NCBI GenBank assembly: GCA_938001915.1
Contig: CALLBD010000054.1
Location: 1 to 50,521, forward strand
Source of the DNA: an uncultured Caulobacterales bacterium
GTDB taxonomy: Bacteria > Pseudomonadota > Alphaproteobacteria > Caulobacterales > Maricaulaceae
Length of the DNA: 50,521 bases
Direction: 5' to 3'
Shown one piece after another: positions 1-50,521 of this stretch (within the stretch, counting starts at the first letter, position 1; each line of letters begins with the position of its first letter). Under the pieces are notes generated by a model that saw only the letters and a program-made list of their open reading frames with translations, made no database searches and was not told where the DNA came from. The position numbers and the translations under genes were made by a program.

Positions 1-118
1 AAACCGTAAACCTCGAGTCGGCGCGGCCGGAAAACCCGGCGGGAAATATCAAGGGAAATTCTCCCCGCGCGGCCAAGGGAAAGGCAAGAGCCAAGGAAAA
101 GGTAAAGCCAAATCGTGA
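1..118 (+). CDS. C-terminal end of a basic-tailed protein, probably RluB-type 23S rRNA pseudouridine synthase (partial)
   Basis: The reading frame entering the window from the left (codons from position 2) ends at TGA 116-118 and encodes about 38 residues rich in Lys, Gly, Arg and Gln. No catalytic domain is inside the window. Such basic low-complexity tails are typical of alphaproteobacterial RsuA/RluB-family pseudouridine synthases, and that gene commonly lies just before rsmD; the identification rests on this context only. The stop codon overlaps the rsmD start as GTGA, so the two genes are probably translationally coupled. Any other RNA-binding protein with a basic tail would fit equally well. 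Confidence 0.55.
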   Translation, partial: NRKPRVGAAGKPGGKYQGKFSPRGQGKGKSQGKGKAKS

Positions 119-672
119 GAATAGTCTCGGGCAAATTACGCGGCAGAAATATCGCCACACCGAGCGGACGCAGCACGCGGCCCACCTCGGATCAAACACG
201 CGAGTCTGTCTTTAATATCCTCAAACATGCCGAGTGGGCACCACCGCTAGAGGGCGCGATTGTTGCCGATATTTTTGCAGGCTCTGGCGCACTCGGATTA
301 GAAGCCGTGTCGCGCGGGGCAGACTTCTGCCTGTTTGTTGAAACAGAACCGAAAGCCCGCGCCGCCATTCGCGCCAATATCGAAAAAATGCGCATATCCG
401 AAGACACGCGCTTACACCGGTATGACGCCACAAAATTAAAAATTGCGCCAGGAAACTTACGCGGAAAATTCACACATATCTTCATGGACCCGCCCTATAA
501 CAAGGGCCTATGGAAACCCGTGTTAAGCCGCCTCCTCCAGCAAGATTTGCTCGCTGAAGATGGGGTGATTATCCTAGAAGACAGCGTAGACGCCGAGATT
601 GAGCCGAGAGGCTTTGAGATAATGGCGGATAAAAGCTGGGGCGCGGCGCGGGTTTTGTTTATGCGGGCCTAA
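115..672 (+). CDS. rsmD: 16S rRNA (guanine966-N2)-methyltransferase RsmD
   Basis: The 185-residue product fits the RsmD family, which methylates N2 of G966 in 16S rRNA within the assembling small subunit, using S-adenosylmethionine. The N-terminal family block RPTSDQTRESVFNIL lies at residues 22-36. The SAM-binding glycine-rich motif DIFAGSGALGLEA is at about 52-64, and the catalytic DPPY motif of amino-methyltransferases is at 125-128. Length is normal. The start is GTG at 115 inside the GTGA overlap with the upstream frame, and the product begins directly with the expected MRIVSGKLRGR. It is the last gene of its operon; the next gene is on the other strand. Confidence 0.95.
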   Translation: MRIVSGKLRGRNIATPSGRSTRPTSDQTRESVFNILKHAEWAPPLEGAIVADIFAGSGALGLEAVSRGADFCLFVETEPKARAAIRANIEKMRISEDTRLHRYDATKLKIAPGNLRGKFTHIFMDPPYNKGLWKPVLSRLLQQDLLAEDGVIILEDSVDAEIEPRGFEIMADKSWGAARVLFMRA

Positions 673-737
673 CCCTCAACGTATTAGGCAATCTAATTAA
701 CAGGCATTGTAGTTAAACATTAATAAGTTTAGTATAA

Positions 738-844
738 TGGACGTGACGGTAGGACTTGAACCTGCATCTCTGGAGCAATGTGGTGGCTTGTAAACATTCA
801 CATTAAGTAAGCTCGAGCATAGTATCCTTTTCTACCACGTCACG
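738..844 (-). other. tRNA-like element with encoded CCA but no anticodon arm
   Basis: On the minus strand the element begins CGTGACG (844-838) and ends CGTCACG (748-742), a perfect 7-bp acceptor-type stem, followed by one discriminator base and CCA (740-738). Next to the 5' arm is a D-arm-like hairpin, GTAG / CTAT, whose 9-nt loop contains GG. Before the 3' arm is a T-arm, GCAGG-TTCAAGT-CCTAC, with four of five pairs and a consensus loop. The roughly 52 nt between the arms have no 5-bp/7-nt anticodon hairpin; instead AATGTG pairs with CACATT around a 16-nt loop. About 104 nt plus CCA is too long for a plain tRNA. It overlaps the last codons of the winged-helix gene. Either a decayed or interrupted tRNA gene or a tRNA-like RNA. 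Confidence 0.5.
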
Positions 845-1249
845 AAATTGTTTTTTCCTCTGATTCCAAGGGTCACTTTCAGAATACATTTCCAATTGAA
901 TCCTGAGTCCTTCGAGGTCGTAAACGAACTTGTCTCCGTACCTGACTTTTTCAATTAACCCCTTAGCCTTCAAAGTCCGCAGTCCTCTTTGAACTGTCCT
1001 CACTTCCATTCCTGACCGCTCGGCGATGCTTTTGGTGGCTGGAAAAGGCAGCTTATCTTTGTACCACCAATGCAACAGCAGGTTCATTAATACTGTCAAC
1101 TCGTTCTGACTGATATCCAATTTTCCTTGATACTTAATCAACGCGTTTGGCACCGCAACAAAGCCAGCCGAAATAGCATTGCCCCATTTGTTGTCGATAG
1201 CCTCGCTTCGCGTAGAAGGCGCAATTGGTATTAAGTTCGTAAAATCCAT
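803..1249 (-). CDS. winged-helix DNA-binding protein (regulator or replication-initiator-like)
   Basis: A 148-residue soluble protein. The region around residues 45-110 contains two helices and a recognition-helix pattern (SIAERSGMEVRTVQRGLRTL) followed by a basic wing (KGLIEKVRYG). This looks like the winged helix of phage or plasmid replication organisers and small regulators. No enzymatic domain is seen. The start at 1249 is preferred because the upstream TTG at 1279 gives an atypical Phe/Cys-rich extension and has no ribosome-binding site. A 7-bp inverted repeat lies 61-78 nt upstream, which suggests autoregulation. Its 3' end runs into the tRNA-like element. It interrupts two housekeeping operons and is probably acquired. 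The specific function is unknown. Confidence 0.6.
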   Translation of the reverse strand: MDFTNLIPIAPSTRSEAIDNKWGNAISAGFVAVPNALIKYQGKLDISQNELTVLMNLLLHWWYKDKLPFPATKSIAERSGMEVRTVQRGLRTLKAKGLIEKVRYGDKFVYDLEGLRIQLEMYSESDPWNQRKKQFRDVVEKDTMLELT

Positions 1250-1309
1250 TTCAAATCCGTAGCTAAAACAAAACAACAAGACGAGCGGGGATTTTGTTTA
1301 TTTATTATA

Positions 1310-1327
1310 AACGACATTATTGTCGTT
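1310..1327 (-). promoter_or_regulatory. palindromic operator candidate upstream of the winged-helix gene
   Basis: AACGACA and TGTCGTT form a perfect 7-bp inverted repeat around a 4-nt TTAT centre, in an AT-rich promoter-like stretch (TTTATTATAA just beside it), 61-78 nt before the ATG of the winged-helix gene. Size and place suit a homodimeric DNA-binding protein. That the adjacent protein binds it is inference. Confidence 0.5.
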
Positions 1328-1394
1328 ATTTCTCTCTTAAAAATTTTAATCCTCCCATAACAACCACCAAAACCGATAAATCTGTCACAAAAAC

Positions 1395-3260
1395 CTACCT
1401 CCGCCCAAACAACCGCTCAATATCCGCGAGCTTTAACTCCACATAAGTTGGCCTGCCGTGATTGCATTGGCCGCTATGGGGGGTGGCTTCCATTTGGCGG
1501 AGGAGCGCGTTCATTTCATCGCCGTTTAAGCGCCGCCCTGCCCGAACGGACCCATGACAGGCCATCGTGCCACAAACATGTTCAAATCGTTCTTTTAGGC
1601 TAAGCGCTTCGTCATATTCAGACAAATCATCTGCGAGGTCACGCAGGAGACCTTGCACATCGACCTCCCCTAAAAGCGCAGGCGTTTCGCGCACACAAAC
1701 CGCGCCTTGGCCAAAGGGCTCTATGATGAGGCCCATTTCGGCGAGCTCTTCTTTGCGCGCCAAAACTCGCGCGGAGTCGCTCTCGCCCATTTCTACCACG
1801 TCAGGGATAAGCAGCGTTTGACGCGGCACGCCCTGCCCTGCCATGGTCTGTTTCATTTCTTCATAGACCAGACGCTCATGTGCGGCATGTTGATCAACGA
1901 TGACAATACCGTCCTGTGTTTGCGCAACGATATAGGTTTCATGTAATTGCGCCCGCGCGGTTCCCAGCGGATAGCTTGGTGTTGGGACGGTGTTCAGCTC
2001 TTCTCCGCCAAAATTCGGCGGGGCCGCAAAGCCCTCTGGCGCTTCTTCAACCTTGCCAGACATGCCCCCCATCCCGTCAATCAACGGCTGCATGGCGGGG
2101 TCATTTCGGTAAGGTGTGTAGCCTTGCGGCGTACCACCATAGCGGCTTTGCCCATAACCCCCTTGAAAGGCATAAGCACGCTGCTGTCCTGTTTGAATGC
2201 GGCCTAGCGCATAGTCACTCACCGTGGTGCTCGCCCGGTGGCCTGCATCCGCAAGCGCATGACGCAACGCACTGACAATTAATCCGCGCACTAAACCCGG
2301 ATTGCGAAAGCGCACTTCGGTTTTGGCGGGATGGACATTCACATCCACATGTTCATGCGGAAGATCGACATAAAGCGCGACAACGGGGTGACGATCCCGC
2401 GCGAGGAAATCTTGATAGGCCCCGCGCACCGCACCGTGTAGCAGCTTATCCCGAACGGGGCGCCCATTAACAAAGAGATATTGGTGCGCGCTATTCCCAC
2501 GTGAAAAGGTCGGCAATCCGGCGAAACCTGTCAAAATAATGCCTTCGCGTTCTGCATCAACGGCGACAGCATTTTCTCCGAAATCATCTCCGAGAATTTT
2601 CGATAATCGCACGAGCCGCCCATCCTGGGGCAGCGGCGTGCCTGTCATCCGCAGCGAAGTGCGCGCGCCATTCGTCAGCGTAAAGCCAACATGGGGGTTA
2701 GCCATCGCGAGGCGTTTGACGACATCGCTAATCGCCATGCTCTCAGAGCGTTCAGATTTTAAAAATTTTAGCCGCGCAGGTGTTGCAAAAAACAAATCCC
2801 GCACGTCGACGCGCGTACCATGCAGGCCAAAGCGCGGCGCGGGCCGCGGTTCTTGCTTTGCACCGCCGTCCACGCGCAACTCCCACGCACTATCATCGGC
2901 TTCGGTCTGTGACGTCAGGGACAAACGCGCAACAGAGCCAATGGAGGGCAAAGCTTCGCCCCGAAATCCCATAGTGCCGATATTGAGTAAATCAGAATCA
3001 TCGGCGAGTTTTGAGGTCGCGTGACGTTCAACAGCCAGAGACAGATTGCATTTGTCCATACCCTTCCCGTCATCCGTGACGGTGATGACGGTTCGCCCGC
3101 CATCCTCATAGCGTATGTCAATTTGAGTCGCGCCGGCATCTAACGCATTTTCGACCAGCTCTTTGATCACGCTGGCAGGGCGCTCAATGACCTCACCGGC
3201 TGCAATGCGGTTGACGGTCTGCGCCGGCAGGCGGCGAATCATATGGGGTAGTGTGCTCAT
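1395..3260 (-). CDS. mutL: DNA mismatch repair protein MutL
   Basis: A 621-residue MutL. The N-terminal GHKL ATPase shows the helix motif [11 protein letters not shown] (about 35-45), DDGKGM and GFRGEAL, which bind and hydrolyse ATP during mismatch repair. A proline- and glycine-rich linker (roughly 355-425) leads to the C-terminal dimerisation domain. That domain carries [12 protein letters not shown] near residue 455, matching the endonuclease metal motif DQHA-x2-E-x4-E, plus ACHGSVRAG near 565 and a CNHGRP near the end. The protein is therefore predicted to be a nicking MutL, as in bacteria without MutH. It lies downstream of lspA and the BamF-like gene on the same strand, with a probable terminator just before it. 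Start ATG 3260 gives the canonical [18 protein letters not shown]-terminus. Confidence 0.97.
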
Positions 3261-3271
3261 CCCCAGAAACG

Positions 3272-3295
3272 TAAAAGCCCACCGTGAGGCGGGCT
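3272..3295 (-). terminator. probable terminator between the BamF-like gene and mutL
   Basis: Read on the minus strand, AGCCC-GCC, a 4-nt loop, then GGT-GGGCT make an 8-bp hairpin followed by TTTT, about 30 nt after the stop of the BamF-like gene and just before mutL. The U tract is short, so termination may be partial. Confidence 0.55.
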
Positions 3296-3325
3296 AGTGG
3301 ACGAGTATAGTTTTATGTGTAGACC

Positions 3326-3868
3326 CTAAAGCCCAGGCAGCTTTGGCCCGCCAGGCCGTTTAGAGATTGTGACCTCTCCGCCGCCCGTCGCAGAATTGAC
3401 AGACTCGATGCGGCGCGCTTCGCTGTCAGCATCAAGCGGGACGGGATTGCCTTCCCCATCGATAATTTGGCCATCACGCCAGAATAGAATACGGTCTGAG
3501 AAACCGGTTGATTTCCGTTCGACAGAGTTCGTACCATCAATTTCGAGGCGAATTTCAGGATTAGCGCGGTTTACGCCAGCTTTCGCCATAAGTGCGATTT
3601 CACCCTGACTAGGCGCGGCATCATCAATATCGCCTAGTAGCGCTTCTCTAGCAACGCGCTGTGTGTAGTTATTTTCGGCTGAAGACGAACCGACTGCAGG
3701 TGGACGCAGGTTATATTCCGGCGGCACAACAAGAGGCGCTTTTGTCAGAATATTGAACTCATTCGGAGCTGACTTCTCTAGGCCGAGCGCCCGGGATGTA
3801 GATGTGCAGCCCGTCGCGATTAAGGCAACAGACGCCAGAGCGGAAAATAAACATGCTGTGCGCAACAT
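3326..3868 (-). CDS. DUF3035 / BamF-like outer-membrane lipoprotein
   Basis: A 180-residue precursor with a lipoprotein signal (MLRTACLFSALASVALIATGC), the lipidated Cys being residue 21. The mature part has FNILTKAPLVVPPEYNLRPP, the hallmark of the DUF3035 family. That family is annotated in alphaproteobacteria as the BamF subunit of the outer-membrane beta-barrel assembly machine. I match it by family pattern, not by a search, and direct function is not shown. AGAGG lies seven nt before the ATG, supporting the start. It follows lspA, the enzyme that would cleave its signal peptide, in a conserved alphaproteobacterial order. The C-terminal half is acidic to neutral with no repeat. Confidence 0.75.
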   Translation of the reverse strand: MLRTACLFSALASVALIATGCTSTSRALGLEKSAPNEFNILTKAPLVVPPEYNLRPPAVGSSSAENNYTQRVAREALLGDIDDAAPSQGEIALMAKAGVNRANPEIRLEIDGTNSVERKSTGFSDRILFWRDGQIIDGEGNPVPLDADSEARRIESVNSATGGGEVTISKRPGGPKLPGL

Positions 3869-3937
3869 AGTGAGCCTCTTAAATTATACTGCATCTGACT
3901 TAGCGCGCAGCGCGCGCCACGCCAAGTGACCAATCTG

Positions 3938-4504
3938 TTATTCTGCAGAGAGTTTTGCTGCCGCTTTTTCCCGTCTTTCCGTCAGAAAAGAAGACAGAAA
4001 CAGCCCAATGACCCCTACCGTGATGTAACTATCCGCGACGTTGAAAACATAGTTGAACCCTATGTCAGAGAAATCAATCATATCAGTCACGGCCCCGAAA
4101 AACAGCCGATCAATCGCATTTCCTACCGCCCCTGCAATCACCAGTGATAAAGAAAGCTGTCCCAGACGGTCATGCGTTTTTCGCAAGACAAAAATCAAAA
4201 CGACGGTCATCAAAAAGGCGAAAAGCGTTAGCCCCCACCGCTTAATTGACGAATCGCCCTGCATCATTCCCCAGCTTATCCCGCGGTTACACAGTAGAGA
4301 TAGGTCGAAAATAGGCGTCAATTCATAAGTAAGATTCGGATCGTCCTTTGAGCAAATATCAAAGGGAAGGTTGAAGAATCGCGTTGTGGCCCATTTCGAC
4401 CATTGATCTAACGCAACCAGTATCACGGGTATAAAACCGCCCAATAGCGCCAATTTCTGCCACGCTAAAGGCTTTGAGGAGGAATTTTGCGTCTCAACTT
4501 GCAT
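3938..4504 (-). CDS. lspA: Lipoprotein signal peptidase (signal peptidase II)
   Basis: A 188-residue inner-membrane aspartyl protease that removes signal peptides from prolipoproteins after lipidation. Four hydrophobic segments are visible. The family motifs are present: DQWSKW near residue 37, AGAVGNAIDRL near 127, then DMIDF and FNVADS, the last holding one catalytic Asp with the other in the NAIDR block. Length is slightly above average. There is a hydrophilic Lys/Glu-rich C-terminus. It precedes the BamF-like lipoprotein and mutL on the minus strand. No strong Shine-Dalgarno is seen at ATG 4504. ileS, its usual upstream neighbour, is absent; a divergent autotransporter lies there. Confidence 0.95.
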   Translation of the reverse strand: MQVETQNSSSKPLAWQKLALLGGFIPVILVALDQWSKWATTRFFNLPFDICSKDDPNLTYELTPIFDLSLLCNRGISWGMMQGDSSIKRWGLTLFAFLMTVVLIFVLRKTHDRLGQLSLSLVIAGAVGNAIDRLFFGAVTDMIDFSDIGFNYVFNVADSYITVGVIGLFLSSFLTERREKAAAKLSAE

Positions 4505-4697
4505 GATCGCGCCTTGCCAGACCCGTCACATGAAATCAATCGGAGGGATTATGCGTGATTTTGCGGGTGGATTGCTGAATCTGACTGTAAAATAACCATG
4601 TTTTCATTTCCCCTGTGCCATGTTTTCGGTAAACCTTGAGGGAATTCGGTGCACATCGTTCGAAATGCATCACAAAAGCCGTTGGGATCCTATTACC

Positions 4698-7600
4698 ATG
4701 CGTCAATTTAAGACCCTTGCTCTTCGCAGTACCGCGACCCTCGCCATACTCGGAGCTTTATCATTCTCAGCGGATGCCCAAGTCGCAGTCTCCGAAGACA
4801 CCTCTGAACAAATCCGAACGTCAACAGCGGGGGACGGCGGCGTACCGAGCGATGTGACCGTTAACGATGGCGCTACAGTGACTGTGGACTCCGCGCGCTC
4901 AGGCCTGGTGTTGGATTCTGACAATGCCCTCGTACTAAGCGGCGACGTGACCGCTAATAATATTGATGGCGCGACGGGTGTGGAATTAGTTGGGGGAAAT
5001 ACAGGCACCTACACTCAGACAGGGTCGATCTCGATTGTTGAAGATTTCACGCAAGAGAATACGGATGATGATCCCTTCACGGACGGCGGCGTCGCCGAAG
5101 GTGTGGGGCGCACAGGTATTCTAATTTCAGGCGCGTCCCCGTTTGAGGGCAATATTGAGCTGGCAGCTGGCTCCGTGGTTTCTGTCGAAGGCAATGATAG
5201 TTTTGGTATCAATCTCGCCAATACGCCTATGACCACAGATGGATTGACAGGCAATCTTACAACGGGCGGACAAATCAGCGTCACGGGTGACCGGTCAATT
5301 GGTGTCAACCTCGCCTCAAATATCACCGGCAATGTTACAAACACAGGAATTGTCGACGTTGAAGGCGCAGGTGCGCAAGGTTACGTCGTCTCTGGCGATA
5401 TTGATGGCGGCTTCTCTTCCAGCGGCAGAATTGCCGCAAATGGTTTCAGGTTCGAAAGTCGCCCCGTTTTCACGGGCCGTGACGATTTGACGGGACGCGA
5501 AGACCTGACCGCTGAAGATTTACAACAAGCCGGGTCCGCGCTTAACATATCAGGAAATGTGACAGGCGGCGTTTTCTTAAACCAAGTTTTTGAGCCCTCT
5601 TTGGACGCAGATGGAAATGTTATCCTCGACGAGAATGAAAATCCCATTCTAGTTCTCACAGCGACAAGTTCGATTGGTCAATTAGGCTCAGCGCCTGCCG
5701 TTTTGATTGATGGCAACGGAACGCCGATCGCGCTTGGGTTGGTCGCCCCGATTACAAACCCCAATGACCCAGACTTTGACGCAGACCTGCAATATGGTTT
5801 CATCAACCAAGGCTCTGTTGCAGCAAATGGTGTCTTTAATGATTTTAACGCGACAACTGTTTCCCTGGCAGACGTAACTATTGACGGCGGAGTCAGTAAT
5901 CAGGGAACGTTAACGGCATCTACTTTCCGCTCGCCACTCGCAACGACCCTCGCGGATGGGGGAGAGGCTGTCGCGCGCGTTCTTGTATTTGGTGATCAAG
6001 CCATCGCCGCTCAGATCAATAATAGCGGCGCGATTGTCGCGAGCTCCAGTGAAGCGATTGACGAAGTCTTTTTCGACCGAGCCAACATTATCCCGCCAAG
6101 AGACCTCCTCGCTGTCGCCGTAGACATTGGGACAGGCGCGAATGTCGGTGAACTGATAAACACCGGCGCGATTTCTGCAGTTTTAGTCGGGCGCGAAGGT
6201 ACAGCCGTCGCCATTCGCGACGCCTCGGGCACGGTTACGAGATTAGAGAATTCTGGAACGCTTTCTGCAATTGGATCGACGTCAGACTCCCTTGATGTTG
6301 AAGACACGAATTTCAATTTAATCGCTGTCGACTTCAGCGCATCGACAAATGATCTTGAAATTGTTCAAAGCCAGAACCCGAATTCGGCAAATGTTCCGCT
6401 AATCAGGGGTGATATTCTACTCGGCTCTGGGGATGACACTGTATCTTTATCGGCGGGCCTTGTGACAGGCGCTATCGATTTTGGCGGCGGTAATGACACC
6501 CTCGCCTTATCTGGAAATTCTGTTTATGCGGGCGAAGTTCGCAACACGGACTCGCTCGATTTGACAGTAATCGACAACTCAGTCCTCGCGTTAGGGTCAG
6601 CGGAAAACATTCAAATTAGCGAAGCTCGCATTGATGGTACATCCGTCTTCCGTCCGGTTATCAATGGTCAAACCGGTGAAGCCTCCACGCTGATCTCTAA
6701 TGGCAACATAACTTTTGAAGACGGTGCAACCATTAGCCCGACCTTTGACTCGATTATCGGAACAGATACGCTTACCTACACCTTAGTAAGTGCAGGAAAT
6801 CTAACGATTGGTGACCTCGACACATTGGGCGGAAGCACCTCGTCTTTCCTCTTTGATACCAACCTCGCTTTGGCGGACCCAAACACACTTGTTGTTACGG
6901 TTGACCTCAGAGACCCAACAGCCTCTGTCGAAAATGGCGGTCTTGGACTAGACGCTGTGCAAGCTGCAGCATTCGGCAGCGTCGTAAATGGCCAATTACA
7001 AAATGGGCCTGTATTGCAAGCGCTTGCTGCGACGTCCGGTTTAGGCAATGCCTTTGCCAACATTGGGGAGGCCAATGAGTTTTATGCCGCTCTCAACCAA
7101 ATCCTTCCCGAATTTTCAGGTGCGGCAAAACAATTCGTCTTGGCAAATGTTGACGGCGCGGTTGGCGCAGTTGGCTCGCATCTAGACACAACACGGCGGT
7201 CACCAGACAAACCTGGAGGAGCATGGCTGCAAGAGTTTTTCTATTTCGCAGATCGTGAACTCGCTGGACTATCCGAGCAATATCGCGGTGAGGGCTTTGG
7301 CTTTTCCGGCGGTTTGGACAAAGAGTTTGGCCCCTTCCATGCCGTCGGCGTAAGTTTGGGATTTGCCAGCACTGAAATCGAAGACGTTGTCGGCGTCGAC
7401 GAACCCCTGGACGTGACGACCTATCAAGCGGGCGCCTATGCAGGTTTGGCGAAAAATGGATTCAACCTCGACCTATATGCGGGCGGCGGTATCAGTGACT
7501 TCGAGCAAAGCCGCAGAGTCGCTATTGGCGATTTCTTCGGAACAGCCGAAGGAGAATGGCAAGGTGTCCATGCAAATGCATCTCTGCGGGCAGGCTATGA

Positions 7601-8069
7601 GGTCGCTTTAAGTGAAAGATTTTGGGCCAGGCCTAGCGTGTCTTTAGATTACCTCTACCTTGACGAGGAAGGCCGCACAGAAACGGGGACAGAAGGCGTT
7701 CGGCTAACGGTCGAAGACCGTACCTCCGAAACGGCGGCAGCGACAGCCAAACTTGATTTGGGCGCGACGTTCCAGGGCAAACGCACATGGATACGGCCAT
7801 CCATACGTGTTGGTTACCGCAATGAATTTATTTCGGACCCTGTCGAAACAGCCTTCAGATTCCAAGGCCTCTCAGATTCAAATGGCGGTGTGTTCGACTC
7901 AGAGATTGCGCGCCTGCGGGCCTTTGCCTTCCCTGACGAGGGTATTCTTTTAGGCTTCACAGTCGCAGCTGGCTCTCAATATTCATCTATCGGATTTGAT
8001 TTCGATAGTGACATTCGCGACGGGTTCATCCGCCACACGGGCCGAGTTGTCATCCGCCTCCTTTTCTAG
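4698..8069 (+). CDS. Autotransporter (type Va secreted passenger with outer-membrane beta-barrel)
   Basis: A 1123-residue protein. It starts with a Sec signal peptide (MRQFKTLALR, a hydrophobic core, then SADAQ). A passenger of about 810 residues follows, rich in Gly, Asn, Asp, Thr and Ser, with repeated short turns such as GNVT and GDDTVSLSAG, the pattern of a right-handed beta-helix. From about residue 842 (WLQEFFYF) to the end is a typical autotransporter barrel of about 280 residues ending in the Phe-terminated strand VVIRLLF. An in-frame ATG exists at 4620, but it adds a polar stretch before the signal peptide, so 4698 is preferred. The passenger has no recognised catalytic motif; adhesin or surface-layer function is a guess. 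glnE starts six bases after the stop. Confidence 0.85.
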   Translation: MRQFKTLALRSTATLAILGALSFSADAQVAVSEDTSEQIRTSTAGDGGVPSDVTVNDGATVTVDSARSGLVLDSDNALVLSGDVTANNIDGATGVELVGGNTGTYTQTGSISIVEDFTQENTDDDPFTDGGVAEGVGRTGILISGASPFEGNIELAAGSVVSVEGNDSFGINLANTPMTTDGLTGNLTTGGQISVTGDRSIGVNLASNITGNVTNTGIVDVEGAGAQGYVVSGDIDGGFSSSGRIAANGFRFESRPVFTGRDDLTGREDLTAEDLQQAGSALNISGNVTGGVFLNQVFEPSLDADGNVILDENENPILVLTATSSIGQLGSAPAVLIDGNGTPIALGLVAPITNPNDPDFDADLQYGFINQGSVAANGVFNDFNATTVSLADVTIDGGVSNQGTLTASTFRSPLATTLADGGEAVARVLVFGDQAIAAQINNSGAIVASSSEAIDEVFFDRANIIPPRDLLAVAVDIGTGANVGELINTGAISAVLVGREGTAVAIRDASGTVTRLENSGTLSAIGSTSDSLDVEDTNFNLIAVDFSASTNDLEIVQSQNPNSANVPLIRGDILLGSGDDTVSLSAGLVTGAIDFGGGNDTLALSGNSVYAGEVRNTDSLDLTVIDNSVLALGSAENIQISEARIDGTSVFRPVINGQTGEASTLISNGNITFEDGATISPTFDSIIGTDTLTYTLVSAGNLTIGDLDTLGGSTSSFLFDTNLALADPNTLVVTVDLRDPTASVENGGLGLDAVQAAAFGSVVNGQLQNGPVLQALAATSGLGNAFANIGEANEFYAALNQILPEFSGAAKQFVLANVDGAVGAVGSHLDTTRRSPDKPGGAWLQEFFYFADRELAGLSEQYRGEGFGFSGGLDKEFGPFHAVGVSLGFASTEIEDVVGVDEPLDVTTYQAGAYAGLAKNGFNLDLYAGGGISDFEQSRRVAIGDFFGTAEGEWQGVHANASLRAGYEVALSERFWARPSVSLDYLYLDEEGRTETGTEGVRLTVEDRTSETAAATAKLDLGATFQGKRTWIRPSIRVGYRNEFISDPVETAFRFQGLSDSNGGVFDSEIARLRAFAFPDEGILLGFTVAAGSQYSSIGFDFDSDIRDGFIRHTGRVVIRLLF

Positions 8070-8075
8070 AGACGC

Positions 8076-10631
8076 GTGACACGCCCTGCTCTCACTAAAC
8101 CGCAAATTGCGTTAAGCCCCTATCTGAGTGAAATTTCCACACAGCATGGCGAGAGCCATGATTTAGAGACACTTTATGCAGCCGTCGAAACAGCAGATGC
8201 GGGTTCGCTGTTATCTCTCAAAGCAATTTTTGCGCTCGCATTTTCGTGCACAGAGTTTGAGAGTTTTGACGATGCCGGCGAAATTTGGAGCCGCTTCGCG
8301 GACGCGACCATACAGCGGGCGTTGTCCTTGGCTTGGGAACAAGCCAGTGCACGTCACCGTTTGAAACTTCCAACAGGGCCTGCTCCCGGATTATTTATCT
8401 TGGGCCTTGGGAAGCTAGGCGGGCAGGACCTCAACTTTTCCTCAGACGTGGATTTAATCGCAGTATTCGACCCAGAAACCCTGCCCGTTCCCGAAACAAA
8501 GGGACAAGCCTATATTGCCTCCGATATATGTAAACGGGTTACGCAAATTCTGCAGCCGCGGAATGCGCCTGACTTTGTCTGGCGCGCCGATTGGCGCCTA
8601 CGGCCAGAAAGTTCTGGGACTGGCCTCGCGATCAGCACGACAAAAGCCGAAACATTTTACTTTTTTAGGTCTCTGCCTTGGCACCGTTTGGCGCTCATGA
8701 AGGCCCGCGTTGTTGGCGGCGACATCGCCGCGGGAGAGCAGTTTCTATCCCGCTTAGAGCCTTTCATATGGCGGCGAAATTTAGATTTCACCACGCTCGA
8801 CGAACTCGCCGCGCTAAAGACTCGGATAAATAATGAGCATCCCGGACTGCAATATGAGCGCGCCGCACCTGAGCCAATAACGCCGCAGGCCAGCGGTTTT
8901 AACGTAAAGCTAGGCCGAGGCGGTATCCGTGAAATCGAATTTATTGCAAATGCGCAGCAACTTATTCACGGCGGGAAACATCCTCGACTGCGCGTAACAA
9001 ACACGAGGGCGGCCTTGTCAGAATTGGCGGACGCGGGCTTTCTGACGGCCTTTGAAGCGGGCGAACTTCGAGACCATTATGCTGTCTTTAGGCAGCTTGA
9101 GAACACCCTCCAGATGCTGCGAAACGAACATTCGCATATTGTGCCAAATGGCGATGATTTAGACGCCTGCTTGGGCCTGTTAGGGAACCCAGACGACTTT
9201 GACAAAGATATCTACACGCGCCGCCAACTTGTGCATAAAAAGTTCTCTGAGCTTTTCCAAGACAGGCCAACGCCAGATGATACACTCCATCTCGGAAGCT
9301 TGTCTGGCTTAGATAAGAAAATCGCAGAAAGCTGGTGCCATGGGTTTCAAGATCATGGTCTGCCCATCAATAAACAAACCAAATATCGCGATTTAGGACA
9401 AAAACTTACAAAACGTGTAATGAGGCTAGACAGCTCAGAAGCCTTTAAACGTATCGATGGTTTCCTCACGCAAATTGGAAGATCAGAGCAATATTTCGCG
9501 CTCCTCAACCGCCAGCCAGCCCTGCTCGACAAGCTGATCGTACCGCTCCTTCATAGTCCTCATATGAGTGAAATTTTGAAGCAATCCCCACATATCATAG
9601 ATATATTCTTATCCTCAGATAGCAGTGACCTCATTGAACAATCACAATTTGTTTTGACATCAAAAGATTATGAGCATCGCTTGGAGGCGCTGAGGCGCTT
9701 TGTAAATGAGCAGCTGTTTAACGCCTATACCAAATTTTTAGAGGGCGTTTTTTCCCCAAAAGGTTTACAGACCAAGCTCACCGCTATCGCAGAGAGAACG
9801 CTGGAACTTTCCATTCAAATAGTTTGTGAGGATTTGGGTTTAACGGGCATAGCGCTCACCGTTTTGGGGCTTGGGAAAATGGGAACGCAGGCGATGGCGC
9901 CGCAAAGTGACCTCGATCTAATTTTTATCTTCCCCGATGATGTCGACTCAGATCTATCGGCCAAAATCGTACAGCGCCTTCGGACAACATTGACCGTAAA
10001 ATTACGCGAGGGCATCGCCTATGAACTCGACATGCGATTACGGCCCTCTGGCCGCTCTGGTCCGCCGGCGGTAAAGCTATCATCCTTTTATGACCATCAT
10101 ATGATGCGCGCGCATAGTTGGGAACATATCGCCCTCGCCCCTGCGCGAATAGTGGCTGGCGACCCATCACTTGGCGACGAGGTCATGCGCATAAAATCTG
10201 ATATTTTTGCACGCCCGCGCGATATACGCGCCTTCAAACAAGATGCCTTTGCAATGCTAACGCGTCTGCGCTCAGAACGCTTAATTGAAACCGACACGGA
10301 TGTATGGCGATGCAAACTCAGGCGCGGAGGTCTGATGGGAGCGGATTACCTTCGCTCATGCCTTGCCGTCACCCGCACACCCATCACCCTAGAATTCGAA
10401 TCCGCCCTAGCAGTGTGGAATGGTTTGCAATCATGGGAGCGCTTATTGGGATTGACCGGAAAGCCCATCGCCGCAACCCCCTTGCGTTTCGCAGATAGCC
10501 TCGGCCTGAAAACACTCAAAAATAGGCAAAGCAAACTAGAAAAGGCTATCAAAGCGGCGACTTATAATTTTTTCAAAGATGTAGATATTGAAAACACCCC
10601 TGCGGCAGCCCCTGTTGTGTGGACGAATTAA
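8076..10631 (+). CDS. glnE: Bifunctional glutamine synthetase adenylyltransferase / adenylyl-removing enzyme
   Basis: An 851-residue GlnE, which adenylylates and deadenylylates glutamine synthetase according to nitrogen status. Both nucleotidyltransferase cores are visible: GLGKLGGQDLNFSSDVDLI near residue 109 (removing domain) and GLGKMGTQAMAPQSDLDLI near 597 (transferase domain). Each has the paired Asp metal ligands, and RLRPSG follows the second core. It is shorter than the usual 930-1000 residues, mainly at the N-terminus. The start is forced to GTG 8076, because the autotransporter's stop TAG is in the same frame only two codons earlier. No clear Shine-Dalgarno is seen, so translation may depend on coupling to the autotransporter. 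That pairing is unusual. Confidence 0.92.
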   Translation: MTRPALTKPQIALSPYLSEISTQHGESHDLETLYAAVETADAGSLLSLKAIFALAFSCTEFESFDDAGEIWSRFADATIQRALSLAWEQASARHRLKLPTGPAPGLFILGLGKLGGQDLNFSSDVDLIAVFDPETLPVPETKGQAYIASDICKRVTQILQPRNAPDFVWRADWRLRPESSGTGLAISTTKAETFYFFRSLPWHRLALMKARVVGGDIAAGEQFLSRLEPFIWRRNLDFTTLDELAALKTRINNEHPGLQYERAAPEPITPQASGFNVKLGRGGIREIEFIANAQQLIHGGKHPRLRVTNTRAALSELADAGFLTAFEAGELRDHYAVFRQLENTLQMLRNEHSHIVPNGDDLDACLGLLGNPDDFDKDIYTRRQLVHKKFSELFQDRPTPDDTLHLGSLSGLDKKIAESWCHGFQDHGLPINKQTKYRDLGQKLTKRVMRLDSSEAFKRIDGFLTQIGRSEQYFALLNRQPALLDKLIVPLLHSPHMSEILKQSPHIIDIFLSSDSSDLIEQSQFVLTSKDYEHRLEALRRFVNEQLFNAYTKFLEGVFSPKGLQTKLTAIAERTLELSIQIVCEDLGLTGIALTVLGLGKMGTQAMAPQSDLDLIFIFPDDVDSDLSAKIVQRLRTTLTVKLREGIAYELDMRLRPSGRSGPPAVKLSSFYDHHMMRAHSWEHIALAPARIVAGDPSLGDEVMRIKSDIFARPRDIRAFKQDAFAMLTRLRSERLIETDTDVWRCKLRRGGLMGADYLRSCLAVTRTPITLEFESALAVWNGLQSWERLLGLTGKPIAATPLRFADSLGLKTLKNRQSKLEKAIKAATYNFFKDVDIENTPAAAPVVWTN

Positions 10632-10716
10632 ATTTTTCCTGCAGAAATCGCCTTGCGAAGCGCGCAAATCACCGCATATTGCCCGAAAACAACTAAAGAA
10701 CGAAAATAGAACAATT

Positions 10717-12720
10717 ATGGCCTCAGCCAAGAAAAAAGATCTGTTCACTGGGAAAAGCGGGGACGCGGCGCAGGATAATTACACAGCCAGCGATATTGAA
10801 GTTCTGGAGGGTCTGGAAGCCGTTCGTCTTCGCCCCGGTATGTATATTGGCGGCACAGATGATCGCGCGCTACATCACCTCTTTGCCGAAGTTATTGACA
10901 ACTCCATGGACGAAGCCGTTGCGGGTCATGCCTCCCGTATCGAGGTTGAATTGGATGCAGAAGGATTTTTATCCGTCTCTGATAATGGCCGCGGCATCCC
11001 TATTGGCCCCCACCCGAAATTCCCAAAAAAATCTGCTTTGGAAGTCATTCTGACCGAACTTCATTCAGGCGGCAAATTTTCTAACAAAGCCTATGAAACC
11101 TCAGGCGGGTTGCATGGGGTCGGCGTCTCAGTGGTGAATGCCCTGTCGGATGTTTTGGAAGTCGAGGTTGCTAGAAATAAAACCCTGCACCACATGCGAT
11201 TTGAACGCGGTAAGCCTGTTGGCAAAATTAAAAATATGGGCGCCATAAATAATCGCCGTGGCACTAAACTTCGTTTTCATCCGGACGCTGAGATTTTCGG
11301 TAAATCACTTCAATTCCGTGCTGTAAAATTATTTAACATGGCTCGCGCTAAAGCTTACCTTCAACCCGGCGTCGAAATTCGGTGGAAATGCGCGCCTGAG
11401 AAACTCAAAAACTCGCCAAATATACCAGAGCAAGCGGTCTTCCATTTCCCGGGCGGGCTGGCAGATTACCTATCCGAAACCCTGGGCACAAAAGCCACAA
11501 TCACAGAAACTATTTTCTCCGGTAAGTCAAAAAAGGACACGGGGCATGGCCGCGTCGAGTGGGCCATCAGCTGGTCTCCCGAAGGTTACGGCGAAGCGGA
11601 TAGCTTTGTGCGGTCCTATTGCAACACGGTCCCAACACCCGGCGGCGGGACCCATGAAGCTGGCCTGCGGGCTGCCATCACCAAAGGCCTCCGCGCCTAT
11701 GCCGACCTAACGGGCATGGGGAAAAAGGTCAGCCATGTTACCCCAGATGATGTTATGTTCGGTGCGGGCGCACTCGTTTCTGTGTTCATCAAGAGCCCAG
11801 AATTTCAGGGACAAACCAAGGACCGTCTTTCCAATTCAGAAGCATCTCGTCTTGTTGAAAACGCGGTGAGAGACTTATTTGACCATTGGCTCGCCAGCTC
11901 CCCCAAAGATGCAACGAAGCTTTTAGAATGGGCCATTGAGCGGGCCGATGAGCGCGTCAAACGCCGCAAGGCCCGAGACGTGAAACGGAAATCCGCTACA
12001 AAAAAGTTACGTCTTCCTGGAAAGCTTGCTGATTGCTCCCGCAAGGGCAGCGAAGACACTGAAATATTTATCGTAGAGGGCGACTCAGCTGGCGGCTCCG
12101 CAAAGCAAGCGCGCTCCCGTGAAACCCAAGCCATTCTACCGTTGAAGGGTAAAATCCTAAATGTCGAATCCGCGACAATGGATAAAATTCAGCGCAATAA
12201 CGAAATAAATGACCTTTCCGTTGCCTTAGGTATAGGACTTGGCCGGAAATTTGACATAGACGATTTGCGCTACGAGCGTGTTGTTATCATGACGGATGCG
12301 GATGTTGATGGGGCCCATATCGCCGCGCTGCTTATTACATTCTTCTATCGCTATACACCGGGCCTCATAGAGGCGGGTCGTCTATATATGGCCATGCCTC
12401 CGCTTTACAAGATGACACAAGGCTCAAAGACGATTTACGCCGTGGATGACGCGCACAGAGAAGAGCTTATGCAGACGGAGTTCAAAGGCAACAGTAAAGT
12501 TGAAATCGGCCGCTTTAAGGGTCTTGGAGAAATGAACCCTGCCCAATTAAAGGTCACAACGATGGACCCGAAAACGCGAACCTTAGCCCGTATCACTCTG
12601 GACGTAGATGAAATGGCAACAACAGAAAGCCTTGTCGGCACACTGATGGGTAAGCGCTCAGAGTTACGATATGAATATATTCAAGAGCACGCGAAATTCG
12701 TCGAAGAGGTCGATATTTAA
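10717..12720 (+). CDS. parE: DNA topoisomerase IV subunit B
   Basis: A 667-residue type IIA topoisomerase ATPase subunit that with ParC decatenates replicated chromosomes. The GHKL part has EVIDNSMDEAVAG and DNGRGIP, then SGGLHGVGVSVVNALS. The TOPRIM domain begins EGDSAGGSAKQARS near residue 453 and contains DADVDGAHI near 526. The size (about 670, not the roughly 800 of GyrB) and an uninterrupted C-terminus point to ParE. Translation most likely starts at ATG 10717 (MASAKKKDLF). An open frame runs back to 10588, overlapping the glnE end, but it encodes an atypical basic leader. It is followed by a bidirectional hairpin terminator. Confidence 0.93.
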   Translation: MASAKKKDLFTGKSGDAAQDNYTASDIEVLEGLEAVRLRPGMYIGGTDDRALHHLFAEVIDNSMDEAVAGHASRIEVELDAEGFLSVSDNGRGIPIGPHPKFPKKSALEVILTELHSGGKFSNKAYETSGGLHGVGVSVVNALSDVLEVEVARNKTLHHMRFERGKPVGKIKNMGAINNRRGTKLRFHPDAEIFGKSLQFRAVKLFNMARAKAYLQPGVEIRWKCAPEKLKNSPNIPEQAVFHFPGGLADYLSETLGTKATITETIFSGKSKKDTGHGRVEWAISWSPEGYGEADSFVRSYCNTVPTPGGGTHEAGLRAAITKGLRAYADLTGMGKKVSHVTPDDVMFGAGALVSVFIKSPEFQGQTKDRLSNSEASRLVENAVRDLFDHWLASSPKDATKLLEWAIERADERVKRRKARDVKRKSATKKLRLPGKLADCSRKGSEDTEIFIVEGDSAGGSAKQARSRETQAILPLKGKILNVESATMDKIQRNNEINDLSVALGIGLGRKFDIDDLRYERVVIMTDADVDGAHIAALLITFFYRYTPGLIEAGRLYMAMPPLYKMTQGSKTIYAVDDAHREELMQTEFKGNSKVEIGRFKGLGEMNPAQLKVTTMDPKTRTLARITLDVDEMATTESLVGTLMGKRSELRYEYIQEHAKFVEEVDI

Positions 12721-12734
12721 CAAGCGGAACGATT

Positions 12735-12767
12735 AACCGCGCGCAGGTCAAAACCTCACGCGGTTTT
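12735..12767. terminator. bidirectional terminator between parE and the DUF2155 gene
   Basis: AACCGCG (12735-12741) pairs with CGCGGTT (12759-12765), and inside it AGGT pairs with ACCT, followed by TTTTC on the plus strand. It sits between two convergent genes and can serve both. Confidence 0.65.
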
Positions 12768-12777
12768 CAATTACATT

Positions 12778-13197
12778 CTATTGTTGATCAAAATCGGGGA
12801 GGTCGACCTTGGGTGTTTTACAGCCAATGACCCAAACATCATAAACGCCGTGATCTAGTGCGGACACGGCGGGGCGCGACGCAAACATCCATCCCGAAAA
12901 AACGGTCTTGGCCTCGCCGGTTTCTTTCCCATTGCCGTCAAGTTCTGCGTCTTCAATTTTCAAAAACGCAAAGATTTCTGGCAACTCTTCTGGCGGCCGT
13001 TTTTCGCAATGGACCGCATCTATGGAAAGGCTGCCATATTCCAGCGTATCCCCGACTTTCACCGTAAAATCCTGCGTGGTCGCCGTCACCTTATCTAGCG
13101 CCCGCAAAACAATTGCCGTCCCCGGAATATTTGCCGCCTGTGCCACACTACCAAGCCCGATGGCGAGCGTTAGACCGAGAGCAAGACACATACGCAT
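12778..13197 (-). CDS. DUF2155 domain secreted protein
   Basis: A 139-residue protein with a Sec signal peptide (MRMCLALGLTLAIGLGSVAQA). The mature part begins NIPGTAIVLRALDKVT and has a 'VHCEKRPPEE' turn and the family end block GWMFASRPAVSALDHGVYDVWVIGC. Two Cys residues could form a disulphide. This is the DUF2155 family, known in alphaproteobacteria next to the NDUFA12 gene; its role is not established. The longer open frame up to 13290 lies inside the NDUFA12 gene. ATG 13197, five bases after that gene's stop, gives a proper signal peptide and is chosen. Export to the periplasm is inferred. Confidence 0.8.
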   Translation of the reverse strand: MRMCLALGLTLAIGLGSVAQAANIPGTAIVLRALDKVTATTQDFTVKVGDTLEYGSLSIDAVHCEKRPPEELPEIFAFLKIEDAELDGNGKETGEAKTVFSGWMFASRPAVSALDHGVYDVWVIGCKTPKVDLPDFDQQ

Positions 13198-13201
13198 CGA
13201 C

Positions 13202-13600
13202 TTACTTACCCGGTTTCCAAGCTTCGTAATCTGACGCCACAGGTGCTCTGACACCGCCGCGGTCCAAACTCCCCTTTGGCTTATACGCAAAGGGTGTTCC
13301 CGTCAGATTAGGCACATGGCTCTCCTGCCATCCGTGCACCTTAATATCGATGTCTTTTGGAAGTTCGTCATAGGTGTGATGCAGCCAGCCATTCCAAACC
13401 GGCGGGACCTTCGAGGCTTCTGCATAATCCGAATAGATGACGTAGCGGCGATTGCGCCCGTCATAGCGTAGCTTCTCGCTTTCGAAATACTGATTGCCGA
13501 ATTCGTCCTCTCCGACCTTCACGGCTTTCGTGCGAATTTGGAGTGAGGTGCCCAGTGTCGAGCCATTCCACCATGTGAATAAGCGTTTGAAAAATGCCAA
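13202..13600 (-). CDS. NADH:ubiquinone oxidoreductase NDUFA12 (B17.2) family subunit
   Basis: A 132-residue accessory subunit of respiratory complex I, the bacterial relative of mitochondrial NDUFA12. Diagnostic parts are the N-terminal FFKRLFTWWNGSTLGT, then GNQYFE, GRNRRYVIY, and VPPVWNGWLHHTYDELP in the middle. The C-terminus has the proline/glycine-rich substrate-like tail YEAWKPG. The open frame extends to 13687, but family length and GGAG seven bases upstream favour a TTG start at 13600; ATC at 13603 is an alternative. It is upstream of DUF2155 on the same strand with a four-base gap, as in other alphaproteobacteria, away from the main nuo operon. Confidence 0.88.
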   Translation of the reverse strand: MAFFKRLFTWWNGSTLGTSLQIRTKAVKVGEDEFGNQYFESEKLRYDGRNRRYVIYSDYAEASKVPPVWNGWLHHTYDELPKDIDIKVHGWQESHVPNLTGTPFAYKPKGSLDRGGVRAPVASDYEAWKPGK

Positions 13601-13791
13601 GATCCGACTCCGGAGTGATAGGTTACAGGCGGGTAGTAAGCCCGACAGCCCCTTCGGTAAAGACCGAATATGTGTAGAATAAGGCAATGCCAGCGGGCAT
13701 TAACGTGATATTTTGACAGAGCCCCTGAAAAAGTCAGAATCTTACGGGGATTTTATTGGAAACTGTGCAGTTTTACCCTGTAGAAGGAGCC

Positions 13792-14637
13792 GTGACTAAA
13801 AAACTGACCCCCGCCCTTCTGGCCCTCGCTACACTGGCCATCGCATTGCCTGCTTCGGCGCAAATACGTGTGGATGCGCGCATTCAAATGAGCAGCGGGT
13901 CCTGTTCGGGGTGTGATTTGTCAAATAAGGCTATGAACGGCATCCGCCTTAATAATGCCAACCTATCTGGTAGTATTTTCAACAACTCGAATTTGTCTGG
14001 CGGCTCTTTGGATGGCTCAAATTTGACAGGCGCACATTTCCGAAGCGCACTCATGTATCGTGTGCGAGGTGAAAATGTGACCATGCCGCGCGCCATATTG
14101 GAAGACGCCACACTCACAGAAGCCAATCTCACGAATGCCAAACTTGCCGACGCTAAATTATCCCGCGCCGATCTCTCGCGCGCCGTCTTCTCAGATGCAA
14201 ATTTCGAGGGCGCCGAGTTTGACAAAGCGGACCTGACGGGCGCCCAATTCAGAAGCGGGAAATTTCGAAACGCGCGATTCGGAACTGCCAATATGCAAAA
14301 CGCACTTTTTGACGGGGCCGATTTTTCTGGGGCCGATATGTCTCAGGTCGAAAGCCTCACGCAGACCCAATTAGAAACAGCTTGCGGCGACGAAAAAACT
14401 CGCCTCCCCGTGGGCCTCTCTCTTCCTTATTGCGACGGGATAAGCGAAGCTTTCTATAAGCACGACCATGCGGGGCTCAATCAAAACTTGACGGATGCCG
14501 CGCAACGTTTGGACAGGGCAATCTCCGACGTCGAAAATTTACTCGCGGCTTCAGCCCCTCAAGACAGGGCCCTCAGGACGCGCCTACAGCGCATCCATAG
14601 TGATCTCGTGCAGAGTAAAGCCGCTATAGCGCCTTAG
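13792..14637 (+). CDS. secreted pentapeptide-repeat protein
   Basis: A 281-residue protein with a signal peptide (MTKKLTPALLALATLAIALPASAQ) and then about 30 consecutive A(D/N)LxX-type pentapeptides, for example NANLSG, DANFEG, KADLTG, DGADFSG. Such repeats build a four-sided right-handed helix. After residue 190 there is a Cys-containing segment (ETACGDEKTRLP, LPYCDG) and a helical C-terminus with heptads (LDRAISDVENLL). The repeat family has no single function. GTG 13792 is chosen because it gives a clean signal peptide and follows AGAAGGAG, though the spacing is only two bases; TTG 13756 is the other option. Its 3' end faces aspS. Confidence 0.78.
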   Translation: MTKKLTPALLALATLAIALPASAQIRVDARIQMSSGSCSGCDLSNKAMNGIRLNNANLSGSIFNNSNLSGGSLDGSNLTGAHFRSALMYRVRGENVTMPRAILEDATLTEANLTNAKLADAKLSRADLSRAVFSDANFEGAEFDKADLTGAQFRSGKFRNARFGTANMQNALFDGADFSGADMSQVESLTQTQLETACGDEKTRLPVGLSLPYCDGISEAFYKHDHAGLNQNLTDAAQRLDRAISDVENLLAASAPQDRALRTRLQRIHSDLVQSKAAIAP

Positions 14638-14647
14638 GCATCCGGCG

Positions 14648-16480
14648 CTAATCTTTTGGGATTGGCGCGACGGTTTTAATATTCAGCTCTTTGAGTGCAG
14701 ACTGATCGACTTCCGCTGGCGCGTTCATCATTAAGTCCTGCGCATTCCCGTTCATCGGGAAGAGGATGACATCGCGAATAGTTTCTGTGCCCGCGAGCAG
14801 CATAACAATACGGTCGACACCGGGCGCAATTCCTCCATGCGGCGGTGCGCCAAATTTAAACGCATTGATCATGCCCGCGAATTTATCCTCTACGACTTCT
14901 GGGCCGTAACCTGCAATTTCGAACGCCTTATACATGACGTCGGCCTTGTGGTTTCGGATTGCACCTGAAGACAGCTCTACGCCGTTACACACGATGTCAT
15001 ATTGATAGGCGAGGATATCCAGTTTCTTCTCATCCGTATCCGCCTCGAGCAGGACATCCATCGCGGATTTGCCTTCTGGCGCTTGCGGCATAGAGAATGG
15101 GTTATGCGAGAAATCAATCGTATTATTATCTTCGTCCCATTCATACATCGGGTAATCGATCACCCAACAGAATTTGAAGACTCCCTCGGGGATAAGACCA
15201 AGCTCTTTAGCAACCTTATTTCGCGCGGCCCCCGCCAGCTTATAGGCGGCCGCTTTCTTACCAGCAGAGAAGAAGACACCGTCGCCAGCCCCGAGGCCCA
15301 TCTTATCAAGCAACGCCTTGAGGAGTTCTGGGTCAAAATTCTTTAGCGCTGGGTCTTGGGACACAACAGCGCCGTCTTCTTTGCGCAGGCGCGCATAGCC
15401 GAGGCCCGGTGCCTGCATTTCTTTCTTCGCCCATTTGTCGAGGCTGTCGAAGAATTTACGCGATTGGCTGTCCGTCGCACCTGGCGCAGGAATGGCAATA
15501 ACCTTACCGCCGCCGTTTGTGATTTTGGCAAAAATACCAAAGCCCGTTTTGCTTTCATCTGTGAAAAATTCGGACACATCGGTCAACTCAAATGGGATGC
15601 GTAGGTCGGGTTTATCTGACCCATATTTCGCCATCGACTCTTTGTAGGGAATACGCGGAAACGGCGTCTCGACTTTACGGCCATTGGCGAATTCTTCGAA
15701 CACACCTGCCATAACAGGTTCAATCGCCTGAAAGACATCCTCCTGCGTGACAAAGCTCATCTCGACATCAAGTTGATAAAACTCGCCGGGTGAACGATCA
15801 GCGCGCGCATCTTCATCGCGGAAACAAGGCGCGATTTGGAAATAGCGATCAAAGCCCGCGACCATGAGCAGCTGTTTAAATTGCTGCGGCGCTTGCGGGA
15901 GCGCATAAAATTTACCCGGGTTCAAGCGCGATGGCACGAGAAAATCGCGCGCGCCTTCGGGGGAACTTGCCGTCAAAATCGGCGTTTGAAATTCTGTGAA
16001 GCCCTGCGCAATCATACGGCTGCGGAGGGAGTTAATCACCTGCCCGCGTAAGATAATATTATTATGAAGCGTCTCACGGCGGAGGTCGAGATACCGGTGC
16101 TTGAGACGGATTTCTTCAGGATATTCTTGCTCACCGAAAACGGGAAGCGGGAGCGGGTCAGCTTGACTCTCGATAAGAAATGTCTGCGCGCGCAATTCAA
16201 CTTCACCCGTATCCAGTTCCGTATTGACCGCCTCAGCGTCGCGGGCGAGGACCTCCCCTGTTACAGTGATAACAGATTCCGAAGGGCAACGCTTTGCGCT
16301 CTCGTAAAACGCTTCATTCGGATAGACCACGATTTGGCTGATGCCATAATGGTCGCGAAGATCGATAAAGAGCGCATTGGCATGTTCACGTTTACGGTGA
16401 ACCCAGCCCGATAATTTTGCGGTTTCGCCGACGTCAGTTTTACGAAGTTGGCCACAGGTGTGGCTACGGAAAGCGTGCAT
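14648..16480 (-). CDS. aspS: Aspartyl-tRNA synthetase
   Basis: A 610-residue class IIb synthetase charging tRNA-Asp. It has the N-terminal OB anticodon-binding domain ([19 protein letters not shown], residues 25-43), motif 2 as [11 protein letters not shown]-x-PGEF near 218, a bacterial GAD insertion (about 300-420), and motif 3 [14 protein letters not shown] near 550. The end [13 protein letters not shown] is typical. Many alphaproteobacterial AspRS enzymes also charge tRNA-Asn; that cannot be decided here by eye. GAGG precedes ATG 16480 by about eight bases. A stable hairpin lies 35 nt further upstream. It converges with the pentapeptide gene, the two stops being ten bases apart. Confidence 0.97.
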
Positions 16481-16514
16481 GATATATCCTCTAGTTCGAT
16501 ATCAGAACTCTTGT

Positions 16515-16545
16515 GATGCGGGTCTGATAAACCGTCAGCCGCATC
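16515..16545 (-). promoter_or_regulatory. hairpin in the aspS leader
   Basis: GATGCGG ... CCGCATC and an inner CTGA ... TCAG form an 11-bp stem with a 2-nt bulge and a 7-nt loop, 35 nt upstream of aspS. There is no U tract and no T-box-like tRNA-binding sequence, so its role (leader structure, protein site) is open. Confidence 0.35.
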
Positions 16546-16717
16546 GGGTTAATGTGCGAGCGGCCTAGCGGATAGAAGGAAAGTGTCAAGTGCAGCAGAA
16601 AACAGGATGCATATCGATAAGCGGAAGCGGACCGCCTCCGACGGGCTTAGACATCCACAGGCTTAATGCCGCCGTTCTTTGGTCATATCTATGGCTACAA
16701 TCATAAAAACAGGAAAG

Positions 16718-17080
16718 TTAGTTGCCGCTGCCCCGGCTACGGTTATTTTTTTGAACACCTTCCAAAAACTCACGCGCTCTTTCTTCTTCCTCAGCCCATC
16801 GGGCTGCTGACGCACAGACCTTCTTTTTCAAATTAGACCCTGGGACCTTCTGACGTTTGCAAATTCGCCGATTTGGATCTTTTGCTTCTGTCTTTTCGGC
16901 GACGGGCGTTGGCTCAGCTTTTGTAACTGGCGCTGTTTCTGCGGTAGCGGTGGGTTCCGCAGCAGCGGTTGATTCTGCAACACTGACAACTTCGGGCGCT
17001 GTGTTGGGCGTCGCGCAAGCCGTGATTGCAAAACCAGCCACGGCAAAAGCCCCTATAAGTTTTAAAGTTAATTTCGCCAT
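16718..17080 (-). CDS. small lipoprotein with Ala/Glu-rich linker and Cys-containing C-terminus
   Basis: A 120-residue protein with a lipobox signal (GFAITAC; Cys at 22). A low-complexity Ala/Thr/Glu/Pro linker (about 25-67) follows. The C-terminal block is RRICKRQKVPGSNLKKKVCASAARW, then a charged helix. Pairs of Cys spaced by a basic GSxxxxK stretch are common in small envelope proteins of sphingomonads and Caulobacter relatives; the function is unknown. AGGGAAA lies before ATG 17080. It stands alone between aspS and the divergent LLM oxidoreductase gene. A disulphide between the two Cys is plausible. Confidence 0.65.
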   Translation of the reverse strand: MAKLTLKLIGAFAVAGFAITACATPNTAPEVVSVAESTAAAEPTATAETAPVTKAEPTPVAEKTEAKDPNRRICKRQKVPGSNLKKKVCASAARWAEEEERAREFLEGVQKNNRSRGSGN

Positions 17081-17192
17081 CAGATTTCCCTTCTCCGAGC
17101 GAATTTCGTCATAATCCGCGTTTGCAGACTAAATCAAAGTCTCAGAGATAAGACAAGATTGATTTGCGCTAATCTTGCTCTATCCTTGTCCT

Positions 17193-18206
17193 ATGCCTAT
17201 CCCTGTCTCCATACTCGATCTTGCCCGCGTTGTTGAGGGCGGAAGTATTTCGCAGAGTTTTGAGGATTGTGTAAGCACGGCTCAGGCCGCTGAGCGCTTT
17301 GGGTATAATCGGGTCTGGTATGCGGAGCATCATAACATGGCGAGTGTCGCCAGCTCGGCGACATCCGTCCTGATAGCCCACATTGCAGCGCAGACAAAAA
17401 CTATTCGGTTAGGATCTGGAGGGGTTATGCTGCCCAATCACAGTCCGCTGACCATTGCCGAGCAATTTGGGACTTTGGCAACGCTGCACCCCAACCGCAT
17501 TGACCTCGGCTTAGGGCGCGCGCCCGGCGGAGATCAGAATGTTATCCGCGCCTTGCGCAAGGACGGGCCCGCCGCGGCCAATCGGTTTCCGCAAGATGTT
17601 TTGGAGCTCCTTGCCTATTTAGGTGACCCAGACGAAGACGCCTCCTTACCCGTCAGAGCCATTCCAGGTGAAGGCACGAAAGTCCCCGTTTGGATACTCG
17701 GCTCTAGCCTGTTTGGCGCAAGGCTCGCGGCGCATTTAGGCCTGCCTTACGCCTTTGCCTCTCATTTCGCGCCTAACCACTTATTCGAAGCGGCGGAGAC
17801 CTATCGCGCGAATTTTCAGCCCTCCCAATATTTAGACGCACCCTATTTCATGATGGCCTGTAATATCTTTGCAGCGGACACAGAGGCCGAAGCAAAGTTT
17901 CATTTCTCGACGCTCCTGCAAGCCTTTGTCGGTATCGTCACAAATAGCCGCGGGCTTATCGCGCCGCCTGTTGAAAATTATCAGCTACCCGAGGCCCTGC
18001 GTCCCCCTATTGAAGGCATGTTGCAAGGCAGCGCGGTAGGCACCCCAGAACAAGTCGCGAACCGCCTTTCCCTATTTCACGAGAAACTCGCGCCAGATGA
18101 GTTCATTTTTTCTATGCCCTTTTACCACCAAGCTGCGCGCTTGCATGCGATGGAGTTAGTCATGGATATCCGCGAAAAAATTGGCGGACTCGGCGAAGCT
18201 GCCTAA
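17193..18206 (+). CDS. LLM-class flavin-dependent oxidoreductase (bacterial luciferase-like)
   Basis: A 337-residue TIM-barrel flavoprotein of the luciferase-like monooxygenase superfamily, cytoplasmic, presumably using reduced FMN. The family block [20 protein letters not shown] is at about 42-61, followed by [15 protein letters not shown] and [13 protein letters not shown]. This matches the YhbW/MsnO8-type subgroup, whose substrates are mostly unknown. Start ATG 17193 gives [11 protein letters not shown], the usual N-terminus; an ATG six codons upstream is less likely. No partner reductase gene is adjacent, so no pathway can be inferred. Confidence 0.88.
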
Positions 18207-18229
18207 GGCTCCATTTTGGATTAAAATTT

Positions 18230-18736
18230 CTACGGGTGTGATGACAGCAACGTCCGTACAGTTTCAACATGCCGCGAGCTGGTGGGATAGACAAATTTAG
18301 GACAAGGTCCGACCCTTAAAAGGGGCGGCTGTCCGTCCCGTGCTTCGACGAAGGCGAGAAACTCTCGGCTGGCGTTTGGCAGGCTGGAGCACCACGGCCC
18401 CATGCAGCTCGTTTCCACATCGATCGGAAACTGCTGCAAAGCTTGATCGCGTGCAGGCGACGACGCAAGGGAAACGCCCTCGAAACGCACCCGCGTTATT
18501 TCCTTATTCTGCTGAAAGTTATTTCGGTTTCTGATCGGATTATATCCGCGTCGCGGTGTCTGTGCCGCTGCAGGGACAAAGCGGCCCGCCAACACATAAT
18601 AGACTGTCTCGCTCGCTTTGACCTCTTCCAAGGTTTGAACCAAATTGGGTTCTACACAGCTTAGCGCAGACGCACTTTGCGAAAATAACAGCCCTCCCAT
18701 CAGGGCCGCTATCCCTATTTTCTGACTCATACGCAT
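18230..18736 (-). CDS. secreted protein of unknown function
   Basis: A 168-residue protein with a Sec signal peptide (MRMSQKIGIAALMGGLLFSQSASA, cleavage before LSC). The mature part has Cys residues at SCVEP, SCMGPWCSS and GPCPKF, which could form disulphides, and the phrase ETVYYVLAGRFVP near residue 45. I do not recognise a named family. It is probably periplasmic. It lies tail-to-tail with the LLM gene, 23 bases apart, with no operon partner. Codon use resembles its neighbours. Confidence 0.6.
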   Translation of the reverse strand: MRMSQKIGIAALMGGLLFSQSASALSCVEPNLVQTLEEVKASETVYYVLAGRFVPAAAQTPRRGYNPIRNRNNFQQNKEITRVRFEGVSLASSPARDQALQQFPIDVETSCMGPWCSSLPNASREFLAFVEARDGQPPLLRVGPCPKFVYPTSSRHVETVRTLLSSHP

Positions 18737-18979
18737 AACGCCACCCTATTGGTTAATCTTAATTCGCTGAGTTTCTAATGGAAATTGGCTGAACGCGGGC
18801 TGAAATAAGACGAAAGATGAGTTCATGTGCGCGCTGCACAATTCCTCCACACCCCACGCATATTGGCTCCCCCATTTTCGCAAAGCACATCTGCAATAAC
18901 GGCGCGAAGTCGATATTGTTTCGTTAAGCTTTCGACGTAATTTAAAGGTGAATTTAAATCTTCTCTATGGACACACATA

Positions 18980-19324
18980 ATGTCGCTAGCAGACTTCCTG
19001 ACTGTTGAAATGATTGGCTTCGTCGCCGCCTTTTTCACTTCGGCCTCCTTTTTGCCGCAAGCCATTATGGTTATTCGCACGCGCCAGACGGATGGCCTGT
19101 CGCTTACTATGTATATGATGTTCACCCTCGGCATTTCGCTGTGGCTGACCTACGGCCTCGCGACCACGGCCTGGCCCCTCATCTGCGCCAATACAATTAC
19201 CATCTCTTTGGCAGGCTGTATTCTCGGCATTATGCTCGGGAATAAATGGAAAGCCGGAGAGCCGCGGCGCGCTGCGAAATCGCGCCTGTGCAAAATCCGC
19301 GCCGCCAAAACCGCCCGCGCCTAA
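18980..19324 (+). CDS. SemiSWEET-type sugar transporter (PQ-loop/MtN3 family)
   Basis: A 114-residue membrane protein with three transmembrane segments (about 10-28, 40-60, 65-85). The PQ-loop signature FFTSASFLPQAIMVIRTRQT sits between helices one and two, as in SemiSWEETs, which dimerise to move small sugars across the inner membrane. A positively charged tail (about 88-114: RRAAKSRLCKIRAAK) is longer than in most members and probably faces the cytoplasm. Start ATG 18980 is standard, without a strong ribosome-binding site. A hairpin terminator follows directly. The transported substrate is unknown. Confidence 0.85.
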   Translation: MSLADFLTVEMIGFVAAFFTSASFLPQAIMVIRTRQTDGLSLTMYMMFTLGISLWLTYGLATTAWPLICANTITISLAGCILGIMLGNKWKAGEPRRAAKSRLCKIRAAKTARA

Positions 19325-19326
19325 CA

Positions 19327-19357
19327 CCGCTTTAGGGTTTCAGCCAAGCGGATTTTT
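19327..19357 (+). terminator. intrinsic terminator after the SemiSWEET gene
   Basis: CCGCTT (19327-19332) pairs with AAGCGG (19346-19351) and is followed by ATTTTT, three bases after the SemiSWEET stop codon. Confidence 0.65.
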
Positions 19358-19430
19358 CGACTATCCATCTCGGAATAGCGAGTAACGACACATCCCTAAA
19401 GTTAGGACAGCCCGCGTGATCGATTCCGCG

Positions 19431-19854
19431 ATGGGAACCAAAATAAATAAATGTTTTACGCGGAAACGTTGAGCATTTCGCTTACGCGAATTACTCGGAT
19501 CACGCGGCAGCGGTTTTTGAAGAAGCGGCCCGTCTGTCCTACCAGTTAGGGCAACTTTGGCCCCAGGCATCGGCTCTCACTCCTAAAGTCCCGGCACAAA
19601 CTGAAGTGTCACCCTCAGCCGCTCAGACCCACCGTCTTCCGAACCAGTCAATGCAATTTATCGAAGATAAAATGCAAAGCGTGTTTTTTGCAAAAAAAAG
19701 CAAAAACACGAAGCGACGTCTCACCTGTCCTATGTTCGAAAGAACGAGTATAAATATGAGGCTCAAAACCTATTTCGAGGAACAAGTTTTTAAATTATTT
19801 TATAAGCGACTGAAAATGAAAGGTTTCAGCGCGTCTGAAGGTGTTTTGAAATGA
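19431..19854 (+). pseudogene. small gene broken, or switched off, by an AAAT repeat frameshift
   Basis: From ATG 19431 the frame reads MGTKINKCFTRKR and stops. Just after the first codons lies AAATAAATAAAT (about 19441-19452). Removing one four-base unit would join MGTKIN to a frame open from 19447 to 19854, giving a protein of 139 residues. That frame has a varied, protein-like composition (VLRGNVEHFAYANYSDH, AAAVFEEAARL, then a basic C-terminal half). As it stands, only GTG 19606 could start the last 82 residues. I recognise no family. Options are a pseudogene, a slipped-strand on/off gene, or chance. No good ribosome-binding site is seen at 19431. Confidence 0.4.
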
Positions 19855-19866
19855 GGAAGCAGGTCT

Positions 19867-20565
19867 TCACTCAAACATAGCTCTGATTTCACTCTCATAC
19901 TTTGCGAAAACTTCGGGTGGATTTAACTGCTTCGCAGATGTGAGTATGTCGTCATCTTCCCCGCCATCATATTCCCCTGTGTAGAGCAAAAGATTAGCTC
20001 GCTCTGCCCCTCTTCCGAAAACGCCCTTTGCCTCACAATTTTTCATAGCTTCGATCATACATAACGGCACATATTCCCATACGGCGTCAAAATATTCCTC
20101 TGAAAATTTATCCTCGCCGCCAGAGAAGGCCTGTCTTAGGTCATCCAACCACTGCCAAGTTTCCTCCAAAGTGGCTTGCTCCGCAATGAACTCATAGTCC
20201 AACCATTCCATCCAACCCCATTTATAATAGGCCAGCTCCTGGGCTTTGGAGCGTTTCATCTTGGCGAGCTTTTTCTTATCGTCGCCGAAGATGTTTTGTA
20301 GCTCTTTGAAGCGCGCCTCTATTTTACCTGGGTCCGTGACAATATTTGACGCCGTATAAACTCGCTCTAAATTCTCATATGAATTCGCGTGCAGTGACAC
20401 GCTACTTCTATCGCCATAAGTCGATAAAACGAAGGCGTAGAATGTGTCCTCGGGATAAGTTTTACGAATGGATTGAACCGCCTCCTCAACGCCTTTTTCA
20501 ATCAACCACATCAGCGATTCGAAATCTGCTGCTTTCGGAGTTTTAGGTGTCAACACAACACCCAA
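19867..20565 (-). CDS. DUF4303-like protein
   Basis: A 232-residue soluble acidic protein. The N-terminal part, with EDTFYAFVLSTYGDRSSVSLHANSYE (split here as TFYAFVLSTYGD and VSLHANSYENLE), then a WGWMEWLDYEF block, fits the DUF4303 family, whose function is unknown. The frame starts right after the TAG stop of the upstream TPR gene and in the same frame; the first possible start is TTG 20565, with GTG three codons later as an option. No separate ribosome-binding site is evident, so translation is probably coupled to the TPR gene, or arises by amber readthrough. The acidic C-terminus ends SEIRAMFE. Confidence 0.62.
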   Translation of the reverse strand: MGVVLTPKTPKAADFESLMWLIEKGVEEAVQSIRKTYPEDTFYAFVLSTYGDRSSVSLHANSYENLERVYTASNIVTDPGKIEARFKELQNIFGDDKKKLAKMKRSKAQELAYYKWGWMEWLDYEFIAEQATLEETWQWLDDLRQAFSGGEDKFSEEYFDAVWEYVPLCMIEAMKNCEAKGVFGRGAERANLLLYTGEYDGGEDDDILTSAKQLNPPEVFAKYESEIRAMFE

Positions 20566-21297
20566 CTACCCGCCCGCAATCGCAATCACAGGAACGCCGT
20601 CCCGTTTCGCCTTCACATTCAACCGTTTGATTTGCGTAATCACGGCGGGGTCGGTGGGAAATTGCGAATAGAGCTGTCTGGCGACGCGCATTTGAGTGGC
20701 GCGTTTTTCGGGCGAGTCGAAAAGATAGATGACCAGCTCATGATCTTTGCGCGTCTTAATCAAGCCTTGGCGCTCCATGGCTTCGGCCCAAGGCACAGCG
20801 GCCTCCCTGTTTTTGGCCTGCAAATGCGCCTTCACGAGCGTCTTGATGAGCGTCGGTCTTTGCGGCCCGCCCGCATTGAAATAAGCCTCTAATTGCTGCG
20901 CGCCCAGCGCGAAGTTTTTCTCCGCGATATTTAATTGCGCGAGATTAGCCTGCAGGTCGCGCGTGTCTTTTTGGCTGAGGCCCCCCGCATTTATCGCATT
21001 TTGAAAGGCCTCAATCGTGTCCTCATTTTTGCCCCGCGCATAATGGGACGCGCCCATCATTTGATACATCGTTGAGACCTCATAAGCCGACAGCCCGTCG
21101 AGCTTCAGCCCCTTTTTGAGCGCGCGAATAGCCTTCTTATGCTCATTCTGCCCCTGCAGCGCTTGCGCCTCAGAGGCGAAAGGATAGCTCTCAGGACCAA
21201 AAGTCGGCGCACCAGAGGTCTGCGCAAAAGCCGAACCGCAAAGCATAAGGCTCGCCGCAACGCCAAGCATAGCGTGTTTCAATAATGTCCGCATCAT
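20566..21297 (-). CDS. secreted TPR-repeat protein
   Basis: A 243-residue protein with a signal peptide (MMRTLLKHAMLGVAASLMLCGSAFAQ) and several tetratricopeptide-like helical pairs (EAQALQGQNEHKKAIRAL; YQMMGASHYARGKNEDTIEA; NLAQLNIAEKNFALGAQQ). It is probably periplasmic and a protein-binding scaffold; the partner is unknown. AGGAG lies before the twin ATG at 21297. It ends in TAG, directly followed in the same frame by the DUF4303-like gene. A Cys inside the signal (LMLCGSA) is not a good lipobox. Confidence 0.75.
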   Translation of the reverse strand: MMRTLLKHAMLGVAASLMLCGSAFAQTSGAPTFGPESYPFASEAQALQGQNEHKKAIRALKKGLKLDGLSAYEVSTMYQMMGASHYARGKNEDTIEAFQNAINAGGLSQKDTRDLQANLAQLNIAEKNFALGAQQLEAYFNAGGPQRPTLIKTLVKAHLQAKNREAAVPWAEAMERQGLIKTRKDHELVIYLFDSPEKRATQMRVARQLYSQFPTDPAVITQIKRLNVKAKRDGVPVIAIAGG

Positions 21298-21456
21298 AGT
21301 CTCCTAATCAATGGGGCCGCGCGGCCGATTCCAGTTTGGTTAGGTATAGCATAGTGTGGGGTTTGTGAAAGTTTGCTGACTTTTTGTGGGTGGGGTGAAG
21401 CAGCTCCCTCCCCTTTTGACCGTCATCCTCGGGAATCTATGTCGTTACCTAATCCC

Positions 21457-21531
21457 GTCACTCTAGGGCACCGACCCTGGGATCCATCGATGAATTGAAA
21501 AATGGATCCTCGGGTCAAGCCCGAGGATGAC
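21457..21531. repeat. 75-bp composite palindromic repeat, left of GIY-YIG gene 1
   Basis: Two palindromic units back to back with a 14-nt spacer. Unit one (21457-21487): GTCAC, 7-nt arm, CACCGA loop, 7-nt arm, ATCCAT; the arms pair with two G-U wobbles. Unit two (21502-21531): ATGGAT, CCTCGGG, TCAAG loop, CCCGAGG, ATGAC; perfect arms. The same 75-bp layout recurs at 21896-21970. A further truncated unit begins near 21422 (GTCATCCTCGGG). Confidence 0.85.
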
Positions 21532-21556
21532 GGGGTAAGAGAGCAGAAAATCGTCC

Positions 21557-21865
21557 TCAATCATGGTCAAAAATAAACTCACCTGTATTCGGCTCCAAAG
21601 GATGCCACTGCGGATTTGCTGTCTCAATCAACTCAATTTTCCATTGGCGCAACCAGCGCTTGAGAGATTTTTCGCGCTGTATCGCCTCCGCCATGGTCTC
21701 ATGATACTCAAACCAAACCAGACGACGAACATCATATTTAGCCGTAAAACTCTCTGTTTTCGCTTTGGAGTGATGCTCCCATTCTCGCGACGCTAAATCA
21801 GATGTCACGCCAATATAAATCGTGCCATGGCGTTTAGACTCCATCATATAAACACAAGGCTGCAT
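21557..21865 (-). CDS. single-domain GIY-YIG endonuclease-like protein, copy 1
   Basis: A 102-residue protein made of one GIY-YIG domain, as in the YhbQ/UPF0213 group. The first strand reads CVYMMES in place of GIY, followed by GTIYIGVTSDL with the YIG strand. Arg in DLASREWEH is in the catalytic position, and Glu in AEAIQREKSLKRW is the metal ligand. The closing block is WKIELIETANPQW. It is a paralogue of the gene at 44419-44727, sharing SFTxKYxVxRLV and WKIELIE. It sits between two 75-bp composite palindromic repeats in the same orientation, 25 bases from one and 30 from the other. No Shine-Dalgarno precedes ATG 21865. Function may be structure-specific nicking; linkage to the repeats suggests a role in their spread. 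Confidence 0.85.
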   Translation of the reverse strand: MQPCVYMMESKRHGTIYIGVTSDLASREWEHHSKAKTESFTAKYDVRRLVWFEYHETMAEAIQREKSLKRWLRQWKIELIETANPQWHPLEPNTGEFIFDHD

Positions 21866-21895
21866 GGGAGTGAGATAACAGACCTACCTCACCCC

Positions 21896-21970
21896 GTCAC
21901 CCTCGGGCACCGACTCGAGGGTCCATGCCAGCGCCCAGAGATGGATCCTCGGGTCAAGCCCGAGGATGAC
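21896..21970. repeat. 75-bp composite palindromic repeat, right of GIY-YIG gene 1
   Basis: Same order, spacing and orientation as the copy at 21457-21531. Unit one (21896-21926): GTCAC, CCTCGGG, CACCGA loop, CTCGAGG, GTCCAT. A 14-nt spacer of different sequence follows. Unit two (21941-21970): ATGGAT, CCTCGGG, TCAAG, CCCGAGG, ATGAC, identical to its left counterpart. Confidence 0.85.
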
Positions 21971-22018
21971 GAAGAGTAGAATAAATTAGCAAAAATCTCT
22001 GAACCAACACTCAATACC

Positions 22019-22058
22019 GTCATCCCCGAGGGTCCATCTCTGAATTGAGAAATGGGTC
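22019..22058. repeat. truncated third copy of the composite palindrome
   Basis: GTCAT-CCCCGAGGGTCCAT (loop and one arm deleted), then again a 14-nt spacer, CTCTGAATTGAGAA, resembling the left copy's spacer, then ATGGGTC, where the second unit decays. Confidence 0.65.
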
Positions 22059-22110
22059 GCGCAAAACGCCATTTTCGCCTCGTTTTATGAATGGGCAGTA
22101 TAAACTGTGA

Positions 22111-22536
22111 TTATGGCTGCTCTATAGATTTCATTGAAGTCTTACTATTTGAAACCATATGTTTGATTTCGCTCAATCGCTCATATGCTGCATCATTAAA
22201 TGGCGAAGATTTTATCAAACGACGACCTTTGCCATTTTCATCAACAAAATATTCACCCGATACGGGATTAGCAGACATCTCGAAATAATATGCTGCTCGC
22301 TCCAAATTACGATCGGCTCCTAGTCCGTAGAAGTATCTTTCGGCGAGTTCAAAAGATGCCTCTCGCGATTTATATTCCAAATCATATTGAGTAGATAAAT
22401 CCAACAACTCTGCATTAGTCATTCGCGAAATCTCAGTAGAGATTTCAATGAGGTGCGTTATCTGCCCAAAACTTTCAGAGAAAGGAAAAAACGATAGCAT
22501 CAGGCAGACACCCATTTTGTCAAATTTCTTTGCCAA
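22111..22536 (-). CDS. small exported protein with one Sel1-like repeat
   Basis: A 141-residue protein. The N-terminus (MAKKFDKMG then CLMLSFFPFSESFGQ) looks like a signal peptide. In the middle, ELAERYFYGLGADRNLERAAYYFEM (starting near residue 62) is one Sel1/TPR-like helix pair; the rest is unassigned. TTG 22536 keeps the Lys-rich signal start; ATG 22515 is an alternative. It follows thiC by 14 bases on the same strand and may be co-transcribed, although no link with thiamine synthesis is evident. It borders the palindromic-repeat region. Confidence 0.55.
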   Translation of the reverse strand: MAKKFDKMGVCLMLSFFPFSESFGQITHLIEISTEISRMTNAELLDLSTQYDLEYKSREASFELAERYFYGLGADRNLERAAYYFEMSANPVSGEYFVDENGKGRRLIKSSPFNDAAYERLSEIKHMVSNSKTSMKSIEQP

Positions 22537-22550
22537 GCTAGTCCAAATAT

Positions 22551-24491
<1,941 letters not shown>

Positions 24492-24583
24492 TTAAAGAGC
24501 TTTAGAAGAATGTTCGAGTCGTAGGAAATGAGATTCACAGTTTCCGCGTTAAGCACGGCGCGGGGGGCACAGCCTGTCATACC

Positions 24584-25012
24584 TCATCTTTTCCCAAAAG
24601 AGAGATTGCTACTGGCGTATGTGCCGCCGAAATTATTTGCGAGATTGGCCACTTGCGCGACGCAGTCTAGAAATTGCTCTTCCGTCAGTTCCGCCAAAGG
24701 ATGGGTGAAAACTGACCAGAGCGTTTCATCCCGAATAGCATATTTTGCATCTAGCGCGCTCGAAAAATTCGCCTCCAACAAACGCGCGAGTGCCTCGGCA
24801 TTTAATCGGTCAGTAGAGGTGATAGGACTAATAATCCGCATACGGTTATACCGCTCATGCGTGATAACCAAAATATCTCGCCCATCAATCAGAAACTGCC
24901 AATTGCCTATTTGCCCGCCAACGTCGGGTGTGATTTGATGTATCAAATCATTCAGACATTTATTGGTCATATGCTTGCGAACATTGGGTTTAGAAGAAAA
25001 TGGATTTTTCAT
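24584..25012 (-). CDS. YbjN / secretion-chaperone-like small protein
   Basis: A 142-residue soluble protein. Residues about 55-140 (RMRIISPI, LARLLEANFSSALDAKYAI, LWSVFTHPLAEL, FGGTYASSNLSFG) closely match the C-terminal half of the lipoprotein at 41820-42398, so the two are paralogues. The pattern resembles the YbjN / type III chaperone-like fold; no function is proven. ATG 25012 overlaps the stop of the metallo-hydrolase gene as ATGA, and GGGA lies upstream, so this start and operon membership are supported. No signal peptide, so it is cytoplasmic, unlike its paralogue. Confidence 0.62.
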   Translation of the reverse strand: MKNPFSSKPNVRKHMTNKCLNDLIHQITPDVGGQIGNWQFLIDGRDILVITHERYNRMRIISPITSTDRLNAEALARLLEANFSSALDAKYAIRDETLWSVFTHPLAELTEEQFLDCVAQVANLANNFGGTYASSNLSFGKR

Positions 25013-25851
25013 TCTGTCCCAATCTCACGTCTTTCGCCCGGCACAGAAAAATAATCTGTGCCAGAGGTTACGAGGCTCTCAGGAATATTTTTTGGTACAT
25101 GCACGGCAATGACATGCTCCGCATTTAGCAAGCTATTAACGCTCAGCTCACTCGCCGCGCCCACAAACCAAACCGGAACAAACGCCATGTCAGATATTTT
25201 TTTGCTGAACAGTGGAGCCTGCGCTTTGAGCCCGTTTTCATCGGGATCAGCATCCCCCAAATGCATCACCGTCGCGTCAGGACTAAGAGAGACGCGGTAG
25301 ACAATATTTTCCACCTTAGCTTGGCGCGCCCCGCCAGCATGTGGCAAGCGAAGCCGCGTCACCGCAACGGACTCTCCGCCCAAATCAAAAACATCTTCCA
25401 AACTCGCATTCAGGGCAATTAGGTCCGAGTGCGTGCGCGCCGCTAAGACCGCATCCCACCGCGTATCTTCTTCTAATTTAGACAGTGCCTGTTGCGGCAC
25501 GAAAAGCTTCACCTCTGGGTTTACCAAAAGATATTCAATCATGAGGTTCGCCGCAAAATGATCCCCATGCGCATGGCTCACGAAAACCGCATCGACGCCG
25601 TCAAAAGGAGCCTGTCCTGACATCATTAGCGCCTGCGTCTCTTGCGCGACCAATTGGAAACTGCCGTAATCCTTATCGAAAATGGGATCGAATAGAATTT
25701 TAACGGAGCCGCTTTCGACCATAACGGCAGAATGGGCAAGGAACTCCGCGGTGCCGCCCGAATGGTGATGATGAGACCCCTTGCAGGCCGCAATAAACAG
25801 ACAAGACATACCAAGCGCTAATGACGCCAATTTAGAGAGAGCAACGGCCAC
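25009..25851 (-). CDS. lipoprotein with metallo-beta-lactamase fold (UlaG-like hydrolase)
   Basis: A 280-residue protein with a lipobox (CLFIAAC; Cys 23) and a His-rich stretch (KGSHHHHSGG) directly after it. The catalytic zinc motif VSHAHGDHF lies near residue 93, with further ligands likely at PHAGGARQ and LGDADP. The family covers many hydrolases (lactonases, phosphodiesterases); no substrate can be named. The His cluster may bind metal near the membrane. Start is GTG 25851, two bases after the stop of the phosphatase-like gene. It is followed with an ATGA overlap by the YbjN-like gene, so the three form an operon. Confidence 0.78.
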   Translation of the reverse strand: MAVALSKLASLALGMSCLFIAACKGSHHHHSGGTAEFLAHSAVMVESGSVKILFDPIFDKDYGSFQLVAQETQALMMSGQAPFDGVDAVFVSHAHGDHFAANLMIEYLLVNPEVKLFVPQQALSKLEEDTRWDAVLAARTHSDLIALNASLEDVFDLGGESVAVTRLRLPHAGGARQAKVENIVYRVSLSPDATVMHLGDADPDENGLKAQAPLFSKKISDMAFVPVWFVGAASELSVNSLLNAEHVIAVHVPKNIPESLVTSGTDYFSVPGERREIGTE

Positions 25852-25853
25852 GC

Positions 25854-26399
25854 TTACGGCTCAGCCTTGGCGACATAGGGCGCGCCGTAACGCGTCAAAT
25901 AAGATTTCACAGGCTGTCCTGCTTTTGTCGTGACGATATACAGACGGTCATATTCGGATGCCTCGACGATTGGCGTTCCGCCCTCACCGCCCAGAAGCTC
26001 GACTAAAGGCGGCGTTGTATTGCTGTGCCCGACGACTAAATGACGTCCCGGCGTCATTTTTAATTTCTTCGCAAGAGACGGAAGGTCACGCGGGTCATAA
26101 ATCTCTATTTCTATCCCCATTTTAACAGCCAAAGGCTCGGCCGTATCGCGCGTGCGGACATAATCGCTGCTATGGATATGCGTTATCCCTTCACCGCCCA
26201 GACGATTAGCAAGCGCGAGGGCGCGAGCTTTACCCGCATCGGTTAACCCGGGATCGTCCGCCTCCGCCGTTTTTTCAGCATGCCGCACGAGGAATATTGC
26301 GTCTGTTTTTGGCACTGAAGGCGCGCAAGCGAGTAGCCCAAAGAGCCCCACCAGAATAGCGACACCTAGCGCAAGCTTGTATAATAGATTAAATTTCAT
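25854..26399 (-). CDS. histidine phosphatase family lipoprotein
   Basis: A 181-residue protein with a lipoprotein signal (MKFNLLYKLALGVAILVGLFGLLAC). The catalytic signature LVRHAEKT holds the phosphorylated His, and VVGHSNTTP gives the second His. The arrangement is that of the phosphoglycerate mutase-like histidine phosphatases, close to SixA/PhoE types, but exported and probably anchored in the envelope. The substrate is unknown. The open frame continues to 26447, but ATG 26399 gives the signal peptide. It is the first gene of a three-gene envelope operon. Confidence 0.8.
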   Translation of the reverse strand: MKFNLLYKLALGVAILVGLFGLLACAPSVPKTDAIFLVRHAEKTAEADDPGLTDAGKARALALANRLGGEGITHIHSSDYVRTRDTAEPLAVKMGIEIEIYDPRDLPSLAKKLKMTPGRHLVVGHSNTTPPLVELLGGEGGTPIVEASEYDRLYIVTTKAGQPVKSYLTRYGAPYVAKAEP

Positions 26400-26699
26400 T
26401 TTGCCCCCAGACTCGTAAAACAAGTTCGCGGCATAACCAGCATACACACAGCAATAGCGTCGACATCGCCCAAACTCATTATCCGTCCTTCCGCCTACTT
26501 ATTGTAGGATCAAGTTCAAAGGGTGCGTCTCAACCGGCTCACTCAGCATAGGCTCAGCAAACGAGGTGCCCCTCGGTTTAGATATAGTCTGCCAGACGTA
26601 ACAAGTTTACGCAAGTTGAAGCCCCATATTTTTCGCGGCTCAAAAATCGATGCGCCGCCTAAAAAAGCTGGCCGTAAGGCGTAATTTTATGATTTCACT
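26400..26699. other. 300-nt gap with no recognised gene
   Basis: Nothing coding was recognised on either strand. It presumably holds the promoter of the phosphatase-hydrolase operon on the minus strand and the terminator of the upstream alpha/beta hydrolase gene. No strong hairpin with a U tract is seen. Confidence 0.4.
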
Positions 26700-27563
26700 T
26701 TAGCGACAGGTTTGAGCGGACGCTGGAAGTCCATCGATAAATTCCACAAGGTCCGCTTTTAAGGTCGTGTCACCATCGAAATGACGCGATAAGACCTTCA
26801 CAACATCCGTGTGGCTCTGCTTGGGATAAATTTTTACTTGAACTTGTCCTCCGCGCGCGCGTATTTTTTCCGCTAATTGGGTCGCATTTACTGGACTAAC
26901 AACGGTGTCTGCGTCGCCATGTCCGAGAAATATGGGGGGCGTGGGTCCGGTAACATTATTTAATACAGCGTCTTCTTTTGTAAACCGATCTGGGAATATC
27001 TGAATCAAACGCTCACCTGTCAAAGGCACAACGCCAACAGGGGCTGCTAGGCTAATGACGGCCGAGACGGTCTTACACCGATCGATACCGGCACGTCTTA
27101 AATATTCATCGCGCAGCCCCAGCATCAAAACATTATAAGCCCCCGCAGAATGGCCAATTAAGACAATCTTTCGGCCAGGGAATTCTTGAGTAATATGCGC
27201 AACTGCGCGCGCATTATCCTGTATAAAGTCAGGGAACTTCCCATCAGGGAAAAGTCGATAATTGGGCAAAGCGATATCATATCCAGACTTTGTAAAACCC
27301 TCAGCAAGAAACTTATAAATATCTTTAGAGCCGCTATCCCACGACCCGCCGTGTACGAAGACTAAAACAGGGGCGTCTGCCTTCGGCTTTTCCGCGCGGT
27401 AGATATCTAATTTGTCGCGCTCGGCGTCGCCAAAAGGCACATTCTTGGTTCTGTCAAATGTTGAAGATGGCGTGATCCCATTCAGAATAGACACAGGGGC
27501 ACAGGCGCTTACGAGGCCTGCCATCGTCAGAACGAGGCCGTTTTTTGCGAGTTTAAAAACCAT
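26700..27563 (-). CDS. alpha/beta hydrolase (carboxylesterase-like lipoprotein)
   Basis: A 287-residue protein with an N-terminal lipobox (AGLVSAC). The oxyanion block VFVHGGSWDSGSKD is near residue 78, the nucleophile elbow IGHSAGAYN near 140, Asp in GHGDADTVV and His in KQSHTDV complete a catalytic triad. This fits the BD-FAE/kynurenine formamidase-like esterases. The substrate is unknown. It is monocistronic as far as seen, facing away from the next gene on the plus strand. Confidence 0.82.
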   Translation of the reverse strand: MVFKLAKNGLVLTMAGLVSACAPVSILNGITPSSTFDRTKNVPFGDAERDKLDIYRAEKPKADAPVLVFVHGGSWDSGSKDIYKFLAEGFTKSGYDIALPNYRLFPDGKFPDFIQDNARAVAHITQEFPGRKIVLIGHSAGAYNVLMLGLRDEYLRRAGIDRCKTVSAVISLAAPVGVVPLTGERLIQIFPDRFTKEDAVLNNVTGPTPPIFLGHGDADTVVSPVNATQLAEKIRARGGQVQVKIYPKQSHTDVVKVLSRHFDGDTTLKADLVEFIDGLPASAQTCR

Positions 27564-27663
27564 ATCTTAACTACGCCAAAACTTTAGACCCGGCATATCC
27601 CATAGTGAGAGTTAATTCTTAATGATGCCCGCATAGATTACAACAAAAACGGGGGAAGACGCG

Positions 27664-28737
27664 ATGACAATTTCGCGATGTGCAAGGTTTTTAATTTCAG
27701 CCATAGTCTGCGGTTTTCTATTGAGTGGGTGCGCAAAAACAGAACCAGATATTCCGACGTTCGATCCATTAGATAAAGTTCAACAAAGCGAAGGCTGGAA
27801 AGTTGGGCCAGCAGTTGCCGTATCTCCCGGTACCGAAACCCCCATGGCCCACCATGTTCAAACCATTGCGTCTGGGTTACATAATATCGATTTTGATACA
27901 CCGCCAACCGCTCTTATCCCGGTTGAACCCTCCTGTAAGGTTACAAAGCCAAGTACAAACAGCGGAAAATATCTTATCATCGGAGATGGGAGTGCAAATT
28001 TCTCCCTTATGAAAAAACCCAAAGTAAGAAGCTTGCTTACCGTCACTCAGAAAAAGGCAAGCCACTTGGCCAAAGCCCAAGTTGAAACCACGTTAGTAAA
28101 CCAAACTCGAAGCAATGAAGTAACTGGGCGCGTTCCTCTGCCGGCCAGCAGCATGGCCATTAAGGACGTCTTTATTACCCAAACATCTGAACCCGTTGCT
28201 GTGGCTTTGACGGGCGGCGGTCTTTTTAATTTCAACTTGGCCCCTGGCGTACGTTTGACAGGCGTGGTCGTCTATGCCGGCGAAACGGCCTATAACAAAA
28301 CAGATCAAGCCGCTGTAGCGGGCGTGCCAGCGGGTGTGCCAGTAAACTTTGTGTCGGAGAAACATCCTGCCTCCAAAGAGTGCTGGACCCGTGTCCAAGC
28401 TCGGCCCGATAAAAGTTGGCCCAAAAGACTGCAAGGCGGCAGGCGCTACAAAGCCCTTCTTCCACATTGGAAAACCTTCTACCGAAAAGTCAGAAAAGAC
28501 ATCGGTGATGTGCCTCAGAAGAATGTTATCAGTGTCAGCTATTCTGGGCATTACCTTATCGGACCGGCCCCTACCCGCTATGAGGACCGCATTCCCTATG
28601 TCGCCTTTGCTGGGAAAACGGTACATTACATGGAAGCCGAACATGTAAATTTCGGAACCCGAGAAGAAAACAACGCCTTTGCGCGGCAAATTCTAGACCA
28701 ATATTACGAGGCACAATTAAAGGCGGCTCGAAAATGA
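27664..28737 (+). CDS. large lipoprotein of unknown function
   Basis: A 357-residue protein with a lipobox (CGFLLSGC; Cys 22). It is basic, and the middle has KYLIIGDGSANFSL and LTGVVVYAGETAYN, beta-rich. The end has ISVSYSGHYLIGPAPTRYEDR and a helical tail. I recognise no named domain. GGGGGAAG precedes ATG 27664. Its stop overlaps the start of the next gene as ATGA, so both are co-translated. It probably acts in the envelope. Confidence 0.62.
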   Translation: MTISRCARFLISAIVCGFLLSGCAKTEPDIPTFDPLDKVQQSEGWKVGPAVAVSPGTETPMAHHVQTIASGLHNIDFDTPPTALIPVEPSCKVTKPSTNSGKYLIIGDGSANFSLMKKPKVRSLLTVTQKKASHLAKAQVETTLVNQTRSNEVTGRVPLPASSMAIKDVFITQTSEPVAVALTGGGLFNFNLAPGVRLTGVVVYAGETAYNKTDQAAVAGVPAGVPVNFVSEKHPASKECWTRVQARPDKSWPKRLQGGRRYKALLPHWKTFYRKVRKDIGDVPQKNVISVSYSGHYLIGPAPTRYEDRIPYVAFAGKTVHYMEAEHVNFGTREENNAFARQILDQYYEAQLKAARK

Positions 28738-29561
28738 GACGCCTAGCCACAATATTCTTCTGTCTCGGTCTTGCCGCTTGCGGCGGTGAATCTGCGGAGA
28801 AAAGCGGTGTGATGCCGGGCATCGCTACAGGCGGCTATAACGCGCCGACCCAGAATGAGGCAACAGCCTCATATCTGCTAGGGTTTGAAAGACGGTATAA
28901 TATCCCAGAGCTAGACTATCCCGAGGACATAAAGGCGCGCATCCGAAAAGCCCGTATTGAAAGATTTGAGCGAGACATGCGGATTGGTCGGAAACGCTCT
29001 AAAATGATAGCGCGGCTCGCGCTCATGGCGCTGAATGACCCTGAGGCCATAGCGCTTCTTGAGGAGATAAAAAACGCGCCAGATGATGAGGAGGAGAATA
29101 TTCGTTTGATGATGCGTTTGTTCACACTGACGAGCGATCAAAATCAACGCCCCGCTTTATCGGCCTCTCAGCGGGCGAGAATTTACGACAAGGCCATCAA
29201 AACCTATAAACGTCAGTTTCGCGATTTGAACGTTAGCGCCTGTCGATGGACGGAGATGCAACGGCTTATCGGGTCAGGTCATGACGCCATGGCATTCATT
29301 CACGGCCAACATCCCGCACAAGGGTATAGGTGCGAGGTTGATCTCACCCTCGAGAAAAACAGAGGCTACCCGCGTGTGACCAGCTTCACCGGGTTCTGGG
29401 TGAAAGACCAATCTGGAGAATGGGATTATTACGGAAATTTTGAATCCGTCGGGCTAAAACCGCGACGACAACAATTAGATCCTGATATGTTGCGCGACCC
29501 CGAAGGGACAATTATGCGGCAATCCAGATTTGATATGATAGCGAGCTCTTTTCAAAACTAA
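28734..29561 (+). CDS. lipoprotein of unknown function, partner of the preceding gene
   Basis: A 275-residue protein with a short lipoprotein signal (MRRLATIFFCLGLAAC; Cys 16). The middle (about 55-115) is a long, charged helical section (KARIRKARIERFERDM) of coiled-coil type. A later beta-rich part (about 180-235) contains two Cys (VSACRW, GYRCEV) that could pair. No known family was recognised. The ATGA overlap with the preceding lipoprotein gene suggests a fixed ratio and perhaps a complex. A perfect 11-bp inverted repeat overlaps the stop codon. Confidence 0.62.
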   Translation: MRRLATIFFCLGLAACGGESAEKSGVMPGIATGGYNAPTQNEATASYLLGFERRYNIPELDYPEDIKARIRKARIERFERDMRIGRKRSKMIARLALMALNDPEAIALLEEIKNAPDDEEENIRLMMRLFTLTSDQNQRPALSASQRARIYDKAIKTYKRQFRDLNVSACRWTEMQRLIGSGHDAMAFIHGQHPAQGYRCEVDLTLEKNRGYPRVTSFTGFWVKDQSGEWDYYGNFESVGLKPRRQQLDPDMLRDPEGTIMRQSRFDMIASSFQN

Positions 29562-29571
29562 GCTCGCTATC
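29537..29571. terminator. hairpin at convergent gene ends
   Basis: GATAGCGAGCT (29537-29547) and AGCTCGCTATC (29561-29571) form a perfect 11-bp stem with a 13-nt loop at the end of the lipoprotein gene and just before the arsM end. There is no strong U tract on either strand, so this is a probable bidirectional or 3'-protecting hairpin. Confidence 0.5.
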
Positions 29572-29592
29572 GATAGTGTTTGGGTTCAGACG

Positions 29593-30765
29593 CTAGCAGC
29601 AAGAACTGCCTTGGCTTGGGTCTGTCGTAAGCTTTGGCGCTCCGCGCTTTGTTTCTTGCGGGTCGCGGCGACGTACGCCGCAATCGCTGGCCGGCCATTC
29701 GATGCGCTCCGTGACAGGAATGCTCGGCTCAACCGCATAGAACATATCTGAATAAGGTTCTTGCTGCATAAGCTTAAACGTCTTTTCGCAGACCGCTGAC
29801 CGCTCGCCGCGCATAAAGACGTGACCATCATCATCTTGTACCTGACGCCATGGGCCTTTATAAATTACGGCTTGGTTCTTCTCGAGGCACTCACCTTGCT
29901 TGCCCTTATAGGCGAGATAGGTGGCAGAGCGAAACTCAATACCTTCGACAATCTGCCAAGGCTCCATCTCAAACTTATCGACAGTAATGCCGTGGAAGCC
30001 CGCTTCTTCGAGGGCTTCGATAAAGCCGACTTCTGTCAAAGCACCAGAGATACAGCCCGACCAGAGACGCTCGTCTTTTTTCATTTCCTCTGGGCTCTCC
30101 TCGTCGGAGATAATATCGGAAACAGCCACACGGCCGCCGACTTTCAAGACGCGGAACATCTCGGCGAAAAGCTGCTTCTTCTTTGTGTCAGACACCAAAT
30201 TCAACACGCAGTTTGAAACGATTACATCGACGGAATTATCCGGAATCATTTTCATTTCGGACTTCATGCGCAAAATCTCGGCGTCCATGATCTCCATATC
30301 GCGGGCAGAGGTTACAGGGTTGTCTTTCAACCACGCATCAAGTGCATCAAGGTCGAGTTTCAAATCTTCAATATGACCGCGGCGAAATTCAACATTCGCA
30401 TAGCCGACGCGCTCGGCGATAATGGGCGCATTTTCGCGGGCAAGGGCCAGCATTTCATCCGTCATATCAACGCCGATGACTTTCCCTTTCGGGCCAACAA
30501 TCTGAGAGGCAATAAAGCAAATTTTGCCGCCGCCCGATCCCAAATCCAGAACCGTTTCACCTTCACGCACATAACGCGAAGGGTCACCACAGCCGTAATC
30601 TCGATCGAGAACATCCTGAGGGATGATTTCGAGATATTGCGGGTTATAATCTACAGGACAGCAAAGCGCAGCTTCGACGGCTTGCGCCCCTGCGCCATAT
30701 CGGTCTTGTACGCCATCGCGAACATCCGCGTTCGTTGCATCAACATTTTGAAAACTATCATCCAT
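29593..30765 (-). CDS. arsM: arsenite S-adenosylmethionine methyltransferase (ArsM)
   Basis: A 390-residue cytoplasmic enzyme. SAM binding is at LDLGSGGGKICF near residue 73. The Cys residues expected to bind As(III) are visible in ALCCPVDYNP (about 34-36), SNCVLNLV (about 185) and SGCISGAL (about 235), matching the three-cysteine scheme of ArsM. The product ends with GSSCC, a Cys pair common in this family. It would methylate arsenite. No arsR, arsB or arsS is adjacent, so it is an orphan here. GAGGGTG precedes ATG 30765. It is divergent from a GST gene. Confidence 0.85.
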   Translation of the reverse strand: MDDSFQNVDATNADVRDGVQDRYGAGAQAVEAALCCPVDYNPQYLEIIPQDVLDRDYGCGDPSRYVREGETVLDLGSGGGKICFIASQIVGPKGKVIGVDMTDEMLALARENAPIIAERVGYANVEFRRGHIEDLKLDLDALDAWLKDNPVTSARDMEIMDAEILRMKSEMKMIPDNSVDVIVSNCVLNLVSDTKKKQLFAEMFRVLKVGGRVAVSDIISDEESPEEMKKDERLWSGCISGALTEVGFIEALEEAGFHGITVDKFEMEPWQIVEGIEFRSATYLAYKGKQGECLEKNQAVIYKGPWRQVQDDDGHVFMRGERSAVCEKTFKLMQQEPYSDMFYAVEPSIPVTERIEWPASDCGVRRRDPQETKRGAPKLTTDPSQGSSCC

Positions 30766-30780
30766 TTGGACACCCTCATT

Positions 30781-30794
30781 CTAGTAGTGACTAG
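30781..30794. promoter_or_regulatory. short inverted repeat in the arsM/GST promoter region
   Basis: CTAGT and ACTAG flank a 4-nt AGTG centre, 16-29 nt upstream of the arsM start and within the 122-nt divergent intergenic space. It could be an operator; no regulator gene is nearby. Confidence 0.3.
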
Positions 30795-30887
30795 CCTTCT
30801 AAGCATTTATATGCGCAGGTCAAAACACTCAGCTGTGATAACTGCGTTAACCTTGCCAAACAAGACCCATCACATATGATGTAAGAC

Positions 30888-31544
30888 ATGTCCAAATTTT
30901 CTAAGTTAACCCTGTATCACTACCCCCTCTCCCGATCTGCTCGGGTAAAATGGCTCTTACATGAGATGTATGATGACGATTTTGAGACGCGCCGGGTGGC
31001 CTTACGCCAAGGCGAGCAATTTACGCCGGAATTCTTGGCAAAGAACCCCAATCATGGAGTCCCCGTTTTGGCTGTCACCTATGCGGACCGAACGGAGCAA
31101 ACCATCACAGAGTCCCACGCCATCCTCATGTGGCTCGCGGATCAAGATGAACGATTTGCGCCCCCACCTACGGATCTTGCGGCGCGCGCAACCTATCTTC
31201 AGTTAATGGCGCTGGGCGGATCGTGGATGGACCAAATGCTCTGGAACATTCGCTTGCACGAAACGCTTCTGCCGAAAGCCGCAAGGAACGAAGCTTTCGC
31301 GAAGTTTAACCGTGACAAAATTGAGAATGAAATCGCACCTCAACTCTCCGCTAGGCTTGAGCAAAGGGACTATATTTGCGGGGAAAGTTTTACGGCAGCC
31401 GATTGCATGACAGCCCATAATGTGAACTGGGCCGGGGCCTACGGGCTATGCCGCACAGACATATTTAAAGCCTATATGTCCCGCATGAAAGCCCGACCAG
31501 CGTTCCAAATGGCTTTTGCCGATGCGGCAGCGTTCGAAGGGTAA
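30888..31544 (+). CDS. glutathione S-transferase family protein
   Basis: A 218-residue cytosolic protein with an N-terminal thioredoxin-fold domain (TLYHYPLSRSARVKWLLHE; then GVPVLAV with the cis-Pro and ESHAILMWLAD for glutathione binding) and a C-terminal helical domain (FTAADCMTAHNV). The catalytic residue is probably the Ser in LSRSARV. The substrate is unknown. The next gene starts three bases after its stop, so it shares an operon with the aldo/keto reductase. Confidence 0.87.
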   Translation: MSKFSKLTLYHYPLSRSARVKWLLHEMYDDDFETRRVALRQGEQFTPEFLAKNPNHGVPVLAVTYADRTEQTITESHAILMWLADQDERFAPPPTDLAARATYLQLMALGGSWMDQMLWNIRLHETLLPKAARNEAFAKFNRDKIENEIAPQLSARLEQRDYICGESFTAADCMTAHNVNWAGAYGLCRTDIFKAYMSRMKARPAFQMAFADAAAFEG

Positions 31545-31547
31545 ATC

Positions 31548-32429
31548 ATGAAACTTGGACAATCAGACGTTTCTGTCGGGATGATAGCCTTTGGCTGTTG
31601 GCGCTTTGCGGGGCATGATGTTGCGACAGCTGATAGGCTAATCCGCACGGCCCTCGATGCGGGAATGAACCTAATCGACACGGCGGATATTTACGGATTT
31701 GATGAGTTTCCAGACCGCACAGACAAGGGGTTTGGGCAAGCCGAGCAGCGCTTAGGGGAAGTTCTGGCCGCCGCGCCAAGCCTACGCAAGCAAATCGTCT
31801 TAGCCACAAAAGGCGGCATTGACGCCGTCCGTCCCTATGACAGCTCATATCGCTATCTCATGCGCGCGATAGACGCTTCATTAGGACGGCTCAAAACCGA
31901 CTATGTGGACCTTTACCAAATCCACCGCCCAGACCTCACAACGCCGATGTCCGAAGTCGCCCGCGCCTTAAATGAAATGGTCGATAGCGGGAAAACTCGC
32001 CTGATAGGTGTCTCCAACTTTACGGTTCCACAAATGCGCGCTTTGCAGGCCCATCTCGCCCACCCGATTGTTTCCGTACAACCAGAGTTTTCCGCTTTGC
32101 AGCAATCAGCCCTTGAAGATGGCCATTTGGATTTCGCCGAAGAAATAGGCGCAACTGTTTTGGCATGGTCTCCGCTAACTGGCGGGAAAATTCCAACAAC
32201 AGACGGGCCTGTACAAAGTGTTTTAGACGCCATCGCAAATACATATGGCATTTCCCGCGGGACGGCGGCTCTCGCCTTTACACGCGGATTTGGCGCAGAT
32301 GTCATTCCCATTATCGGTACACAAAACCCAAAAAGAATTACCGAGTCAGGTTACGCCGCGCAAGTGAACCTTATCGCACGCGAGGTTTATGATGTCATCG
32401 AAGCCTATCGCGGCGTCAGCATGCCTTAA
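31548..32429 (+). CDS. aldo/keto reductase (YdhF-like)
   Basis: A 293-residue NAD(P)H-dependent reductase of the aldo/keto family. Asp and Tyr of the tetrad are in NLIDTADIYGFDEF (about 44-57), Lys in VLATKGGID, and His in YQIHRPDL. C-terminal cofactor binding is seen in IIGTQNPKRITES. It resembles E. coli YdhF. It follows a GST gene by three bases and converges with the YghU-like gene, the stop codons overlapping. A role in carbonyl detoxification is plausible but not shown. Confidence 0.88.
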   Translation: MKLGQSDVSVGMIAFGCWRFAGHDVATADRLIRTALDAGMNLIDTADIYGFDEFPDRTDKGFGQAEQRLGEVLAAAPSLRKQIVLATKGGIDAVRPYDSSYRYLMRAIDASLGRLKTDYVDLYQIHRPDLTTPMSEVARALNEMVDSGKTRLIGVSNFTVPQMRALQAHLAHPIVSVQPEFSALQQSALEDGHLDFAEEIGATVLAWSPLTGGKIPTTDGPVQSVLDAIANTYGISRGTAALAFTRGFGADVIPIIGTQNPKRITESGYAAQVNLIAREVYDVIEAYRGVSMP

Positions 32430-33274
32430 AGCAATCCGTCGAAATCAGAGGCCGCATGACGTTCCTTAAGTCCTTTTTCATCCCAATACCGATTGACTAA
32501 TTGCCCCCGGCGGAAAGCGGGGCGCGCTGCGAGCTGCTGCGTCCAGCGCTGCAAATGTTTGTAACTCTTAACGTCGAGGAACTCTCCAGCTTCGTAAAGA
32601 AGCCCTCTCGCCATACCGCCATACCACGGGTAAATCGCGAAATCGGCGATCGTCATGTCATTGCCCGCGATATATTCATTTTGCGCCAGCTGCTTATCCA
32701 ATACATCCAACTGCCGTTTCACCTCCATTGCAAATCGATCAATACAGTATTCAATCTTCATTGGCGCATAGGCGTAGAAGTGGCCAAAGCCGCCGCCAAG
32801 ATAGGGCGCGCTGCCCATTTGCCAAAAGAGCCAGGACAGGCACTCCGCGCGGGCCGTGCCGCTTTTCGGCAGAAACATGTCAAACTTCTCGGCCAAATGC
32901 ATGAGGATAGCGCCAGACTCAAAAACCCGAACGGGCGTGTCACCAGAGCGGTCCATAAAAGCGGGAATTTTGGAATTCGGATTTACATCAACGAACCCCG
33001 AGCCAAACTGATTGCCTTCCATGATATTTATCAGCCACGCATCATATTCGGCCGCGCTTACGCCGGCTTCCAGCAGCTCTTCCAGCATGATTGTGACTTT
33101 CACACCATTGGGCGTGCCGAGAGAATAGAGCTGCAAGTCATGCTTGCCGATTGGCAGCGCTTTATCATGTGTTGGACCAGATTTGGGGCGATTAATATTC
33201 GCGAATTTTCCGCCCGAGGCTTTGTTCCTCCAGACCTTTGGCGGCGTCCACTCTGATAAGGTTTGTTCGCTCAT
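32426..33274 (-). CDS. yghU: YghU-like glutathione transferase / disulfide-bond oxidoreductase
   Basis: A 282-residue GST of the Nu class. The N-terminal extension (residues 1-45, WTPPKVWRNKASGGKFANINRP in two parts) is characteristic of YghU. The thioredoxin domain starts DLQLYSLGTPNGVKV with the Thr/Asn pair of the glutathione site, and VFESGAILMHLAEKF follows. The C-terminal domain has NDMTIADFAIYPW. Family members reduce disulphides and organic hydroperoxides with glutathione. GGAGAGAG precedes ATG 33274. Confidence 0.88.
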   Translation of the reverse strand: MSEQTLSEWTPPKVWRNKASGGKFANINRPKSGPTHDKALPIGKHDLQLYSLGTPNGVKVTIMLEELLEAGVSAAEYDAWLINIMEGNQFGSGFVDVNPNSKIPAFMDRSGDTPVRVFESGAILMHLAEKFDMFLPKSGTARAECLSWLFWQMGSAPYLGGGFGHFYAYAPMKIEYCIDRFAMEVKRQLDVLDKQLAQNEYIAGNDMTIADFAIYPWYGGMARGLLYEAGEFLDVKSYKHLQRWTQQLAARPAFRRGQLVNRYWDEKGLKERHAASDFDGLL

Positions 33275-33350
33275 CGTCTCTCTCCATAATATTTAGCCTC
33301 CCAAACTATTCGGTTTGAGAGGCTAAGGAAAGTGACGGTTTAGTGAAACG

Positions 33351-33899
33351 CTATTTAATTGTTTCGTTTGCCTCTAAAATTCTGATTTTACCGCCATCGG
33401 ACATTTTGCCATCGGCAGGCATAGCGTCGTCAAACATCTTTTGTGTGACCTGACCCATGTCTAGGCGTACAGAGAAAACGCGCGGTTGGCCATCAGCTTC
33501 GGCAAACACATTCAGGAAGTAAACGCCATCGACATCCGCTTTCACGTCTAAATCCCAAACATGCGTTTCGGGGCTCGCGAGGTCGAAAGTTTTAGAAGAC
33601 GAACCGCCGAACAGGCTCAGGCCCGCGCTGGGTTCAATGCTCACCGTTAGTGTGCCGCTGTCATAGGCCTCATCAAATCGAAGCTGAACGGGTTGGAAGG
33701 ATCCTGACGCCATAACTTTCGGTAGAACAGACTCTATTGTCACGCTGGCACCAGGTTTTACAGTCGCGATGGCGCCGGACGTCTTATGTATATGCTCTGA
33801 GTGCGCCTGATCTGCACTGGCACTTGGCTGGGAAGACGCCGTGCAGGCTCCGAAGCTTACCGCAACCGCGAGGCTTAAAGCGAATTTCAAGTAAGACAT
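33351..33899 (-). CDS. small lipoprotein of unknown function
   Basis: A 182-residue protein with a lipobox (AVSFGAC; Cys 19). It has a beta-rich middle (about 60-150), with SGTLTVSIEPSAGLSLFGG and DGVYFLNVFAE, suggesting an immunoglobulin-like sandwich. No family is recognised. Its ATG overlaps the stop of the upstream metalloprotease gene (TAATG), so the two are co-translated. It could be a chaperone, inhibitor or anchor for that protease; this is inference. Confidence 0.62.
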   Translation of the reverse strand: MSYLKFALSLAVAVSFGACTASSQPSASADQAHSEHIHKTSGAIATVKPGASVTIESVLPKVMASGSFQPVQLRFDEAYDSGTLTVSIEPSAGLSLFGGSSSKTFDLASPETHVWDLDVKADVDGVYFLNVFAEADGQPRVFSVRLDMGQVTQKMFDDAMPADGKMSDGGKIRILEANETIK

Positions 33900-36397
33900 T
33901 ATTGCGCCTCCAAGCTCATAGTGAAGCAGAAATCTGCAGGAGTTGACCTGCCAGCGACAAAATCAACATTTTCGAAAGCGTGAGCATCCATGACATGCTG
34001 TCCCGCCGACAGGGTAATCGTTTGCGTTTCAACGTTGTTATCGCCCGATTGGCCAACACCAACCAGCGCTCCATTCCTGAAGACCAGGAAATCAGGATCG
34101 CTAGATGCGGGGCCCGATGTGCGCGTCATAACAAAATTATACGCTCCCGCACTTGGGATTGTAAATTCAAGGAAACGGCGATTGCCATGCTTATTAAAAG
34201 TACCGAAGTTATCGCGGGAACATACTTCAACATCTGTCCCATTTGTCGGTAGGTTCAAATAAACAGGTAAGGCGTCAGTAATCCCGCCCGTATTCGTCTC
34301 ACCCACACCAAATCCAGTGGAGCCATTAATGTCTTGCGCATTCGTCAGCGCAGTAATCTCAGCCGAAGACACACCGGATTGATTACCCAAGGCTTCAAGG
34401 AAGGCAAAGATTGATGTGAAGGCTTCCGTTTCCCGATAAGCTGGATCTGTGAAAGCGCCGTAAATCGGTGCCAGGCCGAAACTTGCTGTATCGGCACCAT
34501 CATCGTCGGCATCGAACAAATCATACAGGATGGACTGCACGGAACCTTCGGAATACCAGCCTGTCGAAACATACGTATTATTTTCAACGTTAATGCTGAA
34601 CCCGCGAGCTTGCTGGGTGCCAGAGCTATCTCTGTATATTGGATCCTCAAGAATCATGCCAGATAGGGCATTGCCCCATCCTTCGCCAAACGCGACGCGG
34701 GGGTCCAAACGGTCGCTTGTTGTGTGGGGGCCCCCAATTGAATCAGCGCGGCTCAATGAATTCTCGAAGTAATGCCCAAATTCATGAACAACAACGTGAA
34801 CGTCATATTCGTCCGTATCCGCATTTGCGTCGCCGAGGATTCGGATGACAGGGATGCCATTTGCAACGGTGAAGGAGGACGTTCCAATTTGGCCGTCAGA
34901 GACATCGCCGCTTTCTGCGCGGTTTCGCGTGCTCCACAAAACATCAAAAGCTGGGAAATCCACGTTTGGATCAACTTCAATAAAATCTTCCAATGCGCCG
35001 TAAATCGTGTCCAATAGTGCAAAGGGCGCAGCGGCGCGGGTACTTGTATACCCTGTTCCGCCCCAACCTGAATCCGCATTCAAGTCCCGGGTTTGATCGG
35101 ATGTTGGCACTTCTGCCAAGGCGCCTTGCAAGGCATAAAGCGCGTTGCCGGAAGTATTATCGACAACTTGCATATCAATTTCCGTAGGCGCACCTTGCTG
35201 CACTTCCGAGCGCACACGAACACGAACCTCTTGTCCGGAAAGCACGTCGAAACTATAATCGCCATTATTATCTGACACCGTCGTATCGAGCACTGTACCA
35301 GCGGCATCTAACAGCTCTACAGGGGCTTGACGGATAGGCATTTGTACAATGCCGCCATAGTTCAGACCATTGGTTACGGGATTCAATGGAACCCTATCAT
35401 AGGTCAATTTGCCAGATACGGTGACACTTGAAGAGACCGGCGCTGGCGTCATTGTTACGGTCAAAGTCGCAGTGCCTTGATTTCCAGCTTCATCGCTGGC
35501 TGTGGCGGTACAAATGGACTCCGTATTTTCGGTCACAGCCGCGGCGGTAAACAAATTTGTTGTCACATCAAAACTACCGCCATTGGTACAGGTCACAGTC
35601 GGACCAGATGTTACGCCCGTGTCATCTGTTGCCGTCAACGTCGCTGTTCCCGTCTGTCCAGACTCCACAATCAAGGTTACAGGCGTGAAGGTTACGACAG
35701 GTGCCGATGTATCCGGCACTGGCGGAGTCATTGTAACTGTCAAAGTCGCGGTGCCCTCATTACCCTCCGCATCACCAGCTGTGGCCGTACAAACCGAGTC
35801 TGTTTCGGTGACAACAATCGCTGCCGTAAATGTATTTGTCGCAACATCAAAGCTGCCGCCATTTGTACAGGCAACAACGGGACCCGATGTCACGGCAATA
35901 TTATCTGTGGCCGTCAAAGTCGCGGTTCCTGTTCCGCCAGATGAAACTGTCAAAGTAACGGGGTTAAATGTCACGACAGGCGCTTCAGAATCTGGAACGA
36001 CGGCTGTCATAGAAACAGTTAGTGTCGCACTGCCCTGATTGCCCGCAGCATCACTGGCTGTCGCCGTACAGACACTTTGCGTGTCGGCAGATACAGCTGC
36101 AGCGGTAAAGGTGTTGGTTCCGACATTAAATTCACCGCCATTTGTGCAGTTGACAGTTGGTCCGACGGTAATGCCGCGCGCATCTGTCGCGGTTAGCGTT
36201 GAACTCGCGCTACCCTCTGACTCAACGCTCAGCGTGGCAGGGCTAAAGGACAGGGCGGGCGCTATATTGTCCGTAACGGGCGGAGGCGGTGTTGGCGTCG
36301 TTGTAGAACCGCCACCACCACCGCCACCACAGGCTGATAAAAGCAGCGCTGACGCGAGTGAAAGTGCGGGAAGAGAGTTTGCTTTAAAATAGGTCAC
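33899..36397 (-). CDS. secreted zinc metalloprotease-like lipoprotein with three Ig-like repeats
   Basis: An 832-residue protein with a lipobox (LLLSAC, then seven Gly). Three tandem repeats of about 92 residues (roughly 45-320) follow, each with a Cys pair in CTNGG and (V/I)CTATA and the beta pattern TGTATLTATD. Next comes a carboxypeptidase-regulatory-like domain (about 320-415: GDYSFDVLSGQEVRVRV), then a protease region with HEFGHYFE near residue 537, the HExxH zinc motif. The C-terminus (about 715-832) looks like a pre-peptidase beta sandwich (PSAGAYNFVM). Start is GTG 36397. It probably degrades extracellular protein. A second gene overlaps its stop. Confidence 0.8.
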   Translation of the reverse strand: MTYFKANSLPALSLASALLLSACGGGGGGGSTTTPTPPPPVTDNIAPALSFSPATLSVESEGSASSTLTATDARGITVGPTVNCTNGGEFNVGTNTFTAAAVSADTQSVCTATASDAAGNQGSATLTVSMTAVVPDSEAPVVTFNPVTLTVSSGGTGTATLTATDNIAVTSGPVVACTNGGSFDVATNTFTAAIVVTETDSVCTATAGDAEGNEGTATLTVTMTPPVPDTSAPVVTFTPVTLIVESGQTGTATLTATDDTGVTSGPTVTCTNGGSFDVTTNLFTAAAVTENTESICTATASDEAGNQGTATLTVTMTPAPVSSSVTVSGKLTYDRVPLNPVTNGLNYGGIVQMPIRQAPVELLDAAGTVLDTTVSDNNGDYSFDVLSGQEVRVRVRSEVQQGAPTEIDMQVVDNTSGNALYALQGALAEVPTSDQTRDLNADSGWGGTGYTSTRAAAPFALLDTIYGALEDFIEVDPNVDFPAFDVLWSTRNRAESGDVSDGQIGTSSFTVANGIPVIRILGDANADTDEYDVHVVVHEFGHYFENSLSRADSIGGPHTTSDRLDPRVAFGEGWGNALSGMILEDPIYRDSSGTQQARGFSINVENNTYVSTGWYSEGSVQSILYDLFDADDDGADTASFGLAPIYGAFTDPAYRETEAFTSIFAFLEALGNQSGVSSAEITALTNAQDINGSTGFGVGETNTGGITDALPVYLNLPTNGTDVEVCSRDNFGTFNKHGNRRFLEFTIPSAGAYNFVMTRTSGPASSDPDFLVFRNGALVGVGQSGDNNVETQTITLSAGQHVMDAHAFENVDFVAGRSTPADFCFTMSLEAQ
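35450..36280. repeat. three tandem coding repeats of about 275 bp
   Basis: These are the DNA equivalents of the Ig-like repeats of the metalloprotease. Similar stretches recur around 35455, 35731 and 36010 (GTCAAAGTCGC and GTGCC/CTG-rich blocks). The copies differ at many sites, so they are old duplications. Confidence 0.75.
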
Positions 36398-36825
36398 ATT
36401 TCACCAGTACTACAAAATCATGGAAAATTTAAGCGATATTTCCGCTACGCGAGAACACAGTTAATTTATATTCAGAACCGTTAACTTACCGTCAGAAACG
36501 CCGTTCTAGCGGGTTTGGTTCACTACGAAATTCATATAATCGCTAATCTAAGCAATCTATGGGTGCATTTACTGTAAGATTAGCGACGTCCCTGTCTGCG
36601 TTGGCCAAACTAATACAGAAACCTGAGCCACCCGAAAATCTGAACCATGCCTAGAATTCCCCGCACTTCTGGTGACGCTAAAAATTCACCGCCCAAATTA
36701 AGGCCTGCTCCGAAATTAGGCTTGACCAGGAGGCCGATTCCACACTATCGGGCCTGCGGGCCCCGTCTCCCCACTGAGACGAAACTCTAACGGTGTACAA
36801 AAACGCACCATAGGAGACATATATT
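36398..36825 (+). other. 428-nt divergent intergenic region upstream of serC
   Basis: It holds the promoters of the metalloprotease (minus) and serC (plus) and the serC leader. Two short open frames are seen: 36558-36653 (31 codons) and 36647-36790 (47 codons), overlapping as ATGCCTAG. Neither is rich in Ser codons, so a classical attenuator is unlikely. Confidence 0.4.
36749..36781 (+). promoter_or_regulatory. paired hairpins in the serC leader
   Basis: Hairpin one is GGGCC-tgcg-GGCCC (36750-36763). Hairpin two is CGTCTC-CCCACT-GAGACG (36764-36781), directly adjacent. They end 44 nt before the serC ATG. Alphaproteobacterial serC operons are known to carry a conserved leader element called the serC RNA motif; this position and two-hairpin form are compatible, but I could not compare it with the model. 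Confidence 0.45.
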
Positions 36826-37974
36826 ATGGCAAACGCCACGAAACCGGCTGTTAAGCCGGCTAATCCGTGTTTTTCGAGCGGACCCACTGCTAAACGGCCA
36901 GGTTGGGCAATCGAAAATCTTGATCTTACAGTTTTAGGCCGCTCTCACCGCTCAGCTTTGGGCAAAGAACGTTTGCAGCTCGCGATTGATATGACGCGCG
37001 AAGTCTTGGGCGTACCTGATGATTTCCGTATTGGTATTGTTCCCGCTTCCGATACAGGCGCGGTTGAAATGGCGATGTGGTCTCTTCTCGGCCCTAAGCC
37101 CGTTATGATTGCCGCTTGGGAATCCTTTGGCTCTGGCTGGGTGACAGATGCCACGAAACAGCTACCGCTCGAGGACGTCACAGTCCTCAACGGTGAATAC
37201 GGCCAGCTTCCTGATTTTAGCGCCTATGATGGCAGCCAAGATCTGGTCTTCACGCAAAACGGTACAACGGCGGGCGTTCGGATACCTAATGCCGATTTCA
37301 TCCCAGCTGACCGTGAAGGTCTGACCTTTAACGATGCGACCTCTGCCGCTTTTGCCCAAGAGATTGAATGGGACAAAATGGATGTTGTTACCTATTCTTG
37401 GCAGAAAGTTATGGGCGGTGAAGCCGCTCACGGTATGCTTATCCTTTCCCCCCGCGCTGTTAAGCGTCTTGAGAGCTATAACCCGCCTTGGCCCATGCCA
37501 AAGATTTTCCGCCTCAAGAAAGGCGACAAAATCAATGAAGGCATCTTTAAAGGCGCGACGATTAACACGCCGTCTATGCTCGCGGTTGAAGACTATATCG
37601 ACACCCTCACATGGGGCAAATCAGTCGGCGGTTATAAGGGCCTGATTGCCCGTGCAGATGCCAATGCCCAAGTTCTATGGGACTGGGTGACGAAAACACC
37701 TTGGATTAAAAACCTCGCCGAGAATGAAGCTGAACGCACCAATACAGGTGTTTGCCTCGTCTTTAATGACGACCGTATCAAAGATGCCGCTGCTTTCTCC
37801 AAGTCGTTCGTGGCTCTACTCGCTGCCGAAGATGTGGCCTATGATTTCGGCTCTTATCGCGACGCGCCTGCGGGTCTTCGCATTTGGGCGGGTTCTGCGG
37901 TTGAAAAGTCAAATCTCGAGGCGCTCCTGCCTTGGCTTGATTGGGCGTTTGAAACGCTCATCGCCGAGCAATAG
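36826..37974 (+). CDS. serC: Phosphoserine aminotransferase
   Basis: A 382-residue PLP enzyme that makes 3-phosphoserine from phosphohydroxypyruvate and glutamate, in serine synthesis. The N-terminus [15 protein letters not shown] and the length are those of the alphaproteobacterial SerC subgroup. The PLP lysine is in [15 protein letters not shown] near residue 193. The sequence [10 protein letters not shown] precedes the RSHRS loop. AGGAG lies nine bases before ATG 36826. serA follows after 83 nt, giving the first two steps of the pathway in one operon. Confidence 0.96.
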
Positions 37975-38057
37975 CCACAGCTAAATCGAAACATGGCGGG
38001 CGCGCCGCGCCATCGCGAGCTGCGCCCCCACTCACACCCAATTTTCAGGATTCAAAA

Positions 38058-39632
38058 ATGCCTAAAGTTCTAATTGCCGATAAAATGTCACCTGCCGCAA
38101 CGCAGGTTTTCAAACAACGCGGCGTCGATGTTGACGTCATTACGGGTCTTTCAAAAGAAGAGCTCATCAAAATCATCCCGGACTATGACGGACTTGCTGT
38201 TCGCTCCTCCACCCGCCCGGATGCTGAGATTATCGCCCAAGCGACAAACCTCAAAGTCATTGGCCGCGCCGGGATTGGTGTCGATAATATCGACATTAAA
38301 GCCGCCACAGACCGCGGCGTCGTTGTCATGAACACGCCATTTGGAAACGCCATCACGACGGCCGAACATGCGATTGCCATGCTCTTCTCTGCTGCGCGTC
38401 AAATCCCCGCTGCTTCTGCCCGAACGCAAAATGGCGAATGGCCAAAATCCGATTTCAAAGGCGTTGAGCTTTTCAACAAAACGCTGGGCCTCATCGGCTG
38501 CGGGAATATCGGCACATTGGTCGCAGAGCGCGCGCAAGGCCTGAAAATGAAGGTCATTGCCTATGACCCTTATCTCACAGAAGAACGCGCCATCAAACTC
38601 GGCGTCGAAAAAGTTGAGCTCGACGCCCTCTTCCAGCGCGCCGATGCGATTACGCTTCACACGCCGTTAGTTGAAGGCACAAAGGGCATCGTGTCTCGCG
38701 AACGCCTAGGCATGACCAAAAAAGGCATCATCATTGTCAATTGCGCCCGCGGTGGGTTAGTCGATGAAGAAGCGTTGAAAGACGCTTTAGATGCCGGACA
38801 TGTCCGCGCTGCGGCGCTTGACGTGTTTGCGGTTGAGCCCGCGAAGACTCACCCTCTTTTCGGAACGCCGAATTTCATTGCGACCCCTCACCTTGGGGCG
38901 TCAACTTTAGAAGCCCAAGAGAATGTTGCGGTGCAGGTCGCCGAACAAATGGCGGATTACCTGCTCACAGGCGCCGTCTCCAATGCCCTGAACACGCCGT
39001 CTATTTCCGCCGAAGAAGCGCCGCGCCTAAAGCCCTTCGTTGATTTGGCCGACAAACTTGGCGCTCTGACGGGGCAGCTTTTACATGCCCCCATCAAAAC
39101 GGTGGAGTTCACATATAAAGGCGCTGTCACGGAGCTAAATACAAATCCGATGACTGCCGCAGCCCTAGCAGGCTTGCTCAAGGCGGCCATGCCGGACGTA
39201 AATATGGTCTCAGCGCCGGGTCTTGCAAAGGAACGCGGCATTGAGATTAAAGAAAGCTATGTCGAAGAAGCCGAGCGCGCCGAAAGTCTTATCCGCTTGA
39301 TGGTTGAAACGACGGAACGGAAATATGTCGTTGTTGGCACAATCTACCGCGGCGAGCCACGCATTGTGCGCCTCTTTGGCGTGCCTATGGATGCAGCCTT
39401 CTCACCGAATATGATCTATGTTCGCAATGAAGATAAGCCCGGTTTCATTGGCGAGCTAGGCGGCGTTTTAGGCCGCCATAAAGTCAACATCGCGACCTTC
39501 TCACTGGGCCGCATGGCCGAAGGCGAAGAGGCCGTGTGCCTCGTCAGCGTGGACGGTAAAGTTTCCGACAAAGTGATTGAGGAAATCAAAGCGATTAACC
39601 AAGTCAAAATCGTCGACATCGTCGCCATTTAA
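38058..39632 (+). CDS. serA: D-3-phosphoglycerate dehydrogenase
   Basis: A 524-residue enzyme oxidising 3-phosphoglycerate, the entry step of serine synthesis. The NAD-binding Rossmann motif GLIGCGNIGTLVAE is near residue 147. The catalytic Arg is in NCARGGLVDEEAL (near 230) and the His in TPHLGASTLEAQE (near 280). The intervening domain (about 320-450) and the C-terminal ACT domain (DKPGFIGELGGVLGRH, 455-470) make it the long, type-I form; the ACT domain is the usual site for serine feedback. It follows serC. Confidence 0.97.
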   Translation: MPKVLIADKMSPAATQVFKQRGVDVDVITGLSKEELIKIIPDYDGLAVRSSTRPDAEIIAQATNLKVIGRAGIGVDNIDIKAATDRGVVVMNTPFGNAITTAEHAIAMLFSAARQIPAASARTQNGEWPKSDFKGVELFNKTLGLIGCGNIGTLVAERAQGLKMKVIAYDPYLTEERAIKLGVEKVELDALFQRADAITLHTPLVEGTKGIVSRERLGMTKKGIIIVNCARGGLVDEEALKDALDAGHVRAAALDVFAVEPAKTHPLFGTPNFIATPHLGASTLEAQENVAVQVAEQMADYLLTGAVSNALNTPSISAEEAPRLKPFVDLADKLGALTGQLLHAPIKTVEFTYKGAVTELNTNPMTAAALAGLLKAAMPDVNMVSAPGLAKERGIEIKESYVEEAERAESLIRLMVETTERKYVVVGTIYRGEPRIVRLFGVPMDAAFSPNMIYVRNEDKPGFIGELGGVLGRHKVNIATFSLGRMAEGEEAVCLVSVDGKVSDKVIEEIKAINQVKIVDIVAI

Positions 39633-39776
39633 AACATCTGTGGCGGGCTTTCACGCGAAAACTCGCCGCAACTTAAAGCGATAGTTTTATTTCTAAACGC
39701 TTTTTCACAAAGCTCCCACACTCCCGTAATATCTAAATCGGTACGCGCTTACCTGAGAGAGAAAAGGGAAATTCAA

Positions 39777-40400
39777 ATGAGATTTTTATCCAGCGTATTT
39801 TTATGCGCGGCAACCACTGTGCCTGCCATGGCGCAAGTTGCAGAGGTGCGCGCAGGCATTGGCGTGCATGATTTGGGAGTGATTGGCGATTTCACCGTAA
39901 AAGAACAATCCGGCGTTATAAATGGGGAAATAATTTTCGAAGAACCTGAATTTTTGAAATGGGCGCTCTCCCCGCAACCTTATATCGGCGGCCAGTTGAA
40001 CTTGGGTGGCGGTACGTCTTATGGCGGTGCTGGATTATTGTGGAGACAAAACTTTGGGGAGAAGTTTTACGTCGATTTCAGCTTCGGCGTGGTTATTCAT
40101 GACGGCACATTAGAAGCCGATTTACCAACGATTGATCTCGATCAATTTGAGACTGTTGAGGACTTACAAACAGACCCTCAAGCACAAGCGATTTTGAATG
40201 AACGATTTTTTCGAATTTTCAATACGCTGGAATATGGGTCTCGTATCCTTCTGCGCGAACAACTCACGCTTGGATATCGTCTCGATGACAAATGGGCGCT
40301 TGAAGGCTATTTCGAACATGTCTCTCACGGAAATATATGGACGGATGGCCCGAATGACGGGTCAGAATCCGCAGGCTTTCGCGTCAACAGAAAATTCTAG
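39777..40400 (+). CDS. PagL-like lipid A 3-O-deacylase / acyloxyacyl hydrolase family
   Basis: A 207-residue outer-membrane protein with a signal peptide (MRFLSSVFLCAATTVPAMA). The barrel-like body alternates Gly/aromatic residues (YIGGQLNLGGGTSYGGAGLLW). The C-terminus EHVSHGNIWTDGPNDGSES aligns with the PagL catalytic region: His and Ser in HVS, then Glu in NDGSES, the triad of PagL (H126, S128, E140 in Pseudomonas). It would remove the 3-linked acyl chain from lipid A. It ends with Phe, as outer-membrane barrels do. An insertion at about 110-135 is acidic. It is transcribed toward purA, with a strong terminator between. Confidence 0.8.
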   Translation: MRFLSSVFLCAATTVPAMAQVAEVRAGIGVHDLGVIGDFTVKEQSGVINGEIIFEEPEFLKWALSPQPYIGGQLNLGGGTSYGGAGLLWRQNFGEKFYVDFSFGVVIHDGTLEADLPTIDLDQFETVEDLQTDPQAQAILNERFFRIFNTLEYGSRILLREQLTLGYRLDDKWALEGYFEHVSHGNIWTDGPNDGSESAGFRVNRKF

Positions 40401-40466
40401 TGATAACTTCAGTGCGGGACTCGCCATGACGCCAAGACTCGGTTAAGGGCCGAATGAAGTTATCCT

Positions 40467-40517
40467 AACGCGGTTGCTTCACCCCAGTTACGGGGATGAG
40501 CACCGCGTTTTTTTTTG
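40467..40517 (+). terminator. strong intrinsic terminator ending 11 nt before the purA start
   Basis: AACGCGGT (40467-40474) pairs with ACCGCGTT, with an inner stem CACCCC / GGGG and TGCT / AGCA around AGTTA, followed by nine T (40508-40516). It closes the PagL-like transcription unit. Since purA starts at 40528, any purA promoter must lie upstream of it, or inside it, so it may also act as an attenuator. Confidence 0.8.
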
Positions 40518-40527
40518 TGAGTTTGTC

Positions 40528-41823
40528 ATGGCTAATGTCGTCGTCGTTGGATCTCAATGGGGTGATGAGGGGAAAGGCAAAATCGTCGATTGGTTATCCA
40601 ACCGTGCCGACGTCGTTGCCCGTTTCCAGGGCGGCCATAATGCAGGTCATACGCTCGTCGTAGACGGCACAACCTATAAGCTCTCCCTACTCCCTTCTGG
40701 TATTGTGCGCGGCGGGAAACTCTCTATTATCGGCAATGGCGTGGTCCTCGATCCATGGGCCTTCCTTGACGAGGTCAAACGCATCAAAGCCCAAGGCGTC
40801 ACCATCGACGCCGAGAGTTTGCAAATTTCAGAATCCGCCGCGCTTATTCTGCCTATCCATTCAGAGCTCGACGGCATTCGCGAAAACCGAGCTGATGGCG
40901 TAAAAATTGGAACAACCAAGCGCGGCATTGGACCCGCCTATGAAGACAAAGTGGCGCGCCGCGCTATCCGCGTCTGCGACCTAGCCGACCCAAAGCATCT
41001 ACAAGCCCGCGTCGAGAACCTTCTGCATCATCACAATGCACTGCGCCGTGGTCTCGGCAAACCCGAAAGTGACGCCGGCGAGCTCACGCAAAAATTGCTC
41101 GACGTCGCCCCGCACATCTTGCCCTTCATGGCACCCGTTTGGCACACGCTCGATGAGGCCTCCAGAGCCGAGAAGCGCATCTTATTTGAAGGCGCGCAAG
41201 GGACCATGCTCGACATTGATCACGGCACATATCCCTTTGTCACGAGCTCCAATACGATTGCCGGCCAAGCTGCGGCAGGTACGGGTATGGGGCCCGGCTC
41301 GCTGAATTATGTGCTGGGCATCACGAAAGCTTACACAACACGTGTTGGCGAAGGCCCCTTCCCGACAGAGCTATTCGATGATGTCGGACAGCGCCTCGGT
41401 GAGCGCGGGCATGAGTTTGGAACGGTCACAGGCCGCAAACGTCGCTGCGGGTGGTTTGATGCGGTCATGGTCAAACAGGCCATCATAACGGGCGGCATCA
41501 CGGGTATCGCTTTGACGAAATTAGATGTCCTTGACGGCTTACCAGAATTGAAGATTTGCGTGGGCTATCGCCTAGACGGAAAAATCATCAAGCGCCTGCC
41601 TGCGGGCGCCGCCAATCAAGCCGCGGTCGAACCTATCTATGAAACCATGGAAGGGTGGCAAGGCAGCACGCGCGGCGCGAGAAGCTGGGCGGACCTGCCC
41701 GCCGAAGCTGTGAAATATGTCCGCCGCGTTGAAGAGCTTATTGGCTGCCCCGTCAGCATGGTTTCAACTTCGCCAGAACGCGAAGATGTCATCCTGATGA
41801 GAGACCCTTTTAAGGCCTCTTAA
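40528..41823 (+). CDS. purA: Adenylosuccinate synthetase
   Basis: A 431-residue enzyme joining IMP and aspartate with GTP, the first committed step to AMP. Diagnostic parts: [19 protein letters not shown] (GTP loop, residues 4-22), [28 protein letters not shown] near 135 and [21 protein letters not shown] (in pieces) near 225. Near the C-terminus is [16 protein letters not shown] 40528 gives the canonical start; a frame open to 40474 would overlap the terminator. Only a weak GTGAG Shine-Dalgarno is seen. It is tail-to-tail with the YbjN-like lipoprotein gene, stops overlapping. Confidence 0.97.
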
Positions 41824-42398
41824 ATCGCGTCTTTCTTCTTCGCCGCCTCTTCAAGTTGCTTGATAAGATCATTGTGAATTTCGGAGGAATCACCGCCGCC
41901 AAACACCATCGCGCCTGAGGTATAGCTCGTTCCGAAAGTTTCAGCCGCCGTCACAAGTTGGGCAATCCCCGAAATAAGCTCATCTTGCTGAAGGCTTTCC
42001 AACGGATGGATGAATACGGACCATACCAGCTCATCCGCAACGGCATATCGAACATCTAAAACAGAATCGTAATTTGCCTGCGCAATACGAAGCAAAATAG
42101 CTTCATTTAAAAGTCCTGCGGGGGCAATCGGCGTGAGAGCGCGCATACGGCCGCCATCTTCATCAAAGACAATGAGAACTTCGCGCTCTTGCAGTTTGAA
42201 CGAGATTACATTCCCGCGCGCCATCGCCTCTGGGTCAAAACTCTTTACGAGCTCTGCCATGGCCTCTCCCGTCATTTTCGTTGACGTTACGGTTTCAGCC
42301 TCAGCTTTACCTTCCGTATCGGCATGGGTGGTACCTCCGCATGAGGCGAGGCCCACCATGGTGGCAACTAAAATACCCGTTCTTAAAAATTGTCGCAT
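41820..42398 (-). CDS. YbjN-like lipoprotein, paralogue of the gene at 24584-25012
   Basis: A 192-residue protein with a lipobox (VGLASC; Cys 20) and an acidic linker. The main domain matches the protein at 24584-25012: [55 protein letters not shown]. The pattern recalls YbjN/secretion-chaperone-like folds; no function is known. The frame continues to 42563, but ATG 42398 gives the signal peptide, preceded by GAGAGGA. The Lys-rich C-terminus (EEAAKKKD) ends at 41820. The export of one paralogue and not the other is notable. Confidence 0.7.
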
Positions 42399-42577
42399 AA
42401 AACATCCTCTCACCTCGTGTCTCTCTGACGGATAACCAAAGAACAAATCACAATTCGGGGAGCCTCGGAAAAATTCAGCCCCAATCAGAATTGAGAGCTT
42501 GGCGTTAGGCCGCCAAAAATATCCGTCCGACGAATTTGTAAGATGGACATTCCGCCATAACATTGTAACGGCGGCGC

Positions 42578-43510
42578 ATGACTGATTTTGAGGATAATAC
42601 GCCTTTGCGCGAGACGGGTATGGCCCCTGTCACGCTGCTGGGCGCGGCCCTATTTCTTATTCTAATTTGGGGTAGTGCTTTTACCTTAGTCGGCGCAGCC
42701 GTTAGAACCTTATCACCAGAATGGCTGGTCAGTTACCGGATGATTATTGGCGCGGCGCTTATTGTTACCTATAGCCGCCTGATTGGCCATCGCCTGCCGC
42801 CTTTAAAGGATGTACGCTGGTTGTGGTACACAGTTATCGCGATAACAGGCACGAGCTTGCCCTTCCTTCTTTTGGCGACAAGTCAGAAAACCGTTGATAG
42901 CGGGCTGGCGGCAATTCTTGTCGGGACAATGCCGCTTATTACGATTTTACTGGCGCATGTTTTCACGACAGAAAAATTGACGTCGATGAAACTTATTGGG
43001 TTCTTGATTGGCTTTGTAGGTATTGTCATTCTCTTTTTGCCCAAAGATTTGACGTTGTCGCTCGTCTCGGATTGGAAGGCGCAGCTCCTCATTTTGCTCG
43101 GCTCATTTTCCTATGCCGCAACAACCATTATCGCGAGCCGGTCTCCCGATACGCCGTCCCCTCTTGCCGCCGCCATGATGCTTATCATGGGGGCGGGGCT
43201 CTCAACGATATGGGCTGCCCTCACCTCCGGACCGCCCCCCATGCCAGATAAAATCGCGCTCTATGCCACGATTGGACTTGGGTTGGGTTCAACGGGCATC
43301 GCCACAATTACCTATCTTTGGGTTATTGATATGGTCGGACCAAGCGTTTTAGCCCGTATCAATTATTTCGTCCCGGCGTGTTCCGTGGTCCTCGGTGTTA
43401 TCTTTCTGGGAGAAGCTTTGGACTGGCGCATTTTCGTCGCGCTTTTCGTGATTTTCGTTGGTGTGATTATTTCCAATATGGGTAGATCTGCTAAGACGTC
43501 AGGCCTTTAA
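42578..43510 (+). CDS. EamA/DMT-family drug/metabolite transporter
   Basis: A 310-residue inner-membrane protein with ten predicted transmembrane segments in two EamA halves. The first half has ILIWGSAFTLVGAAV (about 28-42) and LSPEWLVSYRMI, the second half SFSYAATTIIASRS and INYFVPACSVVLGVIFLGE near 275. The family exports metabolites or amino acids; the substrate cannot be told. Short upstream region; it converges with thiD, the ends overlapping by 20 bases. Confidence 0.87.
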   Translation: MTDFEDNTPLRETGMAPVTLLGAALFLILIWGSAFTLVGAAVRTLSPEWLVSYRMIIGAALIVTYSRLIGHRLPPLKDVRWLWYTVIAITGTSLPFLLLATSQKTVDSGLAAILVGTMPLITILLAHVFTTEKLTSMKLIGFLIGFVGIVILFLPKDLTLSLVSDWKAQLLILLGSFSYAATTIIASRSPDTPSPLAAAMMLIMGAGLSTIWAALTSGPPPMPDKIALYATIGLGLGSTGIATITYLWVIDMVGPSVLARINYFVPACSVVLGVIFLGEALDWRIFVALFVIFVGVIISNMGRSAKTSGL

Positions 43511-44354
43511 GCGCGGCAAAGGGGTTATTACTTGGCGCGGGATTTTCTTCGGCCTCCCCAATGGCAAGGCCATGATTAAGCGGGCCGTGTCCTTTTGGAC
43601 TGCCAAAACCTGGCGCGGTTCGAATAGCCTCAAAAACAAATTCACGCGCGCGCATGACCGCTTCATCCAGGTCTAATCCTAGCGCCATATTTGCCGCCAC
43701 AGCACTGGCGAGTGTACAGCCTGTTCCGTGGGTGTGGCGCGAACGCAGGCGCGGACCAGACATGATATTGGCCCCTTCCTCACTCACGAGGACATCAACC
43801 ACGGCTTTCCCGTCTAAATGCCCGCCCTTCATCAGCGCCGCATAGACGCCGCGCTCCAACAAGGCATCACCCGCTTTGGTAAGATCATCTACATCGGTGA
43901 TTTTCAGGCCCGTGAGGAGTTCCGCTTCGGGGACATTGGGCGTCACCAAATCCGCGAGCGGCAGGAGTGTATCGCGCAAGGCCGTCACTGCGTCGTCTTC
44001 CAGCAAAGCGTCGCCAGAGGTCGCCACGGCTACGGGGTCCAGAATGACAAAGGCATCCAGCTCATCTACCGCTTCGGCGACAACATCGATAATGGCTTTG
44101 GTGCCCAGCATGCCGATTTTGACGACATCTGCGCCAATATCGGACAGGCAGGCGTCTATCTGTGCCTTGACCAATTCCGCTGGCATCATCTCAACCGCCT
44201 GCACGCCCAGCGTATTCTGCGCCGTCACGGCCGTAATCGCTGTCATGGCATAAGCCCCAAACGCCGAACAGGTTTTAATATCTGCCTGAATGCCCGCCCC
44301 GCCAGAGGAGTCGGAACCCGCGATGATGAGGACACGGCCTTGGGTGTCAGTCAT
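43491..44354 (-). CDS. thiD: Hydroxymethylpyrimidine / phosphomethylpyrimidine kinase
   Basis: A 287-residue ribokinase-fold kinase performing two phosphorylations of HMP to HMP diphosphate in thiamine synthesis. The substrate loop AGSDSSGGAGIQADIKT is at residues 12-28. TAITAVTAQNT and MKGGH are conserved. The anion hole HGTGCTLASA near residue 210 holds the catalytic Asp region. It works after ThiC, encoded elsewhere in the window. No thiE is adjacent. It is followed by a 64-bp gap and then palindromic repeat plus GIY-YIG gene 2 on its 5' side. Confidence 0.95.
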   Translation of the reverse strand: MTDTQGRVLIIAGSDSSGGAGIQADIKTCSAFGAYAMTAITAVTAQNTLGVQAVEMMPAELVKAQIDACLSDIGADVVKIGMLGTKAIIDVVAEAVDELDAFVILDPVAVATSGDALLEDDAVTALRDTLLPLADLVTPNVPEAELLTGLKITDVDDLTKAGDALLERGVYAALMKGGHLDGKAVVDVLVSEEGANIMSGPRLRSRHTHGTGCTLASAVAANMALGLDLDEAVMRAREFVFEAIRTAPGFGSPKGHGPLNHGLAIGEAEENPAPSNNPFAALKGLTS

Positions 44355-44380
44355 TTGGTTTTTCTTTCTAATTTTTCGAT

Positions 44381-44410
44381 GTCATCGTCCGACCTGATCG
44401 GACGATCCAT
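44381..44410. repeat. 30-bp palindromic unit, left of GIY-YIG gene 2
   Basis: GTCAT, CGTCCGA, CCTGA loop, TCGGACG, ATCCAT; the arms are perfectly complementary. This is the reverse orientation of the unit at 44733-44762 and has the same plan as units around GIY-YIG gene 1. It ends eight bases from the gene's stop codon. Confidence 0.88.
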
Positions 44411-44418
44411 GCGATAAT

Positions 44419-44727
44419 TCAAATAAATTCGAAACTGCCTGGATCGATCTCTTTCCACTCTGGATTTAACTTTTCAATAAGTTCGATTTTCCAAGAACGG
44501 TTCCAGCCCTTCAGACGCTTTTCGTAAGCAATAGCCTCGGCAATCAGATCAAAACCTTCTACATAAACTAACCTAAGTACAGAATATTTAGATGTGAAAG
44601 AGTTTGGATGGTAATTGATTTTATTTTGGTGAACCCGCGCCCCAAGGTCGCGCGTCACACCTATATATATCGTTCCGTTTCGACGTGACGCCATGATATA
44701 GACATATGCATATGACACTATAAGCAT
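44419..44727 (-). CDS. single-domain GIY-YIG endonuclease-like protein, copy 2
   Basis: A 102-residue GIY-YIG domain protein. AYVYIMAS replaces GIY; GTIYIGVTRDL carries the YIG strand. Arg in DLGARVHQ and Glu in AEAIAYEKRLKGW are the likely catalytic residues, followed by WKIELIEKLNPEW. It is a clear paralogue of the gene at 21557-21865. It is bounded by inverted palindromic units, eight bases after its stop and five bases before its start. GGAG directly abuts ATG 44727, so GTG 44718 or another start is possible. The unit next to the start may fold over the initiation region and repress translation. Confidence 0.85.
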   Translation of the reverse strand: MLIVSYAYVYIMASRRNGTIYIGVTRDLGARVHQNKINYHPNSFTSKYSVLRLVYVEGFDLIAEAIAYEKRLKGWNRSWKIELIEKLNPEWKEIDPGSFEFI

Positions 44728-44732
44728 CTCCG

Positions 44733-44762
44733 ATGGATTGTCCGATCAGGTCGGACAATGAC
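44733..44762. repeat. 30-bp palindromic unit, right of GIY-YIG gene 2
   Basis: ATGGAT, TGTCCGA, TCAGG loop, TCGGACA, ATGAC. Compared with the unit at 44381-44410 in the same orientation, the outermost pair of the stem is T-A instead of C-G, both sides changed together. Everything else is identical. Confidence 0.88.
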
Positions 44763-44775
44763 AGAGGCAATAGGT

Positions 44776-45591
44776 TCACCCATTCGCCATCGCCTCCCAC
44801 ACCTTCATCGCTTGCACGGTCTCGCTCACATCGTGAACCCTTAGAATATCGGCGCCTGCCTGTGCGGACCAGAGCGCGGCGGCGAGTGAGCCGCCCAAGC
44901 GGTCATCGGCTTCTGAGCCATCGATACGGCCAATAAAGCTCTTACGGCTCGCCCCCATGAGAAGCGGATAACCCATAGCTTTAAATTGCTCGAGATGCTT
45001 TAGGATTGAGAGATTATCCTCCTGCCGTTTCCCAAAGCCAATCCCTGGGTCGAGTGTTATGGCCGAAGGCTCGACGCCCGCGCCGCACACCTTATCAACG
45101 CGGCGTTTCAACCACTCCAGAATATCAGGCACGGCGTCTTCGTAACTCGGATTATCTTGCATATTTTTGGGCTGACCTTGCGCGTGCATGAGAATGACGG
45201 GACAGCCCAAATCGGCCGCGACCTCTGGCGAATTATCATCAAACCCGAGCGCCGAAACATCATTCCAAATATCGGCCCCCACAAACACGGCTCTCTCCGC
45301 AATTTCAGAACGGCGCGTATCAATGGAGATAACGACATCTTCGTCATAATCTTTTGTCGCGGCTCTGATGGCTTTGATGACGGGGATAGTGCGGCGAATT
45401 TCCTCACTCACATCTACGGGCTCTGCGCCTGGACGTGTGCTCTCCCCGCCAATATCAATAATGTCCGCGCCGTCCTCGATCATACGCAGCGCTTGCCGCA
45501 CAGCCAGCTCAGCCGTGTCGAACTTCCCGCCATCAGAAAAACTATCAGGCGTCACATTCAAAATGCCCATGATTTTTGGTCGGTTAAACAT
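44776..45591 (-). CDS. folP: Dihydropteroate synthase
   Basis: A 271-residue TIM-barrel enzyme joining pABA to dihydropterin pyrophosphate in folate synthesis; the sulfonamide target. Conserved blocks: MGILNVTPDSFSDGGKF (9-25), IGGESTRPGAEPV (about 48-60), VISIDTRRSE, DPGIGFGKRQEDN, LLMGASRKSFIGR, and the C-terminal RVHDV. In alphaproteobacteria folP often follows ftsH; here a TonB-like gene lies between them on the other strand, and GIY-YIG gene 2 lies downstream of it. Confidence 0.96.
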   Translation of the reverse strand: MFNRPKIMGILNVTPDSFSDGGKFDTAELAVRQALRMIEDGADIIDIGGESTRPGAEPVDVSEEIRRTIPVIKAIRAATKDYDEDVVISIDTRRSEIAERAVFVGADIWNDVSALGFDDNSPEVAADLGCPVILMHAQGQPKNMQDNPSYEDAVPDILEWLKRRVDKVCGAGVEPSAITLDPGIGFGKRQEDNLSILKHLEQFKAMGYPLLMGASRKSFIGRIDGSEADDRLGGSLAAALWSAQAGADILRVHDVSETVQAMKVWEAMANG

Positions 45592-45670
45592 AGGCCGAAC
45601 TTATGGCCTGCAGATTACATTTCAACCACATGACGGGAGTTTAAGGTGATAGATTGCTTTTCGCGTGAAA

Positions 45671-46540
45671 ATGAACCCCATGGAGCGTGTCGACAAATTA
45701 GGGGGGCGCCCGACTCCCAATGTGAGCAGAAATGTCATCACAGTAATTGTCGTTTTGGGGCTGCACGTCGCCATCTTCTGGAGTTTGAATTACATCCCGC
45801 GAAAACCCCTTAGTCTTCCGCCGCCGCCCATAGCTGTAAAACTTGTTATCCAGAAGCCCATCCCAGAAACCAGAGCCACTCCAGACATAGCTCCGCAATC
45901 CATAAAGCCTGAGCCTGAGCCTGAACCTGAACCTGAACCTGAACCTGAACCAGAACCTGAAATTATACGCGCGCCAAATCCCATCCCCCAAACCCCGCTG
46001 CAGGCTACGCCTCCCCCCGCTCCGCCGCTGCCCACACCGCAGCCTCACTTGACAGACACGCCCATTCCAGATCGGTGGAAATTACCCCCAGGATCTCGCA
46101 TCGCTTTGGATAAGACACGGCCGCCCGTGAACCTGCAACTCGAAGCGCTTTCACAAGCACTGGACTGCCTCGGGTTTGACGAAAATTGCGCGGCCCAGCG
46201 CAAGCTTATTTTTGCCGAGGATCAATTGTCAGGCACGGACCTCGTGTGGATGCCAAGTTTCGCCCATTCGGGCCTAAGCGATTCCGGCCTTTACGGATTA
46301 AGCGAAGCGCAAATTCGCGAGCGTTTAGGCATACCAACAGCGGGACAAAATGGTTTCATGCTTTTACCCGGCATCGGAATTGACGGACCGCTATGGGACG
46401 TGTTGCATGGCGTGAACAGAGCGTGCAAATATAGTGTTGGGGTTGGGGAAGATGGTACGAAAGAGCTGCGGAAACATTGCGGCGATCAAAAATCGTCTTC
46501 CAAAGACCGCATAGGGTTTATTCCCAAGCCCGTAGAGTGA
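45671..46540 (+). CDS. TonB-like membrane-anchored protein without a TonB C-terminal domain
   Basis: A 289-residue protein. One transmembrane helix (about 22-40, VITVIVVLGLHVAIFWSL) is followed by a proline-rich periplasmic rod with nine Pro-Glu dipeptides (about 80-98), then Pro/Thr-rich linker. This is the N-terminal layout of TonB. The C-terminal 140 residues have two to four Cys (LDCLGFDENC, NRACKY, KHCGD) and do not show the TonB fold motif. A role as energy-coupling or envelope spacer is a guess. GTG 45665 is an alternative start. Confidence 0.68.
   Translation: MNPMERVDKLGGRPTPNVSRNVITVIVVLGLHVAIFWSLNYIPRKPLSLPPPPIAVKLVIQKPIPETRATPDIAPQSIKPEPEPEPEPEPEPEPEPEIIRAPNPIPQTPLQATPPPAPPLPTPQPHLTDTPIPDRWKLPPGSRIALDKTRPPVNLQLEALSQALDCLGFDENCAAQRKLIFAEDQLSGTDLVWMPSFAHSGLSDSGLYGLSEAQIRERLGIPTAGQNGFMLLPGIGIDGPLWDVLHGVNRACKYSVGVGEDGTKELRKHCGDQKSSSKDRIGFIPKPVE
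45908..45961 (+). repeat. hexanucleotide coding microsatellite (Pro-Glu)9
   Basis: Nine consecutive copies of CCTGAR (mostly CCTGAA, one CCAGAA) in the TonB-like gene. Unit changes of six bases keep the frame, so the rod length can vary without loss of function. Confidence 0.9.
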
Positions 46541-46565
46541 TTAGGATGAGTCTGCCGTGACCCCA

Positions 46566-46602
46566 TAAAAAACGGGCGTCTGCCAATCCGACAAACGCCC
46601 GT
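46566..46602 (-). terminator. intrinsic terminator after ftsH (also faces the TonB-like gene)
   Basis: ACGGGCGT (46572-46579) and ACGCCCGT (46595-46602) form an 8-bp stem with a 15-nt loop. On the minus strand it is followed by six T, 25 bases after the ftsH stop. Confidence 0.85.
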
Positions 46603-46626
46603 AAAATCTAAGTATGATGCGAAATT

Positions 46627-48552
46627 CTACTCAGCAATATCTCTCGCTGTGGCTGCCCCACCAATAGGTTTGGGCTTGCGCGTAGTCGGCACGGCAGGAA
46701 CAGCTGGCTTACCGCCTCCGCCATCAGGACGCTTTGGTTTCGTATCATCTTCCAAGAGCGCTTTGATTTCGTCACCAGAGAGCGTTTCATATTCTAGAAG
46801 CGCTTCGGCGAGTTTCACCCAATCCTTCTTTTTCTTTTTCAGGATTCTTAGAGCTGTCTCATGGGCTTCAGTAATGAAGCGTTTAATCTCGGACTCAATG
46901 AGTTTGGCCGTATCAGGCGAGATAGCAGAGCCGCGTCCGATACCCGGAACGAAAGAGCCATTATCTTGCTGCTTATAGGCGATTGGTCCAATCTCATCGG
47001 ATAGGCCCCATTCCGTCACCATAGCCGTCGCAATGCGCGTGACTTGTTCAATATCCGAACTCGCGCCAGATGTGACCTTATCATAGCCAAAATGTAACTC
47101 CTCCGCAGCCCGGCCGCCCATCGCCATCGCCATGCGGGCAATCATTTCCTGACGGGATTGACTGATTTGGTCACGTTCTGGAAGATACTGAACCATACCA
47201 AGCGCGCGTCCACGGGGAATAATTGTTGCCTTATGGATAGGTAGGCTGCCTTCCATGTTTAGCCCGACAATCGCATGACCCGCTTCGTGATAGGCCGTAT
47301 TCTCACGTTCCTCATCCGTCATTGACAAGGTGCGGCGCTCCGCACCCATGAGAACCTTATCGCGAGCATCCTCAAATTCACGCTGCGTAATTTTCAACTT
47401 ATTGCGACGTGCAGACAGAAGCGCAGCTTCATTGACGAGATTCATCAAATCCGCGCCAGAGAACCCAGGTGTTCCGCGCGCGATATATTTGACCTCAACA
47501 TCAGCGCCGATTGGTTTACCCTTCATATGAACTTCAAGAATTTTCTCACGGCCCTGAATATCAGGGTAAGGCACTTCGATCTGACGATCAAAACGACCTG
47601 GACGTAACAAGGCTTTGTCAAGCACATCAGGACGGTTTGTCGCCGCGATGATGATGATACCTTCATCGCCTTCAAACCCGTCCATCTCAACGAGGAGCTG
47701 GTTCAATGTTTGCTCGCGTTCTTCGTGGCCACCCGACGTACCCACGCCGCGATGACGACCCACGGCGTCAATCTCGTCAATAAAGATGATACATGGGGCT
47801 TGCTTACGAGCTTCGGCAAACATCTCGCGCACGCGCGAGGCGCCAACACCAACAAACATTTCAACAAAATCAGAGCCTGAAATCGTGTAGAACGGCACGC
47901 CCGCTTCTCCCGCAACGGCGCGGGCGAGCAAGGTCTTACCCGTACCTGGAGGGCCCACAAGCAGGGCGCCAGTTGGAATTTTTGCGCCAAGACGCGTGAA
48001 GCGCGTGGGGTCTTTCAAGAACTCAACAACTTCCCGCAAGTCTTCTTTCGCCGCTTCAACGCCCGCAACATCATCAAATGTTTTGCGCTGGCTATTTTCC
48101 GTTAAAAGCTTTGCCTTAGACTTACCAAAGCTCATCGCGCCGCCGCGCCCGCCGCCTTGCATATTTTTGAAGAAGAGGAAGAACAGACCCGCAATAAGAA
48201 GAATCGGTAAAATCGCAATGATGATACTCCCCAAAGCGCTGGGGCGTGTGTTTTCCTCATACTCATAGGGAATATTGGTGCCTTCGAATAAGGCATCGGC
48301 ATTCAGATTGATGGGGCCAATATTCGTCCGATATTTTTCGTCATTTTTCAGCGTCCCGGTAATGACCCCCGCTTCAACGTCAATGTTAGCCGACTTAACA
48401 TTATCTGTCTCAACATGCTTTTGAAGCTCAGAATAGGTAATCTCATTCTTTTCCGCATTATTGAGCGACGGATTACTGGCCGCAAACATCGCCAAAAGAA
48501 GAGCAATCACGATGCCCCAGACAATAAAATTGCGAGTATTGGCGTTTTTCAT
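46627..48552 (-). CDS. ftsH: ATP-dependent zinc metalloprotease FtsH
   Basis: A 641-residue inner-membrane AAA protease that degrades misfolded membrane proteins and regulatory proteins. Two transmembrane helices (about 8-25 and 107-128) flank a periplasmic part. Walker A is [13 protein letters not shown] near 200, Walker [12 protein letters not shown] near 255, the SRH RPGRFDR follows, and the zinc site is HEAGHAI near 423. It lies downstream of cpoB and tilS. A heat-shock-type promoter is visible upstream, and AAGG lies ten bases before ATG 48552. Confidence 0.98.
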
Positions 48553-48599
48553 GTGGTTCGGACCTTAAAGAGGGTTCGGGGTTTTCTCATTTCTATAGC

Positions 48600-48627
48600 A
48601 TATGGGGCGTCTAACACCAAAAAAAAG
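48600..48627 (-). promoter_or_regulatory. predicted RpoH (sigma-32) promoter of ftsH
   Basis: On the minus strand, CCCCATAT (48607-48600) is a perfect sigma-32 -10 element, and CTTTTT (48627-48622) a weaker -35 with a 14-nt spacer. A start about 8 nt further on leaves a leader of roughly 40 nt. ftsH is a known heat-shock gene; the site is a prediction. Confidence 0.5.
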
Positions 48628-48684
48628 CGGCAACTACATATCGGTTCCAGTCGGGTCAGTTTGACACAAATTTCACAGCTTCAG

Positions 48685-49914
48685 TTAGGCTTGCAAGCGC
48701 GACGCCGAACAGGACACCGAAGATACATATTTAACCTTCAACGCACCGAAACCTAAGGGTTTGTTTCTTCTGAAAAAGACTGGAAGCGTCCCTCTAGCCT
48801 CGGCCGGAAGCTCGAAAAGAAGCTTAAAATCAGGGAGTTGGCGTAATGTTTGAAGATGCCCCTGCGCAGGTTCAATACGAATCTCATCCGTGGTCGCTTG
48901 GCAATAAAAACGTCCATCCCAAACTATTGGTTCATCACACCGCAACTGAACAGGTGCTAATTTCTTAACTCCGTTTCGTCCGATAACTGCGACCCTATCA
49001 CGCAGATACACGAAACTGTGACGTCCGTCCCGCTTCCCGCGAATAACCCAAGCCCCTGATAATGTCGCCGCTGTAAAATCTGGGGCAGACATGTCCGCCG
49101 TCAACCGCACAAGTTTTTCCGTATCAATTGCGCCACCTCGTCCAGACACCACATTGAGAATCTGCCTCAGCAGTTCTGCGGGAGGCACAGCCATCGTTTC
49201 GACAAATCCTTGGGGATGGACATGCGCAAATACTTTCAGCCATGCCGAAAATACCTTACGCTCCGCGGTGAGTTTGCGGCGCGCTTTTGCCTGCTCCGCG
49301 ACAAGATCAGCTTTTAAATCAGGATCGACCGATAGAGCTTGGCGGGCTCGTACCCGCGCGAAGTCAGCATTCTCATTGGACGGATCATCAATAAATTCGA
49401 GCCCATGATGCGCATTATAACGGCGGATATCTGTACGGGACACGCCTAGCCAAGGACGGTGTAAACTTACCCCCGCAAGGGCGGGCCAAATCGGCGCATC
49501 GGCCAGCGGCGGCATGCCCGCCATCCCGCGCCATCCTGAACCGCGATTTATGCGCATGAGGACGGTTTCCGCTTGATCGTCTTGCGTATGCGCCGTCAGT
49601 AAATTTCGGAGATGATGACTACGGCACATCTCGCCCATGGCGGAATAGCGGTAGGCACGGGCCTTTACCTGAATGGCTGAATGCACACCAGAATGTGTCC
49701 ACCGCCGAATGGTTACATCATAGCCCATCGCGCGCGCCCTATCGGCGGAAAGTTTGGCTTCTGCCGCGCTTCCGCCGCGCAGGCCGTGATCAATAATGAA
49801 AGCATGGTTAATATGCGGATGGTTGCGGCACGTATGGAGCAAGGCCGTGCTATCGCCGCCGCCTGAAAAGGCGATAGCGGAGGGCGTATTAATTTGAACA
49901 AGGGGGAGTTTCAC
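48685..49914 (-). CDS. tilS: tRNA(Ile)-lysidine synthase
   Basis: A 409-residue PP-loop ATPase that converts cytidine 34 of tRNA-Ile(CAU) to lysidine so that it reads AUA. The PP-loop SGGGDSTALLH is at residues 17-27. HTQDDQAETVLMRINRGSG near 110 and FIDDPSNENADFARVRAR near 175 are typical. The C-terminal part is less conserved. Start is GTG 49914 with AGAGG upstream. The gap to cpoB upstream is ten bases, so both are in one operon, as in many proteobacteria. Confidence 0.94.
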   Translation of the reverse strand: MKLPLVQINTPSAIAFSGGGDSTALLHTCRNHPHINHAFIIDHGLRGGSAAEAKLSADRARAMGYDVTIRRWTHSGVHSAIQVKARAYRYSAMGEMCRSHHLRNLLTAHTQDDQAETVLMRINRGSGWRGMAGMPPLADAPIWPALAGVSLHRPWLGVSRTDIRRYNAHHGLEFIDDPSNENADFARVRARQALSVDPDLKADLVAEQAKARRKLTAERKVFSAWLKVFAHVHPQGFVETMAVPPAELLRQILNVVSGRGGAIDTEKLVRLTADMSAPDFTAATLSGAWVIRGKRDGRHSFVYLRDRVAVIGRNGVKKLAPVQLRCDEPIVWDGRFYCQATTDEIRIEPAQGHLQTLRQLPDFKLLFELPAEARGTLPVFFRRNKPLGFGALKVKYVSSVSCSASRLQA

Positions 49915-49924
49915 CCGCGCGCCT

Positions 49925-50521
49925 CTAGCAGCCTGAGCGCGCAGCTTCCAGCTTCGCTTTGCTTGTCACAGTCGCCGAAGCATTTGGATATTGGCTGGGT
50001 AGGCTGGCCAATGTCGCGCAGGAGTCGGCAGTCTTTCCGAGCTCCCGCAGGGCCCCCGCCAAACGCACCATAGCATCAGGTGCTTTGATCCCGCGCGGAT
50101 CGCGCTTCATGCTCGTGATATAGGCATCCGCCGCATCCGCATATCCGCCGCGCACATAATAGCTTTCGCCCAGATAGTAATTCATCTCGCCAAAATCGGC
50201 CGCATCGGGATTGAACTGTAGATATTGTTTAAGAGAAATTTGCGCGCCTGCGAAATCACCCTCGGCCAAAAGACGTTTTCCCGTTTCCCCTAACTGACCA
50301 ACATCATTTGTTTGTACGCTTGGTGCGGTCGACTGACCACTCCCCAGCACTAAGGGTTGCTGTCGAAATACGGGCGCACCGCCGAGTGGATCAACGGGCG
50401 TAGACGGCCCGTAGGACACCGGTCCTGTTCGGGATTGTAGGGGACGGGTTTGTTCTTGGGCGATGAGATCTACAGCGTCCAAATGCACCCGCATACGTCC
50501 TGCCATATCCTGAATAATTTG
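49925..50521 (-). CDS. cpoB: Cell division coordinator CpoB / YbgF (N-terminus outside the window)
   Basis: A 198-residue C-terminal fragment; the frame stays open to the window end (…QIIQDMAGRMRVHLDAVD). It begins with the coiled-coil end, then a Gln/Pro-rich linker (about 20-60), then the TPR domain (from LLAEGDFAGAQISLKQYL) with MNYYLGESYYVRGGYADAADAY and later AGALRELGKTADSC. This is the periplasmic Tol-Pal-associated protein that coordinates peptidoglycan synthesis and outer-membrane constriction. tilS follows after ten bases. Confidence 0.9.
   Translation of the reverse strand, partial: QIIQDMAGRMRVHLDAVDLIAQEQTRPLQSRTGPVSYGPSTPVDPLGGAPVFRQQPLVLGSGQSTAPSVQTNDVGQLGETGKRLLAEGDFAGAQISLKQYLQFNPDAADFGEMNYYLGESYYVRGGYADAADAYITSMKRDPRGIKAPDAMVRLAGALRELGKTADSCATLASLPSQYPNASATVTSKAKLEAARSGC

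Follow-up and report, generated by a model that had tools for sequence, protein, structure and literature searches.

A GIY-YIG nuclease gene framed by CGTC-type REP hairpins, a possible partner enzyme of a common bacterial repeat family

In the window, by which we mean the whole stretch of 50,521 nucleotides that was analysed, a short gene coding for a GIY-YIG nuclease (gene 2) lies between two inverted hairpin units, in the interval separating two genes which we take to be folP and thiD (the names come from the preliminary description and from resemblance). This locus raises the question of what such a nuclease has to do with the hairpins that frame it.

The element between folP and thiD and its nuclease

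The preliminary description had placed the gene exactly between the two units, with spacers of 8 and 5 nt, and both points were borne out: arms of 31 nt at 44380-44410 and 44733-44763 enclose the ORF at 44419-44727, leaving gaps of 8 nt (44411-44418) and 5 nt (44728-44732). The features of the locus are the following.

44380-44763, minus strand: whole element (REP, GIY-YIG gene 2, REP), 384 bp, between folP and thiD; orthologous element in genomes G047 and G014
44733-44763, minus strand: start-proximal CGTC-type REP unit, TGTC-ATTGTCCGA-CCTGA-TCGGACAAT-CCAT; tag outward, tail gene-ward; E 5e-9 to covariance model R1
44380-44410, plus strand: stop-proximal CGTC-type REP unit, TGTC-ATCGTCCGA-CCTGA-TCGGACGAT-CCAT; tag outward, tail gene-ward; E 2e-9 to model R1
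44419-44727, minus strand: GIY-YIG nuclease gene 2, 102 aa from the ATG at 44727; probable start GTG at 44718, 99 aa
44776-45591, minus strand: folP-like gene (presumably dihydropteroate synthase), next gene upstream, co-oriented with gene 2
43491-44354, minus strand: thiD-like gene, next gene downstream, co-oriented with gene 2

The arms are 94% complementary, stand 322 nt apart and head the inverted-repeat list for the whole window. As single-stranded DNA each of them forms a hairpin whose stem has 9 bp and whose loop has 5 nt; the folding energies are -8.7 to -9.9 kcal/mol, at z scores of -3.7 to -4.1. A chance repeat was ruled out: the 17-nt hairpin core gives four strand hits, that is two sites, in the window at up to 3 mismatches, as compared to a chance expectation of 0.12 hits, and the flank matching at family loci described below exceeds its null. 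A search of 43400-45700 against Rfam gave no family at E ≤ 1. Translation of gene 2 probably begins with the GTG at 44718-44716, because the orthologue in G047 starts there (MAYAYVY). Elsewhere in the window, an ORF with a long Glu-Pro repeat (45665-46540, plus strand), presumably TonB-like from its look, adjoins a large gene (46627-48552, minus strand) which we take to be FtsH-like.

Pfam assigns the protein to PF01541 (GIY-YIG), with E 7e-13 for gene 2 and values of 7e-13 and 5e-15 for the two genes, and neither NCBIfam nor PHROGs gave a family for genes 1 and 2. The AlphaFold2 model has a pLDDT of 92. Its best Foldseek matches in the PDB were UPF0213 BH0048, Slx1 (branched DNA) and the UvrC N-terminal domain, at E 0.003 to 0.3 and none at 0.001; a profile search gave UPF0213 at E 1.4e-8 and UvrC at 0.02, with chance WD-40 matches in between. 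The protein shares the GIY-YIG fold with UPF0213 and stand-alone GIY-YIG proteins, Slx1, the UvrC N-terminal domain and I-TevI, although UPF0213 is only a distant match in sequence. Six residues with catalytic roles in GIY-YIG enzymology are kept almost throughout 92 proteins: Tyr10 (91), Tyr21 (91), Arg31 (92), His35 (90), Glu69 (91) and Asn88 (91). In gene 2 the near-invariant His35 is replaced by Asn, and the two Tyr, Arg, Glu and Asn are kept; the nuclease of the thiD-folP copy may therefore be weakened. At nonsynonymous sites gene 2 differs little from the orthologue in G047 (dN 0.13, NG86), and dS was returned as -1, not computable, as occurs when it is saturated. A tblastn search with one family protein found no phage-borne copies.

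The hairpin units as CGTC-tagged REPs

By their sequence, the units of the window fit the layout published for CGTC-tagged REPs, which, in the passages of the survey by Di Nocera et al. (2013, PMC3733652) drawn on here, consists of a CGTC or TGTC tag, a stem of 8-9 bp opening with A-T, a loop of 4-5 nt and a tail that is mostly CCA, and which comprises CGTC-1 to CGTC-4, including Neisseria dRS3 and Rickettsia RPE-6/RPE-4. The window units carry an unpaired TGTC tag at one end, as in this superfamily, with a 9-bp stem starting with AT, a 5-nt loop and a CCA tail. The likeness extends to dispersed opposed pairs, of which the own genome holds 15, and to occurrence in alphaproteobacteria and Neisseria. 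What differs is the enzyme: the survey describes CGTC-REPs as unassociated with transposase genes and apparently without a dedicated transposase, reports no tyrosine transposase gene between CGTC units and does not contain the term GIY (PMC3733652), whereas here a GIY-YIG gene lies inside or between the pairs.

The tag and tail recur beside GIY-YIG genes in general. Among 246 such units (three samples, two loci counted twice, from a scan that itself requires GTC) the tag was CGTC in 160, TGTC in 81, AGTC in 3 and GGTC in 2, and the tail was CCA in 203. In a hairpin scan that ignored the tag, GTC stood beside the stem in 66/92, 32/34 and 59/71 hairpins near genes, as compared to 3/17, 4/10 and 2/7 in controls. 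The stem sequence varies and the pairing stays: in the 33 units on which model R1 was built, hand-chosen out of 47, 96.3% of the stem cells are paired, which is partly by construction, as the scan demands a stem, though the diversity of the stems is not; 92 cells were changed on both sides vs. 25 in shuffles, and such changes occur at 8 of the 9 stem pairs. The tail differs among lineages, being GCTCT or GCGTT in Devosia (L217, L220, L234, L236, L240), CCTT at gene 3 (L003) and CTTG in Novosphingobium (L295), while GTC is constant; the tail may for this reason be part of a lineage-specific recognition.

A second GIY-YIG gene of the window (gene 1) has composites of opposed units on both sides, the degenerate units being judged by eye. 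The preliminary description had the units at this locus joined by a 14-nt spacer, as we also found upstream of the gene.

21557-21865, minus strand: GIY-YIG gene 1, 102 aa, 53% identical to gene 2
21895-21971, no strand: REPIN-like composite upstream of gene 1, made of unit 21895-21926 (plus, mismatched stem), the 14-nt spacer and unit 21941-21971 (minus)
21456-21532, no strand: REPIN-like composite downstream of gene 1, made of a degenerate unit at about 21456-21487 (plus, by eye) and unit 21502-21532 (minus)

The own genome (2.6 Mb, 89.65% complete) has a third GIY-YIG copy (gene 3), which is flanked by REP pairs too. Model R1 found at least 42 units in this genome (E ≤ 1), and, judged by their positions, 30 of these make up 15 plus/minus pairs with tails inward, 14-95 nt apart; model R3, for the type with an 8-bp stem, had no match there. 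Among the dispersed types are that of gene 1, that of gene 3, whose tail is an unusual CTT, and others that flank GIY-YIG genes in related species. Of the 30 own-genome units read by letter, none away from gene 2 was of the gene-2 type.

Association, stem matching and turnover across genomes

GIY-YIG matches turned up in 116 of the 137 genomes of the window's family, up to nine per genome. We took 92 loci from the longer list, best-scoring first, with some skipped and rows with stops mostly omitted. The CGTC-REP units are concentrated in the first 100 bp beside the genes (44 upstream, at 91 measurable loci, and 46 downstream, at 92), and beyond 500 bp no 100-bp bin holds more than 3. A strict scan of the 92 loci found units on both sides at 32, on one side at 13 and on neither at 47. 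Disregarding the tag, 92 perfect hairpins lay within 130 bp of the genes vs. 17 in longer control stretches 500-1000 bp off. When the flanks were matched with no motif at all, 72 of 88 loci had matched repeats that exceeded the 95% null, a null which is conservative because it includes real similarity between loci; these were 37 of the 43 loci with REPs and 35 of the 45 without REPs by scan, the other 10 unit-less loci having no matched flanks. At several of the unit-less loci with matched flanks, composites some 125-170 bp long are repeated in direct orientation.

The association extends to other bacteria. In other alphaproteobacterial families, REP units lay within 250 bp at 23 of 29 loci, and on both sides at 16 (these 29 are the best-scoring of a class search over 95 genomes, with the own genome's left out). 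At 52 named loci found with one family protein, which include 7 of the window's family, 2 of these being the same DNA as L099 and L074, REPs were present at 33 and on both sides at 23; outside the window's family the figure was 28 of 45. Among the 19 named loci without units, 10 had a flank match over an arbitrary score. The taxa include Devosia, Limnohabitans, Sideroxydans, Undibacterium, Lutibacter and a Patescibacteria MAG, and single MAG contigs labelled Chloroflexi or Planctomycetes may be binning errors. Ten of 34 plasmid records with a GIY-YIG hit were examined, and 7 of the 10 were REP-flanked by scan; by eye, S. meliloti has a CCTC-tagged variant, Planktothrix has other repeats and the R. 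tumorigenes record has nothing convincing beside the gene. In a N. gonorrhoeae record, a 60%-identical gene sits among 16 dRS3-like units within about 900 bp.

The two units of a locus resemble each other and follow the protein. Over the 32 two-sided loci, the similarity of left and right REPs was 0.87 within loci vs. 0.51 between loci (best of 10,000 permutations, 0.63), and stem and loop were identical on both sides at 13 of the 32 loci, as compared to 3 of 992 mixed pairs. Loci with more similar proteins also have more similar REPs (r 0.307 over 45 loci; best of 2,000 permutations, 0.215), and on the protein tree the types with a 9-bp and with an 8-bp stem each group together, by a test whose shuffles leave near-copies uncorrected. 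At thiD-folP itself the arms have changed together, being of GTCCGA/GTCCGG type in G000 and G047 and of CACCCGA type on both sides in G014.

Genes and REPs also occur in the same genomes. In 289 alphaproteobacterial genomes, searched with either model under strict filters that make the counts lower bounds, REPs were found in at least 74 of 95 genomes with the gene and at least 41 of 194 without it (odds ratio 13, by Fisher tests that ignore phylogeny), and no REP was detected in 21 of the 95. A subset of 137 genomes, about one per family as we infer and thus a partial correction for relatedness, comprised 37 with both, 8 with the gene only, 17 with REPs only and 75 with neither (odds ratio 20).

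Orthologous sites tell how the element behaves over time. At thiD-folP, the whole element is common to G000, G047 and, in another genus, G014, where roughly 570 bp of other sequence separate it from thiD. In G054 a disrupted C-terminal part of the GIY-YIG protein is left there (three stops; 76% identity over 29 residues), together with a CACCCGA-type unit, and G053 retains half a REP unit before thiD. In the remaining members of the genus that were read, the interval holds other sequence or none (in L135-L148 mostly 277-611 nt of differing sequence, which may hold other small genes, with 95 nt in one and none in another). Since the element is also present in G047 and G014, with remnants in G054 and G053, its sequence reads as that of an old, ageing resident that decays in relatives, and not of a fresh insertion. 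The comparison of this interval among relatives, which had been proposed as a check, recovered the whole element and its remnants. Support for the proposal that the gene moves, or originated, together with its repeat ends comes from their joint presence and absence at three other sites.

The first of these follows a gene which we take to be squalene/phytoene-synthase-like: of 14 readable genomes, 4 have gene and REPs and 10 have neither. The element is of one kind in G000, G053 and G056, and G059 carries, at the same spot, one of a different clade with different REPs. That two different elements (L003, 341-1800, vs. L006/L156 of G059) directly follow one and the same gene in congeneric genomes suggests that the site was reused or its element replaced. 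Between sufB and sufC, Azospirillum lipoferum 4B has a REPIN-gene-REPIN arrangement, and five relatives, three of them at 94.7-96.2% identity, have neither gene nor REPs by scan; B510 has another inverted repeat there. At the third site, between fnrL and a response-regulator gene in Sphingobium, the gene is present in 7 of 11 Tom-strain records (6 were read, 2 with and 4 without the gene; the other 5 are carriers by full-length match, and 4 of the 7 carriers are identical).

The Sphingobium site includes a precise empty site. On the TomTYG64 plasmid, a single hairpin tagged at both ends joins exactly the left half of the left unit and the right half of the right unit. TomTYG74 has a degenerate form of this hybrid hairpin; TomTYG72 and TomTYG65 have none. 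Double-tagged hairpins are rare, with one unconvincing case in 647 kb of sequence from genus g18 that contained 147 ordinary units, and L224 and L311 among other loci. A hairpin like that of TomTYG64 is the product expected if the element were lost between the stem sequences that its two units share, whether through cutting or through slippage. Slippage across 8 nt could have produced it without an enzyme, and an insertion into such a hairpin is a possible origin as well. No target-site duplication was seen by eye at the Azospirillum and Sphingobium sites. In genus g18 a REPIN is absent in G118 and present in G129, at about 80% identity and with inexact boundaries. Different-clade GIY-YIG genes also stand beside homologous flanks in different genera (right flanks of L085 and L101; also L058, L089 and L093), hinting at preferred sites.

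The nuclease as a candidate partner of the repeats

We consider it probable that the GIY-YIG endonuclease is the dedicated partner of CGTC-REPs and would cut and mobilise REPs of its own type, the whole being a REP-nuclease unit analogous to a REPtron. REP binding, the position of cleavage, the single-stranded substrate and mobilisation are what we infer. The single-domain enzyme would recognise the folded REP of its own stem type and cut next to the conserved GTC tag, probably on single strands exposed at replication, and this cutting would let the REP-gene-REP unit and the gene-less REP pairs (REPINs) be lost, gained or copied. GIY-YIG enzymes hydrolyse DNA without a covalent intermediate, so that movement would need host repair: the host's repair (or replication) would do the joining and thus complete loss or copying. 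The recurrence of the nuclease-between-hairpins pairing in many other bacteria suggests that the enzyme so far missing for a widespread family of genome repeats is this GIY-YIG nuclease. Against this count the hydrolytic chemistry, which leaves the joining to the host, the lack of a visible target-site duplication, the REPs in 41 of 194 gene-less genomes, the 21 of 95 gene-bearing genomes with no REP detected, the family loci with neither units nor matched flanks, the possible origin of the empty-site hairpin by slippage, and the static state of the present element across two genera. With more doubt than confidence, we extend the reading to a class of GIY-YIG-driven mobile DNA, in which the CGTC-REPs and REPINs of alphaproteobacteria, Neisseria, Bacteroidota and others would be ends and internal-deletion derivatives of REP-GIY-YIG-REP elements, the enzyme co-evolving with its hairpin and spreading via single-strand cuts, without HUH chemistry or a transposase.

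A rather unlikely alternative, yet the strongest of those weighed here, is that the nuclease serves or regulates the host by acting on REPs, in hairpin processing at replication or in limiting DNA uptake, and is kept for this benefit, with the spread of REPs as a by-product. It is favoured by the residence at thiD-folP over two genera, by the low dN to G047, by the fairly fixed distance of the nearest upstream plus units, which end 16-19 nt from the gene start in 13 of 26 cases, and by the gonococcal gene amid dRS3-type units. It also draws on Neisseria Ssn, reportedly a single-domain, site-specific single-strand GIY-YIG nuclease that acts on a repeated sequence. However, patchy presence, up to nine copies per genome, remnants, two elements at one site and joint gain and loss have the look of a mobile element, and a benefit to the host is compatible with a partner enzyme of the REPs and does not exclude it. 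We regard as very unlikely a passive association, in which small genes land at REPs, or REPs attract GIY-YIG insertions (including homing into existing REPINs), with no enzyme-substrate relation: different-clade elements beside the same sequence in different genomes (L003/L100 vs. L006; L085/L101) would agree with it, but gene-less sites have no REP (0 of 10 at the squalene/phytoene-synthase-like site, 0 of 5 in Azospirillum), and left and right stems that match each other and follow the protein are not expected from passive landing.

Less credible still is that RAYT or IS200-type Y1 transposases move CGTC-REPs in trans, with the GIY-YIG gene as a passenger. Y1_Tnp matches do occur in 31 of 115 REP-bearing genomes, but the tie is weak (odds ratios 2.0 in 289 genomes and 2.3 in 137; 1.9, p 0.2, among GIY-negative genomes), and the 2013 survey reported no tyrosine transposase gene with CGTC units at its flanks (PMC3733652). 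The own genome, about 90% complete, has no Y1_Tnp match, and a RAYT as mover in this genome was rejected on that ground. Scarcely to be believed, finally, is that the hairpins are only local expression signals, terminator-like or covering the ribosome-binding site, and unrelated to mobility. An RNA fold can pair upstream bases with GGAG, the hairpin and outside pairs together covering it, but its stability is no better than that of shuffles (z -0.96), and units of the same kind are dispersed as pairs away from GIY-YIG genes in the own genome; the suggestion that folding of the start-proximal unit controls expression thus found no support.

Among the known systems close to the REP-nuclease unit are the REPtrons (TnpA-REP/RAYT with GTAG-REPs), for which the portions of PMC6006769 and PMC8266576 used here describe cleavage of REPs in single-stranded form, next to the hairpin, by a small nuclease, a tag guiding the site. 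Common to both are a small nuclease gene between REPs of its own type, dispersed REPINs and a patchy distribution; the difference lies in the HUH enzyme and GTAG tag there and the GIY-YIG enzyme and CGTC tag here (PMC6006769, PMC8266576, same portions). The family at large, and genes 1 and 3 in the own genome, show an enzyme gene flanked by own-type REPs that are also dispersed; the exact type of gene 2 was not seen elsewhere. The element works like a RAYT REPtron and is not a member: membership was rejected, as the protein is GIY-YIG and not a Y1 HUH tyrosine transposase (PF01797), and the own genome lacks Y1_Tnp.

In a literature search over titles, starts of abstracts and passages, with few subscription papers and no preprints, we found no paper joining GIY-YIG with REP or REPIN; one 2022 paper uses both terms apart. 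Should Ssn prove to act on dRS3, a portion of the proposed mechanism would have been demonstrated before in a single genus, and the novelty of the present case would lie in its generality, its REPtron layout and the co-evolution of enzyme and repeat. CGTC-REPs were reported without a dedicated enzyme in 2013, their spread being left open in the passages used (PMC3733652), and a stem-matched, co-occurring nuclease makes that question directly testable. A partner enzyme of this kind would suggest a role for many short proteins annotated as 'GIY-YIG nuclease family' or 'excinuclease ABC subunit C'. It would also mean that REP/REPIN systems have come about with enzymes of two folds that are unrelated to each other. 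In two Bacteroidetes MAGs (L239, L244) and in Planktothrix (L299), GIY-YIG genes lie between (G)TCATTTCGAACG.../GTCATTCTGAGTG... repeats, possibly a further branch of GTCAT-tagged repeats outside CGTC-1 to CGTC-4.
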